Positions 1 through 64,000 of a stretch of 64,000 nt of DNA are shown piece after piece. Every line of letters starts with the position of its first letter. The first letter of the stretch is position 1. The DNA is from a virus: positions 47,419-111,418 of the IMG/VR virus record IMGVR_UViG_3300008117_000018. One strand, written 5' to 3'. Below the pieces are notes generated by a model, which had not been told where the DNA came from, searched no databases, and saw only the letters and a list, made by a program, of their open reading frames with translations. The translations under genes and the position numbers were made by a program.

Positions 1-267
1 GTCTTTTATATCTCAGTAAGTGACCAAGAATATACATACACAACATCACTAACAAATGCATGTTCATCTTTGAAAAAATTAACTTTTATAATTTTAGAAA
101 ATGAAATTTTGAAACTAGAAGCTGAATTAATTTTATTAAACACACGATGGGGTAAAGTAATTAAAAACTTAGTAGAGTCCGGCTTAGAATTAAAACTTAA
201 TCAACATATAAATATAGAAGGACAAATAGATAACTTTTATTTTGAATTACCAAAACAAGCAGCATGA
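1..267 (+). CDS. Hypothetical protein, 5' end outside window
   Basis: The reading frame is open from base 1 to the stop at 265-267, so this is the C-terminal 88 residues of a longer protein. There is no convincing internal start; a TTG at 70 is in frame but the upstream codons continue in the same style. The visible part is a mixed alpha/beta segment ending FELPKQAA. Its stop overlaps the next ATG (ATGA at 264-267), so the two genes are translationally coupled. I do not recognise the family. Confidence 0.7.
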   Translation, partial: VFYISVSDQEYTYTTSLTNACSSLKKLTFIILENEILKLEAELILLNTRWGKVIKNLVESGLELKLNQHINIEGQIDNFYFELPKQAA

Positions 268-698
268 GGTTTTATAAGATAACAACCACTAAACACCAAA
301 GAGAGATTGATGAAATAATTATGTCTATGTCATCAACAGAGGTAGATTATGTATCAACATTATACAACAAGATATCAATGGTTGAGTTTACCGATGAAAA
401 AGAATACGAATGTATGTTTGCCATTCTAGACAAATATCTATTAAATAAGATATCTGAACTATATCTAAAATACTCTATCGATCATAAAATATTTGATTTG
501 ACAAAGGATATTATTTTTGATAATAATTTAAAATTATCATATAAAAACTATAGAAATCAACCAGTTAAGAATGAAGTTCTAAAACTTATTAAATTGTTCA
601 AAAAAGACTGGACTACAAAAGATGATGTTTTGGATAAAATACTAGAAAAAGGAATCAATTCATTATCAGATTTTGATTTAGAAATTCTGAACTCTTAG
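264..698 (+). CDS. Hypothetical protein, 144 aa
   Basis: A Lys/Glu/Ile-rich, mainly helical cytoplasmic protein with no signal peptide or membrane segment. Its ATG overlaps the previous stop by four bases, and its own stop overlaps the stop of the convergent portal gene by four bases. It is not recognised. Coupling to the upstream partial gene suggests a shared role, but nothing in the sequence shows which. Confidence 0.75.
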   Translation: MRFYKITTTKHQREIDEIIMSMSSTEVDYVSTLYNKISMVEFTDEKEYECMFAILDKYLLNKISELYLKYSIDHKIFDLTKDIIFDNNLKLSYKNYRNQPVKNEVLKLIKLFKKDWTTKDDVLDKILEKGINSLSDFDLEILNS

Positions 699-2416
699 AA
701 TTCAAACTCTCCACCACCTTCTCCACCACCTTCAGCAGGAGCTTCTCCACCACCTTCAGCAGGAGCTTCACCTTCAGCAGGAGCCGCTTCACCACCTTCC
801 GCAGGAGCTGCCTCACCGCCTTCAGCCGGAGCTGCCTCACCACCCTCTGCAGGAGCAGCACCAGCTGCACCAGCCGCGACATTCGCCACATCTCTAGCCC
901 AATATCTTTCATTTTCAGCCTTCTGTTCAGGTGTTAGTTTGAATACATTATCCATAATCCATTCAATATGGAAATAAGGTTTTTCACCATTCATAACTCC
1001 TAATAAAGTTCCAACAATCTCAGATCTTTTAGACAGATTATTGATTTTCTTCCAATCTTCAAATAGTTGATTAGAATAGAATTGAATATCTACCTGATTT
1101 GTGAAAACTTCATCATCTTTCAGTTCAGGAAACTCTATCAACATCTGTAGTTTCAGAGGTTTCACTATCAATTCTTTAAAGTTAGCACGTAATCTTGAAA
1201 TGAAATTGTGAAATTTAATTTCATCTCTAGTCATTTCTGATGAGTCTCCAAATAAATTTCCACCACCATTCTCAGCCTCAAATCGTTGCATAGGTATCTT
1301 AGAGGCTCTTTTAAGAGCTTTATAAAACCAAGATAGCATAGTTTCATCATTCAAATCATGACCCTGTGGAGAAACTAATTCCATATTCGGAGTTCCAGCA
1401 TCACCTTCAGGAAACCATATTTGTTTATTATAAGGTAAATGCTTGGCGCCATTAATAGTCAAAGTTCCTAAAGAATCATCCCATTCAACTTCTTCTGAAT
1501 AATCATGAATAAGTTGACCTATTTGTTCCTCAGCTCTTTGTCTTGATAAACCTTTGATTGGAATCGTGAATTTTTGATATACAGTCGCATTTACTATATT
1601 GAACATAATTCTTGTTTGTTCAAGTATTTTTAATTGATTATAAGGCTTTATTAAACCCTCAACATAAGATGTCTCTGAATAATCATTTTGTGTAGAGTAG
1701 GAGACATAAATAATCTGAGAATCTAAAAATATTCTTCTTAATTGAGGATCTTCAGGAAACTGAATCCATAGATGTCCTATAGTTGGTTCATATGCCGGAA
1801 CTAAAGTGTCAGGTCTCAATCTATTAAAACCAATAATGTTTTTCTTTTTATCATCAAAAATTATTTCTATTGCAATATGACCATCAATTAGAAAATCTTT
1901 CATCATACTCCAAGCAGTTATATTATCAGAAAATCCAAATTTGTTATAAATTTTCTCAAAATATTCTTGATATTTGTCTCTTACCTCTTGAGAATATTCA
2001 TTTGAAATAGATTTAGGAGCACAAAAGTCACTATCATCATTGAAAACAATAGATTCATCACAAATTGTAGAAACAAAATCTCTTATTTCATCTTTGATTG
2101 AATATTCTCTTAATATTCTTCTTTTATCAGCATATGCTTTATCTAAATAAGGTATAGATTTTCTGTTCAAAACAGACGCAACTGCTCTTTGAGAAAAGAA
2201 ATCATACATCGAGTTACCTTTAGCCGCATATGGATCTTCATTTATACCAATACCAACTTGATTACGAATTATCATATCATCGTAATTCATTCCATAGTTA
2301 GAAAGTGTTCTGAGAATCCTAGAAAATAATCCTTTGTTTTCTACTGCAGAATTAGAAGCAAATGCAAAGTTTGAATTATTTTGTTGAGTGGAACCAAAAT
2401 TGTTATAAGTTGCCAT
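695..2416 (-). CDS. gp20: Portal vertex protein, T4 gp20-like
   Basis: This is the head portal, a dodecameric ring at one capsid vertex through which DNA is packaged and the tail attaches. The 573 residues follow the T4 gp20 plan: an N-terminal clip/wing region, then a stretch with WFPEGDAGTPNMELVSPQG, then the helical SEMTRDEIKFHNFISRLR segment typical of T4-type portals. It is slightly longer than T4 gp20 (about 524). The extra length is mostly a C-terminal tail of Ala-Pro-Glu-Gly repeats (bases 704-880) not expected in portals. Its start is preceded by TTAATATATA 25 bases upstream, and the preceding minus-strand gene ends in a terminator, so it is probably an independent late unit. The T4 neighbours gp21-gp23 are not in this window. 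Confidence 0.88.
   Translation of the reverse strand: MATYNNFGSTQQNNSNFAFASNSAVENKGLFSRILRTLSNYGMNYDDMIIRNQVGIGINEDPYAAKGNSMYDFFSQRAVASVLNRKSIPYLDKAYADKRRILREYSIKDEIRDFVSTICDESIVFNDDSDFCAPKSISNEYSQEVRDKYQEYFEKIYNKFGFSDNITAWSMMKDFLIDGHIAIEIIFDDKKKNIIGFNRLRPDTLVPAYEPTIGHLWIQFPEDPQLRRIFLDSQIIYVSYSTQNDYSETSYVEGLIKPYNQLKILEQTRIMFNIVNATVYQKFTIPIKGLSRQRAEEQIGQLIHDYSEEVEWDDSLGTLTINGAKHLPYNKQIWFPEGDAGTPNMELVSPQGHDLNDETMLSWFYKALKRASKIPMQRFEAENGGGNLFGDSSEMTRDEIKFHNFISRLRANFKELIVKPLKLQMLIEFPELKDDEVFTNQVDIQFYSNQLFEDWKKINNLSKRSEIVGTLLGVMNGEKPYFHIEWIMDNVFKLTPEQKAENERYWARDVANVAAGAAGAAPAEGGEAAPAEGGEAAPAEGGEAAPAEGEAPAEGGGEAPAEGGGEGGGEFEF
704..880 (-). repeat. Ala-Pro-Glu-Gly coding repeat at portal C-terminus
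   Basis: Imperfect tandem repeats of about 15-27 bases encode units such as APAEGGEA and APAEGG. They form an acidic, flexible tail of about 60 residues on the portal. The in-phase pattern gives spurious open frames in other frames. Length variation between relatives would be expected here. Confidence 0.8.
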
Positions 2417-2441
2417 CTATTATTTATATAAAAATTTACCA

Positions 2442-2451
2442 TATATATTAA
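2442..2451 (-). promoter_or_regulatory. TTAATATATA element (candidate late promoter), portal
   Basis: Exact 10-mer on the minus strand, 25 bases before the portal ATG. It matches 13 other exact copies upstream of genes in the window. It resembles the T4 late -10 element TATAAATA. Confidence 0.55.
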
Positions 2452-2470
2452 ATTATGGTTATTCCTCCAA

Positions 2471-2503
2471 AACAAAAAAAAATCGAGACTATTTCTCGAT
2501 TTT
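2471..2503 (-). terminator. Rho-independent terminator, minus strand
   Basis: A stem of about nine pairs (AAATCGAGA / TCTCGATTT) with a short loop is followed on the minus strand by a run of Ts. It contains the stop codon of the 2489-2797 gene and separates that gene from the portal gene. Confidence 0.8.
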
Positions 2504-2797
2504 AAAAATATCATGACCTGTTCTACCAGCTCTTGGTTTGTATTTTGAATTTAATTCTTTTATAGCTTTTATATAATCTTCTGCCTCAGGACCAAACAAT
2601 CTATCAGATATTTCTTGTAAGAAATATGGATCCATAGATTTTATCTTCTCTTTTTCTTTTTTTGTATCAGAGATTAATTTTTGTAACTCATCATCACTTA
2701 ATCTGTTTACAGGTTGAAATGGTCTTTCTACCGTTTTCTTTACACCCATAGGTTTTAACTCTGACTCTTTTTTTGATTTAAAATTGAAAATTTTCAT
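2489..2797 (-). CDS. Hypothetical protein, 102 aa
   Basis: Small, highly charged, helical protein. Lys-rich N-terminus, then a Leu/Lys/Glu helix (SDDELQKLISDTKKEKEKI) and a basic C-terminal segment. It lies five bases downstream of the 2803-3504 gene in the same direction and ends in a strong terminator, so the two probably form an operon just before the portal gene. A head-assembly or scaffold role is possible from context only; no family is recognised. Confidence 0.75.
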   Translation of the reverse strand: MKIFNFKSKKESELKPMGVKKTVERPFQPVNRLSDDELQKLISDTKKEKEKIKSMDPYFLQEISDRLFGPEAEDYIKAIKELNSKYKPRAGRTGHDIFKIEK

Positions 2798-2802
2798 ATG
2801 AT

Positions 2803-3504
2803 TTATTTTAACTTGTTTCCGTATTTTATTTGATTTGTTCTAATTCGATTTATATGGTTTTTTAACGTACTATATTTTTCATCTATATCAAAAGCAACAT
2901 CATAAAATTCACTTAATATTGAAGTTGTCATTTCTTTATGTCTGCTATCTCTTTTTTCTAATTTAACTTTCCAAATATCCACTAACTTTTTAGGATCATA
3001 TAAATTTTTAGGATGTTGATGATATAAAAATCTTGGCAATACATTTAATCCGATTCTATGAACTAATTGTATTCTAGAAGAATCAAACTCCATAAGTGCA
3101 TATTCAAATCCTATACTTCTTAATTCATTATACATACCATTAAAATCTACTTTTAAAAAATTATTTTTTTCAAAATCTTCAGGTTTTATAAACTTATCAA
3201 ATAAAAAAACTCTGATTTCCAATGGTATTAAATTAAAGTTTACTGCAAATATAATAATTTTATTTGAAAACTTCCTAAAATCCGAAACAAAAACAGGAGA
3301 CCATTTCATCCAGTTAGAATCATCTAAATAATGAAAGAAATAAAATCCACCAGGAAATATATCTTTTGTTTGAATATTTTTAATCTCTTCAGAAGATTTT
3401 TGGTATTGTTCATAAAACCATAAAGAATTTTTTTTGAAATTATCAGCCAAACCATTACCATTAACTAACAAACTAAGCTTAGACCTTTCGATTAATTCAC
3501 CCAT
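2803..3504 (-). CDS. Uncharacterised phage protein, 233 aa
   Basis: The central segment reads GGFYFFHYLDDSNWMKWSPV and then NFNLIPLEIRVFLFDKFI. That layout (aromatic beta-strand, W-x-PV, then an N-x-x-L-IPL-x-hR-x-h-L-hD run) resembles a widespread but poorly described family in T4-type phage structural clusters, which I recall as F-PLV ... N-HYLP. The match is from memory and only at pattern level. No signal peptide. It heads a minus-strand operon with the 2489-2797 gene and is divergent from the gp4-like gene, with TATATATA between them. A virion-assembly role is inferred from context. Confidence 0.75.
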   Translation of the reverse strand: MGELIERSKLSLLVNGNGLADNFKKNSLWFYEQYQKSSEEIKNIQTKDIFPGGFYFFHYLDDSNWMKWSPVFVSDFRKFSNKIIIFAVNFNLIPLEIRVFLFDKFIKPEDFEKNNFLKVDFNGMYNELRSIGFEYALMEFDSSRIQLVHRIGLNVLPRFLYHQHPKNLYDPKKLVDIWKVKLEKRDSRHKEMTTSILSEFYDVAFDIDEKYSTLKNHINRIRTNQIKYGNKLK

Positions 3505-3549
3505 AAAGAGTTTTTGTTTTTATATATAAAATAAAGAAAGTAGACAAAT

Positions 3550-4077
3550 ATGTTAAACTCTAAGCCAAATAATACTAATTATTCTCAAGGTAATTATATT
3601 CCTAAAAACAAAGATAAAATAATAAAATTAAATACAATAGGTGGTGTTTACTACAGAAGTTCTTGGGAAAAAAAAATTATGACTTGGTTAGATCATAATG
3701 AAAAAATAACTAAGTGGGGAGCAGAATGTATGAGAATACCTTATCAAATGACTCATTTTGATAATGGTGACATGAAAGTAAAAGAGCACTGCTACTATCC
3801 AGATTTTTATTATGAGATGAGAAACGAAAACGGTCAGTTAAGGCAAGTAGTTGTAGAAGTAAAACCTATGAAAGAATATAAAATGGTCATTGCGTTAAAC
3901 GAAGGTAAACTCCAAGTTCCAGAAAAGGGTACAAAAAAGTTAAAAAACTTTGAATATGATTTGAAAATGGCATATAAGAATAAAAACAAGTGGGAAACGA
4001 TGATAAACTGGTGCAATAAAAAGGGTTATGAGTTTATAATAATTACTGAAGACCATCTAAAGAAATTTAATGTTTGA
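3550..4077 (+). CDS. gp4: Head completion protein, T4 gp4-like nuclease fold
   Basis: This protein finishes the packaged head in T4-type phages before the tail joins. It shows the TnsA/PD-(D/E)XK-like core: YRSSWEKK (E40) in the first helix, YYPDF (P84-D85), and VVVEVKP (E103, K105). All nuclease-type acidic and Lys residues are present. Length (175) is close to T4 gp4 (about 150). It is divergent from the 2803-3504 gene across 45 bp, and its last 11 bases overlap the end of the convergent membrane-protein gene. A nuclease trimming role is inferred from the fold. Confidence 0.8.
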   Translation: MLNSKPNNTNYSQGNYIPKNKDKIIKLNTIGGVYYRSSWEKKIMTWLDHNEKITKWGAECMRIPYQMTHFDNGDMKVKEHCYYPDFYYEMRNENGQLRQVVVEVKPMKEYKMVIALNEGKLQVPEKGTKKLKNFEYDLKMAYKNKNKWETMINWCNKKGYEFIIITEDHLKKFNV

Positions 4078-4414
4078 AAAACAAATAAAACATTATAATT
4101 ATCATTATTATTATAGAAAATATCGGAACCAAAACATTATATAATCTATATAATTTTTTAACTAAATGATAAATCGGAAACTTGGCTATATTTATTAAAA
4201 TCATTGATAAGAAGAAAAAGTAGATTGATGTAAAAAAACCAATAAACAACCAAATCCAATAAGTTACTCTTAAAAAATAGTAAAAAAAATCACTCTTACT
4301 CATATTAGACAAATCTTTCTGGTAAAATCTAGCATCTAATTTAGTCAAATTAGCTAAATAGTATAGATTCATCCATATAAAGAATGGTATAAATATGTAA
4401 AAAATACTAGTCAT
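4067..4414 (-). CDS. Small membrane protein, three or four TM segments
   Basis: 115 residues, strongly hydrophobic. TM-like stretches lie near residues 1-21, 46-75 (which may be two) and 92-111, separated by short charged loops (KLDARFYQKDLSNMSKSD). It should sit in the host inner membrane. Its start overlaps the end of the 4407-4706 gene by eight bases, so the pair is coupled. Function is unknown; a role in host takeover, superinfection exclusion or lysis timing is possible but nothing distinguishes them. Confidence 0.75.
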   Translation of the reverse strand: MTSIFYIFIPFFIWMNLYYLANLTKLDARFYQKDLSNMSKSDFFYYFLRVTYWIWLFIGFFTSIYFFFLSMILINIAKFPIYHLVKKLYRLYNVLVPIFSIIIMIIIMFYLFFKH

Positions 4415-4706
4415 TTGATATTTCGATTTCTCTTAGACCTAAAAGATTATTAAACTCATGTTCCTGTAGTCTAACGTTTTTATCTCTTTGTAGAATTCCA
4501 TATATTACATCATTCACAAAAACATAAACAGGATCACCAACAAAGTTTTCATATATAGCAGGAACAATTTCACTATTTCTAGAATTTACTATAAAATTAA
4601 TATATTCTTTATGACTTGCATAATCCAAATGTAACGAACAACCATCCGGTCTTAATTGATTTCCTAACTCTGATTCCTCCCAAATCTGTAATAATATTTG
4701 ATTCAT
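4407..4706 (-). CDS. Hypothetical protein, 99 aa
   Basis: Acidic soluble protein with a hydrophobic core (PVYVFVNDVIYGILQ), no signal peptide. It heads a two-gene minus-strand unit with the membrane protein and is divergent from glutamine synthetase across 74 bp of AT-rich DNA. No family recognised. Confidence 0.72.
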   Translation of the reverse strand: MNQILLQIWEESELGNQLRPDGCSLHLDYASHKEYINFIVNSRNSEIVPAIYENFVGDPVYVFVNDVIYGILQRDKNVRLQEHEFNNLLGLREIEISND

Positions 4707-4780
4707 AAAAACAATTTATGATTTTTGTATTTAAAAATTAAACAAAGTTTAAATATGAAATAAAATAAAAAAAACACTTT

Positions 4781-5854
4781 ATGAAAATTAAATTAGAGTA
4801 TATTTGGTTAGATGGTTCTGAGCCACAACAACTCAGAAGTAAAACAAAAATTGTTGACAAAGCAGATACAAATAATCCAGAGGATTACGCAATGTGGTCT
4901 TTTGATGGAAGTTCAACTCTTCAAGCAGAGGCAGGAAAAGGGAAAAACACTGATTGTTTACTAAAACCAGTTTTTGTCTGTAAAGACCCATTTAGAGAGT
5001 ATCCTAATAAATTGGTATTTTGTGAGGTACTTAGTCCAGATGGAACTCCTCATCCAACAAATAATAGAAGAAATTTATCTAATGTTATAGATGAGTTAAA
5101 TCTTACGAATTTAACTAAAGACGAGTCTCCATGGTTTGGTTGGGAGCAAGAGTATACACTTACTCATAAACCAGGATTGCCATTTGGTGAGGGTGTTGGT
5201 CTTCCACTTGGATTTGAAATTGGTAAAACACCAAGAGCACAAGGTGATTATTATTGCGGAATCGGAGCTGACACTGTAATTGGAAGACAAATAGTTGAAG
5301 AGCACATGGATATGTGTTTAGAGATTGGTTTAGATATTTCTGGTATTAATGCTGAGGTTTTACTTGGTCAATGGGAATATCAAATTGGCCCCGTAACTGC
5401 TTTGAACGGTTCTGATCAATTATGGATATCAAGATATATTTTGGAAAGAGTTGCAGAAAAACATAATGTCAACGTATCTTTACATCCGAAACCAATTAAA
5501 GGAGATTGGAATGGAACCGGTTGTCACGTCAATTTCTCTTCTAAAGAAATGAGAAAAGATGGTGGTATCGAATTGATTAAAGAAACAATGACAAAGCTTG
5601 AATCAACTCATATGGAACACATCCAGGTTTATGGTCTACATAATGAACAAAGACTTACTGGTGAACATGAGACATCAGGAATTCATGAATTTAGTTATGG
5701 ATATAGCACTAGAGATACTTCTATTAGAATTCCAGCACAATCTTTGGTTGAAGGTAGAGGTTATTTTGAAGACAGACGACCAGCCTCAAATTGTGACCCT
5801 TACTTAGTATCTGCTAAAATGTTAGAAACAGTTTATTCTGAAGTATTAGTATAA
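4781..5854 (+). CDS. glnA: Glutamine synthetase, type II
   Basis: Makes glutamine from glutamate, ammonia and ATP. The 357-residue length and motifs are those of the short GSII (eukaryote-like, also found in flavobacteria), not the roughly 470-residue GSI. N-terminal beta-grasp domain with MWSFDGSSTLQAE (about residues 38-50). Catalytic domain includes GWEQEYTL, QGDYYCGIG, EINAEV-type ISGINAEVLLGQWEYQIGP, GTGCHVNFSS, the HE-x-SG-x-HEFSYG loop and FEDRRPASNCDPY. All these catalytic blocks look intact. It is a single-gene unit closed by a strong terminator. Probably an auxiliary metabolic gene that supports nucleotide synthesis or nitrogen flow during infection. Confidence 0.96.
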   Translation: MKIKLEYIWLDGSEPQQLRSKTKIVDKADTNNPEDYAMWSFDGSSTLQAEAGKGKNTDCLLKPVFVCKDPFREYPNKLVFCEVLSPDGTPHPTNNRRNLSNVIDELNLTNLTKDESPWFGWEQEYTLTHKPGLPFGEGVGLPLGFEIGKTPRAQGDYYCGIGADTVIGRQIVEEHMDMCLEIGLDISGINAEVLLGQWEYQIGPVTALNGSDQLWISRYILERVAEKHNVNVSLHPKPIKGDWNGTGCHVNFSSKEMRKDGGIELIKETMTKLESTHMEHIQVYGLHNEQRLTGEHETSGIHEFSYGYSTRDTSIRIPAQSLVEGRGYFEDRRPASNCDPYLVSAKMLETVYSEVLV

Positions 5855-5865
5855 ACATACTACTC

Positions 5866-5900
5866 AAAAAAAACCCACTCAATTTGAGTGGGTTTTTTTT
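5866..5900. terminator. Bidirectional terminator after glutamine synthetase
   Basis: Stem ACCCACTCAA/TTGAGTGGGT with A-run on the left and T-run on the right. It can serve both glutamine synthetase (+) and the convergent gp55-like gene (-). Confidence 0.9.
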
Positions 5901-5915
5901 ATTTTGATAAACTAT

Positions 5916-6281
5916 TTAAATAGAATGTAGTCCTTGGCCATCATTACTACCTTCTATAGATATTAATTTTATTTGATTCTCATTATCACCCTTTTTCTTA
6001 TACAACTCATTAAAACCCTTAGCTATTCCTCTTTTAAAGACTTCTGTAAAATAAGCAAAAGCATTCACTGATTTATCTTCATTAAAATTATACCAATTTT
6101 GATACATATCTAATAAACCCGATTGATAACAATCAAGTTTATCATCATTTGACCAATATCTCATTTTTTTGATTGTTTTCTTACCAAGAAGTTCTAACAT
6201 TTTTTCAGCATTTCTGGTCAGTTTACCTTGTGCTTTTGATACGATTATCTCAACATAGAGATCTTTATTATTTAAATACAT
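5916..6281 (-). CDS. gp55: Late-transcription sigma factor, T4 gp55-like
   Basis: T4 gp55 is a minimal sigma-family protein that directs host RNA polymerase to late promoters with only a -10 element. This 121-residue protein starts YLNNKDLY like gp55 (YVNNKEL). It keeps the sigma region-2-like helix block MRYWSNDDKLDCYQSG, then YNFNEDKSVNAFAYFTEVFKRGIAKGF, which aligns by eye with [22 protein letters not shown] of T4. It is shorter than T4 gp55 (185), lacking much of the C-terminal part that binds the sliding clamp. It is a single-gene unit between two terminators. It is the natural candidate to read the TTAATATATA elements. Confidence 0.75.
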   Translation of the reverse strand: MYLNNKDLYVEIIVSKAQGKLTRNAEKMLELLGKKTIKKMRYWSNDDKLDCYQSGLLDMYQNWYNFNEDKSVNAFAYFTEVFKRGIAKGFNELYKKKGDNENQIKLISIEGSNDGQGLHSI

Positions 6282-6364
6282 CCATTATAGCTTATTTTTT
6301 TAAGAGATTAACTCTTTGAAGCTATTTACTTCATGTTATATCTCTATAGTCTAAAAAGTTTAAA

Positions 6365-6400
6365 AAATAAAAAACCCTCAAAAAGAGGGTTTTTTATTTT
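6365..6400. terminator. Bidirectional terminator
   Basis: AAAACCCTC-AAAAA-GAGGGTTTTTT hairpin with A and T tracts. It lies just past the end of the 6413-7693 gene (-) and upstream of the gp55-like gene, so it isolates the two units. Confidence 0.88.
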
Positions 6401-6412
6401 TATTTATATAAA

Positions 6413-7693
6413 TTAAATTTTAACTCTTTCTTTATATTGTAATTCTTTAACACCTAACAATTCAGCATCTAAATTAGCTCTTCTTTTTTCAAGATTTTTA
6501 AGAGCAGTAGAAAGAATTTCAGACTCACCTAAAAGCTCCATAGAACCTTTAACCTTTTCAATGTTGAATTGAACATCTTCTAATTTAAGAGTAACTTCTC
6601 TTTCTTTATCTTCAAGTTTTCTTTTAATAACTAATTCTTTATCTAATTTATTTTCATAAAAATAACTCAAATCATAATTTAACTCATTCTTAACTTCATT
6701 AACTAATTCTATAGCAGATTCATATTTAAAGAATGAATTACCATATCTTTCATCACATCTATAAAGAAATGTATTATTTTTATAATTAAAAGCAAAACAC
6801 TCCAAATGTGGATTAATTAAATTATTAATTCTTTTAACAACATCTAATTCAACAAACTTATCCATATTTTGAGATACTTCTAATAACACAGGATAAAAGT
6901 TTTTATTTACTATCGGAACAATAGGAGATGAGAAAAGAGACTCTAACGTAGTTTCGTCATTCAATTCATCTTCATTAATAAAAATTCCTTTTCCATTAAC
7001 ACCTAAACCAATTGTTAAGTACTCAGATACTCTAAAATTAACTCTATCCTCAGAAATTTGAGCATATTTTAAAGCAGATTCAATAACTCTTAAAGTTTTC
7101 AACTCAGCTTCATCTTTAACATGATTTTCTAAAAGTGTTTTCTCAATTGAATTTTCAGTAAGTAAGAACCAAGAATCCTTAACTAAAGCAATATGACCAT
7201 CTTCAACTTGTTCTACAATAGTAAATACAGATTCACCCTTACCACCACTTAACAAGTTTGTTCTCTGTTCAGGTGATTTTGTCAAATTATGAACAAATAA
7301 TTTAATCTCAGGAACCCAATCATAAATAGCCAATTCATTAAGAACTTTAGACATCCTATCTTGTTCTGACTCTACGTTAATAGCTTCTAAAAGAACATTG
7401 ATAGGTTGTCTATACAATTCTCCTTGATTTTTAGAGTTCAATATGTTATATAGACTTTTAAGTTCATATAACAATTCATGAGCTTTAACATCATCATTCA
7501 AATTTTCTAAAAGAGATTTTACACTTTTATCATATGTATACGCTTTTAATTTTTCATTAAGAGAATTAATAATAGTCTTTTCTGAATGTTCATTGCATGC
7601 ATTCATATGCCCTTCAATTATAACTGAAATCTCTTCTTGGTCAAGTGAAAGATTCTTTTTGAAGTTAAACAATTCTAGTTTAAGATTCTTCAT
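6413..7693 (-). CDS. Unknown 426-aa phage protein with C-terminal coiled coil
   Basis: Residues 1-100 are helical and acidic. The middle (about 120-330) is mixed alpha/beta with FVHNLTKSPEQRTNLLSGGKGESVFTIVE and a beta-rich section. About residues 350-415 form a charged coiled coil. No signal peptide, membrane segment or catalytic motif is visible. It stands alone between a terminator and the gp15-like gene, and an exact TTAATATATA lies 29 bases before its ATG, so it should be a late, possibly abundant virion or assembly protein. I do not recognise the family. Confidence 0.82.
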   Translation of the reverse strand: MKNLKLELFNFKKNLSLDQEEISVIIEGHMNACNEHSEKTIINSLNEKLKAYTYDKSVKSLLENLNDDVKAHELLYELKSLYNILNSKNQGELYRQPINVLLEAINVESEQDRMSKVLNELAIYDWVPEIKLFVHNLTKSPEQRTNLLSGGKGESVFTIVEQVEDGHIALVKDSWFLLTENSIEKTLLENHVKDEAELKTLRVIESALKYAQISEDRVNFRVSEYLTIGLGVNGKGIFINEDELNDETTLESLFSSPIVPIVNKNFYPVLLEVSQNMDKFVELDVVKRINNLINPHLECFAFNYKNNTFLYRCDERYGNSFFKYESAIELVNEVKNELNYDLSYFYENKLDKELVIKRKLEDKEREVTLKLEDVQFNIEKVKGSMELLGESEILSTALKNLEKRRANLDAELLGVKELQYKERVKI

Positions 7694-7722
7694 ACTTATA
7701 AATATTATTTTTTTATATAATC

Positions 7723-7732
7723 TATATATTAA
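7723..7732 (-). promoter_or_regulatory. TTAATATATA element, long-distance class
   Basis: Exact 10-mer on the minus strand, 29 bases before the ATG of the 426-residue unknown protein. Confidence 0.55.
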
Positions 7733-7765
7733 GACAAAAAACTCATTTTTTGCTATTTTTTATTT

Positions 7766-8902
7766 TTAAATTGGATTCGGATTTATAGGTGGATTTTGAG
7801 TATCATTTCCATTTGCACCTTTACCAGCATTTGGATTTGAATTTATTGCATTCGCATTTTGTCTTGCTTTCAATATATTATTAAACCACCTAGTTCTTTT
7901 CGGAGCATATGAAAAATAATCAGAGTCAGACTTAGGAGTAGGAGCAGAACCAGCGGGCCATCCACCAAAACTACCAGTTTGTCCATATTGAGGAAGTTCA
8001 CCAGGTATATCAAACGGAGTTTCGTTGTAAGGCCAAGGAAGCGAACCAGGGAAAGGTCTACCTGGTGGACCACCAGGTGGTAATGAATCCGGATTTAAAG
8101 GTATAAAATCAGGTCCATTAGGATCACCAGTGACAGTAGGATTAGGCGCAGTACCATCACCACCAACATCAAAGGCATTACCTAAATCACTACCAGTGTT
8201 CCAATTATTCAAATCAGCACCATCTGACTGACCAGTACCATAAAGTGTAGGATAACCATCTAGATTTACTCTATCTCTTCTAAATGCAGGATAGTATGTT
8301 TGAACTTGAAATGATAATGTCAACTTTATCGTATTATCACTTGTTAAATTTTTTTCTCTGTTTATTTCAATTGAACTTGAATCAGGCATTATTATCACAG
8401 CATCTATGTTCATGAAATTATGCTCAAAATACATGAATTTATAAATCCAAAGAGTATCCAAAATAGCTTGACTACATTTAAATGTATCAATTTCATTTGA
8501 CAGAAGTATAGATAGTTCATAATCAACCGTGATAGGAACTGCCCTAACCTTTGCTAATATTTTTCGTATCTCTACCTGGTTCTCTACAACCATTCTTAAC
8601 CAAACATTTGGATTAGCAAATTCATCTGACATAATATTAAACGACTTAAGTGTTATATGTCCTCTCGGGATTATATCAGTGTTTAATTCTACAAATCTGT
8701 TTTCAGAAACTATATCATCCTGAAAAGTATCAAGCAAAAATCTTTCATCTCCAGAAAGTGAGTAATAAAAGGGAACCTGAACATATATATCACCTGATGA
8801 AAATCTGTTAACCCATTTTATTTGACCCTCTAATGTATCAAGTACACAGACTGTCAAATCTCGAAAGAACACATCTTCCATGTTAAACTTTCCTGCTATC
8901 AT
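7766..8902 (-). CDS. Possible tail terminator/sheath stabiliser (T4 gp15-like)
   Basis: 378 residues. The N-terminal 220 residues have the layout I associate with gp15-type tail-completion proteins: FFRDLTVCVLDTLEGQIKW, then VQVPFYYSLSGDERFL, then a ferredoxin-like block VPITVDYELSILLSNEIDTF. After residue about 225 comes an unusual Pro/Gly/Asn-rich tail. I prefer the ATG at 8902 because an exact TTAATATATA ends five bases upstream, as in seven other genes here; TTG at 8944 and ATG at 8908 are possible. It is divergent from gp44. The family call is tentative; the gene itself is secure. Confidence 0.6.
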   Translation of the reverse strand: MIAGKFNMEDVFFRDLTVCVLDTLEGQIKWVNRFSSGDIYVQVPFYYSLSGDERFLLDTFQDDIVSENRFVELNTDIIPRGHITLKSFNIMSDEFANPNVWLRMVVENQVEIRKILAKVRAVPITVDYELSILLSNEIDTFKCSQAILDTLWIYKFMYFEHNFMNIDAVIIMPDSSSIEINREKNLTSDNTIKLTLSFQVQTYYPAFRRDRVNLDGYPTLYGTGQSDGADLNNWNTGSDLGNAFDVGGDGTAPNPTVTGDPNGPDFIPLNPDSLPPGGPPGRPFPGSLPWPYNETPFDIPGELPQYGQTGSFGGWPAGSAPTPKSDSDYFSYAPKRTRWFNNILKARQNANAINSNPNAGKGANGNDTQNPPINPNPI

Positions 8903-8907
8903 AAGCA

Positions 8908-8917
8908 TATATATTAA
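8908..8917 (-). promoter_or_regulatory. TTAATATATA element, short-distance class
   Basis: Exact 10-mer on the minus strand, five bases before the proposed ATG at 8902. It overlaps the alternative ATG at 8908, which argues for the inner start. Confidence 0.5.
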
Positions 8918-8964
8918 ATAGAGTTTGTCCCTAAACTTATTCAATATTTAAAAATATATTTTCT

Positions 8965-9930
8965 ATGAGCATAAATAAATTATTACTTTGGGAAAAATGG
9001 AGACCAAAAAAAATTGATGACATTATATTACTACCAAGAATAAAAAAACATTTTGAAGATGGATTAAATGGTAACTATATATTTTATGGTAATTATGGTA
9101 CAGGTAAAACAAGTCTGGCTAGAATATTAATAGGTAAGTATTCAAAAGATAAACCAAATTTAGAGATAAATAGCTCACTTTCAACTTCAATAAATATTTT
9201 AAGAAGTGAAATTGAAGACTTTTGTAAATTTACACCTATGATGGAATCAGAATCAGACTTAAAATATGTATTTTTAGATGAATTTGAAAGAACATCACCT
9301 GAATTTCAGGATGCATTCAAAGCATTCATCGAAACATACTCAAAAAGAGGCGTAAGGTTTATTATAACAACTAATCACATTAATAAAATATCAGATGGAA
9401 TAAAAAGTAGAATACCTCAAATAAATTTTGATTGCCAGAATATTGAAGAAGAAAAATATTTAAAACAAGAAATTTACAAAAGAATATCAAATACAATATT
9501 ACCATCTGAAAATTTTGAAATTCCAAAAGAAGATTTAGTTACAATAATAACAAAAAAATTTCCAGACTTTAGATCCACATTAGTAGAAGTAGGTAACTAT
9601 ATCAACACAGGTTCTCTAACTTCTTCATCAAATACAATAAACACAAAGACTAAATTAGAACTATACAATTTAATTTATGATAAAAATATAGACTATATCT
9701 CAATATATAATTTTGTGATTTCAAATTTTGGACCCGAAAAAATAGATGTTTTAATTAATTTATTAGGCAAATATTTCATAGATTGGTCATTAAATGAAAA
9801 TAAAAATATAGAAAAACTATTTGAATGTAACTATATAATAGCTGATTACACATCAAAGTTAGAGACTAACACTGATCCTATAGTATTAGCATTAACAATA
9901 ATAGGTAAATTCAGGGATATATTATTATAA
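8965..9930 (+). CDS. gp44: Sliding-clamp loader subunit, T4 gp44-like AAA+ ATPase
   Basis: Loads the phage sliding clamp on primer-template DNA; in T4 four gp44 act with one gp62. The 321 residues (T4 gp44 is 319) begin LLWEKWRPKKIDD, the clamp-loader N-terminal box. Walker A is GNYGTGKT (42-49), Walker B YVFLDEFE (101-108), sensor-1 FIITTN, and the SRC-like box KSRIPQ follows. The lid and collar helices make up the rest. Only 62 bp separate it from the divergent gp15-like gene, and gp25 follows 25 bp downstream. In T4 the clamp also activates late transcription, so this gene and gp55 may be functionally linked. Confidence 0.93.
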   Translation: MSINKLLLWEKWRPKKIDDIILLPRIKKHFEDGLNGNYIFYGNYGTGKTSLARILIGKYSKDKPNLEINSSLSTSINILRSEIEDFCKFTPMMESESDLKYVFLDEFERTSPEFQDAFKAFIETYSKRGVRFIITTNHINKISDGIKSRIPQINFDCQNIEEEKYLKQEIYKRISNTILPSENFEIPKEDLVTIITKKFPDFRSTLVEVGNYINTGSLTSSSNTINTKTKLELYNLIYDKNIDYISIYNFVISNFGPEKIDVLINLLGKYFIDWSLNENKNIEKLFECNYIIADYTSKLETNTDPIVLALTIIGKFRDILL

Positions 9931-9941
9931 GATAAAATATT

Positions 9942-9951
9942 TTAATATATA
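9942..9951 (+). promoter_or_regulatory. TTAATATATA element, short-distance class
   Basis: Exact 10-mer four bases before the gp25-like ATG. A promoter here would give a transcript starting at or near the ATG and would separate gp25 (late) from gp44 (early-type). Confidence 0.55.
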
Positions 9952-9955
9952 AAAT

Positions 9956-10330
9956 ATGCCAGTAAACTTTAAAGATTTCTACATAGGATATAAAGGTCAT
10001 CCAAGATACGAATCTTCTAAATTTATAGAAGATGATGTAATTAGAGTAATCGTTCAAAAATATGAAATGATAATTTTCACTAACAAAGGTGAGTTATTAG
10101 GTGATCCTAGTTTTGGTGCTGATTTACCGCTATTACTTCATGAGACAAGACTCTCAGAAGATAGTATACAAGGCGATATAAACGCTCAAATATTTGAATA
10201 TATACCTGAAATAAGTAATATACCCTATACTTTAGAGGTCAATATTTATGATGATCCAGAAAGACACCAAGAGTGGATGGAAATTCTTTTTCAGATTAGA
10301 GACTTAGAAGTATACGCAACAGTAATCTAA
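9956..10330 (+). CDS. gp25: Baseplate wedge protein, gp25/GPW family
   Basis: A baseplate wedge component that starts sheath assembly in contractile tails. At 124 residues it is near T4 gp25 (132). The family signature is present: a helix with DVIRVIVQKYEMIIFTNKGEL and then GDPSFGADLPLLL (about residues 49-61), corresponding to the consensus G-E-x-x-x-P-x-F-G-x-x-L. It follows gp44 by 25 bp but has its own TTAATATATA four bases from the ATG. Its end overlaps the convergent SET-domain gene by four bases. Confidence 0.9.
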   Translation: MPVNFKDFYIGYKGHPRYESSKFIEDDVIRVIVQKYEMIIFTNKGELLGDPSFGADLPLLLHETRLSEDSIQGDINAQIFEYIPEISNIPYTLEVNIYDDPERHQEWMEILFQIRDLEVYATVI

Positions 10331-10779
10331 TCTACTCTATAACTATTTCTTTGCCAATATCTTTTACCATAACCGACAAATATTTCTTCACCGGAACGAA
10401 TATCTCTATCAGCAACTAAAACAACTTCATCATCATCATTCATTGTTATGATAGAATTATTTTTGAAATTTGAAGAGATACCCTCCGCATCATTTGCAAA
10501 TTTCGCAAAACAAAAAGTTTTCTTACAATCTAATGTTTCACCAGACGGCAACATCATAAAATAATCATCTTCTTTTGCATTTGCTCTTTTTGCGGCCTCT
10601 TCATTTGATATTACTTCACCCATAAATTTTGATATTACTTCACCACATTCTATATCTATAGATGTAAAGAGTCCATTTCCGGAATTTGGAATTTGAGAAG
10701 ACTGTACATATAAAAAATCTTCTTCTGGTAAATCTATTGAGTCGTAATCGAAATTTTCAAAAAATTTAAGATATTTCAT
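10327..10779 (-). CDS. SET-domain protein (putative lysine methyltransferase)
   Basis: SET domains transfer a methyl group from S-adenosylmethionine to protein lysines. After a tag-like N-terminus (MKYLKFFENFDYDS) come the SET blocks: SSQIPNSGNGLFTSIDIECGEVI (about 27-49), MGEVIS, FAKFANDAEGISSNF and the C-terminal RDIRSGEEIFVGYGKRYW. The usual NHS motif is NDA here, so activity may be altered. I start at ATG 10779; a GTG two codons upstream is less likely. It lies 13 bp after the isochorismatase-like gene in one operon, and both carry the same N-terminal tag. Substrate unknown; host or virion proteins are possible. Confidence 0.82.
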   Translation of the reverse strand: MKYLKFFENFDYDSIDLPEEDFLYVQSSQIPNSGNGLFTSIDIECGEVISKFMGEVISNEEAAKRANAKEDDYFMMLPSGETLDCKKTFCFAKFANDAEGISSNFKNNSIITMNDDDEVVLVADRDIRSGEEIFVGYGKRYWQRNSYRVD

Positions 10780-10792
10780 ATACACTTAGGCT

Positions 10793-11407
10793 TTATTTGA
10801 TAGGACAACTTGTGGCTGTCCAGATATATTTATAGTCTCTTTTTATTTTAACTCCTAAACTTTCAGCGGTTGTTACAACATCCTCCAAACACTCACCATC
10901 AGCACCACCAACTATTACTACCTCTCTTCCTTTAAGATCGGTAAGTAATTCATAAAGTTTTTTAGGACAATGAAACCAAACGTGATTGTTGTTGATAAAA
11001 GTAATTATTGTACCTTCTTTTGTTGGAAATATATCACCTTTTTTTAAAGACTTATTTTCTTCCCTTTTGCTAATGTCTTCATATACATTTTTATCTAATA
11101 TTTTCTTGTAAAAATCAGCATCAACATCGTAATTATATCTTTTTTCAATTAATTCTTTTTGATTAGGAAAATGGTACAAATCTTTGTGTATTGGAATTTC
11201 AGGTTCATCTTCATATAAATAATCTTTATCTACGTTTTTACCATCAGGATGATTATCCCAAATTTGATAAACATTATTAAAATTTTTACAATATTTTTTA
11301 AGTTCATTTAGATACATTTCAGAAAAAAACTTTCTGAATGATTTTTGAACATCAACTATTATTAGCGTATCTTCATTATAACTCTCAAAGGTTTTAAGAA
11401 ATCTCAT
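10793..11407 (-). CDS. Isochorismatase-like cysteine hydrolase
   Basis: 204 residues. After the tag MRFLKTFESYNED comes TLIIVDVQKSF, the first strand of the isochorismatase/nicotinamidase fold with its catalytic Asp (D19). The last third has VVIVGGADGECLEDVVTTAESLG, where C173 fits the nucleophile position. An intermediate Lys (KKGDIFPTKEG region) could complete the Asp-Lys-Cys triad. Residues 40-140 are unusually divergent. It opens a two-gene operon with the SET protein, with TTAATATATA four bases before its ATG. It might hydrolyse nicotinamide or a related metabolite; substrate cannot be read from sequence. Confidence 0.65.
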   Translation of the reverse strand: MRFLKTFESYNEDTLIIVDVQKSFRKFFSEMYLNELKKYCKNFNNVYQIWDNHPDGKNVDKDYLYEDEPEIPIHKDLYHFPNQKELIEKRYNYDVDADFYKKILDKNVYEDISKREENKSLKKGDIFPTKEGTIITFINNNHVWFHCPKKLYELLTDLKGREVVIVGGADGECLEDVVTTAESLGVKIKRDYKYIWTATSCPIK

Positions 11408-11411
11408 AAAC

Positions 11412-11421
11412 TATATATTAA
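11412..11421 (-). promoter_or_regulatory. TTAATATATA element, short-distance class
   Basis: Exact 10-mer on the minus strand, four bases before the ATG of the isochorismatase-like gene and directly downstream of the terminator of the preceding gene. Confidence 0.58.
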
Positions 11422-11423
11422 AT

Positions 11424-11449
11424 AAAAAACCCATCATTTCTGATGGGTT
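11424..11449 (-). terminator. Rho-independent terminator, minus strand
   Basis: AACCCATCAGAAATGATGGGTT stem-loop followed on the minus strand by TTTTATTT. It ends the Gln-rich protein gene and is abutted by the next promoter-like element. Confidence 0.85.
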
Positions 11450-11469
11450 ACTTAAATATTTTAATTAGA

Positions 11470-12141
11470 TTAAGCCGGTAGTTCTTCCTCACCCTCTTCC
11501 TCTTCTTGTGCTTGACCCTGTCCTTGTGCTTGACCCTGTCCTTGTGCTTGACCCTGTCCTTGTGCTTGACCCTGTCCTTGTGCTTGACCCTGTCCTTGTG
11601 CTTGAGGTTCTTCAAATTCACCTTCTTGAGCTTGAGCTTGACCTTGTGCTTGACCTTGTCCTTGTGCTTGACCTTGTGGCTGTGCTTGACCTTGTCCTTG
11701 TGCTTGACCTTGTCCTTGTGCTTGACCTTGTCCTTGTGCTTGACCTTGTGGTTGTGCTTGACTTTGTGGCTGTGCTTGACCTTGTGGCTGTGCTTGCATT
11801 TGAGCCTCACCTTCTACTTCAACTTGCGGTTGAGATTGAGATGATTGTCCCTGAGCTTGACCACCCATAAGAGCATTACCTGGAAGCTTTTCAACGTCCA
11901 AATTATTCATATTAATATATTTAACAATTTCCTCGGCGATATCAACATCCCCAAAAAATTGGCGTAAATTCTTACCTGTTGTATCTTTTACTTTTTTAAC
12001 ATAAGCATTGATTAATGACTGAGGAATGTCAATCATTGTCTTAACTTTATAGATATCGTTTACTTGTAAAACAGATTCTTTTATAATCTCTTCTCTGTTT
12101 TTTCTAATACGATAACTTTCAAATGTTCTAATGTGCTTCAT
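11470..12141 (-). CDS. Tagged protein with long Gln-Gly-Ala repeat tail
   Basis: 223 residues in two parts. Residues 1-100: tag MKHIRTFESYRIRK, then KESV and a helical region (SLINAYVKKVKDTTGKNLRQFFGDVDIAEEIV). Residues about 105-215: low-complexity AQGQGQ / AQPQGQ repeats interrupted once by EGEFEEPQ, ending in an acidic tail. IIKESV fits the (I/L)-x-E cleavage pattern of T4-type prohead proteases. An exact TTAATATATA lies 24 bases before the ATG and a terminator follows. It may be an internal head or scaffold-type protein; this is inference from the tag. Confidence 0.8.
   Translation of the reverse strand: MKHIRTFESYRIRKNREEIIKESVLQVNDIYKVKTMIDIPQSLINAYVKKVKDTTGKNLRQFFGDVDIAEEIVKYINMNNLDVEKLPGNALMGGQAQGQSSQSQPQVEVEGEAQMQAQPQGQAQPQSQAQPQGQAQGQGQAQGQGQAQGQGQAQPQGQAQGQGQAQGQAQAQEGEFEEPQAQGQGQAQGQGQAQGQGQAQGQGQAQGQGQAQEEEEGEEELPA
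11508..11810 (-). repeat. 18-bp tandem coding repeat (AQGQGQ)
   Basis: About 16 copies of an 18-base unit, for example cttgaccctgtccttgtg on the plus strand, with two sequence variants and one 40-bp interruption near 11605-11640. It codes for AQGQGQ in frame. Both strands remain open in several frames because of the periodicity. Confidence 0.9.
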
Positions 12142-12165
12142 TTTTTAGCTATATTTTTTATAAAT

Positions 12166-12175
12166 TATATATTAA
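12166..12175 (-). promoter_or_regulatory. TTAATATATA element, long-distance class
   Basis: Exact 10-mer on the minus strand, 24 bases before the ATG of the Gln-rich tagged protein. Confidence 0.55.
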
Positions 12176-12198
12176 GTAAAAAAAATCATTTTTTTCAC

Positions 12199-12690
12199 TT
12201 ATTTTAGAATAGATAATAATATCAATCCTATTATTCCAGCAACGCCTATACCATAACCAACATTCTTTTTCACCTTTAATCTTGTTATCTCACCTTCCAA
12301 AGTCGTGACTTTAGTATTTAATTCAATTTTCTGATTCTCACACTCGACAGAGAGCCTATTTGCATTGTCTAATCTTTGTTGTAAATTTGAAATAAGTAAA
12401 TCTTTATCAACTAATTGTTCTTTTAACAACTTTACATCTAATTCAAGAAAAGAAATTGTCTTTTTTTGCTCATCTATAACTTTTATATAAGAATTACTAA
12501 GATTATCACAATCCACTATTGCCTTTTCTAAAAGTGATAATATTTCCATATTGTTGTCTAATTTTTGAGCCTGTTCTATAGTCATCACTACAACTTTATT
12601 ACCACTCGAATCAACTTCAATTTTAGGGTAGGTTTGTGAAAAACAAAGTAAGCTAGTAAATAAAACTAATATAGTAAGAACGTGTTTCAT
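12199..12690 (-). CDS. Exported coiled-coil protein with C-terminal TM, possible spanin partner
   Basis: Signal peptide in residues 1-19 (MKHVLTILVLFTSLLCFSQ), cut most likely after FSQ as in flavobacterial exported proteins. Then KIEVDSSGNKVVVMTIEQAQKLDNN, a motif I recall from flavobacterial phage lysis regions, then a long coiled coil (about 50-140), then a C-terminal membrane segment (YGIGVAGIIGLILLSIL). It is four bases downstream of the 12695-13111 gene in one operon. The pair looks like a periplasm-spanning lysis complex, but no lysozyme or holin is adjacent. Confidence 0.7.
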   Translation of the reverse strand: MKHVLTILVLFTSLLCFSQTYPKIEVDSSGNKVVVMTIEQAQKLDNNMEILSLLEKAIVDCDNLSNSYIKVIDEQKKTISFLELDVKLLKEQLVDKDLLISNLQQRLDNANRLSVECENQKIELNTKVTTLEGEITRLKVKKNVGYGIGVAGIIGLILLSILK

Positions 12691-12694
12691 ATAT

Positions 12695-13111
12695 TCAATT
12701 ATTTTTTAATTTGTCTTTTAAAGAATTTATTAAGTCATCACCTTCTCTTTTTAAAGGATTATCTTTAAGTTTCTGTATTCTTTTTTTTGACTCTTCAAGT
12801 ATTTTTTTATTATCAGATAATTGATTGTTTGCAATTATCAAATTATTTTTTGCCACTCTTAAATCTTTTTCAATATTTTTTATTTTTTCATCCCTATTAG
12901 AGATTATTTTCTGTATAGAAATATAATCTTTTTCCAATTTTTTATTTACTATTTTCAAAGAGTCTCTAATCTTTTCTATTTCTTGAATCTTTCTATCAGA
13001 TTCTTTAATTTTCTTCTTATAATCACTACCTTGCATATACCACATTGTAGCAAAAATGATAGAACTAACAAGTAATGCTAAAGTTATTATTGAATTAACA
13101 TTTAACTTCAT
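12695..13111 (-). CDS. N-anchored coiled-coil protein, possible i-spanin
   Basis: 138 residues: an N-terminal membrane segment (SIITLALLVSSIIFATMWYMQ, about 7-27), then an almost uninterrupted Lys/Glu/Ile coiled coil to the end. This is the topology of Rz-type inner-membrane spanins, which sit in the periplasm and fuse inner and outer membranes at lysis. It is the first gene of a two-gene operon with the exported coiled-coil protein. The role is inferred from topology only; a tail or membrane-scaffold role is an alternative. Confidence 0.7.
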   Translation of the reverse strand: MKLNVNSIITLALLVSSIIFATMWYMQGSDYKKKIKESDRKIQEIEKIRDSLKIVNKKLEKDYISIQKIISNRDEKIKNIEKDLRVAKNNLIIANNQLSDNKKILEESKKRIQKLKDNPLKREGDDLINSLKDKLKNN

Positions 13112-13156
13112 AAACTTTAATTTTTTTGATTATATATAATTATAGTTACCTTCAAT

Positions 13157-13187
13157 TTTGATTTAAAAAACAAAATTTGTATTTTTG
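13157..13187 (+). promoter_or_regulatory. Bacteroidetes host-type promoter (TTTG-N19-TATTTTTG)
   Basis: TTTG at 13157-13160, a 19-base spacer and TATTTTTG at 13180-13187 match the Bacteroidetes primary-sigma consensus (-33 TTTG, -7 TAnnTTTG) exactly. It lies 26 bases before the ATG of the HAD gene, so the HAD-ClpS unit should be read by unmodified host polymerase, i.e. early. Confidence 0.82.
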
Positions 13188-13213
13188 TATCAAATTATTT
13201 TAATAAATAAGAA

Positions 13214-13795
13214 ATGTCTAAAACTTTATACTCATTCGATTTTGACGATACTCTTTGTCATACTATGTTACCAGAAAATGGTGAAAAAATCTGGTTTGAA
13301 AAAACTGGAACAAAGTGGCCTTATAGAGGATGGTGGTCAAAACCAGAAACAGTAGACCCTGAAATATTTTTTACTCCAAAGAATGAATGGGTTTATTTAG
13401 AGTATTTAAAAGCCAAAAGAGATGAAGACTCTACAATTATTATGGCAACTGGTAGATTACAAATAGTTCCTAATATGAGAGAAAATATCATAAAAATCTT
13501 AAACCAACATAATTTATCTTTTGATGAAGTTTGGATTATAAATTCCACAGACGAACAACAAAGTGGAAATGGAAAAGATGGAATTTATTTAAATTGGGGC
13601 GGTGATACATTTATGTTTAAAACTACACTTTTTGAAAAACTAATATCTATTACTCAATGCGAACACTTTGTAATGTATGACGATAGACAAGAACACTTAG
13701 GTAGATTTGAAGAGTGGGCATCAACTCAAAATTGTAAAGTAACAATAGTAGACGTTGTAAATAAAAAATCAACAATTATAAACGAAAATATATAA
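13214..13795 (+). CDS. HAD-superfamily hydrolase (Swiss Army Knife RNA-repair-like)
   Basis: 193 residues with the HAD catalytic set: motif I DFDDT (D9, D11), motif II MATGR with the Thr/Gly pair, and the metal-binding motif IV MYDDR. The insert WFEKTGTKWPYRGWWSKPETV resembles phage HAD proteins linked to RNA-repair enzymes. It could remove phosphates from nucleotides or RNA ends. It is read from a strong host-type promoter and is followed one base later by clpS, so both are probably made early. Alternative: a general nucleotidase. Confidence 0.85.
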   Translation: MSKTLYSFDFDDTLCHTMLPENGEKIWFEKTGTKWPYRGWWSKPETVDPEIFFTPKNEWVYLEYLKAKRDEDSTIIMATGRLQIVPNMRENIIKILNQHNLSFDEVWIINSTDEQQSGNGKDGIYLNWGGDTFMFKTTLFEKLISITQCEHFVMYDDRQEHLGRFEEWASTQNCKVTIVDVVNKKSTIINENI

Positions 13796-13796
13796 G

Positions 13797-14087
13797 ATGA
13801 ATATGGCAACAATTACAAAAAAGAAAACATCAACAAAAGTTGAAGAATTATTATCTAAACCATATCTTTTGGTTTTACACAATGATGATTATAACACATT
13901 CGACCACGTAATAAATTGTCTGATGAAACACTGCGGTCATGAATTTGAACAAGCGAATCAGTGCGCACATATAGTTCATTTTAATGGTAAATGTGACGTC
14001 AAATATGGAGATTATGACACGATTTCAACTATGAAAGATAAATTGAAAAATGCGGGTCTTTCGGTAACAATGGAGGCTAATTCATAA
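13797..14087 (+). CDS. clpS: ClpS adaptor of the Clp protease
   Basis: ClpS binds N-degron substrates and the N-domain of the ClpA/ClpC ATPase and alters what ClpAP degrades. The 96 residues carry the family core PYLLVLHNDDYNTFDHVINCL; the N-D-D triad lines the N-degron pocket. IVHFNGKCDVKYG matches the His-containing strand of the pocket. The C-terminal half has the DT-I-MKDKLKNAGLSVTME layout of ClpS. The N-terminal extension is short and Lys/Thr-rich. Start at 13797 or 13803. It shares an operon with the HAD gene and meets the terminase gene end to end. No phage Clp ATPase is visible, so it should act on the host machine. Confidence 0.92.
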   Translation: MNMATITKKKTSTKVEELLSKPYLLVLHNDDYNTFDHVINCLMKHCGHEFEQANQCAHIVHFNGKCDVKYGDYDTISTMKDKLKNAGLSVTMEANS

Positions 14088-16226
14088 TTATTTTAATCCA
14101 AACCAATTTCCATTATTTCCAACACTTCCTTTAGAACGATTTAAAAATTGTCTTCTAACCTTAAGAACTTGACCATAGTCAACACCCTCGACATAGTCAA
14201 CGTTCTTTAAACAATCATTAATATAGTTAGTCATTGATTTATCCATGTGCCTTGACATCCAGTCCTCACACATTTCCTTGAACTCATTTTTACCAAAAAA
14301 AGATGTTGTGTTTACAATAGTCATAACTGTGTCATCATGACCGACATCGGCTGCATATTTTATATTACCAGCGTTTGTAGTATGTTTAACAAAAGTAGTA
14401 ATTTCTCTAATTGTATCTTCATTATTAATATAGAAAGATTTCGATGTCATCAAGTCTTGGTAATCTTTTACTAATAAATTTTTATTTTCTCCAACCTTTA
14501 ATCCTATTTTTTCTTCGTTAGAGTCTGCTCTGTGTTTATATCTTACAAATACAGATGAGCCATAATTATTATTACCATCAAAAACTTGTGGCATCTCGGC
14601 TAATAATGTATTACCATAATTATTTAATTCTAATACAACTTTACAATTTTCCGGATTCAAATATTCAAAAACTAGAAGGTATAATAACTCGGCTAATTGT
14701 TTTACAGAAACTAAATTACTTCTATATATTCCAACTTGTTCTAATCTAAAAAAATCAACTAAGGATTTATAAGAATTTTTTTGAGATTCTATTGTGTCTT
14801 TGGTTTTACTATTTAATTTAAAAATATTAATAACTGAATAATCTTGTCCCAGACCCTCTGAGATATCGACCGAGATTACAAATCTATACTCCTTTCTTCT
14901 TAGTGGAATATAAACGTCATCGTCGTCTATCCAGATTAAATCTTTATAACTAAATTTTATCTTTCTTTCAAACTCAGACAATTCTTCCCATTCATAATTT
15001 CTTTTATTATTAGTAAGATCATTAATTATAGCCTCATTTAATAATGATTTAGAAGCATTAATAAATCTAAGTCCATATTCCTGGTTAAAAGCATCCTCTC
15101 CACCAATATCCTTTATCGCCTCTTCTTTCCATGTAGTTATCTCAGCTAATGATAATAGAGGTATTTCATAATCTTTATCATTTTTCAACGTAAAAGTCTT
15201 AATTTCTTGATCTGAACAAGCATCATTATTATAAATGGATATAACATCTTTTTGTAAGTCAGTATTCCAATACATCTCTACTTTGGTGAGATGACCCCAT
15301 TTAGATTTAATAATATCAAAAACATCTTCTTTTTTCAAACCATTATCAAATAACTGATGATTATTTAATCTTACATAAGTTACAAATCTACCCGGCACTT
15401 GATACCAGTATACCCTCATTGGTTTATAGTTGTTTTTTAATGGATCACCCTGAGGTCTCTCAGCATCTGTAAGTAATTTATGAAACAAATTCATACCATT
15501 TGGAGTTGATGTAATTATAATTTTAGAATTTTGAACAGCGGCTGTTGTAGGAAATGCAGCGGTGTAATATGGCTCTATTATATTAGATGGTATATGGGCA
15601 AACTCATCTAAGTAAAGCACATCTATTGTAAAACCAATAGCAGGTGTTTTAGTTCTAGCAGATGTTTTGATTCGACAACCATTCTCAAATGTCAGCGATT
15701 TTTGATTCCAAGTTTTTATACCTGGTTTTAAAAAAAATGGTAGTAGTGAATAAATTGACTTTATCTTATCAACAATTTCAACAGCAGTATCACCTTTATT
15801 AGCAACTATCATTATGTTTTTATCGTTATCAAATAAAATTTTATGCAACATGAAAATTGCAGAAGATATTGTTTTACCAACCTGCCTTGATGCCATTAAT
15901 ATATTAAATCTATTATTAATAAAATTATCAAGTATCTCTTTTTGATAATCTCTTAAAAGTATATTACCTATACTACCATCTTCTCTTTTTACTTTACAAT
16001 ATTTCTCAACAAAATAATGCACATCTAATGCACATCTAACATATTCCTGTTGCTCATCTGGTGTCATTCTGAAAGTCACACCTGATCTTCTTAATCCAAC
16101 TTCACTTTTCAACCAAGGATTTTGATATCGCTTTACAACAATACCATCATTTATTTTATCTGTTGCCTCATCTACTAATTTAGTAGTAAATATCATTTGT
16201 TTTTCTTGAGCTTCATTAAAAGCCAT
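14088..16226 (-). CDS. gp17: Terminase large subunit, T4 gp17-like
   Basis: The packaging motor ATPase and headful nuclease. 712 residues (T4 gp17 is 610). ATPase domain: adenine/Q region near LLRDYQKEILD, Walker A SRQVGKT (113-119), Walker B VLYLDEFA (203-210) and coupling motif TSTPNG (239-244). RNase H-like nuclease: SVDISEG with D454, then VVLELNNYG and a late DVGHDDTVM. All three acidic positions appear present. About 100 extra residues lie between the two domains. It is divergent from the small subunit gene across 44 bp, whereas in T4 the two are co-directional. Confidence 0.95.
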   Translation of the reverse strand: MAFNEAQEKQMIFTTKLVDEATDKINDGIVVKRYQNPWLKSEVGLRRSGVTFRMTPDEQQEYVRCALDVHYFVEKYCKVKREDGSIGNILLRDYQKEILDNFINNRFNILMASRQVGKTISSAIFMLHKILFDNDKNIMIVANKGDTAVEIVDKIKSIYSLLPFFLKPGIKTWNQKSLTFENGCRIKTSARTKTPAIGFTIDVLYLDEFAHIPSNIIEPYYTAAFPTTAAVQNSKIIITSTPNGMNLFHKLLTDAERPQGDPLKNNYKPMRVYWYQVPGRFVTYVRLNNHQLFDNGLKKEDVFDIIKSKWGHLTKVEMYWNTDLQKDVISIYNNDACSDQEIKTFTLKNDKDYEIPLLSLAEITTWKEEAIKDIGGEDAFNQEYGLRFINASKSLLNEAIINDLTNNKRNYEWEELSEFERKIKFSYKDLIWIDDDDVYIPLRRKEYRFVISVDISEGLGQDYSVINIFKLNSKTKDTIESQKNSYKSLVDFFRLEQVGIYRSNLVSVKQLAELLYLLVFEYLNPENCKVVLELNNYGNTLLAEMPQVFDGNNNYGSSVFVRYKHRADSNEEKIGLKVGENKNLLVKDYQDLMTSKSFYINNEDTIREITTFVKHTTNAGNIKYAADVGHDDTVMTIVNTTSFFGKNEFKEMCEDWMSRHMDKSMTNYINDCLKNVDYVEGVDYGQVLKVRRQFLNRSKGSVGNNGNWFGLK

Positions 16227-16270
16227 ACAGAGAAGTTATTTTTTATATATATTGCAAAAACCGAATCTCT

Positions 16271-16915
16271 ATGTCTAAATCAGAAAATGAAAGAAATAGA
16301 ATTAAAGACGAATTTGACCAAATTCAATCAGAAGGTGGTGATTTTGATATATCAAAGCATTTAGCATCACCGGATGATTTACCGGATCTAGGCGAAATTG
16401 AAATATATGACTACGATTCGGACTTAACAGCCTCTTCACATCAGTCAATGGATGTATTAGAATCTCTTGTAGATTTGTATCTCAGTGATGTACCTCAACT
16501 AAAAGAACATCCTTACATAAAAAATAAAATGAAAGAAGACGCAACAGTCTACGCTGAGGCTATTTTTTTATCTAAAATGACGAGAAAAAACTTTTTAAAT
16601 CAACTAAGACAAGTTGATAATGGTGATAATTCAGCCAGAATGCATGAAGTTGTCAATCAAACCATAGGACAAATTAGAGAAAATTCTAAATTTTTATCAG
16701 GACAAAGAACCGAATTAGAAAAATTCTATAAAACATTAAGAAAGGATTTAGGATTAAATGACATAGAAAATCCAGAAGTAATAAAATCACAAAATATTAC
16801 CGAGGAGAACAACCCAGAAAACCAAAATGGTGAGATTTTTGACAACAGAAAGTTAAACGATTTAATAAAATCAGCAATGATAGCAAAAGATCAAGATAAC
16901 AAAAAGAAAGACTAA
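16271..16915 (+). CDS. gp16: Terminase small subunit, T4 gp16-like
   Basis: DNA-recognition/regulatory partner of gp17. 214 residues against 164 in T4. The N-terminus has DDLPDLGEIEIYDYDS, which parallels T4 DLPGIDGEEIKVY. The central coiled coil RMHEVVNQTIGQIRENSKFLSGQRTELEKFYKTL parallels RHMEVFATLMGQM...LHKDMKDI. The C-terminal FDNRKLNDLIKSA parallels the gp16 end. Its start lies 44 bp from the divergent gp17 start with a TATATATA between them. Its last four bases overlap the convergent 16912-17763 gene. Confidence 0.82.
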   Translation: MSKSENERNRIKDEFDQIQSEGGDFDISKHLASPDDLPDLGEIEIYDYDSDLTASSHQSMDVLESLVDLYLSDVPQLKEHPYIKNKMKEDATVYAEAIFLSKMTRKNFLNQLRQVDNGDNSARMHEVVNQTIGQIRENSKFLSGQRTELEKFYKTLRKDLGLNDIENPEVIKSQNITEENNPENQNGEIFDNRKLNDLIKSAMIAKDQDNKKKD

Positions 16916-17763
16916 TACCTGTATTTAAAACTCTCAAACGTTTTTACTATGTTTGAAAATTTTATTGGGACTTTTGTTTCTTGAATAGGATTTGCGAGAT
17001 TGTGTGTGACTTGTTTTACAAAAATAAAATGTTCCTGTGATTTCAAATCACTTTTTATGACTGAAACTAAATCTTTATCTGTGTTTGAAATTAAAAAATC
17101 AAACATTTGAGCAGAATTTTTAGCCAATTCTATAACCTTGACCTCATCATCATAAAAATAAACATTTTGATATTTTTTTATGTCTTCTTCTATAAATTTA
17201 TTATCATCTGTTTTTTTTCCTATCAAATGTTGTATCAATAATCTAACTTTTTTATGAGTGATATAATCAGTGTCTCTATTATAAAAAGTCTCTGATAGAT
17301 AATAGAATTTTTCTATTTTTAGACCAAGTTCAGATAATTTTACATTCAATTTTTTTATTATAGGTAAATAGTTATTTTCTGAATTCTTTGAACATATCAC
17401 ATAAATATCATCGTTTGTATTCTTTAGATGTTGAAAATTATGTAATAATATAGAATGTTCTAAGTTATCAATTATTTCAGAATTCATGAACTCCTGCATT
17501 GAAAATGCCAAACTTGTAATATCAACTCTATGGTTCTTACACTTTATTTTAATATCATTATATAAATTTTCAGGTAACCAATAGTCTATATTTGAAATCT
17601 TTAAAGGTGTATTATATTTTCTATAAACTCCTTTTTTTATAAGGTTGAACTCTGAAGTAGTAATTTTTATTATAGGATACTTAGGATTTGTTTTACTAAC
17701 AATCCAAACATCACTTTTAACTGATATTAAAACATCTAAATCAAAAAAATGTGCTGATTTCAT
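16912..17763 (-). CDS. HAD-like protein, probably divergent
   Basis: 283 residues starting KSAHFFDLDVLISVKSDVWIV, which resembles HAD motif I (DLD) but lacks the following T/D-G pattern. YVICSKNSENNYLPIIKKL could be motif II, a Lys follows in THKKVRLLIQHLIG, and YFYDDEVKVIELAKN resembles motif IV. I infer a HAD-fold protein seen in large phages, perhaps with altered chemistry. Its start overlaps the end of the zinc-finger protein gene (ATGA), so the two are coupled. Confidence 0.65.
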   Translation of the reverse strand: MKSAHFFDLDVLISVKSDVWIVSKTNPKYPIIKITTSEFNLIKKGVYRKYNTPLKISNIDYWLPENLYNDIKIKCKNHRVDITSLAFSMQEFMNSEIIDNLEHSILLHNFQHLKNTNDDIYVICSKNSENNYLPIIKKLNVKLSELGLKIEKFYYLSETFYNRDTDYITHKKVRLLIQHLIGKKTDDNKFIEEDIKKYQNVYFYDDEVKVIELAKNSAQMFDFLISNTDKDLVSVIKSDLKSQEHFIFVKQVTHNLANPIQETKVPIKFSNIVKTFESFKYRY

Positions 17764-18011
17764 GACTTATAATTAGTTACTCTATATTTTATTGGAAATG
17801 GACCACTAGCAAATGGATCATCTTCATATTGTCTTTCTTCCCACGAAACACCACCACTTAACTCTGTATTAAAACTTTTACATTTAGGACAATAGGGTGG
17901 TTCAATTTTTACTATCTCACCGGTCTCATCACTTTCAACCATATCATTTTCTGTAAAATAAAATTGAGCTTTACACCAAGCATTTTGACAAATTTTAGGT
18001 ATCATTTCCAT
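17760..18011 (-). CDS. Small zinc-finger protein, 83 aa
   Basis: Start set at ATG 18011 (MEMIPKICQ), after TATATATACATT; the in-frame upstream codons run through a terminator hairpin and should not be translated. Residues include CQNAWC near the N-terminus and CPKC about 40 residues later, a rubredoxin/zinc-ribbon-like Cys arrangement separated by an acidic loop. The C-terminal part is WEERQYEDDPFASGPFPIKYRV. It heads an operon with the HAD-like gene. Function unknown. Confidence 0.75.
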   Translation of the reverse strand: MEMIPKICQNAWCKAQFYFTENDMVESDETGEIVKIEPPYCPKCKSFNTELSGGVSWEERQYEDDPFASGPFPIKYRVTNYKS

Positions 18012-18037
18012 AATGTATATATAAAAAAAATTAGTTA

Positions 18038-18068
18038 CTAAAAAGCCTCTCAAACGAGAGGCTTTTTT
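18038..18068. terminator. Terminator between 18067-18522 gene and zinc-finger gene
   Basis: AAGCCTCTC-AAAC-GAGAGGCTT with flanking A and T runs. It lies immediately past the stop of the upstream minus-strand gene and before the zinc-finger gene start. Confidence 0.87.
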
Positions 18069-18522
18069 ATCTTATTAAGTTTTTACTTACCGCAAAATCA
18101 TAAAGTATAGGCAAATTCAAATATTTTATAAAATTGTCTCTTATCTCATATAATTTTTTTGATCTTTTTATAGTGTTAACTATTATAAAACCAAACTCTT
18201 CTTGAAAATCTAAATAAGCCTCACACCATGGTCTGTTATAATGTTCTAAAACTCTCCATTCATTATAACCACCAGTCAACCAAAATAAACTTTTTTCTGG
18301 TATTATGTCTTCAATATTCACATCTTGTATTTCTAAATTCCAGATATCACTTTTAAAATCAACTTCTCTCATCATTATTGCCACGGCCTCTGCTAAATCC
18401 TGCGTCATCTCTTTACCAATTTCAAAGAAAAAAACAGAATTATTTTTACTTACTTTTACTTTACCATCAGAAAAAATTGTTTTTGATGGGTCGTTTTCAA
18501 GTAATAACTTTTTCTTCTTCAT
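18067..18522 (-). CDS. Hypothetical protein, 151 aa
   Basis: Lys-rich start (MKKKKLLLENDPS) followed by an alpha/beta domain with aromatic motifs SLFWLTGGYNEWRVLEHYNRPWCEAYLDFQEEFGF. No signal peptide or metal motif. It follows the 18532-18825 gene by nine bases and ends in a terminator, so it is the second gene of an operon. Not recognised. Confidence 0.75.
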   Translation of the reverse strand: MKKKKLLLENDPSKTIFSDGKVKVSKNNSVFFFEIGKEMTQDLAEAVAIMMREVDFKSDIWNLEIQDVNIEDIIPEKSLFWLTGGYNEWRVLEHYNRPWCEAYLDFQEEFGFIIVNTIKRSKKLYEIRDNFIKYLNLPILYDFAVSKNLIR

Positions 18523-18531
18523 AACAAATTA

Positions 18532-18825
18532 TTATTTTTTGTTTAGTCTAATACCACTATTCCATACACCATTAAAATAGCCGTCTTCAAAAATTCCATT
18601 CAACCAATTACCATAAAATCCACCATTTTTAAATATACCATATAACCAATCCCCATTCATAAAAATACCCTCATGCCAAATCAGTGTGTTATTATGAATT
18701 TCAACTATAGCCTTATCGACCTCAGCATCTATTAACCAATAAAATTTCAGTGACTTTAGTATATTTATGATTTCTCTTTGGTTAGTATAAGTTTTTCCAT
18801 TATACTTTAATTCTAAAAATTCCAT
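18532..18825 (-). CDS. Small protein with W/F-x-x-G-x-F repeats
   Basis: Start chosen at ATG 18825 (MEFLELKYNG); the 15 in-frame codons upstream look like leader. Residues 1-45 form a small domain. Residues about 48-92 are a repeating strand pattern (IWHEGIFMNGDWLYGIFKNG, then GNWLNGIFEDG) with period near 9-10, resembling MORN-like or beta-solenoid repeats seen in large phages. It heads a two-gene operon. Function unknown; a structural or lipid/peptide-binding surface is possible. Confidence 0.75.
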   Translation of the reverse strand: MEFLELKYNGKTYTNQREIINILKSLKFYWLIDAEVDKAIVEIHNNTLIWHEGIFMNGDWLYGIFKNGGFYGNWLNGIFEDGYFNGVWNSGIRLNKK

Positions 18826-18931
18826 AATAAATAATAAATTATAAGTTATATATTCTGTAATTTTTATCAAATATTTGTTAGGTGTGGATTTTTTAAAAAA
18901 TTCAAAGATTTATTAAAAAAAAATTATTTTA

Positions 18932-18966
18932 AATAAAAAAAACCGAGTTTTTACTCGGTTTTTTAC
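18932..18966. terminator. Bidirectional terminator
   Basis: AACCGAGT-TTTT-ACTCGGTT hairpin flanked by A and T runs, just past the stop of the 18971-19339 gene. Confidence 0.88.
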
Positions 18967-18970
18967 AATT

Positions 18971-19339
18971 TTATAATTTTGAAAATTCGTCTAAAAATTC
19001 TCTTTCTTCTTTCACCAAAGAACTCATACCATATTTATGTATTTTATCAAGTATTTTATCCACATCTAATTCAATAGAAATATTTGAATCAATCTCAACA
19101 ACACAATTTGGAATTGAAAGAAAAACACTATCAACAACGTCAGTAAAGTGAACCTTTTGTTTATCGCTATTAAATGTGTAAGCAAATAATTTATGAGAAT
19201 CTAAATCTATAAAAATCTTATGTAGATTATATTTAGTTCTTTTTTCTAAAATCTCTTCAAAAATTAAGCTGTATTTATCACAGATAAGTTTAAGATCTTG
19301 ATTTTTTGTGATTGAATAGTCTATACAAATTATGTTCAT
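18971..19339 (-). CDS. Hypothetical protein, 122 aa, DUF6576-like tail
   Basis: The first 90 residues are an alpha/beta domain (LHKIFIDLDSHKLFAYTFNS). The last 25 residues (VDKILDKIHKYGMSSLVKEE...FLDEFSK) closely follow a C-terminal helix pair common in Bacteroidetes proteins (ILDKI-x-x-x-G-x-x-SL-x-x-E-E-x-x-FL). This suggests host ancestry. It is a single-gene unit with an exact host-type promoter and its own terminator, so it should be expressed early. Confidence 0.78.
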   Translation of the reverse strand: MNIICIDYSITKNQDLKLICDKYSLIFEEILEKRTKYNLHKIFIDLDSHKLFAYTFNSDKQKVHFTDVVDSVFLSIPNCVVEIDSNISIELDVDKILDKIHKYGMSSLVKEEREFLDEFSKL

Positions 19340-19358
19340 AGTGGTAATTTTTATAATA

Positions 19359-19389
19359 CAAATATAAGGCTTATTTAAAAATAAACAAA
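19359..19389 (-). promoter_or_regulatory. Bacteroidetes host-type promoter (TTTG-N19-TATATTTG)
   Basis: On the minus strand: TTTG (complement of 19386-19389), 19-base spacer and TATATTTG (complement of 19359-19366), 19 bases before the ATG at 19339. It matches the Bacteroidetes consensus exactly. Confidence 0.8.
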
Positions 19390-19428
19390 TATTTTATTGA
19401 AAATTTTTTAGAAATAGATGTTTTAGAT

Positions 19429-19438
19429 TTAATATATA
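19429..19438 (+). promoter_or_regulatory. TTAATATATA element, long-distance class
   Basis: Exact 10-mer 21 bases before the ATG of the 909-residue tagged protein. Confidence 0.55.
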
Positions 19439-19459
19439 CCTAAAAAATTACTTTTTAGA

Positions 19460-22189
19460 ATGAAATATCTAAATAACAGAGACGAATTTCTCAATGCTAT
19501 AAAAACAGTAAAATATGAAGATTTTAAACTAAATGAGTCTGTTGACATGACTAACTCTGGTCCATTTAGTAATGATGTGCCTTGGGGTGATACATTAGTC
19601 GGAAGATTAGTTAATGCAATAAGGAGAAAAATAGGTATTGGAGTTAATATAGTTCGAATACAACCATTAATAAGAAGGTTAAAAACAGAATTTGACAATA
19701 TTATTGAATATTCGCTTGTAGGTGAGTTATCCGAGGAAGATAAGAAAAAAATGGTAATGATAATTATCTGTACTATAATAAGAGATATTAAACTTGCGAT
19801 TATAGATAGTGCTTCAACAGGAGATGATTCTGATGAGTTAGCAGATATAGCCAACTTTGAGATTTCTGATGATAAAATGACACCAATAAAAGACGAAGAC
19901 TATCTAAAAGAAGTCGATAGTATAATCACCGAAGTAATTATTCTTATACAGGATATTTCTGTTGAAATCGGTGTTGAAATAGACAATCAAGATGAGTTGA
20001 TAAAAATATTACAGGAACTTCAAAAACAAGTCAAAGAAATGAAGAAGAAGTTCAAAGAAGAAGAAGAAGGCGCGCAAAAAGATGAAGAGGATAAAGAAAA
20101 TAAAGACAACTCAAAATCCAAGTCTTACAACGAAAACTTTAAATCAGTTGCTCAGCTAATGATTCAATATAAATCAGCCAAAGACAAACAAGCGGAATTA
20201 TACAAAGGTAAAAATATATTGGCTGGAAAAGAAGTGGCTGGAAAAGAAGTGGCTGGAAAAGAAGTGGCTGGAAAAGAAGTTGGTCCAGGCTCTGAATTAG
20301 GTAAGTCAAACAAAGAAGTGACTGCTGAGGTAGATAATAAAAATCTTTCTAGAGTAACAGATTCTTTTTTATTCGAGGCAAACCAACAATCACCCGTGCT
20401 TTTACAATTAAAAAAGACATATGACACATTTATACAAATAGAACCGGATACTATAAAAAGTCTGGAATCTTACTTAAAAATGAGTGAAGAAAATCAGTTA
20501 GCATCAAAATTCTCTGGCGCTTTAGATAGAATCTATACTCAAATTAGAAAAAAACAAGGAATATCAGAAAGAATTTTAATTAAAGAGGACATAAATGTAT
20601 TGTTATCTAATGATACAAAAATAGCCGATTCAATTAACAATTTATATAATGTATCAAAACAAAAACCAGACGGTTCTTTTGATGGTATAAGTCCAGAAAT
20701 GAAATCAGCATTAGTAAGTTTCAATACAACAATGAAGAATATTCTATCAAGTGAAAAAACAAAAGATACTTCAGATGAAGACAAAGAAGAGGTAAATAAA
20801 AATATCTCTGATGTAATGGACTCTTTTAGTTCTAGAAAATTAATGAGATATAATAGCTTCAGAAAAATAAATGAAGCAGATGACAATACGAGTAAGGGAG
20901 ATGATAATAAAGCTCAGAAACTTGAAGATGTTGAGTTTGTAACTATTTCTAATCAAAAATCTATACTATCCGCATATTGGACAGAAATTTATGAATCTAA
21001 AATATCTAAAATCTTAGTTACAGAACAAAAATACAAAGAACTTAAAAAAGAGGTTGTTAAAATAAATGTTGAAGTCAAAACAGCATTAACACTGGATGGA
21101 ATGGATCCAATTATCTCAGTATTGAAGTTATTTAACCGAGCTTACAAATTATACACAGTAAATTCTATACCAGGTGGAAGAACGGGTGGTAAAATTTCAA
21201 GAGGTGTTTCAAATGAGTACACACCTGTTGGTGGGGGTAGCTTTGGTTCTGGTGAAAATTTGTCAGGTACTAATGGACCATACAGAAACAATAGAATATT
21301 TAATATGTGGGAAAATGCAGTTTTAGACATAACTAGAGATAGAAAATATCAACCGATTTTTTCAAAGAAAACTAAAATAAGAGTAGGTGATGAATTAAAA
21401 GAAGCAGCTGGTCCTATTTTTCTAAAACTAATAAATGATTTGTTAGATGGTTCTAAGCTCTATGGACAAGGACAAACAGGTAAAGGCGCACAGCATGAAT
21501 TCATTGAAAAATACTTTGGTACTGAATCCGCTGGTGAAATAAAGCCTGAAGCTATATCACCTGGTGGTGCAGAGGAGACTAAGCAGACTCAAGAAATAGC
21601 AGAAAAAGTAAAATCTACTCAATTAAGTTTTGAAGATAAAGAATTCGAAATCAAAAATGTTGGTGATTTGAAAAGAACTATAATTAAACTAGAAGTTGAC
21701 ATGATACCTAAAGATGGTCTATCTGATGAAGAAAAAGAAAAATTAAAAGAAAATAAAGAATTTACAACAGAAAAAAGATATTTCCTAATCTTAGAAGGGA
21801 ATAATGATTTGTTGTATGTTATCCACTCAAGCACATTCTTCAACATATTGAAGTATATCAGAAATGATTTTGAGAAAAAAGGTGGTGAAGTGACATTCAA
21901 AGACTCATCATTATTGGCTGAACTTGATAGAGATGTATATCTTATGAGAATGAAACCACAAAACTTCAATAAAATGATAAGAAAAGGAACGATTGTAAAT
22001 CTTGTAGGATTAAAATCTGACAGCACATCAAGCATTGATTTAGGAAAACAAAAAACTATTTCGAGAAAATGGCTTTGTCAAGACGAAGAAAAAAATAAGT
22101 ATTTGCTAGAAAACTACAGCTATAAAAACGCAAAAGGTTTCGCAACAGATAGACTAGCATCAAATACGAGAGAAAGTACAATTGTATAA
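19460..22189 (+). CDS. Large tagged protein of unknown function, 909 aa
   Basis: Starts MKYLNNRDEFLNAIK and reaches KLNESV at residues 23-28, a T4-protease-like L-N-E/S site. A helical N-terminal region (50-130) precedes acidic, Lys/Glu-rich coiled segments (140-215) and four exact copies of AGKEV (about 254-273). A long helical middle and a C-terminal domain (about 560-905) with GPFRNN-like NGPYRNNRIFNMWENAVLD follow. No enzyme motif is visible. An exact TTAATATATA lies 21 bases upstream. It overlaps the next gene by one base. Given the tag, length and acidity, an internal head protein or scaffold core component is plausible but unproven. Confidence 0.82.
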   Translation: MKYLNNRDEFLNAIKTVKYEDFKLNESVDMTNSGPFSNDVPWGDTLVGRLVNAIRRKIGIGVNIVRIQPLIRRLKTEFDNIIEYSLVGELSEEDKKKMVMIIICTIIRDIKLAIIDSASTGDDSDELADIANFEISDDKMTPIKDEDYLKEVDSIITEVIILIQDISVEIGVEIDNQDELIKILQELQKQVKEMKKKFKEEEEGAQKDEEDKENKDNSKSKSYNENFKSVAQLMIQYKSAKDKQAELYKGKNILAGKEVAGKEVAGKEVAGKEVGPGSELGKSNKEVTAEVDNKNLSRVTDSFLFEANQQSPVLLQLKKTYDTFIQIEPDTIKSLESYLKMSEENQLASKFSGALDRIYTQIRKKQGISERILIKEDINVLLSNDTKIADSINNLYNVSKQKPDGSFDGISPEMKSALVSFNTTMKNILSSEKTKDTSDEDKEEVNKNISDVMDSFSSRKLMRYNSFRKINEADDNTSKGDDNKAQKLEDVEFVTISNQKSILSAYWTEIYESKISKILVTEQKYKELKKEVVKINVEVKTALTLDGMDPIISVLKLFNRAYKLYTVNSIPGGRTGGKISRGVSNEYTPVGGGSFGSGENLSGTNGPYRNNRIFNMWENAVLDITRDRKYQPIFSKKTKIRVGDELKEAAGPIFLKLINDLLDGSKLYGQGQTGKGAQHEFIEKYFGTESAGEIKPEAISPGGAEETKQTQEIAEKVKSTQLSFEDKEFEIKNVGDLKRTIIKLEVDMIPKDGLSDEEKEKLKENKEFTTEKRYFLILEGNNDLLYVIHSSTFFNILKYIRNDFEKKGGEVTFKDSSLLAELDRDVYLMRMKPQNFNKMIRKGTIVNLVGLKSDSTSSIDLGKQKTISRKWLCQDEEKNKYLLENYSYKNAKGFATDRLASNTRESTIV
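20221..20280 (+). repeat. Four exact 15-bp coding repeats (AGKEV)
   Basis: ggctggaaaagaagt is repeated four times without mismatch within the 909-residue gene. Perfect identity suggests recent expansion and likely copy-number variation. Confidence 0.95.
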
Positions 22190-22743
22190 TGAAATATTTG
22201 AAAAAATATCAACTCTTTTTAGAAGAAGATGAGTTTGAAATTAAAGACACAGATAAAGAAGATGTAAAATTATCAAAAGATAAACTTAATCTTTTGAAAA
22301 AACATCTTACTGAATATCAGTCAAAAAAACAAGCAATTGATGAAGTCTATAAAAACTCTCAAAATTTAGAAGAGACAGGTGAAAAGATTAAAACAATTTT
22401 AGGTGAAGAATCAGAAGAGAGAAATCCATTTTTAGTAGATTATAACAACATTGCAAGAATAACCAAAGAAATTGATATTATTCATAAAGAGTTAGTTCAA
22501 GATAAATTAAGAGCAGATGACTTTAGAGAAGAATCAACTTTAGTGAAAGACTCAGAGACTAAAGCCGCAATTGTTGGTAAACTAACAGATGTTCAGAATA
22601 GAATAGCGGAAAAAAACAAAAAAATTGTTGATAAACAAAAAGAAATACAAGAGCTAACTACCGAACATCAGGAAAAAATGTCTCAAATGAAAGAGGATAT
22701 GGAAGAATATATCAAAAAAATATCCGAAACAGAGAAAAAATAG
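22189..22743 (+). CDS. Tagged coiled-coil protein, 184 aa
   Basis: N-terminus MKYLKKYQLFLEEDEFE has the shared tag followed by L-E-E. The rest is charged, almost fully helical, with heptad-like stretches at about 25-75 and 115-182. ATG shares one base with the preceding TAA (TAATG), so it is coupled to the 909-residue gene. It is Lys/Glu-rich like T4-type scaffold core proteins. Function inferred only as head-associated. Confidence 0.78.
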   Translation: MKYLKKYQLFLEEDEFEIKDTDKEDVKLSKDKLNLLKKHLTEYQSKKQAIDEVYKNSQNLEETGEKIKTILGEESEERNPFLVDYNNIARITKEIDIIHKELVQDKLRADDFREESTLVKDSETKAAIVGKLTDVQNRIAEKNKKIVDKQKEIQELTTEHQEKMSQMKEDMEEYIKKISETEKK

Positions 22744-22802
22744 AAAAAATATCATTTTAAAAGTTTTATATATACTTTAAATTAAAAAATTAAAATAACA
22801 AT

Positions 22803-25800
22803 ATGGCAATTCAAATTGGAAAATACAAGAGACCAGGAATCTTCATAGAAGAATTTGACAATTCAATAATCGCTTCTCCAGTTGTTGAAGGTATAACTAA
22901 CCTTATCATAGGTGTTTCTAAAAAAGGACCTGTGAATACACCAATTAGAGTACAGACAGTTGGTGACTTTGAAGCCATTTTTGGTCAATTGGACAGAAAT
23001 CTTGAAAGAAAAGGTTCTTTCTTTCATAGAACAGTTGCAAAAATGCTTGAGACAGCGCCAGTTTTCGCGATGAATCTTTTAATGACAGATGATAATTTAG
23101 ACTTAATTGATTATAAATCAATGTCTTCATCAGCACAATATAATAATGACATTTTAAGAGATGGTCCTTATAGAAGATTTTTCGATACAACAGGGTTCTG
23201 GAAAAGAGATACTGAGTCATTCATTAACTTAACTAAAAATAATACAGGTTATGCAGAGAGAGCATTTAGTTTCACTAATCTTTCCGACAGAGCAATATCA
23301 GTATTTATTTTTAAATCAAGTTTAGTTGGATTCAATAGAACTCTATTAGAATGGTACGGTTCTATTGACAAAATGCCAACCTATGTTAATCCACAAGATT
23401 ACGCATCTGACTATTTAGTAGATGTAGTTGTAGTTGGAGGAGACTGGTCAAACTATCAAGAACTAGCTGTTGATACAAGATGGAGTGCTTATTTTAACGC
23501 ATCGGGTCTTAGAAAAGAACAAATTAGAAATTTTGCCAATGACAGAAATGTAAACCTACTAGCATACTACGAAGGTTTATCATTAATTCCATATTTTAGA
23601 GATTTAAATGGTAGAAATATTTTCATTGAAACCACTATTAACAGAGACACAGATAGAACTGGTTTATTCTGCGCATTCAACACAGACTTAGTAGAAGATG
23701 ATTACTACAATGGTTTGCTAGATATAATTGGTAATACAATTGTTGGCCAAGTAGAAGCAGATATTGACTTTTTATCATATAAAGAAACAATTGCTGAACA
23801 AATTGAAATAACAGCAGTTCCATTAGATTTACCAGGAAACGTAACATCTATATTTGGAGCAACCGGTGCTTATAGTTCAGGATATCAAGGTCAGGATGAA
23901 CACGCTTTTGGTGAATCAGGTATTTACGGACCTAACGGAGGCGGTGATCCTGCTACAACATCAGCAGTTATCAATAACGGTGATAATAGAACTGGATGGT
24001 TTGGTGAAGGGTCAGTTTATAACGTGGAAGAAGGAACAACAAGCTTAACTGGAACTGGTTCTATTTCAATTAGTTATAATGTAGGCGCAGGAGCTTTTGC
24101 TATTATTGGTGATACTTATATAACTTTATCAACTACATCATCAACTACAGAAACATTGACTGTTAATTCTAGTGATTATCCTATATCATCTAGCACAAAC
24201 TCATATGTAGCAACTTTTGTTGTAGACTCTACAGGAGAATTTAAAACAATAACATCTACTTTAGCATTTGACGGCACTAATTATCCGACGGTAAGTAGCA
24301 CAGATGTAGTTTTAGGTTATGTAACATTCGGAATAGGTAGCAATGGTCAATTCGCTGGTGGAAAAACTATGTCTAGAGTAACAATTGACTCTAACGGATT
24401 CAAAAACCTTAACTTTGGAACAGCATCAGGAAATGACTTCTATATATCAGAAGTGAATGGCGTTGGTTCTGGAGATTCAATAAAAATTGAATTCTTAGGC
24501 ACAAACACACAACCTTCAGTAAGAAACTATGCACAATACAGAAGGTTTAAAATGTTTAATAGATTAGTAAATCTTATTGATAGCCCTAATAAAAATAAAA
24601 TGTCTCTAAACTTAGGAAAAACTAAAAATTATAGAAAAATTAGTTTTGACCAAATTGAAATTAGTGATATTCAAACTAATTCAACTCAAAACAAATCTTT
24701 TGTTTTGAAAACAGGACTAACTTCATCTGAATTATCAGAAGTATTACAGGGTCAACTTGTTATTTATACATTAGATAACGAATTTATTCTTGGTTCTGAA
24801 TCAGTATCTACAAAAGAATCAGCAGCAACAACAACAGACGGTGTCGTGGCTAAATATTCTAAGTTTTATTCAAGATACTATGATGGTATTACAAATACTA
24901 GAGACTTCTTCTACAGCAACAGACTTTATCAAGATTATAGTGGTTCAACAAACACTTTATTAGGTGAAATGGTTGACATTACGTTCTTAGACGGAGAAGT
25001 AGCTGCGGGTCTTACTTCATCATATGCAGGATATGACTACATTGTTTTTGAAACAGATGCGATGTCAGCCACTGCTGCGGCAATTCAATTAGATTTTCAG
25101 ACTTATGAACAAATTTTGTTCCCAGGTGCTCAATTAAATAAAGGCACATTCACCATAGTAACAAATGCGGTTGATCCGTTAATGACACCAAATGAATTAG
25201 CTAATGAATTGGGTATACCAAATGGATTCGCTTACCAGATTAATGAGGAAGTTGAATTTGAATACTTACCTGAGCAAAATCTTGTTTATAATTTCTTAAA
25301 GAAACATTACTTAAAAATGTATCTTGAAAATGACGGAGACCTACAAGTAGAATTTTTAGATGAACTTCTTGAATCAGATGAAGATGTTAATATTGAAGCT
25401 AATAATACATTCTATATTCAATCTAATAAATCAAATCTTAAACAAACAGTTGAGATTGAAATACCTACATCATATGTTCAAACACCAAATAAGATACTTA
25501 TCAAAGGTGATAGATATACTGAAGTAAAAGTAGGTGATTTCTTAGAAGCTTATGTAGACGAAAGTACTCTACAATTAGGTCAATATCCAAGAAAACTAAC
25601 AAGAATTCTTAGCAAAAGAGCTTGGTCAGGTGACTCTACTCTTACAGAAGTAACTTGTGATGCTAGAATTAAAAAATACAATTTTGGTGGTGATTATCAA
25701 ACAATGAGATACGTTTCCATCGAAAATTATGTAACTACATACAAAGCAATTCCTTTGGATGGATTCAGAATAAGACAAGCATCTTTACCAGATGGTACAG

Positions 25801-26786
25801 AAACTAGACAAAATTCAATACTAAACTTAGTATCTAAAGGAACACCTTTATTCAAAGCAATTACAAATAAAGAGGCAATAGACTTCAGATATCTAATTGA
25901 TTCATTTGGATTAGGTCTTACTGAGAGATCAAAACAACAATTAGTTGATATATGTGGTGAAAGATTAGACGCATTTGGTATATTAAATATGCCATCTTTG
26001 AGACAATTCAAAAACTCTTCTTCACCATCATTTGTAAACGCAGAGGGTGTGTTACAATTAGAATATGTTGCACAAGGAGGTGATCCTGAAAGCAACCCGG
26101 CATTCCTTTACTCTTTTGGAGAAGGAGCTGGTTCTACTTGTGTAGGTTACTTTAGTCCATACGTGTTAATTAATGACAACGGTAGACCATTAGAACACCC
26201 ACCAGCACCATTCGTAGCAACTACATTTATGAGAAAACACATTTCAAATGTCACATCTGTTACACCGTGGACAATATCAGCTGGTATTACTAATGGTAGA
26301 ATTACAAATATAAACGGACTTGAAATGGATTTCACACCGAGTGATGTAGAGTATATGAATCAAGCACAAATGAATCCACTTGTATTCAAAAGAAACAGAG
26401 GATATGTAATTGAAACTGAAAACACTGCTCAAACACTTTACAAATCAGCTCTATCTTACATTCACGTTAGAGAGGTATTGATTGAACTTGAAAGAGATTT
26501 ATCAGCTATGTTACTTGATTATCAGTGGAAATTTAACACATCTGATGTTAGAGCGGAAATTAAACTAAGAGCTGACTCTATTTGTGAATCATTTGTAAGT
26601 AGAAATGGTCTTTATAACTTCTTCAACAAAATGGACGAAGAAAACAATACACCAGAGATTATAGATAATCAAATTGGTGTTCTTGATACCTATGTAGAAC
26701 CAATTAAAGGTATGGGTATTATTGTGAACAATATCACAATTCTAAGAACAGGAGCTATAAGCGCTGGTGGATTTATAAATCCTTAA
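22803..26786 (+). CDS. gp18: Tail sheath protein, T4 gp18-like, very large
   Basis: The contractile sheath subunit. The N-terminal 110 residues are typical: KYKRPGIFIEEFDNS, then NLIIGVSKKGPVNTPIRVQTVGDFEAIFG. The C-terminal 300 residues carry the core contraction domain: TPWTISAGITNGRITNINGLEMDF, LVFKRNRGYVIETENTAQ, SALSYIHVREVLIELER and GMGIIVNNITI. At 1327 residues it is twice T4 gp18 (659). The extra length is in the middle (about 340-900) with Ser/Thr/Gly-rich beta segments, likely surface domains. A TTTATATATAC lies about 30 bases upstream and a terminator follows. Confidence 0.94.
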   Translation: MAIQIGKYKRPGIFIEEFDNSIIASPVVEGITNLIIGVSKKGPVNTPIRVQTVGDFEAIFGQLDRNLERKGSFFHRTVAKMLETAPVFAMNLLMTDDNLDLIDYKSMSSSAQYNNDILRDGPYRRFFDTTGFWKRDTESFINLTKNNTGYAERAFSFTNLSDRAISVFIFKSSLVGFNRTLLEWYGSIDKMPTYVNPQDYASDYLVDVVVVGGDWSNYQELAVDTRWSAYFNASGLRKEQIRNFANDRNVNLLAYYEGLSLIPYFRDLNGRNIFIETTINRDTDRTGLFCAFNTDLVEDDYYNGLLDIIGNTIVGQVEADIDFLSYKETIAEQIEITAVPLDLPGNVTSIFGATGAYSSGYQGQDEHAFGESGIYGPNGGGDPATTSAVINNGDNRTGWFGEGSVYNVEEGTTSLTGTGSISISYNVGAGAFAIIGDTYITLSTTSSTTETLTVNSSDYPISSSTNSYVATFVVDSTGEFKTITSTLAFDGTNYPTVSSTDVVLGYVTFGIGSNGQFAGGKTMSRVTIDSNGFKNLNFGTASGNDFYISEVNGVGSGDSIKIEFLGTNTQPSVRNYAQYRRFKMFNRLVNLIDSPNKNKMSLNLGKTKNYRKISFDQIEISDIQTNSTQNKSFVLKTGLTSSELSEVLQGQLVIYTLDNEFILGSESVSTKESAATTTDGVVAKYSKFYSRYYDGITNTRDFFYSNRLYQDYSGSTNTLLGEMVDITFLDGEVAAGLTSSYAGYDYIVFETDAMSATAAAIQLDFQTYEQILFPGAQLNKGTFTIVTNAVDPLMTPNELANELGIPNGFAYQINEEVEFEYLPEQNLVYNFLKKHYLKMYLENDGDLQVEFLDELLESDEDVNIEANNTFYIQSNKSNLKQTVEIEIPTSYVQTPNKILIKGDRYTEVKVGDFLEAYVDESTLQLGQYPRKLTRILSKRAWSGDSTLTEVTCDARIKKYNFGGDYQTMRYVSIENYVTTYKAIPLDGFRIRQASLPDGTETRQNSILNLVSKGTPLFKAITNKEAIDFRYLIDSFGLGLTERSKQQLVDICGERLDAFGILNMPSLRQFKNSSSPSFVNAEGVLQLEYVAQGGDPESNPAFLYSFGEGAGSTCVGYFSPYVLINDNGRPLEHPPAPFVATTFMRKHISNVTSVTPWTISAGITNGRITNINGLEMDFTPSDVEYMNQAQMNPLVFKRNRGYVIETENTAQTLYKSALSYIHVREVLIELERDLSAMLLDYQWKFNTSDVRAEIKLRADSICESFVSRNGLYNFFNKMDEENNTPEIIDNQIGVLDTYVEPIKGMGIIVNNITILRTGAISAGGFINP

Positions 26787-26800
26787 TTTAATCAAATAAA

Positions 26801-26832
26801 AATAGAAACCCTCAATTTATTGAGGGTTTTTT
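26801..26832 (+). terminator. Rho-independent terminator after tail sheath
   Basis: AAACCCTCAAT/ATTGAGGGTTTTTTG hairpin with a T run on the plus strand, 20 bases past the sheath stop. Confidence 0.9.
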
Positions 26833-26917
26833 GTTTTATATTAAACTTTTAACGTATTAATTATTATAATAGAGGAATAGTTATATAGAATATATATTTA
26901 AAAAATAACAAATTAAT

Positions 26918-27859
26918 ATGTCAAATAATAAGAATGAAATGTCTGAAGAAGAATACTTAAAAAGACATTTGACCGAAATGGATCAAGGTAAAAATCAATT
27001 TAGCGATATACCTTTCCAAAATGCAGAACCCGTGATAGAACAAAGAGTAGATGACTTACATTTCTTCAGTTTTGATGTAAAAGAATTACCTTGCGGTAAG
27101 TTTTATCCATCCGGAACACTACTACAAGTAAGAGCAGCACAAGTAAAAGAAATTCAAGCATATTCAATGGTTGACGATAATAACTTTTACGATATAGTAG
27201 AAAAGATGAATTCTATGTTACAATCTTGTATAAGAGTAAAATACTCTGACGGTAGAGTTGGTTCTTATTTAGAAATTAGAGACCAAGATAGATTATATCT
27301 GATATTCCTTATAAGAGAATTGACTTTTCAACAGGGAAATAGTCTATCAGTAAAAACAAATTGTAAAGCTTGTAATACAGAAACACAAATAGAAATAAAA
27401 AGAAGTACATTTGTATATTATGACGTAGATGAAAAATTAGAAAAATTCTACAGCCCATCTACAAATTCTTTTCATTTTAGATTGAAAAACGGAAAAGAAT
27501 TCGAGGTGACACCTCCAAATATTGGTTTACAAAAATCTTTTACAGATTATATCATTAAAGAAAATCAAGAAAAAAGAACACCAAACCTTTCTTTCTTGAA
27601 AATAATTCCTTTTATGTTACCTGGTAGAACATCTATAACATACGATGGTATAAAATCAAAACTACGCGAATTTGAAGATATGGATGATATATCATTTCAA
27701 TTTTTGAATTCAGCCATAGGTAAAATGACATTTGGTGTAAAAGAACTGAAATATGATTGTTCGTGCGGAGAGGAGGTCCGCACAGATATGCAATTTCCCA
27801 ACGGAGCCTCAGGCATTTTCGTTATTCACGATGCCTTTGAAGCATATATTAAAGAATAA
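26918..27859 (+). CDS. Baseplate protein of the T4 gp26 type, zinc-binding
   Basis: 313 residues. The core LPCGKFYPSGTLLQVRAAQVKEIQ (about 57-80) fits the T4 baseplate family consensus (LP-x-G-x-x-YP-x-G-x-x-hxVR). It is followed by a C-V-x-x-D-G region and DQDRLYLIFLIRELTF. Two Cys pairs, CKACNTETQIEI and CSCGEE, form a probable zinc ribbon, as in many relatives. Located between sheath and tube genes and followed by a small overlapping gene as in other T4-type phages, it should take part in baseplate hub assembly. Which T4 gene is the strict orthologue is uncertain. Confidence 0.7.
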   Translation: MSNNKNEMSEEEYLKRHLTEMDQGKNQFSDIPFQNAEPVIEQRVDDLHFFSFDVKELPCGKFYPSGTLLQVRAAQVKEIQAYSMVDDNNFYDIVEKMNSMLQSCIRVKYSDGRVGSYLEIRDQDRLYLIFLIRELTFQQGNSLSVKTNCKACNTETQIEIKRSTFVYYDVDEKLEKFYSPSTNSFHFRLKNGKEFEVTPPNIGLQKSFTDYIIKENQEKRTPNLSFLKIIPFMLPGRTSITYDGIKSKLREFEDMDDISFQFLNSAIGKMTFGVKELKYDCSCGEEVRTDMQFPNGASGIFVIHDAFEAYIKE

Positions 27860-28082
27860 ACTTTTACTTCAGAAACATTTCAATCTTCAAGAATTATCAA
27901 TTGATAAATGGCCATTTTGGATGTTCGAAGAAAATATTAAAATTGTTAATGAGATTGTTGAAGAGGAAGAAAAACAGAGAAAGAAAGACGAAGAAGCTCA
28001 AAACAAACAAATGGGTAACTTCGATGCAAACTCAATGATGAGAAATGCACAAAGTATGACAAACAATGTCCCTAAATTTTAA
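27831..28082 (+). CDS. Small protein after the baseplate gene, 83 aa
   Basis: Start ATG 27831 overlaps the end of the baseplate gene by 29 bases; an earlier in-frame ATG at 27753 would overlap by over 100 and encodes non-native-looking residues. Sequence: basic start MPLKHILKNKLLLQKHFNL, then SIDKWPFWMFEENIKIV and a Glu-rich helix, then an Asn/Met-rich end. In many myophages a short helical protein follows the gp26-type gene and acts in hub assembly; I infer the same here. Confidence 0.7.
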   Translation: MPLKHILKNKLLLQKHFNLQELSIDKWPFWMFEENIKIVNEIVEEEEKQRKKDEEAQNKQMGNFDANSMMRNAQSMTNNVPKF

Positions 28083-28084
28083 AT

Positions 28085-28115
28085 AAAAAACCCTCAGATT
28101 CTGAGGGTTTTTTTT
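28085..28115 (+). terminator. Rho-independent terminator, plus strand
   Basis: CCCTCAG-ATT-CTGAGGG stem followed by eight Ts, just after the 27831-28082 stop. Confidence 0.92.
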
Positions 28116-28152
28116 GCACAAAAAAAACCCTCTTTATTAAAGAGGGTTTTAC
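28116..28152 (-). terminator. Rho-independent terminator, minus strand
   Basis: AAACCCTCTTTA/TAAAGAGGGTTT hairpin followed on the minus strand by eight Ts. It ends the tail tube gene; with the previous hairpin it forms a back-to-back pair. Confidence 0.9.
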
Positions 28153-28167
28153 TAAATATTTTTAGTA

Positions 28168-28803
28168 TTAGTATAATCCAGTAGGAGCCGCAACAGTTTG
28201 CTCACTAGCACTATCAATGTATTCATCAACAAAGTAATCCCATACAAATGTTCCTGTAACATCCTGAACGATTGTATTAGAAGACCAATCTAAATCCCAA
28301 CCAGTCAATGACTTTAACTGAACACTATTAAAAGTTACTCTTCTTAACACAACACCTTTTTTATCGTGTTGGTTTACAATAATAGAACCAATAAGGTCTG
28401 CTTTATAGTGAGTATAACCATTTTGAGAGTTAAATAACAAATCATACCAAGCTTTTAACGTATTCCAAACTTCCATTGAACCAGCATCATTAACATTGAC
28501 TTGGAATGGTATAGAAAGTTCACCAGACGTTTTAGTTGGTGTAGTTAAAAACTCTCTTGTTGAATACTTAAAACGTTGAGTAGCTTGTCCAACATCAAAG
28601 GCTGTAAGGTTAGCACCTCCTAAGTTTACTTTTGTAGCATTTTCTAACAAAAGAACTGGGTCTCTACCTTGATCATCTACTAATATTGTAGGTAAGATAA
28701 AAGTTATCTCAAATAAGTTAAGATACACAACTTCTTCTGGTAATGAACCAGGAACTCCCGGTGTTCCAGTTTGTTTTAAATTGGTAAAATGTGGTAATGG
28801 CAT
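28168..28803 (-). CDS. gp19: Tail tube protein, T4 gp19-like
   Basis: Forms the inner tube inside the contractile sheath. 211 residues (T4 gp19 is 163). After MPLPHFTNLKQTG the NLFEITFILP strand begins the tube fold. The middle has EVWNTLKAWYDLLFNSQNG, and the C-terminal half has KKGVVLRRVTFNSVQLKSLTGWDLDWSSN and QDVTGTFVWDYF, the conserved last strands of tube proteins. It is on the strand opposite to the sheath, unlike T4, and stands alone. The first 25 and last 20 residues look like extensions. Confidence 0.85.
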   Translation of the reverse strand: MPLPHFTNLKQTGTPGVPGSLPEEVVYLNLFEITFILPTILVDDQGRDPVLLLENATKVNLGGANLTAFDVGQATQRFKYSTREFLTTPTKTSGELSIPFQVNVNDAGSMEVWNTLKAWYDLLFNSQNGYTHYKADLIGSIIVNQHDKKGVVLRRVTFNSVQLKSLTGWDLDWSSNTIVQDVTGTFVWDYFVDEYIDSASEQTVAAPTGLY

Positions 28804-28966
28804 CTTTTTTTTATTATTTTTTATTTAATTTATAAACAAATTATGTATTATATATTATAATTTTATTCGTCTCTATCTTTTTTAATCTTTATAAGGTATA
28901 TATTTATTTAAAAAATTGATTTTTTTCTAAATCTAAACAAACAAATCACTTTACAATACAATAAAT

Positions 28967-30094
28967 ATGAGTAAAATATATTTAATTGGTGATAGCCACA
29001 TAGGCTTAGGATACCCAAATTCAGTCGACAAATGGTATAAAGTACACAAAGAATATTTTTCGGAATTTCTTATACCGACATTAAAAAAAAGAGTCAAATC
29101 AGGAGATATAATAATACACTTAGGTGACTTATTTGATAACAGAAACATTATTCCTATAAATCTTTTGAATTACGGAATGGATATAGTTGAAGAACTATCT
29201 AAAATAGCACCGACACACATTATCATTGGAAATCACGACCTTTGGTCAAAATCAGCCTCTGAAATCAACTCTATAAGACCATTTAGGTATATTCCTAATG
29301 TCACAATTTATGATAAAGTATCAAAGATTGAATATAATGGTGGAAAACTATTAATGATGCCATACATTGAAAAGAGGTTAGAACAAGTCAAACACATAGA
29401 CGAAAATAGAGATTGTGATTATTTATTCTGTCACTCAGACTTAAATGGTTGTAAAATGCACCTAACATCAGTTGCTCACAAAAATTCAGACAAAATTGAC
29501 ATAGAAAACTTTTCAGCCTTTAAAGGTGTTTATTCAGGTCACATTCATTTAGTACAGACAAATAAAAACTTTACTTTTGTTGGCTCTATATTCCAAATGG
29601 ATAGAAATGATTTTGGTGACCAAAAAGGAATCTTCGTTATTGATACAGAAGACAATACAGAAGAGTTTATTCCTAATAAAGTATCACCGGTTTTCAAAAA
29701 GGTAAGAGTGGTCGGAGAGGAAGATATAGAAGTTTTAGAAACATTAAAAGACACAAAAGACTACGTTGATATTTCAATATCAAATAATCTACTAATATCT
29801 AATAGAAAATTAAGAAGAAAGCTTGAGATCATTTTAGAAAAGAGCAATTTTGCATCAGTAGAATACATAGATGATATAACTAAAGAATTAGAAGATAACG
29901 AACAAGAATCAATAAATGAAAATTTAGACGAAGAAAAAATAGACATTTCTATACAACTTGACTATGAAGACTACGTAAAAGAATATATTCTGAAACAAAA
30001 CTATGATAATGAAAAGTTCAAATCTGGTCTTTTAACAGAGTATGATGAAGTAATAAGAATTTTTAAAGAAAACTATAACTCAAAATTAGATTAA
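28967..30094 (+). CDS. gp47: Recombination endonuclease subunit, T4 gp47/SbcD-like
   Basis: Mre11-type nuclease that works with the ATPase gp46 in end resection and recombination-dependent replication. Calcineurin-like metal motifs are complete: IGDSHIG (8-13), HLGDLFDNR, IIIGNHDLW, FCHSDLNG and YSGHIHLVQ. 375 residues against 339 in T4. The C-terminal third has a Glu/Asp-rich insert (about 295-325). Its partner gp46 is not in the window. It is divergent from the tail tube gene across 163 bp. Confidence 0.94.
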   Translation: MSKIYLIGDSHIGLGYPNSVDKWYKVHKEYFSEFLIPTLKKRVKSGDIIIHLGDLFDNRNIIPINLLNYGMDIVEELSKIAPTHIIIGNHDLWSKSASEINSIRPFRYIPNVTIYDKVSKIEYNGGKLLMMPYIEKRLEQVKHIDENRDCDYLFCHSDLNGCKMHLTSVAHKNSDKIDIENFSAFKGVYSGHIHLVQTNKNFTFVGSIFQMDRNDFGDQKGIFVIDTEDNTEEFIPNKVSPVFKKVRVVGEEDIEVLETLKDTKDYVDISISNNLLISNRKLRRKLEIILEKSNFASVEYIDDITKELEDNEQESINENLDEEKIDISIQLDYEDYVKEYILKQNYDNEKFKSGLLTEYDEVIRIFKENYNSKLD

Positions 30095-30095
30095 A

Positions 30096-30326
30096 ATGAA
30101 ATGCTTAGAAGTTTTTGATAGGTGCAAAATAAATAAACCATTCTCAAAAGAACTCAAAATATACTCGGAAAAATATTTGAAATCAATACTGAAAGAATTA
30201 GAAGAAATAGAAGAATACGAGAAATGTCATTTTTTAAATTCATTCATTAAAGAAAGATTTAATCACAAAAAAAACTATTTAAATGGTAGCCATTTGCACA
30301 ATGATATGCAAACCATTTCACTTTGA
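30096..30326 (+). CDS. Hypothetical protein, 76 aa
   Basis: Begins one base after the gp47 stop. Charged and helical (KSILKELEEIEEYEKCHFLNSF). Its C-terminal 44 bases overlap the glycosyltransferase gene in another frame. No family recognised; placement suggests co-transcription with gp47. Confidence 0.6.
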   Translation: MKCLEVFDRCKINKPFSKELKIYSEKYLKSILKELEEIEEYEKCHFLNSFIKERFNHKKNYLNGSHLHNDMQTISL

Positions 30327-31083
30327 AACTTGGTTAAACTATCACTTTAGTATAGGTGTCGAATATATTTTCTTGAGAGTTGAAAATACTCCGGAGTTAG
30401 AAGAAATTATTTCAAAATATTCAAACGTATTTGCATACTACGACTCTGATGTTAATACTTTTAATAACTACTGGACAATTCAAAAAAGACAAAACCATTT
30501 TTTTGAAACAATAAAACAAAAAATGTTAGATTTAAACATTGAATGGGTCGTCTCAAATATAGATTCTGACGAACTACTTTGTTGTGAAAACATAAATGAA
30601 ATTTTAAAAAATGTTCCAAAAAATTATGACGTTGTTCAAATATCTAATTACGAGGCAGTTTACTCAAATGACAACGTTGATAATCCATTCATAGAAACAA
30701 ATACTTTTATAGAAAATAATTTTTTAGCATACGGAAATGGTAAATCCGCGTCTAGATTAAATGAAAAAACCGAAACACATGGTCCACATTCATTCAAAGG
30801 TTCGGTTTTTAAACTTCTTCCAAGAAAAATCTGCGTTTTACACTACGAATCTTCAAATTTTGAAAGATGGTACACTAAATTTAAAAACTACAACCAGACA
30901 GATAAAGAATTAATTGATAAAATACCATTTCCATTTTATAAAGAATCAATCGAAATAATAAGAGAAGGTAACAAAGAAAAAGCAAGAAAATATTTTAATA
31001 AAAAAAAGGTTGATATATCAGAAAACACTTTAAAATTGTATTGGACACCTACATTACAACAAAAAAATATTTGCTGGGGTTAA
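30283..31083 (+). CDS. Glycosyltransferase, GT-A fold (GT2/GT92-like)
   Basis: 266 residues. Opening MVAICTMICKPFHFETWLNYHFSIGVEYIFL is the typical start of GT92-like transferases. WVVSNIDSDELL gives the D-x-D metal/sugar-nucleotide site (about 91-100). GPHSFKGSVFKL and KICVLHYESSNFERWYTKFKNY match the acceptor-side end of the family. It is cytoplasmic. It starts inside the end of the 76-residue gene and converges on a tagged gene. Sugar and acceptor unknown; part of the glycosylation block. Confidence 0.82.
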   Translation: MVAICTMICKPFHFETWLNYHFSIGVEYIFLRVENTPELEEIISKYSNVFAYYDSDVNTFNNYWTIQKRQNHFFETIKQKMLDLNIEWVVSNIDSDELLCCENINEILKNVPKNYDVVQISNYEAVYSNDNVDNPFIETNTFIENNFLAYGNGKSASRLNEKTETHGPHSFKGSVFKLLPRKICVLHYESSNFERWYTKFKNYNQTDKELIDKIPFPFYKESIEIIREGNKEKARKYFNKKKVDISENTLKLYWTPTLQQKNICWG

Positions 31084-31084
31084 T

Positions 31085-31729
31085 TTACTTTTTAAGAGTG
31101 ATTGTAATAGTAGCACTTTTATCACCATATCTATCTTCTGTTATTTCCTTTTCAACATTAAATTTTGAAAAATCTATACCTCTAAAAAGACCATTCCATT
31201 TTCTATCAGTATAAGAACTTACATATCCATTACAATTAACAGTGATTTTCAATTCTTCTTTATCCAATTTCTTAGTCATACCATTAACAAAGTCGCTTTT
31301 AGCAGCAAATGTTTTTTTAGTCATTTCATTATAAAGTTGTTGAACTAAAAACAAAGGTCCATCGACTTTAGATTTTTGTATAAAAGTAACTACTATATGA
31401 TGTCTCATATGTGGATTTATTGAAACTCTAGAGCTTTCTAAGCGATTTTTAAGAGCTATTAACTCATCTAAGAAATCCCAAAATTTATCATCAATAATTG
31501 TTTCACTGTATCCACCAGATGGTCCTAATTTAAAAGAGTTTCTAAATATTATATTAATAGATTTATATCCAGAAAATTCACCTTCGGTTATAATTCTTGG
31601 TTCCGAAAAAGAATATTCAATTCCTAGGTCAGCAATAGGAAGTAATAACTCATCTAAATCTTCTTTAGATAAATCTGTTATATCCTGAGATTCATTTAAA
31701 TGTTGTAAAAACTTATGTAAGTATTTCAT
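31085..31729 (-). CDS. Tagged protein of unknown function, 214 aa
   Basis: N-terminus MKYLHKFLQHLNESQDITD has the shared tag followed by H-L-N-E-S, an ideal (I/L)-x-E protease site at residues 11-13. The rest is a mixed alpha/beta domain with FSGYKSINIIFRNSF, MRHHIVVTFIQKSK and a beta-rich C-terminus (DKSATITITLKK). No enzyme motif. It is the third gene of an operon with the 31729-32430 gene (one-base overlap) and the nucleotidyltransferase. Possibly packaged in the head. Confidence 0.78.
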   Translation of the reverse strand: MKYLHKFLQHLNESQDITDLSKEDLDELLLPIADLGIEYSFSEPRIITEGEFSGYKSINIIFRNSFKLGPSGGYSETIIDDKFWDFLDELIALKNRLESSRVSINPHMRHHIVVTFIQKSKVDGPLFLVQQLYNEMTKKTFAAKSDFVNGMTKKLDKEELKITVNCNGYVSSYTDRKWNGLFRGIDFSKFNVEKEITEDRYGDKSATITITLKK

Positions 31730-32430
31730 TATTTGTTTTTAAGTTTTTTATCTAATATCTGAGCAATATGACTTCCTATAAAAAAGTGAAAGTTTTTCAG
31801 TGTATCTGTATCAAAAGTTTCTATTTCGTCCATAAATCTAAACTGAAATCTATAATAATCATTTGAGTTATCACTATCATCAATATAAACTTTTTTTATA
31901 GACAACTCCATATCATATTGATTATTAATGTTGATTTTAAAATCAAAAGTGGTTTTGTCACAAGGAGTGTGTTTAAATTTTGGTTGATACTGAACATCAA
32001 AAACCGAATAATCAGTTATATTCTCTCTGCGCATATAATAATTTAAGAACATTGAAGGTGCCTCAATAAAGTCCGAAAGTATCTGTAAATCTTCTCCAAA
32101 ATCATTTGAATCTACTATATCTTCTATCTTTTTCTTTAAATCTAAGAGATTTTCAAATTGAATTTTATGATAAACACAATTAATTTCGTACAAATAAATA
32201 AACGAATTTTCAATTAAGTTCTTTTTTTCCGAGTCTACTTTAAATATAAATTTAGTATGAATTATTGAAATATCTTCAGTTGACAATCCATGTAAAGTTA
32301 TTACAAGTTTTAAATAACTATCATCATCTGGTTTTTCATATAATGTCTCAATAGACGAAACCACTGTCTCATCTTCAGTTGTAAACAACTCTTTAAATAT
32401 TTCTTCGACCTCTGATATTTTTACTCCCAT
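31729..32430 (-). CDS. Hypothetical protein, 233 aa
   Basis: Acidic protein rich in Asp/Ser/Phe with alternating beta strands (YLKLVITLHGLSTEDISIIHTKFIF) and a C-terminal helix (LKNFHFFIGSHIAQILDKKL). No tag at the N-terminus (MGVKISEVEEIFKEL). It lies between two tagged genes in one operon, five bases after the nucleotidyltransferase. Unknown family. Confidence 0.75.
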   Translation of the reverse strand: MGVKISEVEEIFKELFTTEDETVVSSIETLYEKPDDDSYLKLVITLHGLSTEDISIIHTKFIFKVDSEKKNLIENSFIYLYEINCVYHKIQFENLLDLKKKIEDIVDSNDFGEDLQILSDFIEAPSMFLNYYMRRENITDYSVFDVQYQPKFKHTPCDKTTFDFKININNQYDMELSIKKVYIDDSDNSNDYYRFQFRFMDEIETFDTDTLKNFHFFIGSHIAQILDKKLKNK

Positions 32431-32435
32431 ATTAA

Positions 32436-33200
32436 TTATTTAAATTGTTTATCGTATAACTTTCTTTTCATTTCCATTACTTTACCGATATATCCATTTC
32501 TTCTAAGTAGTTTAAAAACTAAATTACCTAAAGAAAATTCCCCACTTTCAGAATCTAAACCACTTTGACGATAGTTTTTGATTTTTTTCCAAACTTTTTT
32601 TATCTTTGGCTCTAATTCGTCAAAGTCTTTACTCTTTGACTCTTCTTCAATATCATCTATTGACATTATAATATTTTTAGACTTTTCTTTTATCATTCTT
32701 TCATTGGGTTTGAAATCCATTTTGACTGGTTTTTTAACCCATTTATCATGTAGTAACGAATAAACACCACCCATTTTCCCGGTTTTGAGTTCATCTCTCA
32801 TAACATCGTCATCTTGAATACAAACCTCAACTTCATATCCTTTTATTTTGATATCATGTTGTTCATTCCAAATCTTTTTAGCATAATCACATAGTTTTTC
32901 AACTAAGTCATAGTCTTCATCAACATCTTTAAATTTAATTGTTATATGTAAATCATAATCAGAATATTTCTCGGACCAGTTATAATTACAAAGAGAACCA
33001 CAAAGAATTATATCAATTACATCCGCTTTAATTTCAGTACCATCAAAAAAATCCTGACCAATTTGAAGTAATTGTTTTCTAACTTCGTTGTCTAATTCAA
33101 AATCATCCCATAATTTAGTAGGTAAATTGTCTTGCAATCTAAATGACTTTATAGGTGTAAATGTTCCTCTTTTGAATTCAAAAAACTTTGTCAATTTCAT
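32436..33200 (-). CDS. Tagged nucleotidyltransferase (Pol-beta fold)
   Basis: 254 residues. MKLTKFFEFKRG is a tag-like start. DIILCGSLCNYNWSEKYSDYDLHI (about 63-86) is the full nucleotidyltransferase signature: G68-S69, then D81-x-D83. A third carboxylate follows in GYEVEVCIQ. Residues 150-254 form a Lys-rich helical domain. Related proteins occur in several large phages. It transfers a nucleotide to an unknown acceptor (protein, RNA or small molecule). It heads a three-gene operon with TTAATATATA five bases from the ATG. Confidence 0.8.
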   Translation of the reverse strand: MKLTKFFEFKRGTFTPIKSFRLQDNLPTKLWDDFELDNEVRKQLLQIGQDFFDGTEIKADVIDIILCGSLCNYNWSEKYSDYDLHITIKFKDVDEDYDLVEKLCDYAKKIWNEQHDIKIKGYEVEVCIQDDDVMRDELKTGKMGGVYSLLHDKWVKKPVKMDFKPNERMIKEKSKNIIMSIDDIEEESKSKDFDELEPKIKKVWKKIKNYRQSGLDSESGEFSLGNLVFKLLRRNGYIGKVMEMKRKLYDKQFK

Positions 33201-33205
33201 ACCAG

Positions 33206-33215
33206 TATATATTAA
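33206..33215 (-). promoter_or_regulatory. TTAATATATA element, short-distance class
   Basis: Exact 10-mer on the minus strand, five bases before the nucleotidyltransferase ATG; would drive the three-gene operon ending at 31085. Confidence 0.57.
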
Positions 33216-33248
33216 ATTAGGAAAACTTAATTTGATAATCTAAATATA

Positions 33249-34910
33249 ATGATTATGAAAAAAATTCTAATTATCGCGCCGCACTTATCAACAGGTGGAT
33301 TACCTCAATTTCTATTAGAAAAAATTCAGATTCTAATAGAAAATTATAAAGTCTTTCTAATAGAATGGTCAAATATAACTGGTGGAGTATTTGTAGTTCA
33401 AAGAAATAAAATCTCTAAATTACTCGGAAATGACTTTTATACTTTAGGTGAAGATAAAAAAATGGTATTAAAAATAATAGACGAATTGAAACCGAATGTT
33501 GTTCATTTTGAGGAGTTTTCCGAAACATTTATTGACTTTGAAATATTACATAGTATTTATCAAAATAAAAATTATTTTATAACCGAAACCACACACGGTA
33601 CATCTTTCAATATTAATGATAAAAAATTCATTCCTGATAAAATAATGTTTGTCTCAAAGGGTAATTTTAATCAATACAGAACAATTACTCAAGATTGTGA
33701 TGTGATAGAATTTCCTGAAAAAAATAAAAAAAGAGTTGAAAACTTAGAAAAATTAGGTTTAGACCCAAGTTACAAACATATTTTAAATGTAGGCCTTTTT
33801 ACCAGTGGTAAAAATCAAGGTGAAATATTTGATTATGCCAGAAAACTAACAGATTATAAAATTAAGTTTCACTTTATAGGAAACCAAGCTGGTAATTTTC
33901 AAGATTATTGGAAACCAATAATGGATAACAAACCAGATAATTGTATAGTATGGGGTGAAAAGGAAAATGTTAAGGATTTCTATGATTCTATGGATCTATT
34001 TCTATTTACATCAATTTGGGAAAATAGACCTCTGTCTGTTTTAGAAGCAATAAATAGCGACATGAAAGTTTTAATGTATAACTTAACTAATTATGCAAAT
34101 GACTTTGCCAGATTTAATAATGTTTCTTTTTTAACATCTGACTTTGATTCTAATATAAATTTAATATTAGAGAATCTTTCTATTCAAAAATCAAATAAAC
34201 AAAATAAAAACTCTGTTAAAATTGATACAAATTTTAATCAAAACTCATTAAAAAATACAAATAGAATTTCAACATATCATATACTAACCGATATTGACAC
34301 AGAAAGAGAAATAAGGTCTATTGCCGACCTATCTAAACTAGAAGATTTTGATTTCTCTTACAATACAATAATTAGTAAAAGATGGACAGAACTTCCACCA
34401 AAAGAAACTTGTGCCTTTCCAGACATAGTTGCTATGGAACCAGGTGGTAAATTGACACCCGCACACTATGGTTGTTATTTAGGACACAGAAAAGCTTTTG
34501 AAACAGGCTACATAGATAATCCAGAGTATATGATTATATTTGAATGTGATTGCATCTTAGACACTACACATGAAGAGTTTGTAAAAAAAGTAAATGAAGC
34601 TATTGAAATAGTCGAAAAGAATGACCTGTTTATGTTTTCTTTTGGTTTTCACAATAACCAATCAATTTTATCAAAAGAGGAAAAATATTATAAAGTTTAC
34701 GAATTTATAGGTGCACATGCTTATTTAATTCCTAGAAAATCTTATAAAACAATTTACGATACTTATCAGAACGAAAAATGGAATGTTGCGGATTTATTTA
34801 TGGGAAACAACTTCAGAAATTTTGTTCATGGAATTTTTCCAAAACCAATTACCAAACAAGCTGGTGGTATATCAATATTAGAAAATTTAGCAAATGAGGA
34901 CAGATATTAA
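33249..34910 (+). CDS. Two-domain glycosyltransferase, GT4 + GT25-like fusion
   Basis: 553 residues. Residues 1-305: GT-B fold of family GT4, with the N-terminal ILIIAPHLSTGGLPQFLLE, HILNVGLFTSGKNQGEIFDYA, and the sugar-nucleotide site DLFLFTSIWENRPLSVLEAI. Residues about 335-553: GT25/LPS-type domain with STYHILTDIDTEREIRS, MEPGGKLTPAHYGCYLGHRKAFE and MIIFECDCILD (an E-x-D-type site). The joint suggests two successive sugar transfers by one enzyme. The start may be ATG 33255 (MKKILII). It overlaps the next gene by 17 bases. Confidence 0.85.
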   Translation: MIMKKILIIAPHLSTGGLPQFLLEKIQILIENYKVFLIEWSNITGGVFVVQRNKISKLLGNDFYTLGEDKKMVLKIIDELKPNVVHFEEFSETFIDFEILHSIYQNKNYFITETTHGTSFNINDKKFIPDKIMFVSKGNFNQYRTITQDCDVIEFPEKNKKRVENLEKLGLDPSYKHILNVGLFTSGKNQGEIFDYARKLTDYKIKFHFIGNQAGNFQDYWKPIMDNKPDNCIVWGEKENVKDFYDSMDLFLFTSIWENRPLSVLEAINSDMKVLMYNLTNYANDFARFNNVSFLTSDFDSNINLILENLSIQKSNKQNKNSVKIDTNFNQNSLKNTNRISTYHILTDIDTEREIRSIADLSKLEDFDFSYNTIISKRWTELPPKETCAFPDIVAMEPGGKLTPAHYGCYLGHRKAFETGYIDNPEYMIIFECDCILDTTHEEFVKKVNEAIEIVEKNDLFMFSFGFHNNQSILSKEEKYYKVYEFIGAHAYLIPRKSYKTIYDTYQNEKWNVADLFMGNNFRNFVHGIFPKPITKQAGGISILENLANEDRY

Positions 34911-36480
34911 ACACGGATTTATTGTAACTTACTTTAGAAGTTCAGACGAATCAGAAAAATTACTTTCTGATATGATCGAAGTATTAAGTAAAGAAAATTT
35001 CTATTTAGTATTAGCAGCACATAGCTTAGTACCAGTTGAGATACAACAAAAATGTGACTTTTTTATTTATGAGTCTCTAAACATCTCAGATGATAGAAAA
35101 TATTCACACGGTGTTGCAGAAAGCTCTCTAATTGAAATGTCACTAAATCACCTAAAATATCAAAATATTGAGTGGACATTTAAAACCTGTTATGATATCA
35201 TATTAAATGATGTTTCAGTATTTTCTAAAGTTACTAATAATTACAAATTTCCATTTGTAACATGTAATTGGGGCGATCATTTTATATGCACCCATACTTT
35301 TTTTGCAAACGTAGATTTTATACTCAATAATATCAATTTCTACAAAACAGTAGAAGAAATGTTCCAAAACAGCAATGTATTAGAATTGTGCTGGCAAAAT
35401 GATATTTTAAATAAAAACTTAAAAGACCAACTCTATATCTACGAAAGTAAAGCAGAGTTATTTGGTAATTCAAATATAATAGATGTAGTTGGTTTCAACT
35501 ATCACAATGTTGAATTCTGGTACGAAGAACAAGAAAATAAATTTTATGTAAAAAATAATGGAGTTGATTATTCAGCAGAACTTAGAATCTTTGATTACTA
35601 CAGCGATACTTGTTTGTATGTAAATAAAGATTTTAATCAACCAAAAGGAGCTGTCCATTGGATAGTATCACCAGTGACAGATTATTTAAAATTTTCTAAA
35701 AACGGATATTATTTAGAGATTTATTTAGAAAATAAAACTATAACAAAAAATATCTTAATAAAAGATTTTAGACTAAAAGATCCTAACTCAAAAAAATTTA
35801 AAAGAATCAAAAGAAAAGAAGTCAAATTTAATGAATATTGTGATTTTACAAATTTTGACCTTTATTCAGAATTTGGGATAGATATTAAAAAAATTAATAA
35901 TTATGTAGACATCGGTGCTTGCTATGGTCTTTCTATTTTACCTTTTTTAGAAAATAATTGTAAAATATACATGATTGAACCCGATACAAATAATTTAGAT
36001 ATTCTAAAAGATATATGGAGTAACTCAAATAATATAAAAATAATAGATAAAGCAATATCAGACACAAATGGAGTAATAAATTTCTACATAGAAGAAAATT
36101 TGAGTGTTGTATCTAGCATTTTTGAAAAAAATGCCTTAGGTAACGAAAATGGTAGAAAATCTATCGAGATAGAATCCATAACACCAAACAATTTAATAGA
36201 AAATTACATAGATGAATCTGAGATTGACCTTATGAAAGTTGACATTGAAGGAGCAGAGTATCAATTTTTTGAAAATATCACAAAAGAAAACTTATCTAAA
36301 GTTAAAAGATTTATTATTGAGTTTCATAATAACGAAGACTTTAGAGTGATGAATATATTAAAAACACTAGCTAAAAACGGATTTAGATATAAATTATCCA
36401 AATGGCAAAATTGGGATGATGATTTTATCATTTCAAATAAAATGGGTATAATTTACGCAGAAAAAACTAATAAATTATGA
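34894..36480 (+). CDS. Two-domain protein with C-terminal FkbM methyltransferase
   Basis: 528 residues. Residues 1-200 resemble a glycosyltransferase-associated domain (HGFIVTYFRSSDESEKLL; FKTCYDIILND). A beta-rich linker follows (200-310). Residues about 325-525 are an FkbM-type SAM-dependent methyltransferase: YVDIGACYGLSILPFLE (SAM loop), IYMIEPDTNN, IIDKAISDTNGVINFY and LMKVDIEGAEYQFFENI. FkbM enzymes O-methylate sugars. Overlaps with both neighbours show one transcription unit with the two glycosyltransferase fusions. Confidence 0.85.
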   Translation: MRTDIKHGFIVTYFRSSDESEKLLSDMIEVLSKENFYLVLAAHSLVPVEIQQKCDFFIYESLNISDDRKYSHGVAESSLIEMSLNHLKYQNIEWTFKTCYDIILNDVSVFSKVTNNYKFPFVTCNWGDHFICTHTFFANVDFILNNINFYKTVEEMFQNSNVLELCWQNDILNKNLKDQLYIYESKAELFGNSNIIDVVGFNYHNVEFWYEEQENKFYVKNNGVDYSAELRIFDYYSDTCLYVNKDFNQPKGAVHWIVSPVTDYLKFSKNGYYLEIYLENKTITKNILIKDFRLKDPNSKKFKRIKRKEVKFNEYCDFTNFDLYSEFGIDIKKINNYVDIGACYGLSILPFLENNCKIYMIEPDTNNLDILKDIWSNSNNIKIIDKAISDTNGVINFYIEENLSVVSSIFEKNALGNENGRKSIEIESITPNNLIENYIDESEIDLMKVDIEGAEYQFFENITKENLSKVKRFIIEFHNNEDFRVMNILKTLAKNGFRYKLSKWQNWDDDFIISNKMGIIYAEKTNKL

Positions 36481-38753
36481 TTAAAACAAAAGTTAAAATA
36501 GATTTTCAGGGCTCTGATGTAGTCGAAGTCACAAACATGACCGATATAAGATTAGAAAATTGTTTATTAGATATAAAGAACATTCTTTACGGAACAATAT
36601 GTTATCAAACATTCGATTTATCACCAAACGAAACTATAACATTTCAATTATCAAAAGATAATTTTTATGAAGAGTGGAAGGATGAAAAATTTAATGTTAA
36701 ATTTTATTCAAACCATAAGTTGATTATTGAAAAAAGTTATAATGATAAATCAAAATGTTTTGTGATTTTAACAAATGATAAGTTTGAAAAATTAGCTGAA
36801 CAATTAATCATAGGATTAGTTAAATATACCGATATTGATATTTTACATTATAACATCGGTTATAAATCTACACTAAACTATCCAAATCTAAAAAATATAG
36901 AATTTGGAATTGGTGAAGACACAAATGATCCTCACTACATGCAGTTTTCAAAAGCTCCTGTGTTTTTAGATGTGATTGAGAAAGGTTATAAAAATTGCAT
37001 ATTTTTAGATGTTGATATACAAGTGAGACCAAATATCTATAAAATGTTCGAATTATTGAGTGAAATAGAAGATGGTCCGATTTTTCAAAAAGGCGCACAT
37101 GATTACACTTTAGTTGGTAAAGAATATGTTCCAGGCCCATTGGTTCAAAATTTGTTAGAGCTTCCTAATCAAAAATACCCACATGGGATAACCAATGTAG
37201 TTCTTTTTACAAATAATCACAAGAATTTATTTCAACAATGGAAGGATGTATGCTTTTCCAAAGAGATAAAAGAAATAAAAAAAGTAGAGTTCCTACATGA
37301 TGAATTGTTGTTAAATGGATTGATGTGGAAAAATAACATCAAGCCAAAATATTATTGGTTTGGTTTGAATATTGACTCAATTGAAGATGTTAAATTTTTC
37401 TATAACTATAATAATAATACATTCAATGATCGTGTCGATTTAAATGACTACGGTATAGGTCATCCTTTTCAATCCTTTATACCTTTTGATAAAGAACAAA
37501 TAATGTTCTTTCATTGTATAAAAGATCCAAATGTTGCAAAAAAAATAAATGATTATGTATCTGAAAGAGAATATGGTAGTTTCTCCGATAGAATTTCATC
37601 ATTCTATAAAGACATAAAATTTACCGAAAATAGAATATTAGAAAAAACAAATATTCAAATAATATCACACTACATAGATGGACCATACGTTGAAATTTTA
37701 TGTAATGAAAAAAGAAACTTTATTGTAAATTTCTTTGACGGAAAAATGAAATTAATACATCGTTCAGAAATCACTAGTAATATGTGGACAAGAGCAAATA
37801 AAAGATATTATGATGATTATACCGTTCAAATAATAGAAAACGGAGAGGTTATTTTTGAAGAACAAATTAATTTAGAAAATAAAAGAGTTTTGATAACAAT
37901 AGAATCTTCATCACTTGGAGATTCTCTAGCATGGATGCCATACGCTGAGGAATTTAGAAAAAAACATAATTGTGAGGTCATATTATCAACATTCAATAAT
38001 GAAGTTTTTGAACAAAACTATCCAAATTTAATTTTCTCAAAACCAGGTGAAGTTGTTCACAATCTACACGCATTATATAGGATTGGCTGGTATTACGACG
38101 CTTCAATGGAAGTAGACTATTCAAGAGTTCCAAATAACTTTAGAATGCAACCTATGCAAAAAACTGCCTCTGATATTTTAGGTTTAGAGTATAAGGAAGT
38201 TATGCCATTACTCACATTACCCAATGTAGAAAAGAAAAGAAAAGTAGGTATTGCAATACATGCAACAGCACAAGCTAAATATTGGAACAATCCAACTGGT
38301 TGGCAAGAGGTTGTAGATTATCTAAATAGTTTGAACTATGAAGTAATGTTATACTCACGAGAAGGAGATGGCTATATGGGAAATTATCATCCATCTGGTA
38401 TAACTAAATATCCAGGCGGAACGTTACAAGATGTTATAAATGATTTAGCAACTTGTGAATTCTTCATAGGCATAGGTTCAGGTCTCAGTTGGTTATCTTG
38501 GGCTACAAAATTACCAACCATTATTGTGTCTGGATTTAGTTACGATTATACTGAAACAATTTCAAATACGTGGAGAGTAATAAATAAAAAGACTTGCACA
38601 GGTTGCTTTAATACTCATAGATTGGATCCAGGAGATTGGAATTGGTGTCCTATATTTAAAGGAACTGAAAAACATTTTGAGTGTAGTAAGGAAATAAGTA
38701 GTCAAGTGGTAATAGATAAAATAAATGATGTTATAAATACTTTACGTAATTAA
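36477..38753 (+). CDS. GT-A glycosyltransferase fused to TibC-like heptosyltransferase
   Basis: 758 residues. Residues 90-330: GT-A domain with IFLDVDIQVRPN (DVD 178-180) and FLHDELLLNGLMW, GT8-like. Residues about 460-755: domain of the bacterial autotransporter heptosyltransferase (TibC/AAH) family, with ITIESSSLGDSLAWMPYAEEF, NNPTGWQEVVDYLNSLNYEV, DLATCEFFIGIGSGLSWLSWA and the Cys finger CTGCF ... WNWCP ... FECS that binds iron in TibC. TibC-type enzymes put heptose on Ser/Thr of secreted repeat proteins. Its ATG overlaps the previous stop (ATGA), and its end overlaps the convergent methyltransferase by 23 bases. Confidence 0.88.
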   Translation: MIKTKVKIDFQGSDVVEVTNMTDIRLENCLLDIKNILYGTICYQTFDLSPNETITFQLSKDNFYEEWKDEKFNVKFYSNHKLIIEKSYNDKSKCFVILTNDKFEKLAEQLIIGLVKYTDIDILHYNIGYKSTLNYPNLKNIEFGIGEDTNDPHYMQFSKAPVFLDVIEKGYKNCIFLDVDIQVRPNIYKMFELLSEIEDGPIFQKGAHDYTLVGKEYVPGPLVQNLLELPNQKYPHGITNVVLFTNNHKNLFQQWKDVCFSKEIKEIKKVEFLHDELLLNGLMWKNNIKPKYYWFGLNIDSIEDVKFFYNYNNNTFNDRVDLNDYGIGHPFQSFIPFDKEQIMFFHCIKDPNVAKKINDYVSEREYGSFSDRISSFYKDIKFTENRILEKTNIQIISHYIDGPYVEILCNEKRNFIVNFFDGKMKLIHRSEITSNMWTRANKRYYDDYTVQIIENGEVIFEEQINLENKRVLITIESSSLGDSLAWMPYAEEFRKKHNCEVILSTFNNEVFEQNYPNLIFSKPGEVVHNLHALYRIGWYYDASMEVDYSRVPNNFRMQPMQKTASDILGLEYKEVMPLLTLPNVEKKRKVGIAIHATAQAKYWNNPTGWQEVVDYLNSLNYEVMLYSREGDGYMGNYHPSGITKYPGGTLQDVINDLATCEFFIGIGSGLSWLSWATKLPTIIVSGFSYDYTETISNTWRVINKKTCTGCFNTHRLDPGDWNWCPIFKGTEKHFECSKEISSQVVIDKINDVINTLRN

Positions 38754-39297
38754 CATAACAATCTGAACTATTATGATAAGTATTGGTCGGAATGTCACAA
38801 GTAATATTCATAATATATTGATGTAATCTATCACCATATTTATATCGGTCTCTTCCTTTTGGATCAAAATAAGAAAAAACCCCATTTTTAGAAAGAGATC
38901 TATCAACAACTTTTTCTCTAAAAAATGAGATATTATCACAATCAGCATCATAGAATATACCATCATATTTATGTTGATTTATCTTCCAATATATTTTATA
39001 CCAATCACCATAAATCACTCTAACATTTTCCTTTGACTCTGACCATATTTTTAACTTCTCGTAGATTTGTGGATTTACTTCAACTATTGTATGTGATTGA
39101 ATTGAAAAACTTTGAACATAATTTGCAAAAATTCCCATGCCAAAACCTATTTCTAAAATATGACCACCATTCTGACAGACTACTTTTGAATGTTCAAACA
39201 TAAGCTCATTTTCCCAACTCATCATAACAAATGAATTAGGTTCATTTTCTAAATGAATTGAATCTTCACTAAATACAACATTTCTACCATTTGTCAT
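38731..39297 (-). CDS. SAM-dependent methyltransferase, class I
   Basis: 188 residues. GGHILEIGFGMGIFANYVQ (about 43-62) is the SAM-binding motif I; HTIVEVNPQIYEKL is motif post-I with acidic Glu; NVRVIYGDWYKIYW and YDGIFYDADCDN are motifs II/III. The layout resembles the guanidinoacetate/arginine methyltransferase branch. Substrate unknown. It overlaps the 39294-39602 gene (ATGA) and converges on the heptosyltransferase fusion. Confidence 0.82.
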   Translation of the reverse strand: MTNGRNVVFSEDSIHLENEPNSFVMMSWENELMFEHSKVVCQNGGHILEIGFGMGIFANYVQSFSIQSHTIVEVNPQIYEKLKIWSESKENVRVIYGDWYKIYWKINQHKYDGIFYDADCDNISFFREKVVDRSLSKNGVFSYFDPKGRDRYKYGDRLHQYIMNITCDIPTNTYHNSSDCYVNYVKYL

Positions 39298-39602
39298 ATT
39301 ACCTCACATATATATCCCATACTTTCATATCTCTGAACAGCATATGTGTAAACCGAATCCAATGATTGTATCTCATTAGTGGCGTCTATACTACATAAAA
39401 TATTACCATCATGTAAATCAGTGAATATTTTGATGCCTTGATGGTATTTTTCTTTTGAATAATATATCTCAATTTCAATTTCCATATTTCTACCATTTGA
39501 ATGTGCTTTAAATCCAACTCTAGCATAAACTGAATCAAGCTCAACATCTGTACCTAATATGTGAATTTTTCTTTTTTCTGTACTCTTTATTAATAAACCC
39601 AT
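39294..39602 (-). CDS. Hypothetical protein, 102 aa
   Basis: Beta-rich small protein: KIHILGTDVELDSVYARVGFKAHSNG, MEIEIEIYYSKEKYHQG, ending in a helix YTYAVQRYESMGYICEV. No signal peptide. It lies 12 bases downstream of the fibre gene at 39615 and is coupled to the methyltransferase. Small proteins at this position in fibre operons can be chaperones or accessory subunits, but I see no proof. Confidence 0.75.
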   Translation of the reverse strand: MGLLIKSTEKRKIHILGTDVELDSVYARVGFKAHSNGRNMEIEIEIYYSKEKYHQGIKIFTDLHDGNILCSIDATNEIQSLDSVYTYAVQRYESMGYICEVI

Positions 39603-39614
39603 AAAATCTTTTTT

Positions 39615-41477
39615 TTAAAAATACGTAGTTACTACAACAATCCCATCACCACCACGGCCACCAGCACCTGATACAACACCAACACCAACATTACTTGAAG
39701 CAGCACCACCACCACCTCCGCCTCCATATAGACCACCAGCGGATCCAGAACCGGCTGCAATATTACTAGAGCCTCCGCCTCCGCCTCCTTGACCAAACAA
39801 AGTTCCAGCAACTTGACTCAAAGCAAGACCACCACTTGCAGCAATAGGACCACCGTTTGTATCACCTGTAATAAATATTTGTCTTATGTTACCACCACTT
39901 CCACCAGATTGTAAAGCATTAGCCGAACTAATTGAGCCTCCGCCTCCGCCTCCGCTCGGTCCATATGGTATTTCAGCACCATCATCCGCAGTAGCAGCCG
40001 TATTCGATCTACCTCCATTAGCAGGGTTAGTTAGATAAGTATTACCAACACCTCCAATCGGTGGAAGTATACTTTTAGCAGAAGAGCCACCAAAACCGGC
40101 GCCTCCGCCTCCAGCAAAAGAAAAAGTTCCAAAAAGACTATTACCACCAGCCGAACCAGGTCTACCATTAGTTGAGTCAGTTGCTTGAGAACCACCTCCT
40201 GTACCAGATGTACCAACTGTAACCGAGACAGTAGATGGCAAATCTTGACCGATGAAATTAGTAACAGAAACACCACCACCTCCACCACCATCACCACCCA
40301 TTCTAGTAGAAGAAGCAGCACCTCTTCTACCAGAGCCACCTCCACCACCAGCACCAATAAGAATAACATTTACTAATTTAGCTCCATTTGGTTTAGTCCA
40401 AGTAGAATTTGAGGTATAAACTTGGACATTTGAAGCACTAACGTTTCCTTGACCCGACGTACCAGAAGTAGAACCTGACGTACCAGAAGTACCAGAGGTA
40501 GTTGCTTGACCTCTTGTTCCAGATGTACCTTCAGAAGCTTGAGTACCAGATGTACCAAATGTTCCACTCGTTCCACTTGTACCATTTGAACGACTTATTC
40601 CAGATGTACTAATACCACTTGTTCCAGATGTAGATGAGAGTGCAGAAAAGCCAACTATTGATGAACCACTTGTTCCAGCAGTAGAAACACCACCTGAACT
40701 TCCCGAGGTACCGGATGTTGAAACATCACCATTAGTACCAGATGTTCCTTTAGTACCGGAAGTAGCAACTTGACCCGTTGTTCCAGCAGTACCAGACTGA
40801 CCAGATGTACCATTAGTACCAGATGTACCCTGAGTACCAGATGTACCAGATTGACCAGATGTTCCAGCAGTTCCAGTTTGTACACCGGATGTACCGGATG
40901 TACCAGATTGAGTAGAAACAGCATTTGTAGTTATGTTACCTGATGTACCAGATGTCGTAAGAGAAGCATTTGCAGTTGAAATACCAAAATTACCAGATGT
41001 TCCGGATGTATTAGAGTTCCCGGATGTTCCGGATGTGTTAGATGTTCCTGATGTTCCTGATGTTGTTATTTGACCTCTTGTACCAGAGGTACTTGATAAA
41101 CCAGATGTTCCAGCAGTCGTTGATAAAGTATTATTAGTTGATATTCCAGAGAGACTACTGACTGAAGAAAAACCCTGTGTACCAGATGTTCCAGATGTTC
41201 CATTTGTACCAGATGTTCCAGATGTTCCATTTGTACCAGATGTTGCATTAAAAACAGCACCTGAGCTACCAGAAGTTGAATTCTGACCAGATTGACCAGA
41301 TTGACCATTTGTACCAGAAGTATTTGAAATACTACTATTTCCAGATGCACCGGATGACAAAGAATTTCCAGAAGTACCGCTGGTTTTAGAAGAACCATTT
41401 GTACCAGAAAGTCCATTTGTACCAGACGTTCCACTCTGTATTAAACCACTAACACTATTAATTTTAGATAACGACAT
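39615..41477 (-). CDS. Collagen-like fibre with polyglycine tip, copy 1
   Basis: 620 residues in two parts. Residues 1-350: GTSGTSG-type triplet repeats (G-T/x-S/x) likely to form a collagen-like triple helix. Residues about 353-620: a glycine-rich domain starting [31 protein letters not shown], then repeated poly-Gly tracts with hydrophobic spacers, as in S16-type adhesin tips that pack polyglycine helices and carry the receptor-binding loops. One of three tandem paralogues. TTAATATATA is four bases from the ATG. Ser/Thr content makes it a possible O-glycosylation target. Confidence 0.85.
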
Positions 41478-41481
41478 AATT

Positions 41482-41491
41482 TATATATTAA
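41482..41491 (-). promoter_or_regulatory. TTAATATATA element, short-distance class
   Basis: Exact 10-mer on the minus strand, four bases before the ATG of fibre copy 1, inside a 10-base intergenic gap. Confidence 0.6.
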
Positions 41492-43362
41492 AATCTAGTA
41501 ATGACAACAACCACACCGTCACCACCATCACCACCACGACCCGAACTAAATCCGTTAGTAGAAGCACCTCCGCCTCCGCCACCACCTCCATATAGACCAC
41601 CATCACCTCCCCTGCCTCCAGGAGTAAGCGCGATATTACTTCCAGCACCACCACCAGCACCACCTCTTCCCAATAAAGAAGCATCTGAACCAGGTCCAGT
41701 TTGACCATTTACCCCAACAGCTGCACCAGCAGCAAATATTGTACTATTATCAACCGTCAATATTGACCCACCGTTTCCTCCAGTCCCGAATACATTAGTA
41801 GCAGAAATGTTACCACCACCTCCACCACCAGTCGGTTTATAAGGAGTATCCTCAGCAGCACCACCCGATGTTCCACCATCACCAGTATTACCTGAAGTTC
41901 CTGGATAATTAACATCACCACCAATACCACCGGTACTAAATGAAGCGGTTTTACCACCATCTCCACCTCGACCACCTCCCACAGTCAAATAGACATTAGC
42001 ACCAGTAATATAATCACCAAATATAGTATCGTCACCATTATTACCATCATTACCGTTTGTGTTTATAGTTGAAATTGCAGCACCACCACCACCACCAGCA
42101 CCCGGATTACAAAGCACACTAGATGGTAGTATTGAGGCATTAATAAGAACTCTAACATGTCCTCCTGAACCACCACCAGATCCACCGAATCTTGTTCTAC
42201 CAGAAGCATTCAAAGCACCAGAACCACCACCACCGCCACCACCTATACAAATGACCTCAACCATTTTAGCACCGCTTGGTTTAGTCCATGTAGCATTTAC
42301 AGCCGAATAGGTATTAATTTGTATAGAAACAGCACTGGTACCACTTGTACCAAAAGTACCCGATGTTCCCGAAAACCCACCAGAACCGGAAGTTCCAGAG
42401 GTTCCACCAGTTTTTGAGATACCAGAAGTTCCGGATGTTTGAGATGTTCCTGAAGAACCACTAAGAGTACCAAAACCAGAAGTTCCTGAAGTAGTACCAG
42501 ATGTACCGGAAGTAGATGATAAACCAGAAGTACCGGAAGTTCTGAATGCACTAGATGTACCCGAATTACCACTATTTCCTGTTGTTCCTGAAGTACCACT
42601 ATTACCATTAGTTCCAGATGTTCCAGAAGTCGATGATAAACCAATTGTACCTGATGTACCTCGTGTACCACTAGTACCAGAACCACTTGATACACCAGAA
42701 CCACCAGAAAATGAAGAGACACTTGATACCCCAGAACTTCCTGATGTACTTGAATTTCCAGATAAAGAAGAAGTTCCAGATGTACCAGAAGTTCTACTTT
42801 GACCAGAACTTCCTGATGTACCTGTAGTTCCTGAACTACCCGATGTTCCAGAAGTAGTCAATCCAGAGGTACCGGAGGTTGACGAATTTGCGGAGGTTCC
42901 TGATGTATTTGAAGTTCCAAAAGTTCCAGAAGTTGATGAGTTATTACTCAAACCAGAAGTTCCAGAAGTAGTATTCAAACCATTAGAAAAAGAATTACCG
43001 GACGTCCCTGATGTCGTATTGACACCGGATGTACCGGAGGTTGTATTAATACCTGATGTTCCAGAAGTATTTGAAGAATTACTTATGCCAGATGTACCAG
43101 ATGTACCAAATCCTCCAGATGTACCAGAAGTATTGTTATTTCCAGATGTACCAGAAGTATTGTTATTTCCAGATGTACCAGATGTTCTAGTTAAACCGGA
43201 TGTTCCAGCGGTTGAAGATAAACCAGATGTTCCTGAAGAACTATTATTACCAGAACTACCACTAGTGCCGTTGGTTCCTGATGTACCAGAACTACCAGAA
43301 GTCGATGATAAACCAGATGTACCGGATGTATTATAATTTACACTATCTATTTTATTTATCAT
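41488..43362 (-). CDS. Collagen-like fibre with polyglycine tip, copy 2
   Basis: 624 residues, same plan as copy 1: short N-terminus (MINKIDSVNYN), TSG repeats to about 355, then YSAVNATWTKPSGAKMVEVICIGGGGGGGSG and poly-Gly tracts. The first tip strand is conserved among the three copies while the loops between Gly tracts differ, as expected for receptor-binding variation. The stop overlaps the promoter-like element of copy 1. TTAATATATA lies five bases from the ATG. Confidence 0.85.
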   Translation of the reverse strand: MINKIDSVNYNTSGTSGLSSTSGSSGTSGTNGTSGSSGNNSSSGTSGLSSTAGTSGLTRTSGTSGNNNTSGTSGNNNTSGTSGGFGTSGTSGISNSSNTSGTSGINTTSGTSGVNTTSGTSGNSFSNGLNTTSGTSGLSNNSSTSGTFGTSNTSGTSANSSTSGTSGLTTSGTSGSSGTTGTSGSSGQSRTSGTSGTSSLSGNSSTSGSSGVSSVSSFSGGSGVSSGSGTSGTRGTSGTIGLSSTSGTSGTNGNSGTSGTTGNSGNSGTSSAFRTSGTSGLSSTSGTSGTTSGTSGFGTLSGSSGTSQTSGTSGISKTGGTSGTSGSGGFSGTSGTFGTSGTSAVSIQINTYSAVNATWTKPSGAKMVEVICIGGGGGGGSGALNASGRTRFGGSGGGSGGHVRVLINASILPSSVLCNPGAGGGGGAAISTINTNGNDGNNGDDTIFGDYITGANVYLTVGGGRGGDGGKTASFSTGGIGGDVNYPGTSGNTGDGGTSGGAAEDTPYKPTGGGGGGNISATNVFGTGGNGGSILTVDNSTIFAAGAAVGVNGQTGPGSDASLLGRGGAGGGAGSNIALTPGGRGGDGGLYGGGGGGGGASTNGFSSGRGGDGGDGVVVVITRF

Positions 43363-43367
43363 AACTA

Positions 43368-43377
43368 TATATATTAA
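43368..43377 (-). promoter_or_regulatory. TTAATATATA element, short-distance class
   Basis: Exact 10-mer on the minus strand, five bases before the ATG of fibre copy 2. It overlaps the stop region of copy 3. Confidence 0.6.
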
Positions 43378-45284
43378 GTAAAATAAGTTGTAACAACAAC
43401 AATTCCATTCGCACCAAAACCACCGTTTCCAAACTTATCACCACGAGGTATGTTATCGCCATTAAGACCAGCACCACCGCCTCCACCGCCTGCACCATAA
43501 AGAGCACCATTAGCACCAATACCGGATCTAGCAGCTCCTCCACCTCCTCCACAACCAATATCAGAAAAAGAATCACCCTCATTACCATCAGTTAATGATG
43601 GGTCAGTACTAGCAATTCCAGGATTACCACCTAAACCGTTGGTATATTGAACTGTACCACCATCTCCCCCGTCGAAATTAGTATTACTAGCGTTTATACT
43701 ACCACCACTACCTCCACCAGTTGGTGCTCTGAATGTGAGAGCACCAGCAACACCAATACCACCAGCACTATTTCCACCAGAACCTCCACGTTCAATATTA
43801 CCATAACCACCTGAATTGTTAGAAGTCGGAATACTAGCAGATGAACCACCTCCACCACCTCCACCACCAAAAGCAATTAGGTTACTACCAAATCCAGAAC
43901 CTAGTGCTGAAGTACCAAATATCGAATCAGTACCCGCGGCACCATCACTTCCATCTTGATTATTGGCAGTCACTACTCCTCTACTACCACCCTGACCAAC
44001 CTGAACCGTCTCTGAGTTTTGTAAATCAGAAGCCCTGAAAATAGCTCGTGAAAAACCTCCACCACCTCCACCATTACCACCCCATCGAGCAGTACTAGTA
44101 GCTGACCTTCTACCAGCACCTCCTCCTCCGCCACCACCAATACAAATCACTTCAACCTTATCTGCATTTGCAGGCTTTGACCAACTAAAAATTGTTGTAA
44201 GTGGACTAGCAATAACCGTGTAAACCTGAACATCAATAACATTCAGTGTACCGGATGTTCCAGATGTTCTTGATAAACCAGAAGGAGCAATAGCTCCTTG
44301 ACTAGTTGATATACCAGAAGTTCCACTTGTCGTAGCATTAGGAAAAGAAGATTGAAAACCAGAAAAATTTGGATTATTACCGGTAGTTCCTGAAGTACCT
44401 TGTGTACCAGATGTACCTACAGCTCTGCTAAGACCACCCGTACCAGAGCTACCAGAGGTACCATTGGTTGAATTTAATCCAGCAGTACCACTAGTAGAAA
44501 AATTGGTTGATATTCCTGTGTTACCACTACTACCAGATGTTGTGGAAAATCTGTTACCACCACTCTCTCCACTCGTACCAGAAGTTCTAGATAGACCGTT
44601 AGTAGTCAGACCTGATGTTCCATTTGTTCCTGAAACCGAAACAAAACTACTTGAGGTTCCAGACGATCCAGCGGTACTCTGTGGCGTTTGAGCAGATATA
44701 CCTGAATTTCCAAATGTACCAGATGAACCAGAGGTCAATGAAACCCTGCTTGAACCAGAATTTGATGAATTTGATGAATTTCCAGACGTACCAGAAGTTT
44801 TATTTGAACCAGATGTTCCACTTGTACCATTCGTACCTGATGTAGAAGAATTTCCAGCGGTTCCTGTAGTACCATTTGCTGAAGACTGACCAGAAGTACC
44901 GGAAGTTGAATTTGTACCAGAAGTGGATGATTGGCTTGACAAACCAGACGTACCACTCGTACCATTAGTTCCAGAAGTAGAAGAATTTCCAGCGGTTCCT
45001 GTAGTACCATTACTTCTTGAATTACCAGCCGTGCCTGATGTAGAAGAGGTACCAGCTGTTGAATTTATACTTGAAATCCCACTTGAACCTGAAGTACCAG
45101 AACTACCAGAACTACCGGATGTTGTAGATAAACCACTAGTACCTGTTGTACCAGAACTACCAGAAGTACCAGAAGTACCAGAAGTAGAACTTACTAAGCT
45201 ATTAGTAGATTGTCCAGATGTACCAGATTGACCATTTGTACCGGACGTACCAGTATCTATAACAATACCATTTATTTTCTGCAT
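43374..45284 (-). CDS. Collagen-like fibre with polyglycine tip, copy 3
   Basis: 636 residues: MQKINGIVIDTG start, TSG/TAG repeats to about 350, then [42 protein letters not shown] and poly-Gly tracts ending IVVVTTYFT. It differs from copies 1 and 2 in the middle of the tip. The three copies share repeat type, tip entry strand and end strand, so they arose by duplication. TTAATATATA is four bases from the ATG. Confidence 0.85.
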   Translation of the reverse strand: MQKINGIVIDTGTSGTNGQSGTSGQSTNSLVSSTSGTSGTSGSSGTTGTSGLSTTSGSSGSSGTSGSSGISSINSTAGTSSTSGTAGNSRSNGTTGTAGNSSTSGTNGTSGTSGLSSQSSTSGTNSTSGTSGQSSANGTTGTAGNSSTSGTNGTSGTSGSNKTSGTSGNSSNSSNSGSSRVSLTSGSSGTFGNSGISAQTPQSTAGSSGTSSSFVSVSGTNGTSGLTTNGLSRTSGTSGESGGNRFSTTSGSSGNTGISTNFSTSGTAGLNSTNGTSGSSGTGGLSRAVGTSGTQGTSGTTGNNPNFSGFQSSFPNATTSGTSGISTSQGAIAPSGLSRTSGTSGTLNVIDVQVYTVIASPLTTIFSWSKPANADKVEVICIGGGGGGGAGRRSATSTARWGGNGGGGGGFSRAIFRASDLQNSETVQVGQGGSRGVVTANNQDGSDGAAGTDSIFGTSALGSGFGSNLIAFGGGGGGGGSSASIPTSNNSGGYGNIERGGSGGNSAGGIGVAGALTFRAPTGGGSGGSINASNTNFDGGDGGTVQYTNGLGGNPGIASTDPSLTDGNEGDSFSDIGCGGGGGAARSGIGANGALYGAGGGGGGAGLNGDNIPRGDKFGNGGFGANGIVVVTTYFT

Positions 45285-45288
45285 GTCT

Positions 45289-45298
45289 TATATATTAA
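45289..45298 (-). promoter_or_regulatory. TTAATATATA element, short-distance class
   Basis: Exact 10-mer on the minus strand, four bases before the ATG of fibre copy 3. Confidence 0.6.
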
Positions 45299-45308
45299 AA
45301 TACAAGTC

Positions 45309-47363
45309 TTACAATTCTATCCAATCTTGAGAAGGATTAAAATAAATTCTTCTATTTGTAGAAGTTCCTATTACATAACCTATGACTCTTACAATATTTC
45401 CAGCAGAAGAAGGCGCAGCAGCGACTGTTCTACCAGCTGTTGAAGAACTCAAAAATAATGGCTCTCCTATATTACCAACGGTGAATAAAGAAGAACGATA
45501 GAAGCCTCTTACTAACATACCATCATTGGTTGAGTTTGTGCCAATTGCAACGGCTAATAAATCATTTCCGCCATTTACCAATACATCACCTTGTGCTTTA
45601 GTCCAAGTACCACCGGTATTTAGGTAGTAAATTTCACCAGCAACAGTTGTTGTATTTCCAAAATTAACAATATCACCATAACCGGTGCTATCAGCCGATA
45701 AATAAGTATTGGATGTAGGGTCAGATATTAAATCATAACTACCAGATAATACTAAATTTGTACCATCAAAAGTAAAGTTTGGTTCACCATCTAATGTAGA
45801 AGCAGTACCAGTCATAGTAACAACTCTGTTATTAGAATTACCATTTAGTGTGACCGTCGCTGAGTTGCCAGATGTTCCAGAAGTTCCTTGGTTTGTTGTT
45901 ATAAACAATAATAAATCAATTGAATTACTAAAGTTAGTAGTACCTGTTCCACCAGAATCTATATAAGTTACCGGAAATGAATAGTAGTTATTAGAAACAA
46001 AAGTTGGATTAGAATTTACTTTCCAAGTCTGATAATTATTTGAATTTGTTCTATCTTGAATTATAATATTCTGACCAATTTGCATCAACCCTAGAAATAC
46101 ATCAATATCATCACTATTTGTAGTAAAATGATCGATGTTGATAATAGTAGAAGCTGTCTGACCTGAGCTATTCCAAATTATGAAACCTGGTCCTGGATCT
46201 CCACTGAATATTGTTGTGTTGGATTGATACGGAAATACATTGGACGAACCACCGTTTAAACCACTAGTACCGGAAGTTCCTTTAGTTCCGGAAGTTCCAG
46301 CAGTTCCATTGGCACCATTAGCACCGGAAGTTCCGGTAGTTCCATTAGCACCATTAGCACCCGAGGTTCCAGCAGTTCCGTTAGCACCATTAGCACCCGA
46401 GGTTCCAGCAGTTCCGTTAGCACCATTAGCACCGGAAGTTCCTGATGTTCCGTTAGCACCATTTGCACCAGAAGTTCCTGATGTTCCGTTAGCACCATTT
46501 GCACCAGAAGTTCCTGATGTTCCATTAGCACCGGAAGTTCCTGATGTTCCATTAGCACCGGAAGTTCCGGCAGTTCCATTAGCACCCGAGGTTCCAGCAG
46601 TTCCGTTAGCACCATTAGCACCCGAAGTCCCCGAAGTCCCAGCAGCTGAATTGATTGTTAATATGTTACCATTTGTATCAAAACCAAGAGCTCCAATAGA
46701 AGTTCCTGGAAATTTACCAGCGGTGTTATAATTAGGTAGTTGTAATTGACCAGTCAAATGATTTATTTGTAAATCAACAGCACTTGAAGTAGTATTATTT
46801 CCTTTAAGTATTCTAAAGGAGTCTTGATAGTTATCTATAGCAGAAGCTGTACCATATCCAGAACCAGATTGAAGTGTTATTTGACCACCTTCACCAGAAC
46901 CTCCTCTTGCGCCCAGAAATAAAGTAGCCTCTGTTGATGAATAAGTTGTTCCTATTAGAACGGATATTGAATTCTGTGTCGAAGACTGCGTAACTGTCAT
47001 CCATGTTGAAGCAACAGCAGCATTTGTAGAACCATCTGACAATAAAACACGTAAATTGCCAGCATTACTGATTGTGTTGAAACCTGTTCCAGAAGTACCT
47101 GATGTTCCGTTAGCACCCGAGGTTCCAGCAGTTCCGTTAGCACCATTAGCACCCGAGGTTCCAGCAGTTCCGTTAGCACCATTAGCACCAGAAGTTCCAG
47201 CAGTTCCGTTAGCACCGTTAGCACCCGAGGTTCCAGAAGTGCCATTAATTCCAGAGGTTCCGGATGTTCCCGATACCCCATCAAGACCATTTAATAAAAT
47301 CCAATCATTAAGTGAAGATGGAACATTATTATTATTATTTGCAGTGGATTGATAAGAAAACAA
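45309..47363 (-). CDS. Collagen-like fibre, C-terminal part (probably continues 47291-47833)
   Basis: 684 residues with no normal start: the frame opens after a TAA at 47385-47387, and the only nearby start is TTG at 47363. It begins [14 protein letters not shown] and continues into [13 protein letters not shown] repeats, a beta domain ([16 protein letters not shown]), a second repeat block (46260-46640 on the genome), a domain with [21 protein letters not shown], and a C-terminal beta domain ending NPSQDWIEL. The preceding gene ends in repeats and runs out of frame at exactly this place. The two parts read naturally as one protein of about 850 residues with a one-base frame change near 47367-47375. 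Confidence 0.7.
46260..46640 (-). repeat. 36-bp tandem coding repeats ([12 protein letters not shown])
   Basis: About ten copies of a roughly 36-base unit (and 18-27-base shortened forms) encode [12 protein letters not shown]-like collagen triplets. A smaller block of the same unit is at 47095-47240. The two blocks in one gene favour unequal recombination. Confidence 0.88.
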
Positions 47364-47833
47364 ACCATCAATACAGCAGCACCGTTAACACCGGATGTCC
47401 CAGAAGAACCTGATGTACCATTATCTCCTTGATTACCGGAAGTTCCTGATGTACCATTATCTCCTTGATTACCGGAAGTTCCAGCAGTCCCATTATTTCC
47501 ATTAACACCGGAAGTTCCAGCAGTTCCGTTAGCACCATCTACACCAGAAGTTCCTGATGTTCCATTAGAACCTGTTGCACCCATGCCAGATGTACCTGAT
47601 TGTTTTAAAACTAAATTCCCATCTAAAATACCACCATAAAACCAATATTCTACTATGGGATCAGAACCAACAATAATACCAACCGTCAAACCTTCATATC
47701 TATAAGATGGTAATAAGTAAGTAGTTGCTGCCGAAAGAGCTGCTGATAAGTTGGCACCAGTATATGGACCATATTTGGCATCACCGGGACCTGTAGTTTT
47801 AGCTAGTATGTTATCACTTAAATTAATTGCCAT
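47291..47833 (-). CDS. Collagen-like fibre, N-terminal part (frame change at its end)
   Basis: 180 residues as read: [26 protein letters not shown], then a small beta domain ([18 protein letters not shown]) and [15 protein letters not shown] repeats to VNGAAV. The last 30 residues ([16 protein letters not shown] and on) are unlike the rest and are the product of a frame change. Reading back one base near 47369 restores [12 protein letters not shown] in the downstream frame. It is the likely N-terminal part of the 45309-47363 fibre; sequencing error, mutation, phase variation or frameshifting cannot be told apart here. Confidence 0.72.
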
Positions 47834-47850
47834 TTTATTCTAAATCTATT

Positions 47851-49308
47851 TTAGGAGATTGTCGCAGTTCCCAAAGTTGTTACTTTATTCGCTGGATAAA
47901 TTTTAAACGTGACAGTCCAGTAACCATCCGGTGAAACAACAGAAAGCGTTGTAGGAGAAGCAAATAAATCCGTAACACCACCAATACTTCCATTATTTAA
48001 AGCATTTTCAAACCAAGTTGTCTTCGTTGGGTAAACACTATATACAGCAAACCAAGGCCACTCACCTGAAGCATTAAATGCCATACTCAAAGAACCACTA
48101 CCAGCATTTACAACTTTTGTAAAATCAGTACCAGATTCAATTATACTAACAATTTGACTAGCCGTTTTCTGTGTAGAAGTTTTACCATAAAAATATGGAT
48201 AGTAACCAGTAATAGTCTGTGAGTTTGATGCAAAATTTGTACTAGATGCCTGAGGAGCTGAAGTTGTCCTAACAGCAGGCGTAGCACTATGAGTAATACC
48301 CTTATTATTCTTTTTTGCTATACCAGCATCATAGTCACCTGTACCAGAATAAACTATCGTGCTACTATCCCCCGAAACAGGAGCAGGCACCATTATTGAC
48401 TCAGATGTATTTATTTGATATGTTAAATTTGGGTTATTTGGATCCGCATAACCAAACTGAGCAGCAATTGAAGTAGTTGTATTTACCGTCATACTCGCAG
48501 TTGAGGTAACTGTCAATAAAGCAGTATTTCCAGCACCATTTATATTTTTATTAATAACCAGTTTGGAAAAAGGACCAGAATCATTTTCAGTACCGGTTAA
48601 AGTTATTGTTGGACTAACAGTAAGACCAATCTCTCTTATTCCTGTAACATCTGAAGAAGCTGCTATAGTAGGTATAGTATAAGTAGGACTGACAGTCGGA
48701 AACAACAAATCATCAAATAATTGGACAATTGTTTTACTATTCAAATCAGCAACCGTTGTAGTAGCTGGTATCCCACCAACTGTAGCTGGCATAGCTAAAG
48801 ATGAATCTAAAGCAGAGTTATAAATCGTATCAATTATACTATTAGTAGTTCCTGGTGTTATTTCTATTCCAGAATTATTAGAAGTAATTATATCTACTGA
48901 CCCACTACCACCACCAGTTCCTGACGAATAAGAACTAAATGTTAGACCAGTAACGCCCAATTGTATTGGATTTGAAGTATTAAGAACAAAAGTTTTATTA
49001 CCATTTATTGAGCCAGATGTTACAAAAATTTGAAGACCTTGTAAAAAATCATCATCTATACTAGAATCAGTAGATCTTGACCAACTTCCATCAGAACCAG
49101 TACCAACGACATTAACAGTATAAATACCATTCTCTATATTTGTTGTTTGATCCTTTACTAAAACTCTATAACCAACTTGTAAAGATTGACCGTCTAAAGT
49201 ATCAGGAGCACCATTACTTAAATCAACAATGTTAGTTGTTGTGGCTAAATTACATGGTTGTTTAACCGGAAGTCCTTTAATCGAAGAATAGCCTATTCTT
49301 GTAATCAT
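47851..49308 (-). CDS. Tail fibre/adhesin protein, 485 aa
   Basis: Residues 1-140: fibre domain with VLVKDQTTNIENGIYTVNVVG, a motif widespread in phage fibres. Then VGGIPATTTVADLNSKTIVQLFDDLLFP (about 177-204) and immunoglobulin-like beta modules to the end. The GGIPA ... FDDLLFP block recurs in the 60858-61868 protein, so the two share a duplicated C-terminal module. TTAATATATA lies 28 bases upstream. No catalytic motif. Confidence 0.78.
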   Translation of the reverse strand: MITRIGYSSIKGLPVKQPCNLATTTNIVDLSNGAPDTLDGQSLQVGYRVLVKDQTTNIENGIYTVNVVGTGSDGSWSRSTDSSIDDDFLQGLQIFVTSGSINGNKTFVLNTSNPIQLGVTGLTFSSYSSGTGGGSGSVDIITSNNSGIEITPGTTNSIIDTIYNSALDSSLAMPATVGGIPATTTVADLNSKTIVQLFDDLLFPTVSPTYTIPTIAASSDVTGIREIGLTVSPTITLTGTENDSGPFSKLVINKNINGAGNTALLTVTSTASMTVNTTTSIAAQFGYADPNNPNLTYQINTSESIMVPAPVSGDSSTIVYSGTGDYDAGIAKKNNKGITHSATPAVRTTSAPQASSTNFASNSQTITGYYPYFYGKTSTQKTASQIVSIIESGTDFTKVVNAGSGSLSMAFNASGEWPWFAVYSVYPTKTTWFENALNNGSIGGVTDLFASPTTLSVVSPDGYWTVTFKIYPANKVTTLGTATIS

Positions 49309-49336
49309 TGTTTAAAAAATTTTTATTATCTTATCT

Positions 49337-49346
49337 TATATATTAA
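49337..49346 (-). promoter_or_regulatory. TTAATATATA element, long-distance class
   Basis: Exact 10-mer on the minus strand, 28 bases before the ATG of the 485-residue fibre protein. Confidence 0.57.
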
Positions 49347-49398
49347 ATAAATAAAACCTTTTTAAATAAGAAATTGAAAAATATAAAATTAGATTTCT

Positions 49399-50676
49399 TT
49401 ATAAATAAATTCTTTTAAATAATTTTATATTATCAACAGCAAAAGGAGGATTGTTTCCAGTACCAAAATCATTTGACCAACCAAATACTAGTCTTTTTGT
49501 TTGACCCTTATACCCGTTAAGTAAAATTAGTTCCTGTCGCCAGAAACTATCCGGACCTCCATATCCACTATTAAATTTACCAAGATTAGTAGTAGCACCA
49601 ATTCGACCATTATTTGTAGGCGCTGAGGTTGGAGTGGCCTGAGTATTTGTTAAATCAGTACCAGCAACAGGAGTAGTCGAAGTAGCAACAATATGAACAG
49701 TACCATAATCATAACCAAGACTATTACCAGCAGCATTTTCACCATAACATTTCCAATCAAAACTAAGATAAAAATCTCCTGTTTCATTTGGTATTGTAAT
49801 ATCTTTATAAAAATGTGAAACTCTTGATGTTGGACCAGCTGTGTAAGCATGAGTCGTACCGTTTGTAGCTGAAATATATGCCGAAAATGTACCAGAGGAA
49901 CCAGTAGCAGCGGTTCCTACAAACCATTGGTTTACTGAATCATTTACTATTGTCCATGAATTAGTTGAGAATGTACCTGATGAAAATTCTTCATCTAAAA
50001 CATATGTAACTATTGCATCCTCCAACTTTAAAACTTGTAATGAAGCATTTTCAACTCGGTACCCTGATGTGACAGTCGAAGGTAGTCTATATCTTTTAGC
50101 AATAGAAATTCCTTGATTTGGTAAAATCTCAGTTATAATATTAGATTGAGCAACCATTTTAAAGTTAGCATACGTAGCTGAACTTCTCATCAACTCATTT
50201 GTAATACCTTTAGTTGGACTTATAGTTTTAGTACCAGATATCGGATAAAGAGTTGGCACCATTTCTATAGAGTGGGCATCTGTTATATTGACAAAAGTAG
50301 CTGATGACCTAATTAAATATTTACCAATACTACCTGGATCTGTAATTCTTAAACAACCATTAAACGAGGATGTGAAACCCAACATATCAGCATCATTTCT
50401 ATAACTTCCCGGACTTGTTCCACCAATCGAAGTAGAAGCGTCAAAATACCATGTTCCTGTTGTACTATCAGTGTCAGTAGTCACAGAAGATCCAGTAAAA
50501 TAAATACCACCATAATTAGGAGTTACTAAAATCTCCCAACCCGATGTATTATAAATAAAATATTTTCCACTTTCATTATCAAGCGCAATGACTCCGGTTG
50601 TTGCAGAATGTGTGGGCGCACCACTTACAACCTGATACAATACCGAACCAACTGAAATTTCATTTAATACTGGCAT
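49399..50676 (-). CDS. Tail fibre protein with C-terminal beta-sandwich, 425 aa
   Basis: N-terminal module HSATTGVIALDNESGKYFIYNTSGWEILVTPNYGGIYF resembles the 50680-51297 protein (SGWEPLLKPGYGEIYL). Residues about 225-425 form a jelly-roll-like domain: FSSGTFSTNSWTIVNDSVNQW, VSHFYKDITIPNETGDFYLSFDWK and FAVDNIKLFKRIYL, similar in layout to cleaved-adhesin/MAM carbohydrate-binding domains of Bacteroidetes. It is three bases after the 50680-51297 gene in one operon. Likely a sugar-binding fibre. Confidence 0.78.
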   Translation of the reverse strand: MPVLNEISVGSVLYQVVSGAPTHSATTGVIALDNESGKYFIYNTSGWEILVTPNYGGIYFTGSSVTTDTDSTTGTWYFDASTSIGGTSPGSYRNDADMLGFTSSFNGCLRITDPGSIGKYLIRSSATFVNITDAHSIEMVPTLYPISGTKTISPTKGITNELMRSSATYANFKMVAQSNIITEILPNQGISIAKRYRLPSTVTSGYRVENASLQVLKLEDAIVTYVLDEEFSSGTFSTNSWTIVNDSVNQWFVGTAATGSSGTFSAYISATNGTTHAYTAGPTSRVSHFYKDITIPNETGDFYLSFDWKCYGENAAGNSLGYDYGTVHIVATSTTPVAGTDLTNTQATPTSAPTNNGRIGATTNLGKFNSGYGGPDSFWRQELILLNGYKGQTKRLVFGWSNDFGTGNNPPFAVDNIKLFKRIYL

Positions 50677-50679
50677 ATT

Positions 50680-51297
50680 TTAATATATTTTTATAGCAGT
50701 AAGAGAAGCATGTCTTAAATTTACAGAAACAGTTGCTGTTGTGCATCTAACAACAGTAGATATAGTATCACTATCGGAAAGATTTAAATATCCAGAAACA
50801 TTTATATTCCTATAATCAGCAGGTGATAAAAATAAAACCGTTGCTGCTTGATACATGTTATTGGATGGAGTAGCACCATTTACTGAAACCCCAATTTCAT
50901 AAGTTTGATTTGAAGCAGGATTACCAATCGAACCATTAAGAGTTACAATATATTTACCTGATTTACCAGTCAAAACTTGAATAGATGAACTCGTTCCTGA
51001 TTGCGTAAAACCATTGAAGAAACCAGCATTAGACCAACTTAAGCTATTTGTAGGGACCCAAGTATTTGTAGTAGAGAAGGTTGTAGATACAGCATTTGCA
51101 TTCAAATATATTTCTCCATATCCTGGTTTTAATAATGGTTCCCATCCAGAGGCATTACCTGTCGAGTTGACCCAAGGAGTCCCTGTTGAAGTATCAGTAT
51201 ATAACGAACCCTTTGGTGAAATATGATCAGGGGTTCCATTACCACTTCCTAATTCAATAGAACCTAAAGATTTTGATATCAAATTGTTAGTAGGCAT
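50680..51297 (-). CDS. Small tail fibre protein, 205 aa
   Basis: Start set at ATG 51297 (MPTNNLISKSLGSIELG), which shares one base with the stop of the 51297-53663 gene (TAATG). The ten residues upstream lie inside that gene. Fibre-type N-terminus with PKGSLYTDTSTGTPWVN and SGWEPLLKPGYGEIYLNAN, then a beta-sandwich with YIVTLNGSIG and a C-terminal strand. Relative of the 49399-50676 N-terminal half. No enzyme motif. Confidence 0.78.
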   Translation of the reverse strand: MPTNNLISKSLGSIELGSGNGTPDHISPKGSLYTDTSTGTPWVNSTGNASGWEPLLKPGYGEIYLNANAVSTTFSTTNTWVPTNSLSWSNAGFFNGFTQSGTSSSIQVLTGKSGKYIVTLNGSIGNPASNQTYEIGVSVNGATPSNNMYQAATVLFLSPADYRNINVSGYLNLSDSDTISTVVRCTTATVSVNLRHASLTAIKIY

Positions 51298-53663
51298 TAT
51301 ATAATTCGTTGATATTTTGTAATCCAATTAACGGTTTGTGAACTAGTACCAGTAACTTGTACAATCAAGTTTCCTGTCGAACATGTAAATGAAAGATTTG
51401 TTGGTATAAGACCGGATTGCTTATCTAATTGAGCATTACTCAAAACAACATTAGCTGTACCACTAAAGTTAGTAAGCACAAGCTCTCTTCTCCAAGCACC
51501 CCATATTGTATTACTACAAGTAGCAGTAACATAAACTTCTACTATACTAGTAAAACCTTGAGGCACCGAAATAGTTGCAGCATTTATTGTAGAACCTGTA
51601 GTAGTTTGAGCGGTAGTTGTCAATCTACTAGCGGTCCAACTACCATTTCCAGAACTATCAGAAACCATTATATACTCATTATCAGCACCATTAGTCATTC
51701 TAAATCCAGTAGAAGATACAGTACCAACAACCTCCAACTTATAATTTGGAGAAGCTGTACCAAAACCAACTAAATCTCCTAAAACATTTATAGAACCATC
51801 CTCTGTTCTAAAGTGAGGAGCTGCCTTTCCATCAACACCACCTCTATCCGCTGAATATAATTGAAAACCATCAATAAAATTACTTTCTGTAGGACTTTGA
51901 TTTACTGAACTAGAAGTACTGCTATATAAATTTAGAGCATTATCAGGTGACAATTTCATCTGAAGATTAGAAAGTAAAGCTGAATTTTTATGCCACATAA
52001 AACCAGCATTAAATCCATCACGTGCAGTATTCGTACCATAATACAAAGTTGGATTCACAAAATGCATCCTATAAGGCACGTTATTTGCATCAACAAAAGA
52101 AGAATGTTGAAATAAAAATGTGTTATCACTATAAGTTCCAGTATTGGACCTTCTAGTTAAAGATATTTGACAATCACCAGATGTGCTGTAACCAGTATCA
52201 AATATCAATCTATTGTTATTATAACCAGCTATAGATATATCTCTTGTACCAATATCTGTTCTATTTCCAACTTTTAGATTACCATTTCCAGTAAACTCTA
52301 ATAGATTTAAATCATTTGCAGCATTTCTAATAATTAATGGTAAGTCCGTAGATGATGAACCCGTCGCGATTATAGTCAAATGTGCACCACTTCCAGTACC
52401 AGAACCAATTCCTAATTGGACAACATTTGTTGTGCTATTAAAAGTCAATCTTTGACTTTGTTGAACAAAATTACCAGATTGAAATAATAACTGATTATTT
52501 GTACCTCCAATTACTGATGTTGTTCCAATAACTATAGGGGTTGTAGCAATAGCTGATGAAGTCCAAGTTGCCAATCCAGTTGAATCCGAAATTAAATAAA
52601 AACCACTAGAAGCACCATCTGTTATCTTAAGTGTTTTTCCTGTAAACTGACCAGCAGTAACATTTGAGTAAGTTATTCGGTTAACAGGACCAATACTAAT
52701 ATGGTCATTAGTAGTTGAAGCAAAGGTCCACTCATCTGAATTTTCATCCCAATAAAAAGCCTGAGTAGCACCGGTTCCTCTATCAATAAAAATACCAGAA
52801 TCTAACGCAGGCGTTGATTGACTATGTGACAACACGATAATTGAATCACCAACTATTAAATTCGATGTATTAATAGTAGAAGAAGAACCTAAAATTGAAA
52901 AAGAACCAGTGACTAGTAAATCTCCTTGTATGTTAAGTAGATTACCATCAAAGGTCAAATTTACTTCCGCATTAGCTGAGTTAGAAGTACCATCTGATGT
53001 TAAAATTCTATTATTTGAAAAATTAGAAATTGTGTTAAATCCTGTTCCAGAAGTACCAGCGGTACCACTAGATCCACTAGAACCGGATGTTCCTGATGAA
53101 CCAGAAGTGCCGGAGGTACCAGACGAACCACTAGTTCCAGAAGTTCCACTAGTTCCAGAAGTTCCACTAAAACCAGAGGTTCCAGAAGTACCAACTGAAC
53201 CAATAGAAACAGATGAACCTAACAATCTTAACGAGTCTGTGCTCGTAGGTGCCGGTCTATCAACATCTATAGATAAGGCTGTACCAGAAATAGTATAATC
53301 AATCGATGATTGCATTAATTGACCATTGATAAAAAATAGATTTGATGGATACAACAATGGATAAGCTAATACAAAGTTTTTGTTTACACCATTTTGTGTT
53401 CCAGATATCGGTATTTCTATAATACTTTGAGTAGCAACCAAAGACTGAGTCCATGTTGCCAAACCAGTACCATCAGAAGTTAAAACATATCCAGATTGTT
53501 GATTACCATCAACAATCTTTATTTTACCAACTAAAGAAAAAACATCGCTATTTTGGTCCCAACTTAGCTTGTTTACATCTTCACTAACCGAACTTCCAGT
53601 TCCCAAAAAAAGTATGGAACCTTGAGAAGCTCCTCGTAGTTGTTTAATATCAATTTGAGCCAT
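51297..53663 (-). CDS. Tail fibre protein with short collagen-like region, 788 aa
   Basis: N-terminus MAQIDIKQLRGASQGSILFLG with an attachment-type beta region, [10 protein letters not shown] repeats at about 157-207, then long beta repeats typical of T4-type long-fibre distal parts: LIVGDSIIVLSHSQSTPALDSGIFIDRGTG, LKVGNRTDIGTRDISIAG, VLGDLVGFGTASPNYKLEVVG. The C-terminal 100 residues form a beta sandwich (FTSIVEVYVTATCSNTIWGAW). TTAATATATA lies 28 bases upstream; it heads a three-gene operon down to 49399. Confidence 0.82.
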   Translation of the reverse strand: MAQIDIKQLRGASQGSILFLGTGSSVSEDVNKLSWDQNSDVFSLVGKIKIVDGNQQSGYVLTSDGTGLATWTQSLVATQSIIEIPISGTQNGVNKNFVLAYPLLYPSNLFFINGQLMQSSIDYTISGTALSIDVDRPAPTSTDSLRLLGSSVSIGSVGTSGTSGFSGTSGTSGTSGTSGSSGTSGTSGSSGTSGSSGSSGTAGTSGTGFNTISNFSNNRILTSDGTSNSANAEVNLTFDGNLLNIQGDLLVTGSFSILGSSSTINTSNLIVGDSIIVLSHSQSTPALDSGIFIDRGTGATQAFYWDENSDEWTFASTTNDHISIGPVNRITYSNVTAGQFTGKTLKITDGASSGFYLISDSTGLATWTSSAIATTPIVIGTTSVIGGTNNQLLFQSGNFVQQSQRLTFNSTTNVVQLGIGSGTGSGAHLTIIATGSSSTDLPLIIRNAANDLNLLEFTGNGNLKVGNRTDIGTRDISIAGYNNNRLIFDTGYSTSGDCQISLTRRSNTGTYSDNTFLFQHSSFVDANNVPYRMHFVNPTLYYGTNTARDGFNAGFMWHKNSALLSNLQMKLSPDNALNLYSSTSSSVNQSPTESNFIDGFQLYSADRGGVDGKAAPHFRTEDGSINVLGDLVGFGTASPNYKLEVVGTVSSTGFRMTNGADNEYIMVSDSSGNGSWTASRLTTTAQTTTGSTINAATISVPQGFTSIVEVYVTATCSNTIWGAWRRELVLTNFSGTANVVLSNAQLDKQSGLIPTNLSFTCSTGNLIVQVTGTSSQTVNWITKYQRII

Positions 53664-53691
53664 TAACGACTAATAAATTTTTTCACTTATC

Positions 53692-53701
53692 TATATATTA
53701 A
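53692..53701 (-). promoter_or_regulatory. TTAATATATA element, long-distance class
   Basis: Exact 10-mer on the minus strand, 28 bases before the ATG of the 788-residue fibre; follows a terminator. Confidence 0.57.
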
Positions 53702-53728
53702 AACAATTTATCCTATTTTGAACGAAGC

Positions 53729-53762
53729 ACAAAAAAAGGAGTAAGTTTTCTTACTCCTTTCT
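53729..53762 (-). terminator. Rho-independent terminator, minus strand
   Basis: AAAGGAGTAAG-AAAA-CTTACTCCTTT stem followed on the minus strand by a T run. It ends the 53774-56539 fibre gene. Confidence 0.9.
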
Positions 53763-53773
53763 AATATTTATTA

Positions 53774-56539
53774 TTAAGATTCATAAACTATATCTATAAC
53801 ATCAGTAGTAGATAAATCATATCCAGCAACTAATCCGTTCCAGTATAGTTGTTGACCGGCTACAATATCTACAAAAGCCTCAGCAACTGAAGCAGTTGAA
53901 GAAATATAACAATCTACTAAAGAAGCTGTACCATTACCTAATCTTTGTAACTGACCATTAACATAAACTTGTATTCTTGAGTAATCATTAGGTGTTGATG
54001 ATAATAAAACTGCAGTAGGAGAATCATCACCAGTTGTAACAGAAGCATTTGTTCTATCATATACAGGTTGTGAAGCACCAGCAATTACTGATAATACGCC
54101 ACCTGAGAAAGTAAGACCAGTACCAGCTATTGTTGGAGAAACCTCTACATTATTACTATTAATAGTAAGTCCATTTGCAACATTCACATCTAAAGTTATA
54201 AAACCAGACGTACCACCACCTGATAGACCACTACCCGCAGTAACTCCTGTTATGAAATCACCATTTATTGAATCAATAGCATTCCAGATTGAAGCAGTTC
54301 CAGCATCAACATAACCTTTAGAAACAAGTGAATAACTGACAAATGTACCAGAATAATCTGATGTATATACCAATCCTTTTTGATTTGATGTTGTGATTGA
54401 ACCAGTTGCCGTATTCACCGTAAACTCGTTAGTAGAAATAATATCCACACTACCAGTTGCGTATATAGTCACATCACCACCATACATATCTATAGATCCA
54501 GAATTACCAACATCCACTAAAAATAATCCATTATCTAATTGAACATCAACAGTAGAACCAGTAAGAGTAAGTATATCAAAATCTTGTATAGTTAAATCAT
54601 ATCCATCAGAATTTAAGAAAGTATCTTGAATTAGATTTCCTCCTAATCCTAAAAACCCTGGAGCAATTTCAGTTAAACCATTTGTTGCCCCAACTCCAGA
54701 TACAGCAGAGTCAACATAAGCCTTAGTAACCAATGAGAATGTAGTAAAGTTAGCCGTATAATCTCCTTCATATACAAGTCCTTTATTAGCTATGTTATCT
54801 TTTATTAACAAATAGTTACCAGTAGAACCATCAATACCACCTAAAGTCTGAGAGTCATTAGTAACTCTAATTGAGTTAGCAATTCCATTAGACTCTGAAT
54901 TCAATGATGAATCGTTGTATGTTGTTTTTATAACAGAGAATGTAGCAACATCACCAGATTTTAAAGAAGCGATTACATTTGTAATTTGTAATTTATTTTC
55001 AGCATTTGGAATACCACTTTCAACTTTGACATCAGCTCCATTGGATGCGGTAAATGTAAGAGACCCAATATTTTCTATTGTAAAATCATTAGTTGCTGCT
55101 TGTATCTTAGTAGTTTGACTTAAAGTACCACCTAAATAAACTTTATCAGATACTATTTCAAGTCCGTTTCCAACGTTAACAGAAAGTACTCCACCACTTG
55201 CTGATAAACCAGCTCCGGCTAAATTACCTGCGAACCCCGATGTATCAATAAATATTTGAGAGCCATTTTGTGTCAATCCAGTTCCAGTAATAGAATTAAA
55301 ATCTATTGATATAGCATTTCCATTCTGCGTAAGACCTGTGCTTGTAATATCATTGAAATTGACTGACAATTGATTACCCGACTTTGTAAGTCCAGTACCA
55401 GCTTCTGTAATTATTGATGAAACAGAACCAGAAAAACCAGCAGACCACAATGATGTAGTATTATCCCAAATTAAAGCGGCATATGTTCCACCACCTAAGT
55501 TTGCTTCAATACCTGTATTTAATGCATTATAAGGACCAGAATAAGTCGCATTTAATGTAAGGATATTATCTTGAACTAAAATTGTCTCTGTACTTATGTA
55601 AGAAACCGTTCCATTAACGGTTAAATCTCCATTAATAGTTACAGAATCTTGAAAAGTTCTATCACCTGTAATAGTATCTTTTAATCTAATTGAATCTAAA
55701 TTTATCTCTAATGAATCAGAATTAACATTAACGTCTAAAGCCGAACCATTATCTGTTAAACCATCACCAGCTAGTGTTGAGGTAATTTCAGAAGTATTAA
55801 CACTAAGAACACCAGTTGTGAAATCTAATCCATTTCCAGCCAAAGATGAATCTATTATAATATCGTTTCCTGAAAATGTTAATCCTGAATTTGCTCCTAA
55901 ATTCACACTCAATGTGATAGCTCCTTGTGTTCCACCTCCACTTAGACCACTACCAGCAGTTACACCAGTTATACTACCTAAACCTGTTGATGTAAAATCA
56001 GACAATGTGTCTCCAACATAAACATACAGGGCAATAGATGAAGGCGCACCTCCAGTGACGTCTTGTTGAAAGAACACACCTGAGTTATATTGGTAAATCC
56101 AGTTTCTAGCATCACCAGGAGGTATCAAAGAAGCACCAGTATAAGGTTTAGCCTCAAAAGTCAAACCATATGAAGGCGGAATACCATTTCTTACTCTAGA
56201 TCCAGTTGTTATTCCAGATAAAACACCAGAACCATAAGCATATGGTAAAGATGTTATAGGGTCGGTTCCGGATGGTGCTGCAACCGGCCAACTTGCAAAA
56301 TAACCTCGACCATTTGAAGTTCCATCAAGAGTCAAACTAGCAGTTACTCCGATAGCCACACCCTGACTAACCGCAATACTTGCAGTTCCTGGTATGTCAT
56401 TTACCCATATATTAGACGAATCTAAGTTAAAAAATATACCTTCCGCTTCGTTGTCAACACCTTTAATTGTGTCAGTCATCGATTTACCTAAGATATTCTT
56501 AAGAGCTATTGCCGCTTGTGTAGATGATGTTAAACTCAT
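53774..56539 (-). CDS. Tail fibre protein, 921 aa
   Basis: Long beta-repeat fibre. N-terminus MSLTSSTQAAIALKNILGKSMTD is helical, probably the attachment end. Then repeated strands of the form GAGLSASGGVLSVN and VTAGSGLSGGGTQGAITL (residues about 195-460), KAYVDSAVSG segments, and a second repeat set. The C-terminal domain (about 830-921) has YSRIQVYVNGQLQRLGNGTASLVDCY and ends VIDIVYES. A similar end domain, VFVNGQEFEVGYGTTTSVPCYFS, closes the 59249-60829 protein. No enzyme motif; a large proximal or long tail fibre. Confidence 0.8.
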   Translation of the reverse strand: MSLTSSTQAAIALKNILGKSMTDTIKGVDNEAEGIFFNLDSSNIWVNDIPGTASIAVSQGVAIGVTASLTLDGTSNGRGYFASWPVAAPSGTDPITSLPYAYGSGVLSGITTGSRVRNGIPPSYGLTFEAKPYTGASLIPPGDARNWIYQYNSGVFFQQDVTGGAPSSIALYVYVGDTLSDFTSTGLGSITGVTAGSGLSGGGTQGAITLSVNLGANSGLTFSGNDIIIDSSLAGNGLDFTTGVLSVNTSEITSTLAGDGLTDNGSALDVNVNSDSLEINLDSIRLKDTITGDRTFQDSVTINGDLTVNGTVSYISTETILVQDNILTLNATYSGPYNALNTGIEANLGGGTYAALIWDNTTSLWSAGFSGSVSSIITEAGTGLTKSGNQLSVNFNDITSTGLTQNGNAISIDFNSITGTGLTQNGSQIFIDTSGFAGNLAGAGLSASGGVLSVNVGNGLEIVSDKVYLGGTLSQTTKIQAATNDFTIENIGSLTFTASNGADVKVESGIPNAENKLQITNVIASLKSGDVATFSVIKTTYNDSSLNSESNGIANSIRVTNDSQTLGGIDGSTGNYLLIKDNIANKGLVYEGDYTANFTTFSLVTKAYVDSAVSGVGATNGLTEIAPGFLGLGGNLIQDTFLNSDGYDLTIQDFDILTLTGSTVDVQLDNGLFLVDVGNSGSIDMYGGDVTIYATGSVDIISTNEFTVNTATGSITTSNQKGLVYTSDYSGTFVSYSLVSKGYVDAGTASIWNAIDSINGDFITGVTAGSGLSGGGTSGFITLDVNVANGLTINSNNVEVSPTIAGTGLTFSGGVLSVIAGASQPVYDRTNASVTTGDDSPTAVLLSSTPNDYSRIQVYVNGQLQRLGNGTASLVDCYISSTASVAEAFVDIVAGQQLYWNGLVAGYDLSTTDVIDIVYES

Positions 56540-56567
56540 TTTTTATATTTATTTTTTCATTTTATTT

Positions 56568-59192
56568 TTAAGAATAATTAAACGTTATACCAGTAAACGA
56601 ACCACTAAACGATGGACCAACGGTGATTCTAATCAACATAATTCCGTTAGTGTTTGCTGTATTTTTTGTTCCTATATTTAATCCCCAGTTAGTATTAAAT
56701 GCTCTACCAGCACCAGTAGCATTATTTCTCACACCATCACCATCATTCCATTGACCGGTAAGAAAATCATTGTAAGCATCTAACCAACCAGTCTCAGCAG
56801 AAGAAGCACCAGGAGCTTTAATTTCTACCCAGATGTAATTTCCTGTTAGAGGGGTAGATTTAGCAACAAATGTACCACCAGAACCTAGTATCTGCATTAC
56901 AAAGTTTGCAGTCGTTGGAGATACCTGTCTAAACCATCTAACATATTGTCTATTACCAGTGGCTCCTGAATAATCAGTTGCTAAATTTCCGAAATTAGCA
57001 TTTGATGTCAACACACCAGGTGTGCTAAAGTTTGTAGTCGGATATATTAAAGTACTATTGTAAACTTGTAATCCGTCATTGTAACCAGAACCACCAGATA
57101 TTAATGATTGGGTTGAATCCCAAGCATTAGATGTAGTAGAACCATATGTATCATATTGATTTCCAACATACGTACCAACTAATCTGTATCTTTCATCATC
57201 AAATCCCTCACAAGTTGTACCAACAGCGGTTGAAGAAGCAGCAACGTTGTCTAAATAGACATTTGTCACCGACACAGCACCACCTGTCGAGTTACCCTGA
57301 ATAGTTCTTTTAGCATTTACACTCAACGAAATTGATTCATTTAATCTTCGTTTTGCTAAAGAGATGATGTTAAAAGTAGCAGGAGCATTATTCTGATCAG
57401 AATTTGATATTTTGAATTGTTTTGCTTCGTTACCACCAGAAGCTGCTAATGAATATTGTGTTGAAACTGTCAATATTGGAGTAGTTGCTCCAGTACTTGT
57501 TTCATTAAATGTGATAGCATCAGCACCTGAATAATATGTATTTCTGTATAAGTTGTCTATAGTAACATCATAACTAACAGTACCACCTGTATAATAATTG
57601 ATACCTGATAGATACTTGCTACCTGTTAATGTGTAACCAGTGATAGTTGCTCCCGAAATTGATGTAGCAGTAGTATCACCATCAATAATAAATTCATATC
57701 TTGTTAATGTTCTTGTGAAACTTGGAGCGTTATCATGAACTACATATACATAGTTATAACCATAAACTATATCAGGATCATTACCTCTTAATAACCAAGT
57801 TCCAGTTCTATTCCAAAATTGCTCAAAAACAGCACCTTGTGGGAACTTAGAAGCAGTAGCAGCACCTACACTGAAACCAGTCGTTGTACCACCAGTCGTT
57901 GTATTCTGAGCCGCTAAGTTAGATAGTGTTATTGTTGCTGATGTTTTTTCAACTCCGTTAACGTACATTTTTAACGTTCCTACGTTAGCATCTCCAAAAG
58001 TATCAGCACCATATGCGGGTGTTGGTGTAGTAGTACTAGCAGACACTTGATCATTTAATGTTCCAGAAATATTTCCAGAAGCACTAGCAGAAATTGCTAA
58101 TCGTTTTCCAGTCGCAGTCCAAGTTCCATCTACTGAAATAGGTGAAGAAGGTGCGAAAGTAGCACTGATATAATTAAATCCAGATATTGGATTATTACCA
58201 TCAAAACTCAATTTACCATTAGCCAAAGTTCCAGCTTTACTACCAGTCCAATCAGATAAGTCCGGAGCATCAGGTGGAACCAACGCACTTAATAATTCGT
58301 TGATATTATCTACTGCATGACCTATTGGTGTTGAGTTAGTAAAACTAAATACACCATCAGCATAAGTTCCGTCTTCAGCTGGACCAATTGCAACCGTTGT
58401 AGAGCCACTTGTCAAATCTAAAGAAACCGTTCCAGCATTTGTCAATCTACCCTGTGTGTCTACGGTAAATGTTGGTATCTGAGTTGATGAACCATAACTA
58501 CCTGCAGTAACACCTGTCGTACTTAATTGTAATGTATCAGATGATATCGTTAAACCAGTAGAAGAGGATAAACCAACATTTATATGAAATTCATTTCCAA
58601 CTTGAATCAAACCATCTCCAGGTGTTATAACACCTGCAGAAGAAAACTGAACCCAATGTTGTGACTCGGTACCTACTAATATGTTAAAATCAGAAGAGTC
58701 TGATACATTCAAAACCCAACCTGAACCAGAATATAAATCACCATTTCCTACAAAAACGAAATCACCAATCTGAACCTCACCTATTGTTGGAAGACCATCA
58801 GCATCTAAAGATCTTGACCAAGTTCCTGTTGCAACTACATAAATACCGTTTGATGCAGTAGGGTTAGAATTATCTTGACCATTTACTAAAACTCTTTCAC
58901 CAACTTCGACATCATGATTATCAATTGATTGTGTTCCCGATAAAGTTATAGGTGAATTAGATACAACATGAACAGACTCTTTGATATTAAGACCTTGAGC
59001 AACAGCATCAACATAGTTTTTATTAACTACGTCATGACCCACAAGTATATTTTCGTCTGCTTGTCTTAATGTAGACCCAGCATTAAAGCTCATTGTAGCC
59101 GCTGTTGTAAAGGTTACTAGACCATTAAGTCCACTAACTTTGTTTAGTGATAGAGAGGAGTCTCTAAGTTGTTTTCCATCAAGTAGTGACAT
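56568..59192 (-). CDS. Tail fibre protein, 874 aa
   Basis: N-terminus MSLLDGKQLRDSSLSLNKVSG and KNYVDAVAQGLNIKESVHVVS, followed by ERVLVNGQDNSNPTASNGIYVV, the fibre module also seen in the 47851-49308 protein. The middle has VDNINELLSALVPPDAPDLSDW and IG-like segments. C-terminal 250 residues (FDDERYRLVGTYVGNQYDTYGS to GSFTGITFNYS) form a separate beta domain rich in Trp and Asn, a candidate receptor-binding head. A variant of the late element precedes it by 26 bases. Confidence 0.8.
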   Translation of the reverse strand: MSLLDGKQLRDSSLSLNKVSGLNGLVTFTTAATMSFNAGSTLRQADENILVGHDVVNKNYVDAVAQGLNIKESVHVVSNSPITLSGTQSIDNHDVEVGERVLVNGQDNSNPTASNGIYVVATGTWSRSLDADGLPTIGEVQIGDFVFVGNGDLYSGSGWVLNVSDSSDFNILVGTESQHWVQFSSAGVITPGDGLIQVGNEFHINVGLSSSTGLTISSDTLQLSTTGVTAGSYGSSTQIPTFTVDTQGRLTNAGTVSLDLTSGSTTVAIGPAEDGTYADGVFSFTNSTPIGHAVDNINELLSALVPPDAPDLSDWTGSKAGTLANGKLSFDGNNPISGFNYISATFAPSSPISVDGTWTATGKRLAISASASGNISGTLNDQVSASTTTPTPAYGADTFGDANVGTLKMYVNGVEKTSATITLSNLAAQNTTTGGTTTGFSVGAATASKFPQGAVFEQFWNRTGTWLLRGNDPDIVYGYNYVYVVHDNAPSFTRTLTRYEFIIDGDTTATSISGATITGYTLTGSKYLSGINYYTGGTVSYDVTIDNLYRNTYYSGADAITFNETSTGATTPILTVSTQYSLAASGGNEAKQFKISNSDQNNAPATFNIISLAKRRLNESISLSVNAKRTIQGNSTGGAVSVTNVYLDNVAASSTAVGTTCEGFDDERYRLVGTYVGNQYDTYGSTTSNAWDSTQSLISGGSGYNDGLQVYNSTLIYPTTNFSTPGVLTSNANFGNLATDYSGATGNRQYVRWFRQVSPTTANFVMQILGSGGTFVAKSTPLTGNYIWVEIKAPGASSAETGWLDAYNDFLTGQWNDGDGVRNNATGAGRAFNTNWGLNIGTKNTANTNGIMLIRITVGPSFSGSFTGITFNYS

Positions 59193-59218
59193 ATTTTATT
59201 TTATTTTTTTAATTTTCT

Positions 59219-59228
59219 TATATATTAT
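59219..59228 (-). promoter_or_regulatory. Variant late element ATAATATATA
   Basis: Nine of ten positions match TTAATATATA on the minus strand, 26 bases before the ATG of the 874-residue fibre; the distance fits the long class. Confidence 0.4.
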
Positions 59229-59248
59229 ATTTTTAATCTCTAAAATTT

Positions 59249-60829
59249 CTAATTTATATAATAAAGTGAAATTCTCCATGTTGAATAAAGATCGGTTCCA
59301 ACGAAATTACCATTCCAATAAAGAGCATCACCTGATTGTACATTTATTTTTGATGTGACTCCACCGTCGTCACTGAAATAACAAGGAACACTTGTTGTAG
59401 TTCCATAACCTACTTCAAATTCTTGACCATTAACAAATACTCCTACATAACCACCAGGTAAAGGTGTCTGTGAAATAGTTAAACCAGTAAATTGCCCATC
59501 ACCATTTGTTGTAAAAGCCATTTGAAAGTTCTTATCACTAGAAGTAAGTGTACCAGAAGTTTGAGAAGGATCCAACCAATTAAATTTTCCTGCATTATCT
59601 ACAGATAAAATGTATCCAGCAGTAGCACCACCATTTGTTCCTGTATCTAATTTTGAAGCAGTTAATGAACCATCCTTAACTATTGCAGACACAGATAATC
59701 CCATAATTGTGTTTTCTTGTGTAAAGTCTATAGTTTCAGAATCATTAAATGAAGTAGTCAACCCTGTATTTAGTGTAATAAAAGCTAAACTTCCGCTATT
59801 TGAAATAGTACCTCCTGATAAGTATAATGAACCATTTACTACAATGATTTGACCATAATTGACTAATGTTCCAGCAATTGTTAAATCAGAATATACCCAA
59901 TATTGATAATAAGGTGGAACAACTATGTAATCGGTAGGTTCAATGTAATATTTTACATTAAATAAATCTTCGTTTACAAAAGGTCTATTCAATTGAAAAT
60001 CTACACCATCATAAACAACAGTATAAACAACATTAGCTTGTATATCCGATGGTAAGAGATCCACTACGCCAGAAGGAGTTGGTTTTTTTATGTAAGCAGA
60101 GCCCAAAGAATTTATATTTAAAGATGCGGTTGTTCCAACATTTTGAGCTGAAAATTTGACTAAAAAAACTGAATCTTGATTATAATTACTGATTGGAGGT
60201 GTTGTAGTTGCAATATAATCAACACCATTACTTGTCGAAGCAGCTAAATTTCTTACTTGACCAAGTTTTTCTTTTTGCCAAGCACCAGTGGGAAAATTAC
60301 CTTCATATTTATAAATTGAGTTATCTTCATCATCTACTCTCACAGACATTCCATCTTTAGGAACAGTCAAAGTCCAAGTTGAAGAGTTCCATTCTGCTAC
60401 TTGCGAAGAAGTAAACGAACTCCATTGAGCACCCGACAATACTATAGATGAATCAATTCCTAATAAATATCTATCTCCAATTGAAGGAGACCCAGGCTGA
60501 GAAAAAGCAACAGAAATAACGGAATCAATCCATTCGGTTCCCCCACCACCACCAGATCCTCCAGAACCACTGAATTCTTTCCAATTGGAGTTATCCATGA
60601 TACTAGTGGAAACAAAATTATATGTTAATTGATATGTTTTATTATCACTTTGAACATAACACATCATACCCCATTCTCTTCTTTCAAAAATAATTGCATT
60701 CCGTGTTGTTATATCTATAGCAGTGTGTAGACCACCACGAATTTCAGTAGCAAATGCGGATGCTATTGGATCTAACGAGTCGTTAGGTCTTATCGCTGAT
60801 GATATTAATGTTCCTACGTTTTTAGCCAT
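59249..60829 (-). CDS. Tail fibre protein, 526 aa
   Basis: N-terminus MAKNVGTLISSAIRPNDSLDPIASAFATEIRGGLHTA is conserved-looking and probably joins the baseplate or another fibre. A Gly/Ser linker (about 90-97), then VAFSQPGSPSIGDRYLLGID and VRVDDEDNSIYKYEGNF beta modules, FIKKPTPSG-like beta region and a C-terminal end domain (VFVNGQEFEVGYGTTT ... ISLYYIN) shared with the 921-residue fibre. Located as second gene after the 60858-61868 gene, 28 bases away. Confidence 0.8.
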   Translation of the reverse strand: MAKNVGTLISSAIRPNDSLDPIASAFATEIRGGLHTAIDITTRNAIIFERREWGMMCYVQSDNKTYQLTYNFVSTSIMDNSNWKEFSGSGGSGGGGGTEWIDSVISVAFSQPGSPSIGDRYLLGIDSSIVLSGAQWSSFTSSQVAEWNSSTWTLTVPKDGMSVRVDDEDNSIYKYEGNFPTGAWQKEKLGQVRNLAASTSNGVDYIATTTPPISNYNQDSVFLVKFSAQNVGTTASLNINSLGSAYIKKPTPSGVVDLLPSDIQANVVYTVVYDGVDFQLNRPFVNEDLFNVKYYIEPTDYIVVPPYYQYWVYSDLTIAGTLVNYGQIIVVNGSLYLSGGTISNSGSLAFITLNTGLTTSFNDSETIDFTQENTIMGLSVSAIVKDGSLTASKLDTGTNGGATAGYILSVDNAGKFNWLDPSQTSGTLTSSDKNFQMAFTTNGDGQFTGLTISQTPLPGGYVGVFVNGQEFEVGYGTTTSVPCYFSDDGGVTSKINVQSGDALYWNGNFVGTDLYSTWRISLYYIN

Positions 60830-60857
60830 TTAACATTTATTTTTCTTTTTTATATAT

Positions 60858-61868
60858 TTAACTAACTATAACATCTAAAGCTGAGTTTTGAACCGTATTT
60901 GTTATCCAAACCTCAAAATTAGTAGTAAAACCATATTGATTTACAAATGGCTGAGCAGTTCTAATTCTTGTAAAAGCATTGCTTGAAAAACCACCTACTG
61001 TAAAACTTGGGGCAGTAGCACCACTAACCGAAGAAGGCCAAGCAAATACTAAATAATTACCACCTCCTCCAATTTGACTATAACTTTTATTTTTAGTGGT
61101 AGATAATTGACTACTTAAATTCTGTATTACTGTATCAGTAACAATAGATGAAACCATAGATGCTGAACCAGGATTATAAAATAAATTTGGATTACCAATA
61201 GAAGATAAATTCACATTGCCCCAGAAAATTCTATTCATCCAAGTAAAAGTAGCAGAACTATTGTAAGTTCCAGTACCATCATTAACAGAGATAGGAAAAG
61301 TCTGTACATAGGATGCTCCCGGTGAGACAGGATAAAAACCAGTTGTAGTCTGACTACCAGCAACACTTGAAGACCAAGGTGGTCCACCAGTAGAATAAGG
61401 AACACTATTAACAGTTATAGAACTAATATCATTAGTTTTTTTGGTTACACTCCAATTCAAAGTGATAGAAGAAAGAGGTACAGGATAGCCATACTCAGCC
61501 TGATTACTTCCAGAAACACTAATACTAACAACTGGACTCTGATAAGGATAAAGTAATTTATCAAACATCTGAGAAATAGTTAAGTTAGAAAAAGTTGAAC
61601 CTGCTGGAATACCACCAATCGTAACTGGTGTAGGAGTAGAATTTGAATAAAACAGAGATACAGAAGCAGATGCTGCAGTCGCAACCACAATAGATAAATC
61701 ATCAACTTTCTTCCACAAAGAGTAAACAGGGCTACGTATATCAATAGGATCAATTAAATTACTATTATTATCTAATAGATTCTTCAATAAATCATCTACG
61801 TTATCATACAAATCTGTAGCTGTAACCGCTTCAAAACCAGTAACAGAATATGAGCCAACTAATGCCAT
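60858..61868 (-). CDS. Fibre-associated protein, 336 aa
   Basis: Start set at ATG 61868 (MALVGSYSVTGFEAVTATD), because the 12 codons upstream cover the AT-rich leader with TATATATAC. N-terminal helical part (LYDNVDDLLKNLLDNNSNLIDPIDIRSPVYSLWKKVDD), then the GGIPAGSTFSNLTISQMFDKLLYP block that recurs in the 47851-49308 protein, then beta modules to the end (FTRIRTAQPF ... NTVQNSALDVIVS). Probably a baseplate-proximal fibre or adaptor. Confidence 0.76.
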   Translation of the reverse strand: MALVGSYSVTGFEAVTATDLYDNVDDLLKNLLDNNSNLIDPIDIRSPVYSLWKKVDDLSIVVATAASASVSLFYSNSTPTPVTIGGIPAGSTFSNLTISQMFDKLLYPYQSPVVSISVSGSNQAEYGYPVPLSSITLNWSVTKKTNDISSITVNSVPYSTGGPPWSSSVAGSQTTTGFYPVSPGASYVQTFPISVNDGTGTYNSSATFTWMNRIFWGNVNLSSIGNPNLFYNPGSASMVSSIVTDTVIQNLSSQLSTTKNKSYSQIGGGGNYLVFAWPSSVSGATAPSFTVGGFSSNAFTRIRTAQPFVNQYGFTTNFEVWITNTVQNSALDVIVS

Positions 61869-61988
61869 TAAAAAAATTAATTTTAAGTATATATAAAATA
61901 CCAAAAACTAAATAAAAGAAAACTTATGGAAAAATTTAAATTTTGAGAAACCAAAAATCAATTAAGAATGTATCATGATGTTTCATGT
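61869..61988. other. 120-bp intergenic region
   Basis: AT-rich spacer between two minus-strand genes. It holds TATATATAC near 61883-61893 and poly-A/T tracts but no hairpin terminator and no exact TTAATATATA. It probably carries the promoter of the 60858-61868 gene. Confidence 0.4.
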
Positions 61989-62699
61989 TTAGCATACCCA
62001 AATAAAGTGGTCAGATTTCTCGGATTCAAAAGCCCAATCCTCACCTAAGCAATCTGCGATAATCTCTTTTAACTTAGCGACAGATAATATTTCTTCTAAC
62101 TTATCGTTAAATTTATCCTCCGGCACAATATTTTTTAAATTAATTTTGATATTAGGTAAAATTTCTATCTCCTTATCAGAAAATTCACCATATAAAAAAG
62201 ACAAAATATTAGTTTTAATAAGGTCTACCTCCTCCTTTGAATAGATTACAACATTCCAGTCGTCATTTTCCCAATCGCTTATTTTAAAAGTGTGTTTATC
62301 CGAATCAACCACTTCTATATCACCTAAATTCAAATCGAAATAATCCGCTAAAATTTTTTCTTGTGACAAAGTAGATTTTTCAACTCCTTTATATAGACAC
62401 TCTCTTAAAGAACTCATTTTGAAATCAACCGATTCAAAATAGTTGAAAGATTCAAAAGTCACAACACCATCTGATTCCATAGAAACCCTGTCATTAATAA
62501 TATCATTAAGGACTACATTTGCACCAGACACGTTTTCTAAGTTATTTCTTTTTAAAAAACGATTAAATCTATCAGAACCTGGCCTTAAATAACTTTTTAA
62601 ATTCTTTGGTCTGATTTTCCACTTATCAATATAATCATCAACCAACAAATTAATTTGTTGGTAGTATCTATTAGCATCTTCTCTATTATTAATTGACAT
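61989..62699 (-). CDS. Hypothetical protein, 236 aa
   Basis: Begins MSINNREDANRYYQQINLLVDDYIDKWKIRPKNLKSYLRPGSDRFNRFLKRNNL, a Arg/Asn-rich helical domain (residues 1-60) that looks well conserved, perhaps DNA- or protein-binding. The rest is acidic with KISDWENDDWNVVIYSKEE and a helical C-terminus ending SDHFIWVC. The tag-like FESFNYFES occurs internally (about 81-89). Its start overlaps the zinc-ribbon gene by 11 bases. Unknown function. Confidence 0.75.
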   Translation of the reverse strand: MSINNREDANRYYQQINLLVDDYIDKWKIRPKNLKSYLRPGSDRFNRFLKRNNLENVSGANVVLNDIINDRVSMESDGVVTFESFNYFESVDFKMSSLRECLYKGVEKSTLSQEKILADYFDLNLGDIEVVDSDKHTFKISDWENDDWNVVIYSKEEVDLIKTNILSFLYGEFSDKEIEILPNIKINLKNIVPEDKFNDKLEEILSVAKLKEIIADCLGEDWAFESEKSDHFIWVC

Positions 62700-62997
62700 T
62701 TTTTTTATTTAAATTATATAGGTTTATAAAAGTAGATTCTTCTCTTTCTCTATCTTGTCTTAAATCTTCCTTCTCATCATCATCTAATCTTTCACCAACT
62801 GCAGAATAATATTCATCTTCGGATAATTCTTCAATTTCTTCAGAATCACAAAATTTACAAATACTTTCATCTGTGTTAAAAGATTTAAACAGTGCATTAC
62901 AACCATCACAATGATAATAATTGTTTAAAAAATTTTTCGATGTTGACGGTAAAGTCTGACTAAAATCAAAAGTTTCAAAAGTTTTTACATACTTCAT
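62689..62997 (-). CDS. Tagged zinc-ribbon protein, 102 aa
   Basis: Start set at ATG 62997 (MKYVKTFETFDFSQ) because it gives the shared tag; eight codons upstream cover the leader. CDGC and CKFC about 17 residues apart (near residues 31-51) form a zinc ribbon with FKSFNTDESI between. The C-terminal half is very acidic and charged (EDEYYSAVGERLDDDEKEDLRQDREREE). It is coupled to the 61989-62699 gene. Unknown function; possible DNA-binding regulator delivered with the virion. Confidence 0.76.
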   Translation of the reverse strand: MKYVKTFETFDFSQTLPSTSKNFLNNYYHCDGCNALFKSFNTDESICKFCDSEEIEELSEDEYYSAVGERLDDDEKEDLRQDREREESTFINLYNLNKKNVN

Positions 62998-63036
62998 ATT
63001 AGTATATATAAAATTTTTCATTTATAAAATTACTTA

Positions 63037-63046
63037 TTAATATATA
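63037..63046 (+). promoter_or_regulatory. TTAATATATA element, short-distance class
   Basis: Exact 10-mer four bases before the ATG at 63051. Confidence 0.57.
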
Positions 63047-63050
63047 GTAT

Positions 63051-63953
63051 ATGAATTTATCACAAACAAGAACTTATTACAATACAAAGCCTGTAGAATT
63101 TGTAGTGAAAGAACATTATAACCTGATTGAAGATAATGAGTATATCCCAAGATTTTCATTAAAAAATGTAAAAGATATAGCAAACATTCCTATTAATGAA
63201 CCAGTAAAGTATTCAGACGCGTTGATGATAAAATGCATCAAATATGGAATGATAATGTTGATAAACTATAAAGGTGAAAAAGACCAACACTTTGCCGGAC
63301 ACGAAAGAGTGGTATATCCTATGGTTTTAGGAAGGTCTTCAAAAGGTAAAACATTACTAAGGGGTTGGCATTTGAACGGTTGGTCGGTTTCTCAGAAAAG
63401 ACATATTAACAAAATCTGGAGATTGTTCAGAACAGATAGAATATTATCTATGACTTTTACCGGTTCTTTTTATAGACTTCCACCAGCTGGTTATAATATG
63501 AATGATAAAGGAATGAGAGGCGGTATTATAACTAAAGCAGATTTCAATGAAATTAGAAGAAATCAACAAAATCTTGTCAATCAAAACAAAATTCAAAATA
63601 GAGAAGAAGTTGAGATGACAACCGATGATAGAAAATTTGCTACGATTAGAGTAAAGCAAACTGACACTCAAATAGATTTAATGAATCCTAATGAAAATGC
63701 TTACATAAATAACAACAAAGATGTAGCAGGACTAAGATTATCTTTTTTGAAAAGTATTTATGGTAATAAATACGTAGCAATTTTAGGAGCGCTTGGCCAA
63801 CCAGGAAACACGGTAAAAATTTTGACAGATAAAGGAACACAATTGGGTGTTTACAAAGTATTAGACTCTATAACTGGACAAGTGTTAAAAAGTATCAAAA
63901 ATGTAAAAGGTAATTCAGTTTACGACCTATATTTATTTGATAAAAAAATGTAA
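63051..63953 (+). CDS. Unknown phage protein, possible WYL-like domain
   Basis: 300 residues. The middle INYKGEKDQHFAGHERVVYPMVLGRSSKGKTLLRGWHLNGWSVSQKRHINKIWRLFRTDRI (about 86-148) resembles a WYL-type beta-barrel (positive pocket, R-x-V-x-P, W-x-L-F-x-x-D-R-I) that binds nucleic-acid or nucleotide ligands in bacterial regulators. A following FYRLPPAGYNMNDKGMRGG is unusual and may be family-specific. Residues 165-300 are Gln/Asn/Lys-rich, then a beta domain. No HTH is visible. The WYL match is pattern-level only. Confidence 0.7.
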   Translation: MNLSQTRTYYNTKPVEFVVKEHYNLIEDNEYIPRFSLKNVKDIANIPINEPVKYSDALMIKCIKYGMIMLINYKGEKDQHFAGHERVVYPMVLGRSSKGKTLLRGWHLNGWSVSQKRHINKIWRLFRTDRILSMTFTGSFYRLPPAGYNMNDKGMRGGIITKADFNEIRRNQQNLVNQNKIQNREEVEMTTDDRKFATIRVKQTDTQIDLMNPNENAYINNNKDVAGLRLSFLKSIYGNKYVAILGALGQPGNTVKILTDKGTQLGVYKVLDSITGQVLKSIKNVKGNSVYDLYLFDKKM

Positions 63954-64000
63954 GTTAATAAAAAATTAATATAGGAGTTTTTATAATTATAATTTTTCTA

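Follow-up and report, generated by a model that had tools for sequence, protein, structure and literature searches.

A few inhibitors are known through which phages control the proteolysis of their hosts, and we know of no N-degron adaptor that has been characterised as a core viral gene. In cells, including those of Bacteroidota, the adaptor ClpS acts as the N-recognin of the ClpCP or ClpAP machine, where it canonically contacts the N-domain of ClpA (PMC12493166) and its own N-terminal segment is poorly conserved (PMC9663308). Contact with this domain is not always needed, as the M. tuberculosis ClpS acts in vitro on ClpC1 lacking its N-domain, via the Middle domain (PMC6274998). As for phages, the use of the host Clp system has already been proposed: Iyer et al. 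2021 (PMC7824862) suggested that a jumbo-phage ClpS delivers proteins to host ClpAP, and they also noted stand-alone Swiss-army-knife HADs in jumbo phages, while the genome description of the Agrobacterium phage Atu_ph07 includes a ClpS (gp708) plus several Clp proteins (PMC6102473). The ClpS described here resembles these in being a phage-encoded adaptor of the Clp machinery; it differs in that the relevant parts of both sources describe neither a HAD-paired core gene of Bacteroidota phages nor a ClpC without an N-domain. Within our partial coverage of the literature, we found no prior description of an obligate HAD-ClpS pair, its conservation as a core gene in a Bacteroidota phage clade, a fixed ClpS extension, or the co-occurrence of ClpS with N-domain-less ClpC.

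The HAD-ClpS locus

The window (the whole 64-kb stretch of DNA analysed, taken from a 111-kb virus record) belongs to a phage of a T4-like jumbo-phage clade of Bacteroidota. The features of the locus are as follows.

12695..13111, minus strand: short coiled-coil membrane-protein-like gene (from the ORF table), divergent, forming the upstream operon boundary; homologue in 67/82 loci
13157..13187, plus strand: predicted Bacteroidota-type promoter TTTG-N19-TATTTTTG, exact match; -33 box at 13157-13160, -7 box at 13180-13187
13214..13795, plus strand: HAD-superfamily phosphatase of the HAD_SAK type, 193 aa (Pfam PF10307, HAD_SAK_1, E 7.6e-10)
13797..14087, plus strand: ClpS N-degron adaptor, 96 aa (Pfam PF02617, E 3.3e-19; AF2 model; Foldseek)
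13803..13862, plus strand: ClpS N-terminal extension (MATITKKKTSTKVEELLSKP), almost the same in all the phages, whereas it varies among Bacteroidota ClpS
13881..13889, plus strand: N29-D30-D31, predicted contacts of the substrate alpha-amino group; 100% identical across the phage clade
13899..13901, plus strand: F35, gatekeeper position (Met40 in E. coli ClpS); invariant, and Phe in Bacteroidota ClpS too
13977..13979, plus strand: H61, histidine of the pocket (equivalent to E. coli His66), without variation across the phage clade
14088..16226, minus strand: terminase large subunit, TerL (Pfam Terminase_6N, E 1.6e-21), convergent with ClpS, the two ORFs abutting

The initial annotation had placed an exact TTTG-N19-TATTTTTG promoter ahead of the HAD gene, and we recovered it at 13157-13187 as a predicted promoter with the two boxes recognised by the Bacteroidota sigma factor (TTTG and TANNTTTG, ~19 nt apart, upstream of a gene). 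Given that the window holds three copies of the exact N19 pattern where shuffling predicts 0.81, the presence of the motif alone is weak evidence, and its placement in a 102-nt divergent intergenic region gives stronger support. Of 38 distinct relatives, 30 have the motif with no more than one mismatch in the 160 nt that precede the HAD gene (Markov shuffles: mean 7.4, maximum 15), the commonest spacing being 19; as these relatives share kinship and are hence not independent, the apparent retention of the promoter is support and not proof. With a gap of only 1 nt between the HAD and ClpS ORFs, the proposal of a two-gene unit with its own promoter also stood, and the HAD phosphatase would be co-transcribed with ClpS and functionally linked to it.

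The HAD call itself was confirmed, with a Pfam HAD_SAK_1 score of 39.3 bits (cut-off 25.6) and all four catalytic motifs intact (motifs I-IV: D9xD11xT13, T79-G80-R81, K136 and D156-D157), their catalytic positions being at least 95% conserved among 41 homologues. The protein is thus similar to the Swiss-army-knife HADs of phage RNA repair (HAD_SAK; PMC7824862) in being a stand-alone HAD with the HAD_SAK_1 signature and intact catalytic motifs; however, its neighbours are ClpS and TerL rather than an RNA ligase.

Relatives of the window ClpS are encoded by at least 356 viral contigs, at 74-88% identity besides identical copies (59% and 42% in two outlying genomes), and one is also found in three huge-phage records of 634-642 kb. 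The pairing with the HAD gene is nearly obligatory from both sides. A HAD gene lies upstream of ClpS in 79 of 82 ClpS loci, two of the exceptions being contig edges and the third, L081, truly lacking the HAD gene yet retaining ClpS. In the other direction, ClpS lies beside the HAD gene in 81 of 82 HAD loci (80 by the script rule, plus L361 with a slight overlap), and the sequence of the remaining locus ends 102 nt past the HAD gene; these loci were collected with an alignment query, a single HAD query having matched only near-identical loci. None of 80 cellular ClpS loci had a HAD gene beside ClpS. One relative (L043) carries a homing-endonuclease-like ORF between the two genes (5314-5970, plus strand).

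TerL adjoins ClpS in nearly all relatives, downstream and on the opposite strand (in L077, at 6707-8962 on the minus strand, it bears an apparent intein or Hint-like insertion). This neighbourhood, along with the tight HAD pairing, would suit a ClpS repurposed together with the HAD phosphatase for a non-proteolytic task, such as a packaging regulator beside the terminase. We consider such a role very unlikely, given that the N-degron pocket residues are all intact, that the HAD-ClpS pair is retained in G023 though TerL is no longer adjacent, and that L081 keeps ClpS without a HAD partner.

Elsewhere in the window, we noted a TnsA-like endonuclease domain protein (3550-4077, plus strand; Pfam E 1.6e-12), a glutamine synthetase-like gene (4781-5854, plus strand; Pfam Gln-synt_C, E 3.9e-20), which is unusual for a phage structural region, and a SET-domain protein (10327-10785, minus strand; Pfam E 1.2e-12) that has a similar-looking counterpart close to TerL in LR756502 (L087, 4592-5035). 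Several tail or fibre genes with collagen-like GTSGTSG repeats lie at 39615-47833, where G+C is above that of the rest of the window.

ClpS fold, N-degron pocket and origin

The product of the second gene is a genuine ClpS. It scored 68.9 bits against Pfam PF02617 (curated cut-off 23), and its AlphaFold (AF2) model (mean pLDDT 80.7) found ClpS structures as its best solved matches in Foldseek, with an rmsd of 0.7-1.4 Å over 72-80 columns in the better alignments. Judging from the alignment of homologues, the conserved start is the second ATG at 13803, giving a protein of 94 aa. Using the pocket positions given in PMC12493166, we mapped L27, H28, N29, D30, D31, N33, F35, V38, A57, V60 (or I), H61 and L88. 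Across ~40 phage sequences these positions show either no change or conservative replacements, and almost all of them have the identical residue in Bacteroidota ClpS. The initial annotation had described a ClpS with an intact NDD pocket, and this held in every respect, as the family and fold agreed, N29-D30-D31 was invariant and structure modelling revealed no loss of pocket residues. The phage ClpS very likely binds N-degrons. The E. coli docking residues E79, E82 and K84 align to D72, T75 and S77, a mapping that is inexact, with an uncertain helix-3 register, as profile alignments to the solved E. coli ClpS end before or at helix 3.

The phage protein shares with cellular Bacteroidota ClpS its fold, its family, the pocket signature NDD-N-T/S-F...A...H and up to 55-58% identity. 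It differs in lying beside a HAD gene, in its near-invariant extension, and in the phage-fixed residues H58, D67 and Y70 and the ISxMKxK motif in helix 3. In the phylogenetic tree, in which many forks lack resolution owing to the short protein, 43 phage ClpS and one Chitinophagales MAG sequence cluster within Bacteroidota ClpS (support 97/96), consistent with the phages having obtained this N-recognin from a Bacteroidota host. The clade of the window ClpS has that of the G002 ClpS as its sister, and the ClpS of LR756504 (L086) falls elsewhere and is probably a separate gain. This gene (L086, 7992-8276), which a huge phage seems to have acquired independently as a second case of ClpS gain, lacks the conserved extension.

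Median dN/dS values (Nei-Gojobori; rough, with synonymous sites near saturation) were 0.098 for ClpS, 0.093 for TerL and 0.223 for the HAD gene. As its value matches that of TerL, ClpS appears to be a core gene of the clade and no passing cargo gene.

The extension comprises ~20 residues ahead of the core (the family norm being about 20-25), with low pLDDT at its start. Phages of the clade share it almost unchanged as MATITKKKTxSKVEEILSKPY. Non-synonymous changes are as scarce in it (pN 0.121) as in the core (0.137) although synonymous sites have diverged, which suggests that the extension has a specific partner. Along with residues 75-82, it differs from host ClpS in a fixed manner.

Clp ATPases of the phages and their hosts

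The initial annotation had reasoned that the adaptor should act on the host ClpAP or ClpCP machine given that no phage Clp ATPase is present. As an observation this stands, as neither a Clp ATPase nor ClpP was found in the 64-kb window or the whole 111-kb record; as a premise it does not. The record lacks end repeats, and it is very probably a genome fragment, since no DNA polymerase B was found in it and 13 of the 17 records searched have one. Its missing Clp genes are uninformative, both because it is incomplete and because larger relatives encode ClpC and ClpP, so the inference to the host machine was not borne out. The ribosomal-protein gene bS21, not found in the 111-kb record, is present in 6/6 clade members of at least 262 kb searched, a pattern that suggests kinship of the source phage with those phages. 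A link between bS21 and late expression (PMC9723584) was considered as a timing clue for the HAD-ClpS operon and dropped, as it says nothing on timing.

A ClpC-like ATPase is encoded by every ClpS-bearing relative of at least 262 kb (G006, G007, G016, G018, G023, W01, W02 and W03), and ClpP by all ClpS-bearing large relatives searched for it (G006, G007 and W01-W03), and by the smaller G002 and G004; even the 131-kb member closest to the window clade encodes it. The 436-kb genome of G006 contains three ClpP-like genes (L188, L189 and L190), the third of which is divergent (188 aa), with catalytic residues that look altered. The phage ClpC retains the Walker motifs, pore loops and UVR-type middle region, keeps a VGF loop like that used for ClpP binding, and shares 66-78% identity with host ClpC over the compared part, from the D1 linker onward.

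The two differ at the N-terminus. Ahead of Walker A, ClpC of 7/7 ClpS-bearing large clade relatives has 87-97 residues, compared to ~230-250 in Bacteroidota ClpC, and Pfam Clp_N was found in 0/17 phage records searched and in the Clp ATPases of 12/12 Bacteroidota genomes. By these sequence comparisons, ClpC of the ClpS-bearing relatives lacks the N-domain, the canonical ClpS docking site. More broadly, phage ClpC (L191-L270) falls in two length classes, with ~64-102 or 218-306 residues before Walker A (without and with an N-domain, respectively). ClpC with an N-domain occurs in other jumbo phages, and those searched lack ClpS. A strict trade-off between ClpS and the ClpC N-domain was dropped, as two large records (373 and 348 kb) encode N-domain-less ClpC without ClpS; the association seen is one-way, with ClpS implying a short ClpC in eight genomes.

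With moderate confidence, we favour the phage ClpS as an N-degron adaptor that docks on host ClpC. Docking on the host thus survives from the initial annotation in weaker form and on other ground, namely that phage ClpC lacks the N-domain and all 12 Bacteroidota genomes encode a Clp ATPase with one; the partner in these hosts would be ClpC rather than ClpA. The phage ClpS would bind proteins via a destabilising N-terminal residue and deliver them to the ClpC-ClpP machine during infection. The docking site would most likely be the N-domain of host ClpC, as ClpC in the ClpS-bearing relatives lacks one; at this site host and phage ClpS would compete, and the fixed extension of the latter may enter the ClpC pore. 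This is consistent with the Pfam and fold match to ClpS, a pocket conserved as in host ClpS, the nesting of the phage proteins with those of Bacteroidota, selection equal to that on TerL, the HAD pairing seen from both sides, and the canonical contact (PMC12493166) with an N-domain present in hosts and absent in phage ClpC. Against it, a private partner is available, since the relatives encode a ClpC and a ClpP of their own in which the motor motifs and the VGF loop are intact, and the fixed differences in the extension and residues 75-82 could mean a new docking partner.

The main rival, which we hold possible but only tentatively, is that the phage ClpS works for the ClpC-ClpP of the phage itself, in which ClpC has no N-domain, adaptor and machine together forming a private N-degron protease beyond the reach of host adaptors. 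ClpS could then dock through its extension in the pore, on the ClpC middle domain, or on a conserved acidic N-terminal tail of ClpC (IKASLEDDDDD-like) that we noted in all seven ClpS-bearing clade relatives with the ATPase, each of which has a short ClpC. In W03, ClpS lacks the extension and ClpC lacks the tail, so that the two are absent together; this correlation comes from few, related genomes. An extension as constrained as the ClpS core also fits a viral partner, as does the service of ClpC1 via its Middle domain in M. tuberculosis (PMC6274998), which likewise counts against the need for host docking, although there the N-domain was removed experimentally and here its absence is natural and viral. 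On the other side, the canonical docking domain is missing from phage ClpC, short ClpC also occurs without ClpS in the 373- and 348-kb records, and the 111-kb record itself holds neither ClpC nor ClpP. A full private viral N-degron pathway, in which viral ClpS acts on viral short ClpC and the HAD phosphatase processes or controls the substrates, is doubtful in our estimation. A viral leucyl/phenylalanyl-tRNA transferase was considered as a source of N-degrons and rejected, as none was found in the 17 records searched.

Blocking in place of delivery is a further alternative, and one that we judge unlikely. As a competitive blocker, the phage ClpS would occupy the host ClpC N-domain or cap N-degrons, halting host degradation of phage or host proteins without delivering anything. 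In known systems, ClpS does inhibit the degradation or unfolding of ssrA-type substrates (PMC9663308; PMC6274998), and a blocker of this kind would leave the phage's own ClpC, which has no N-domain, unaffected. However, the pocket and the extension are both under strong selection, as delivery predicts, and a pure N-domain blocker needs neither.

If the phage ClpS acts on host ClpC, as we favour, it would be a clean case of the retargeting of the N-degron pathway by a virus. If it instead acts on viral ClpC, it would break the rule that ClpS delivery requires the N-domain of the ATPase.
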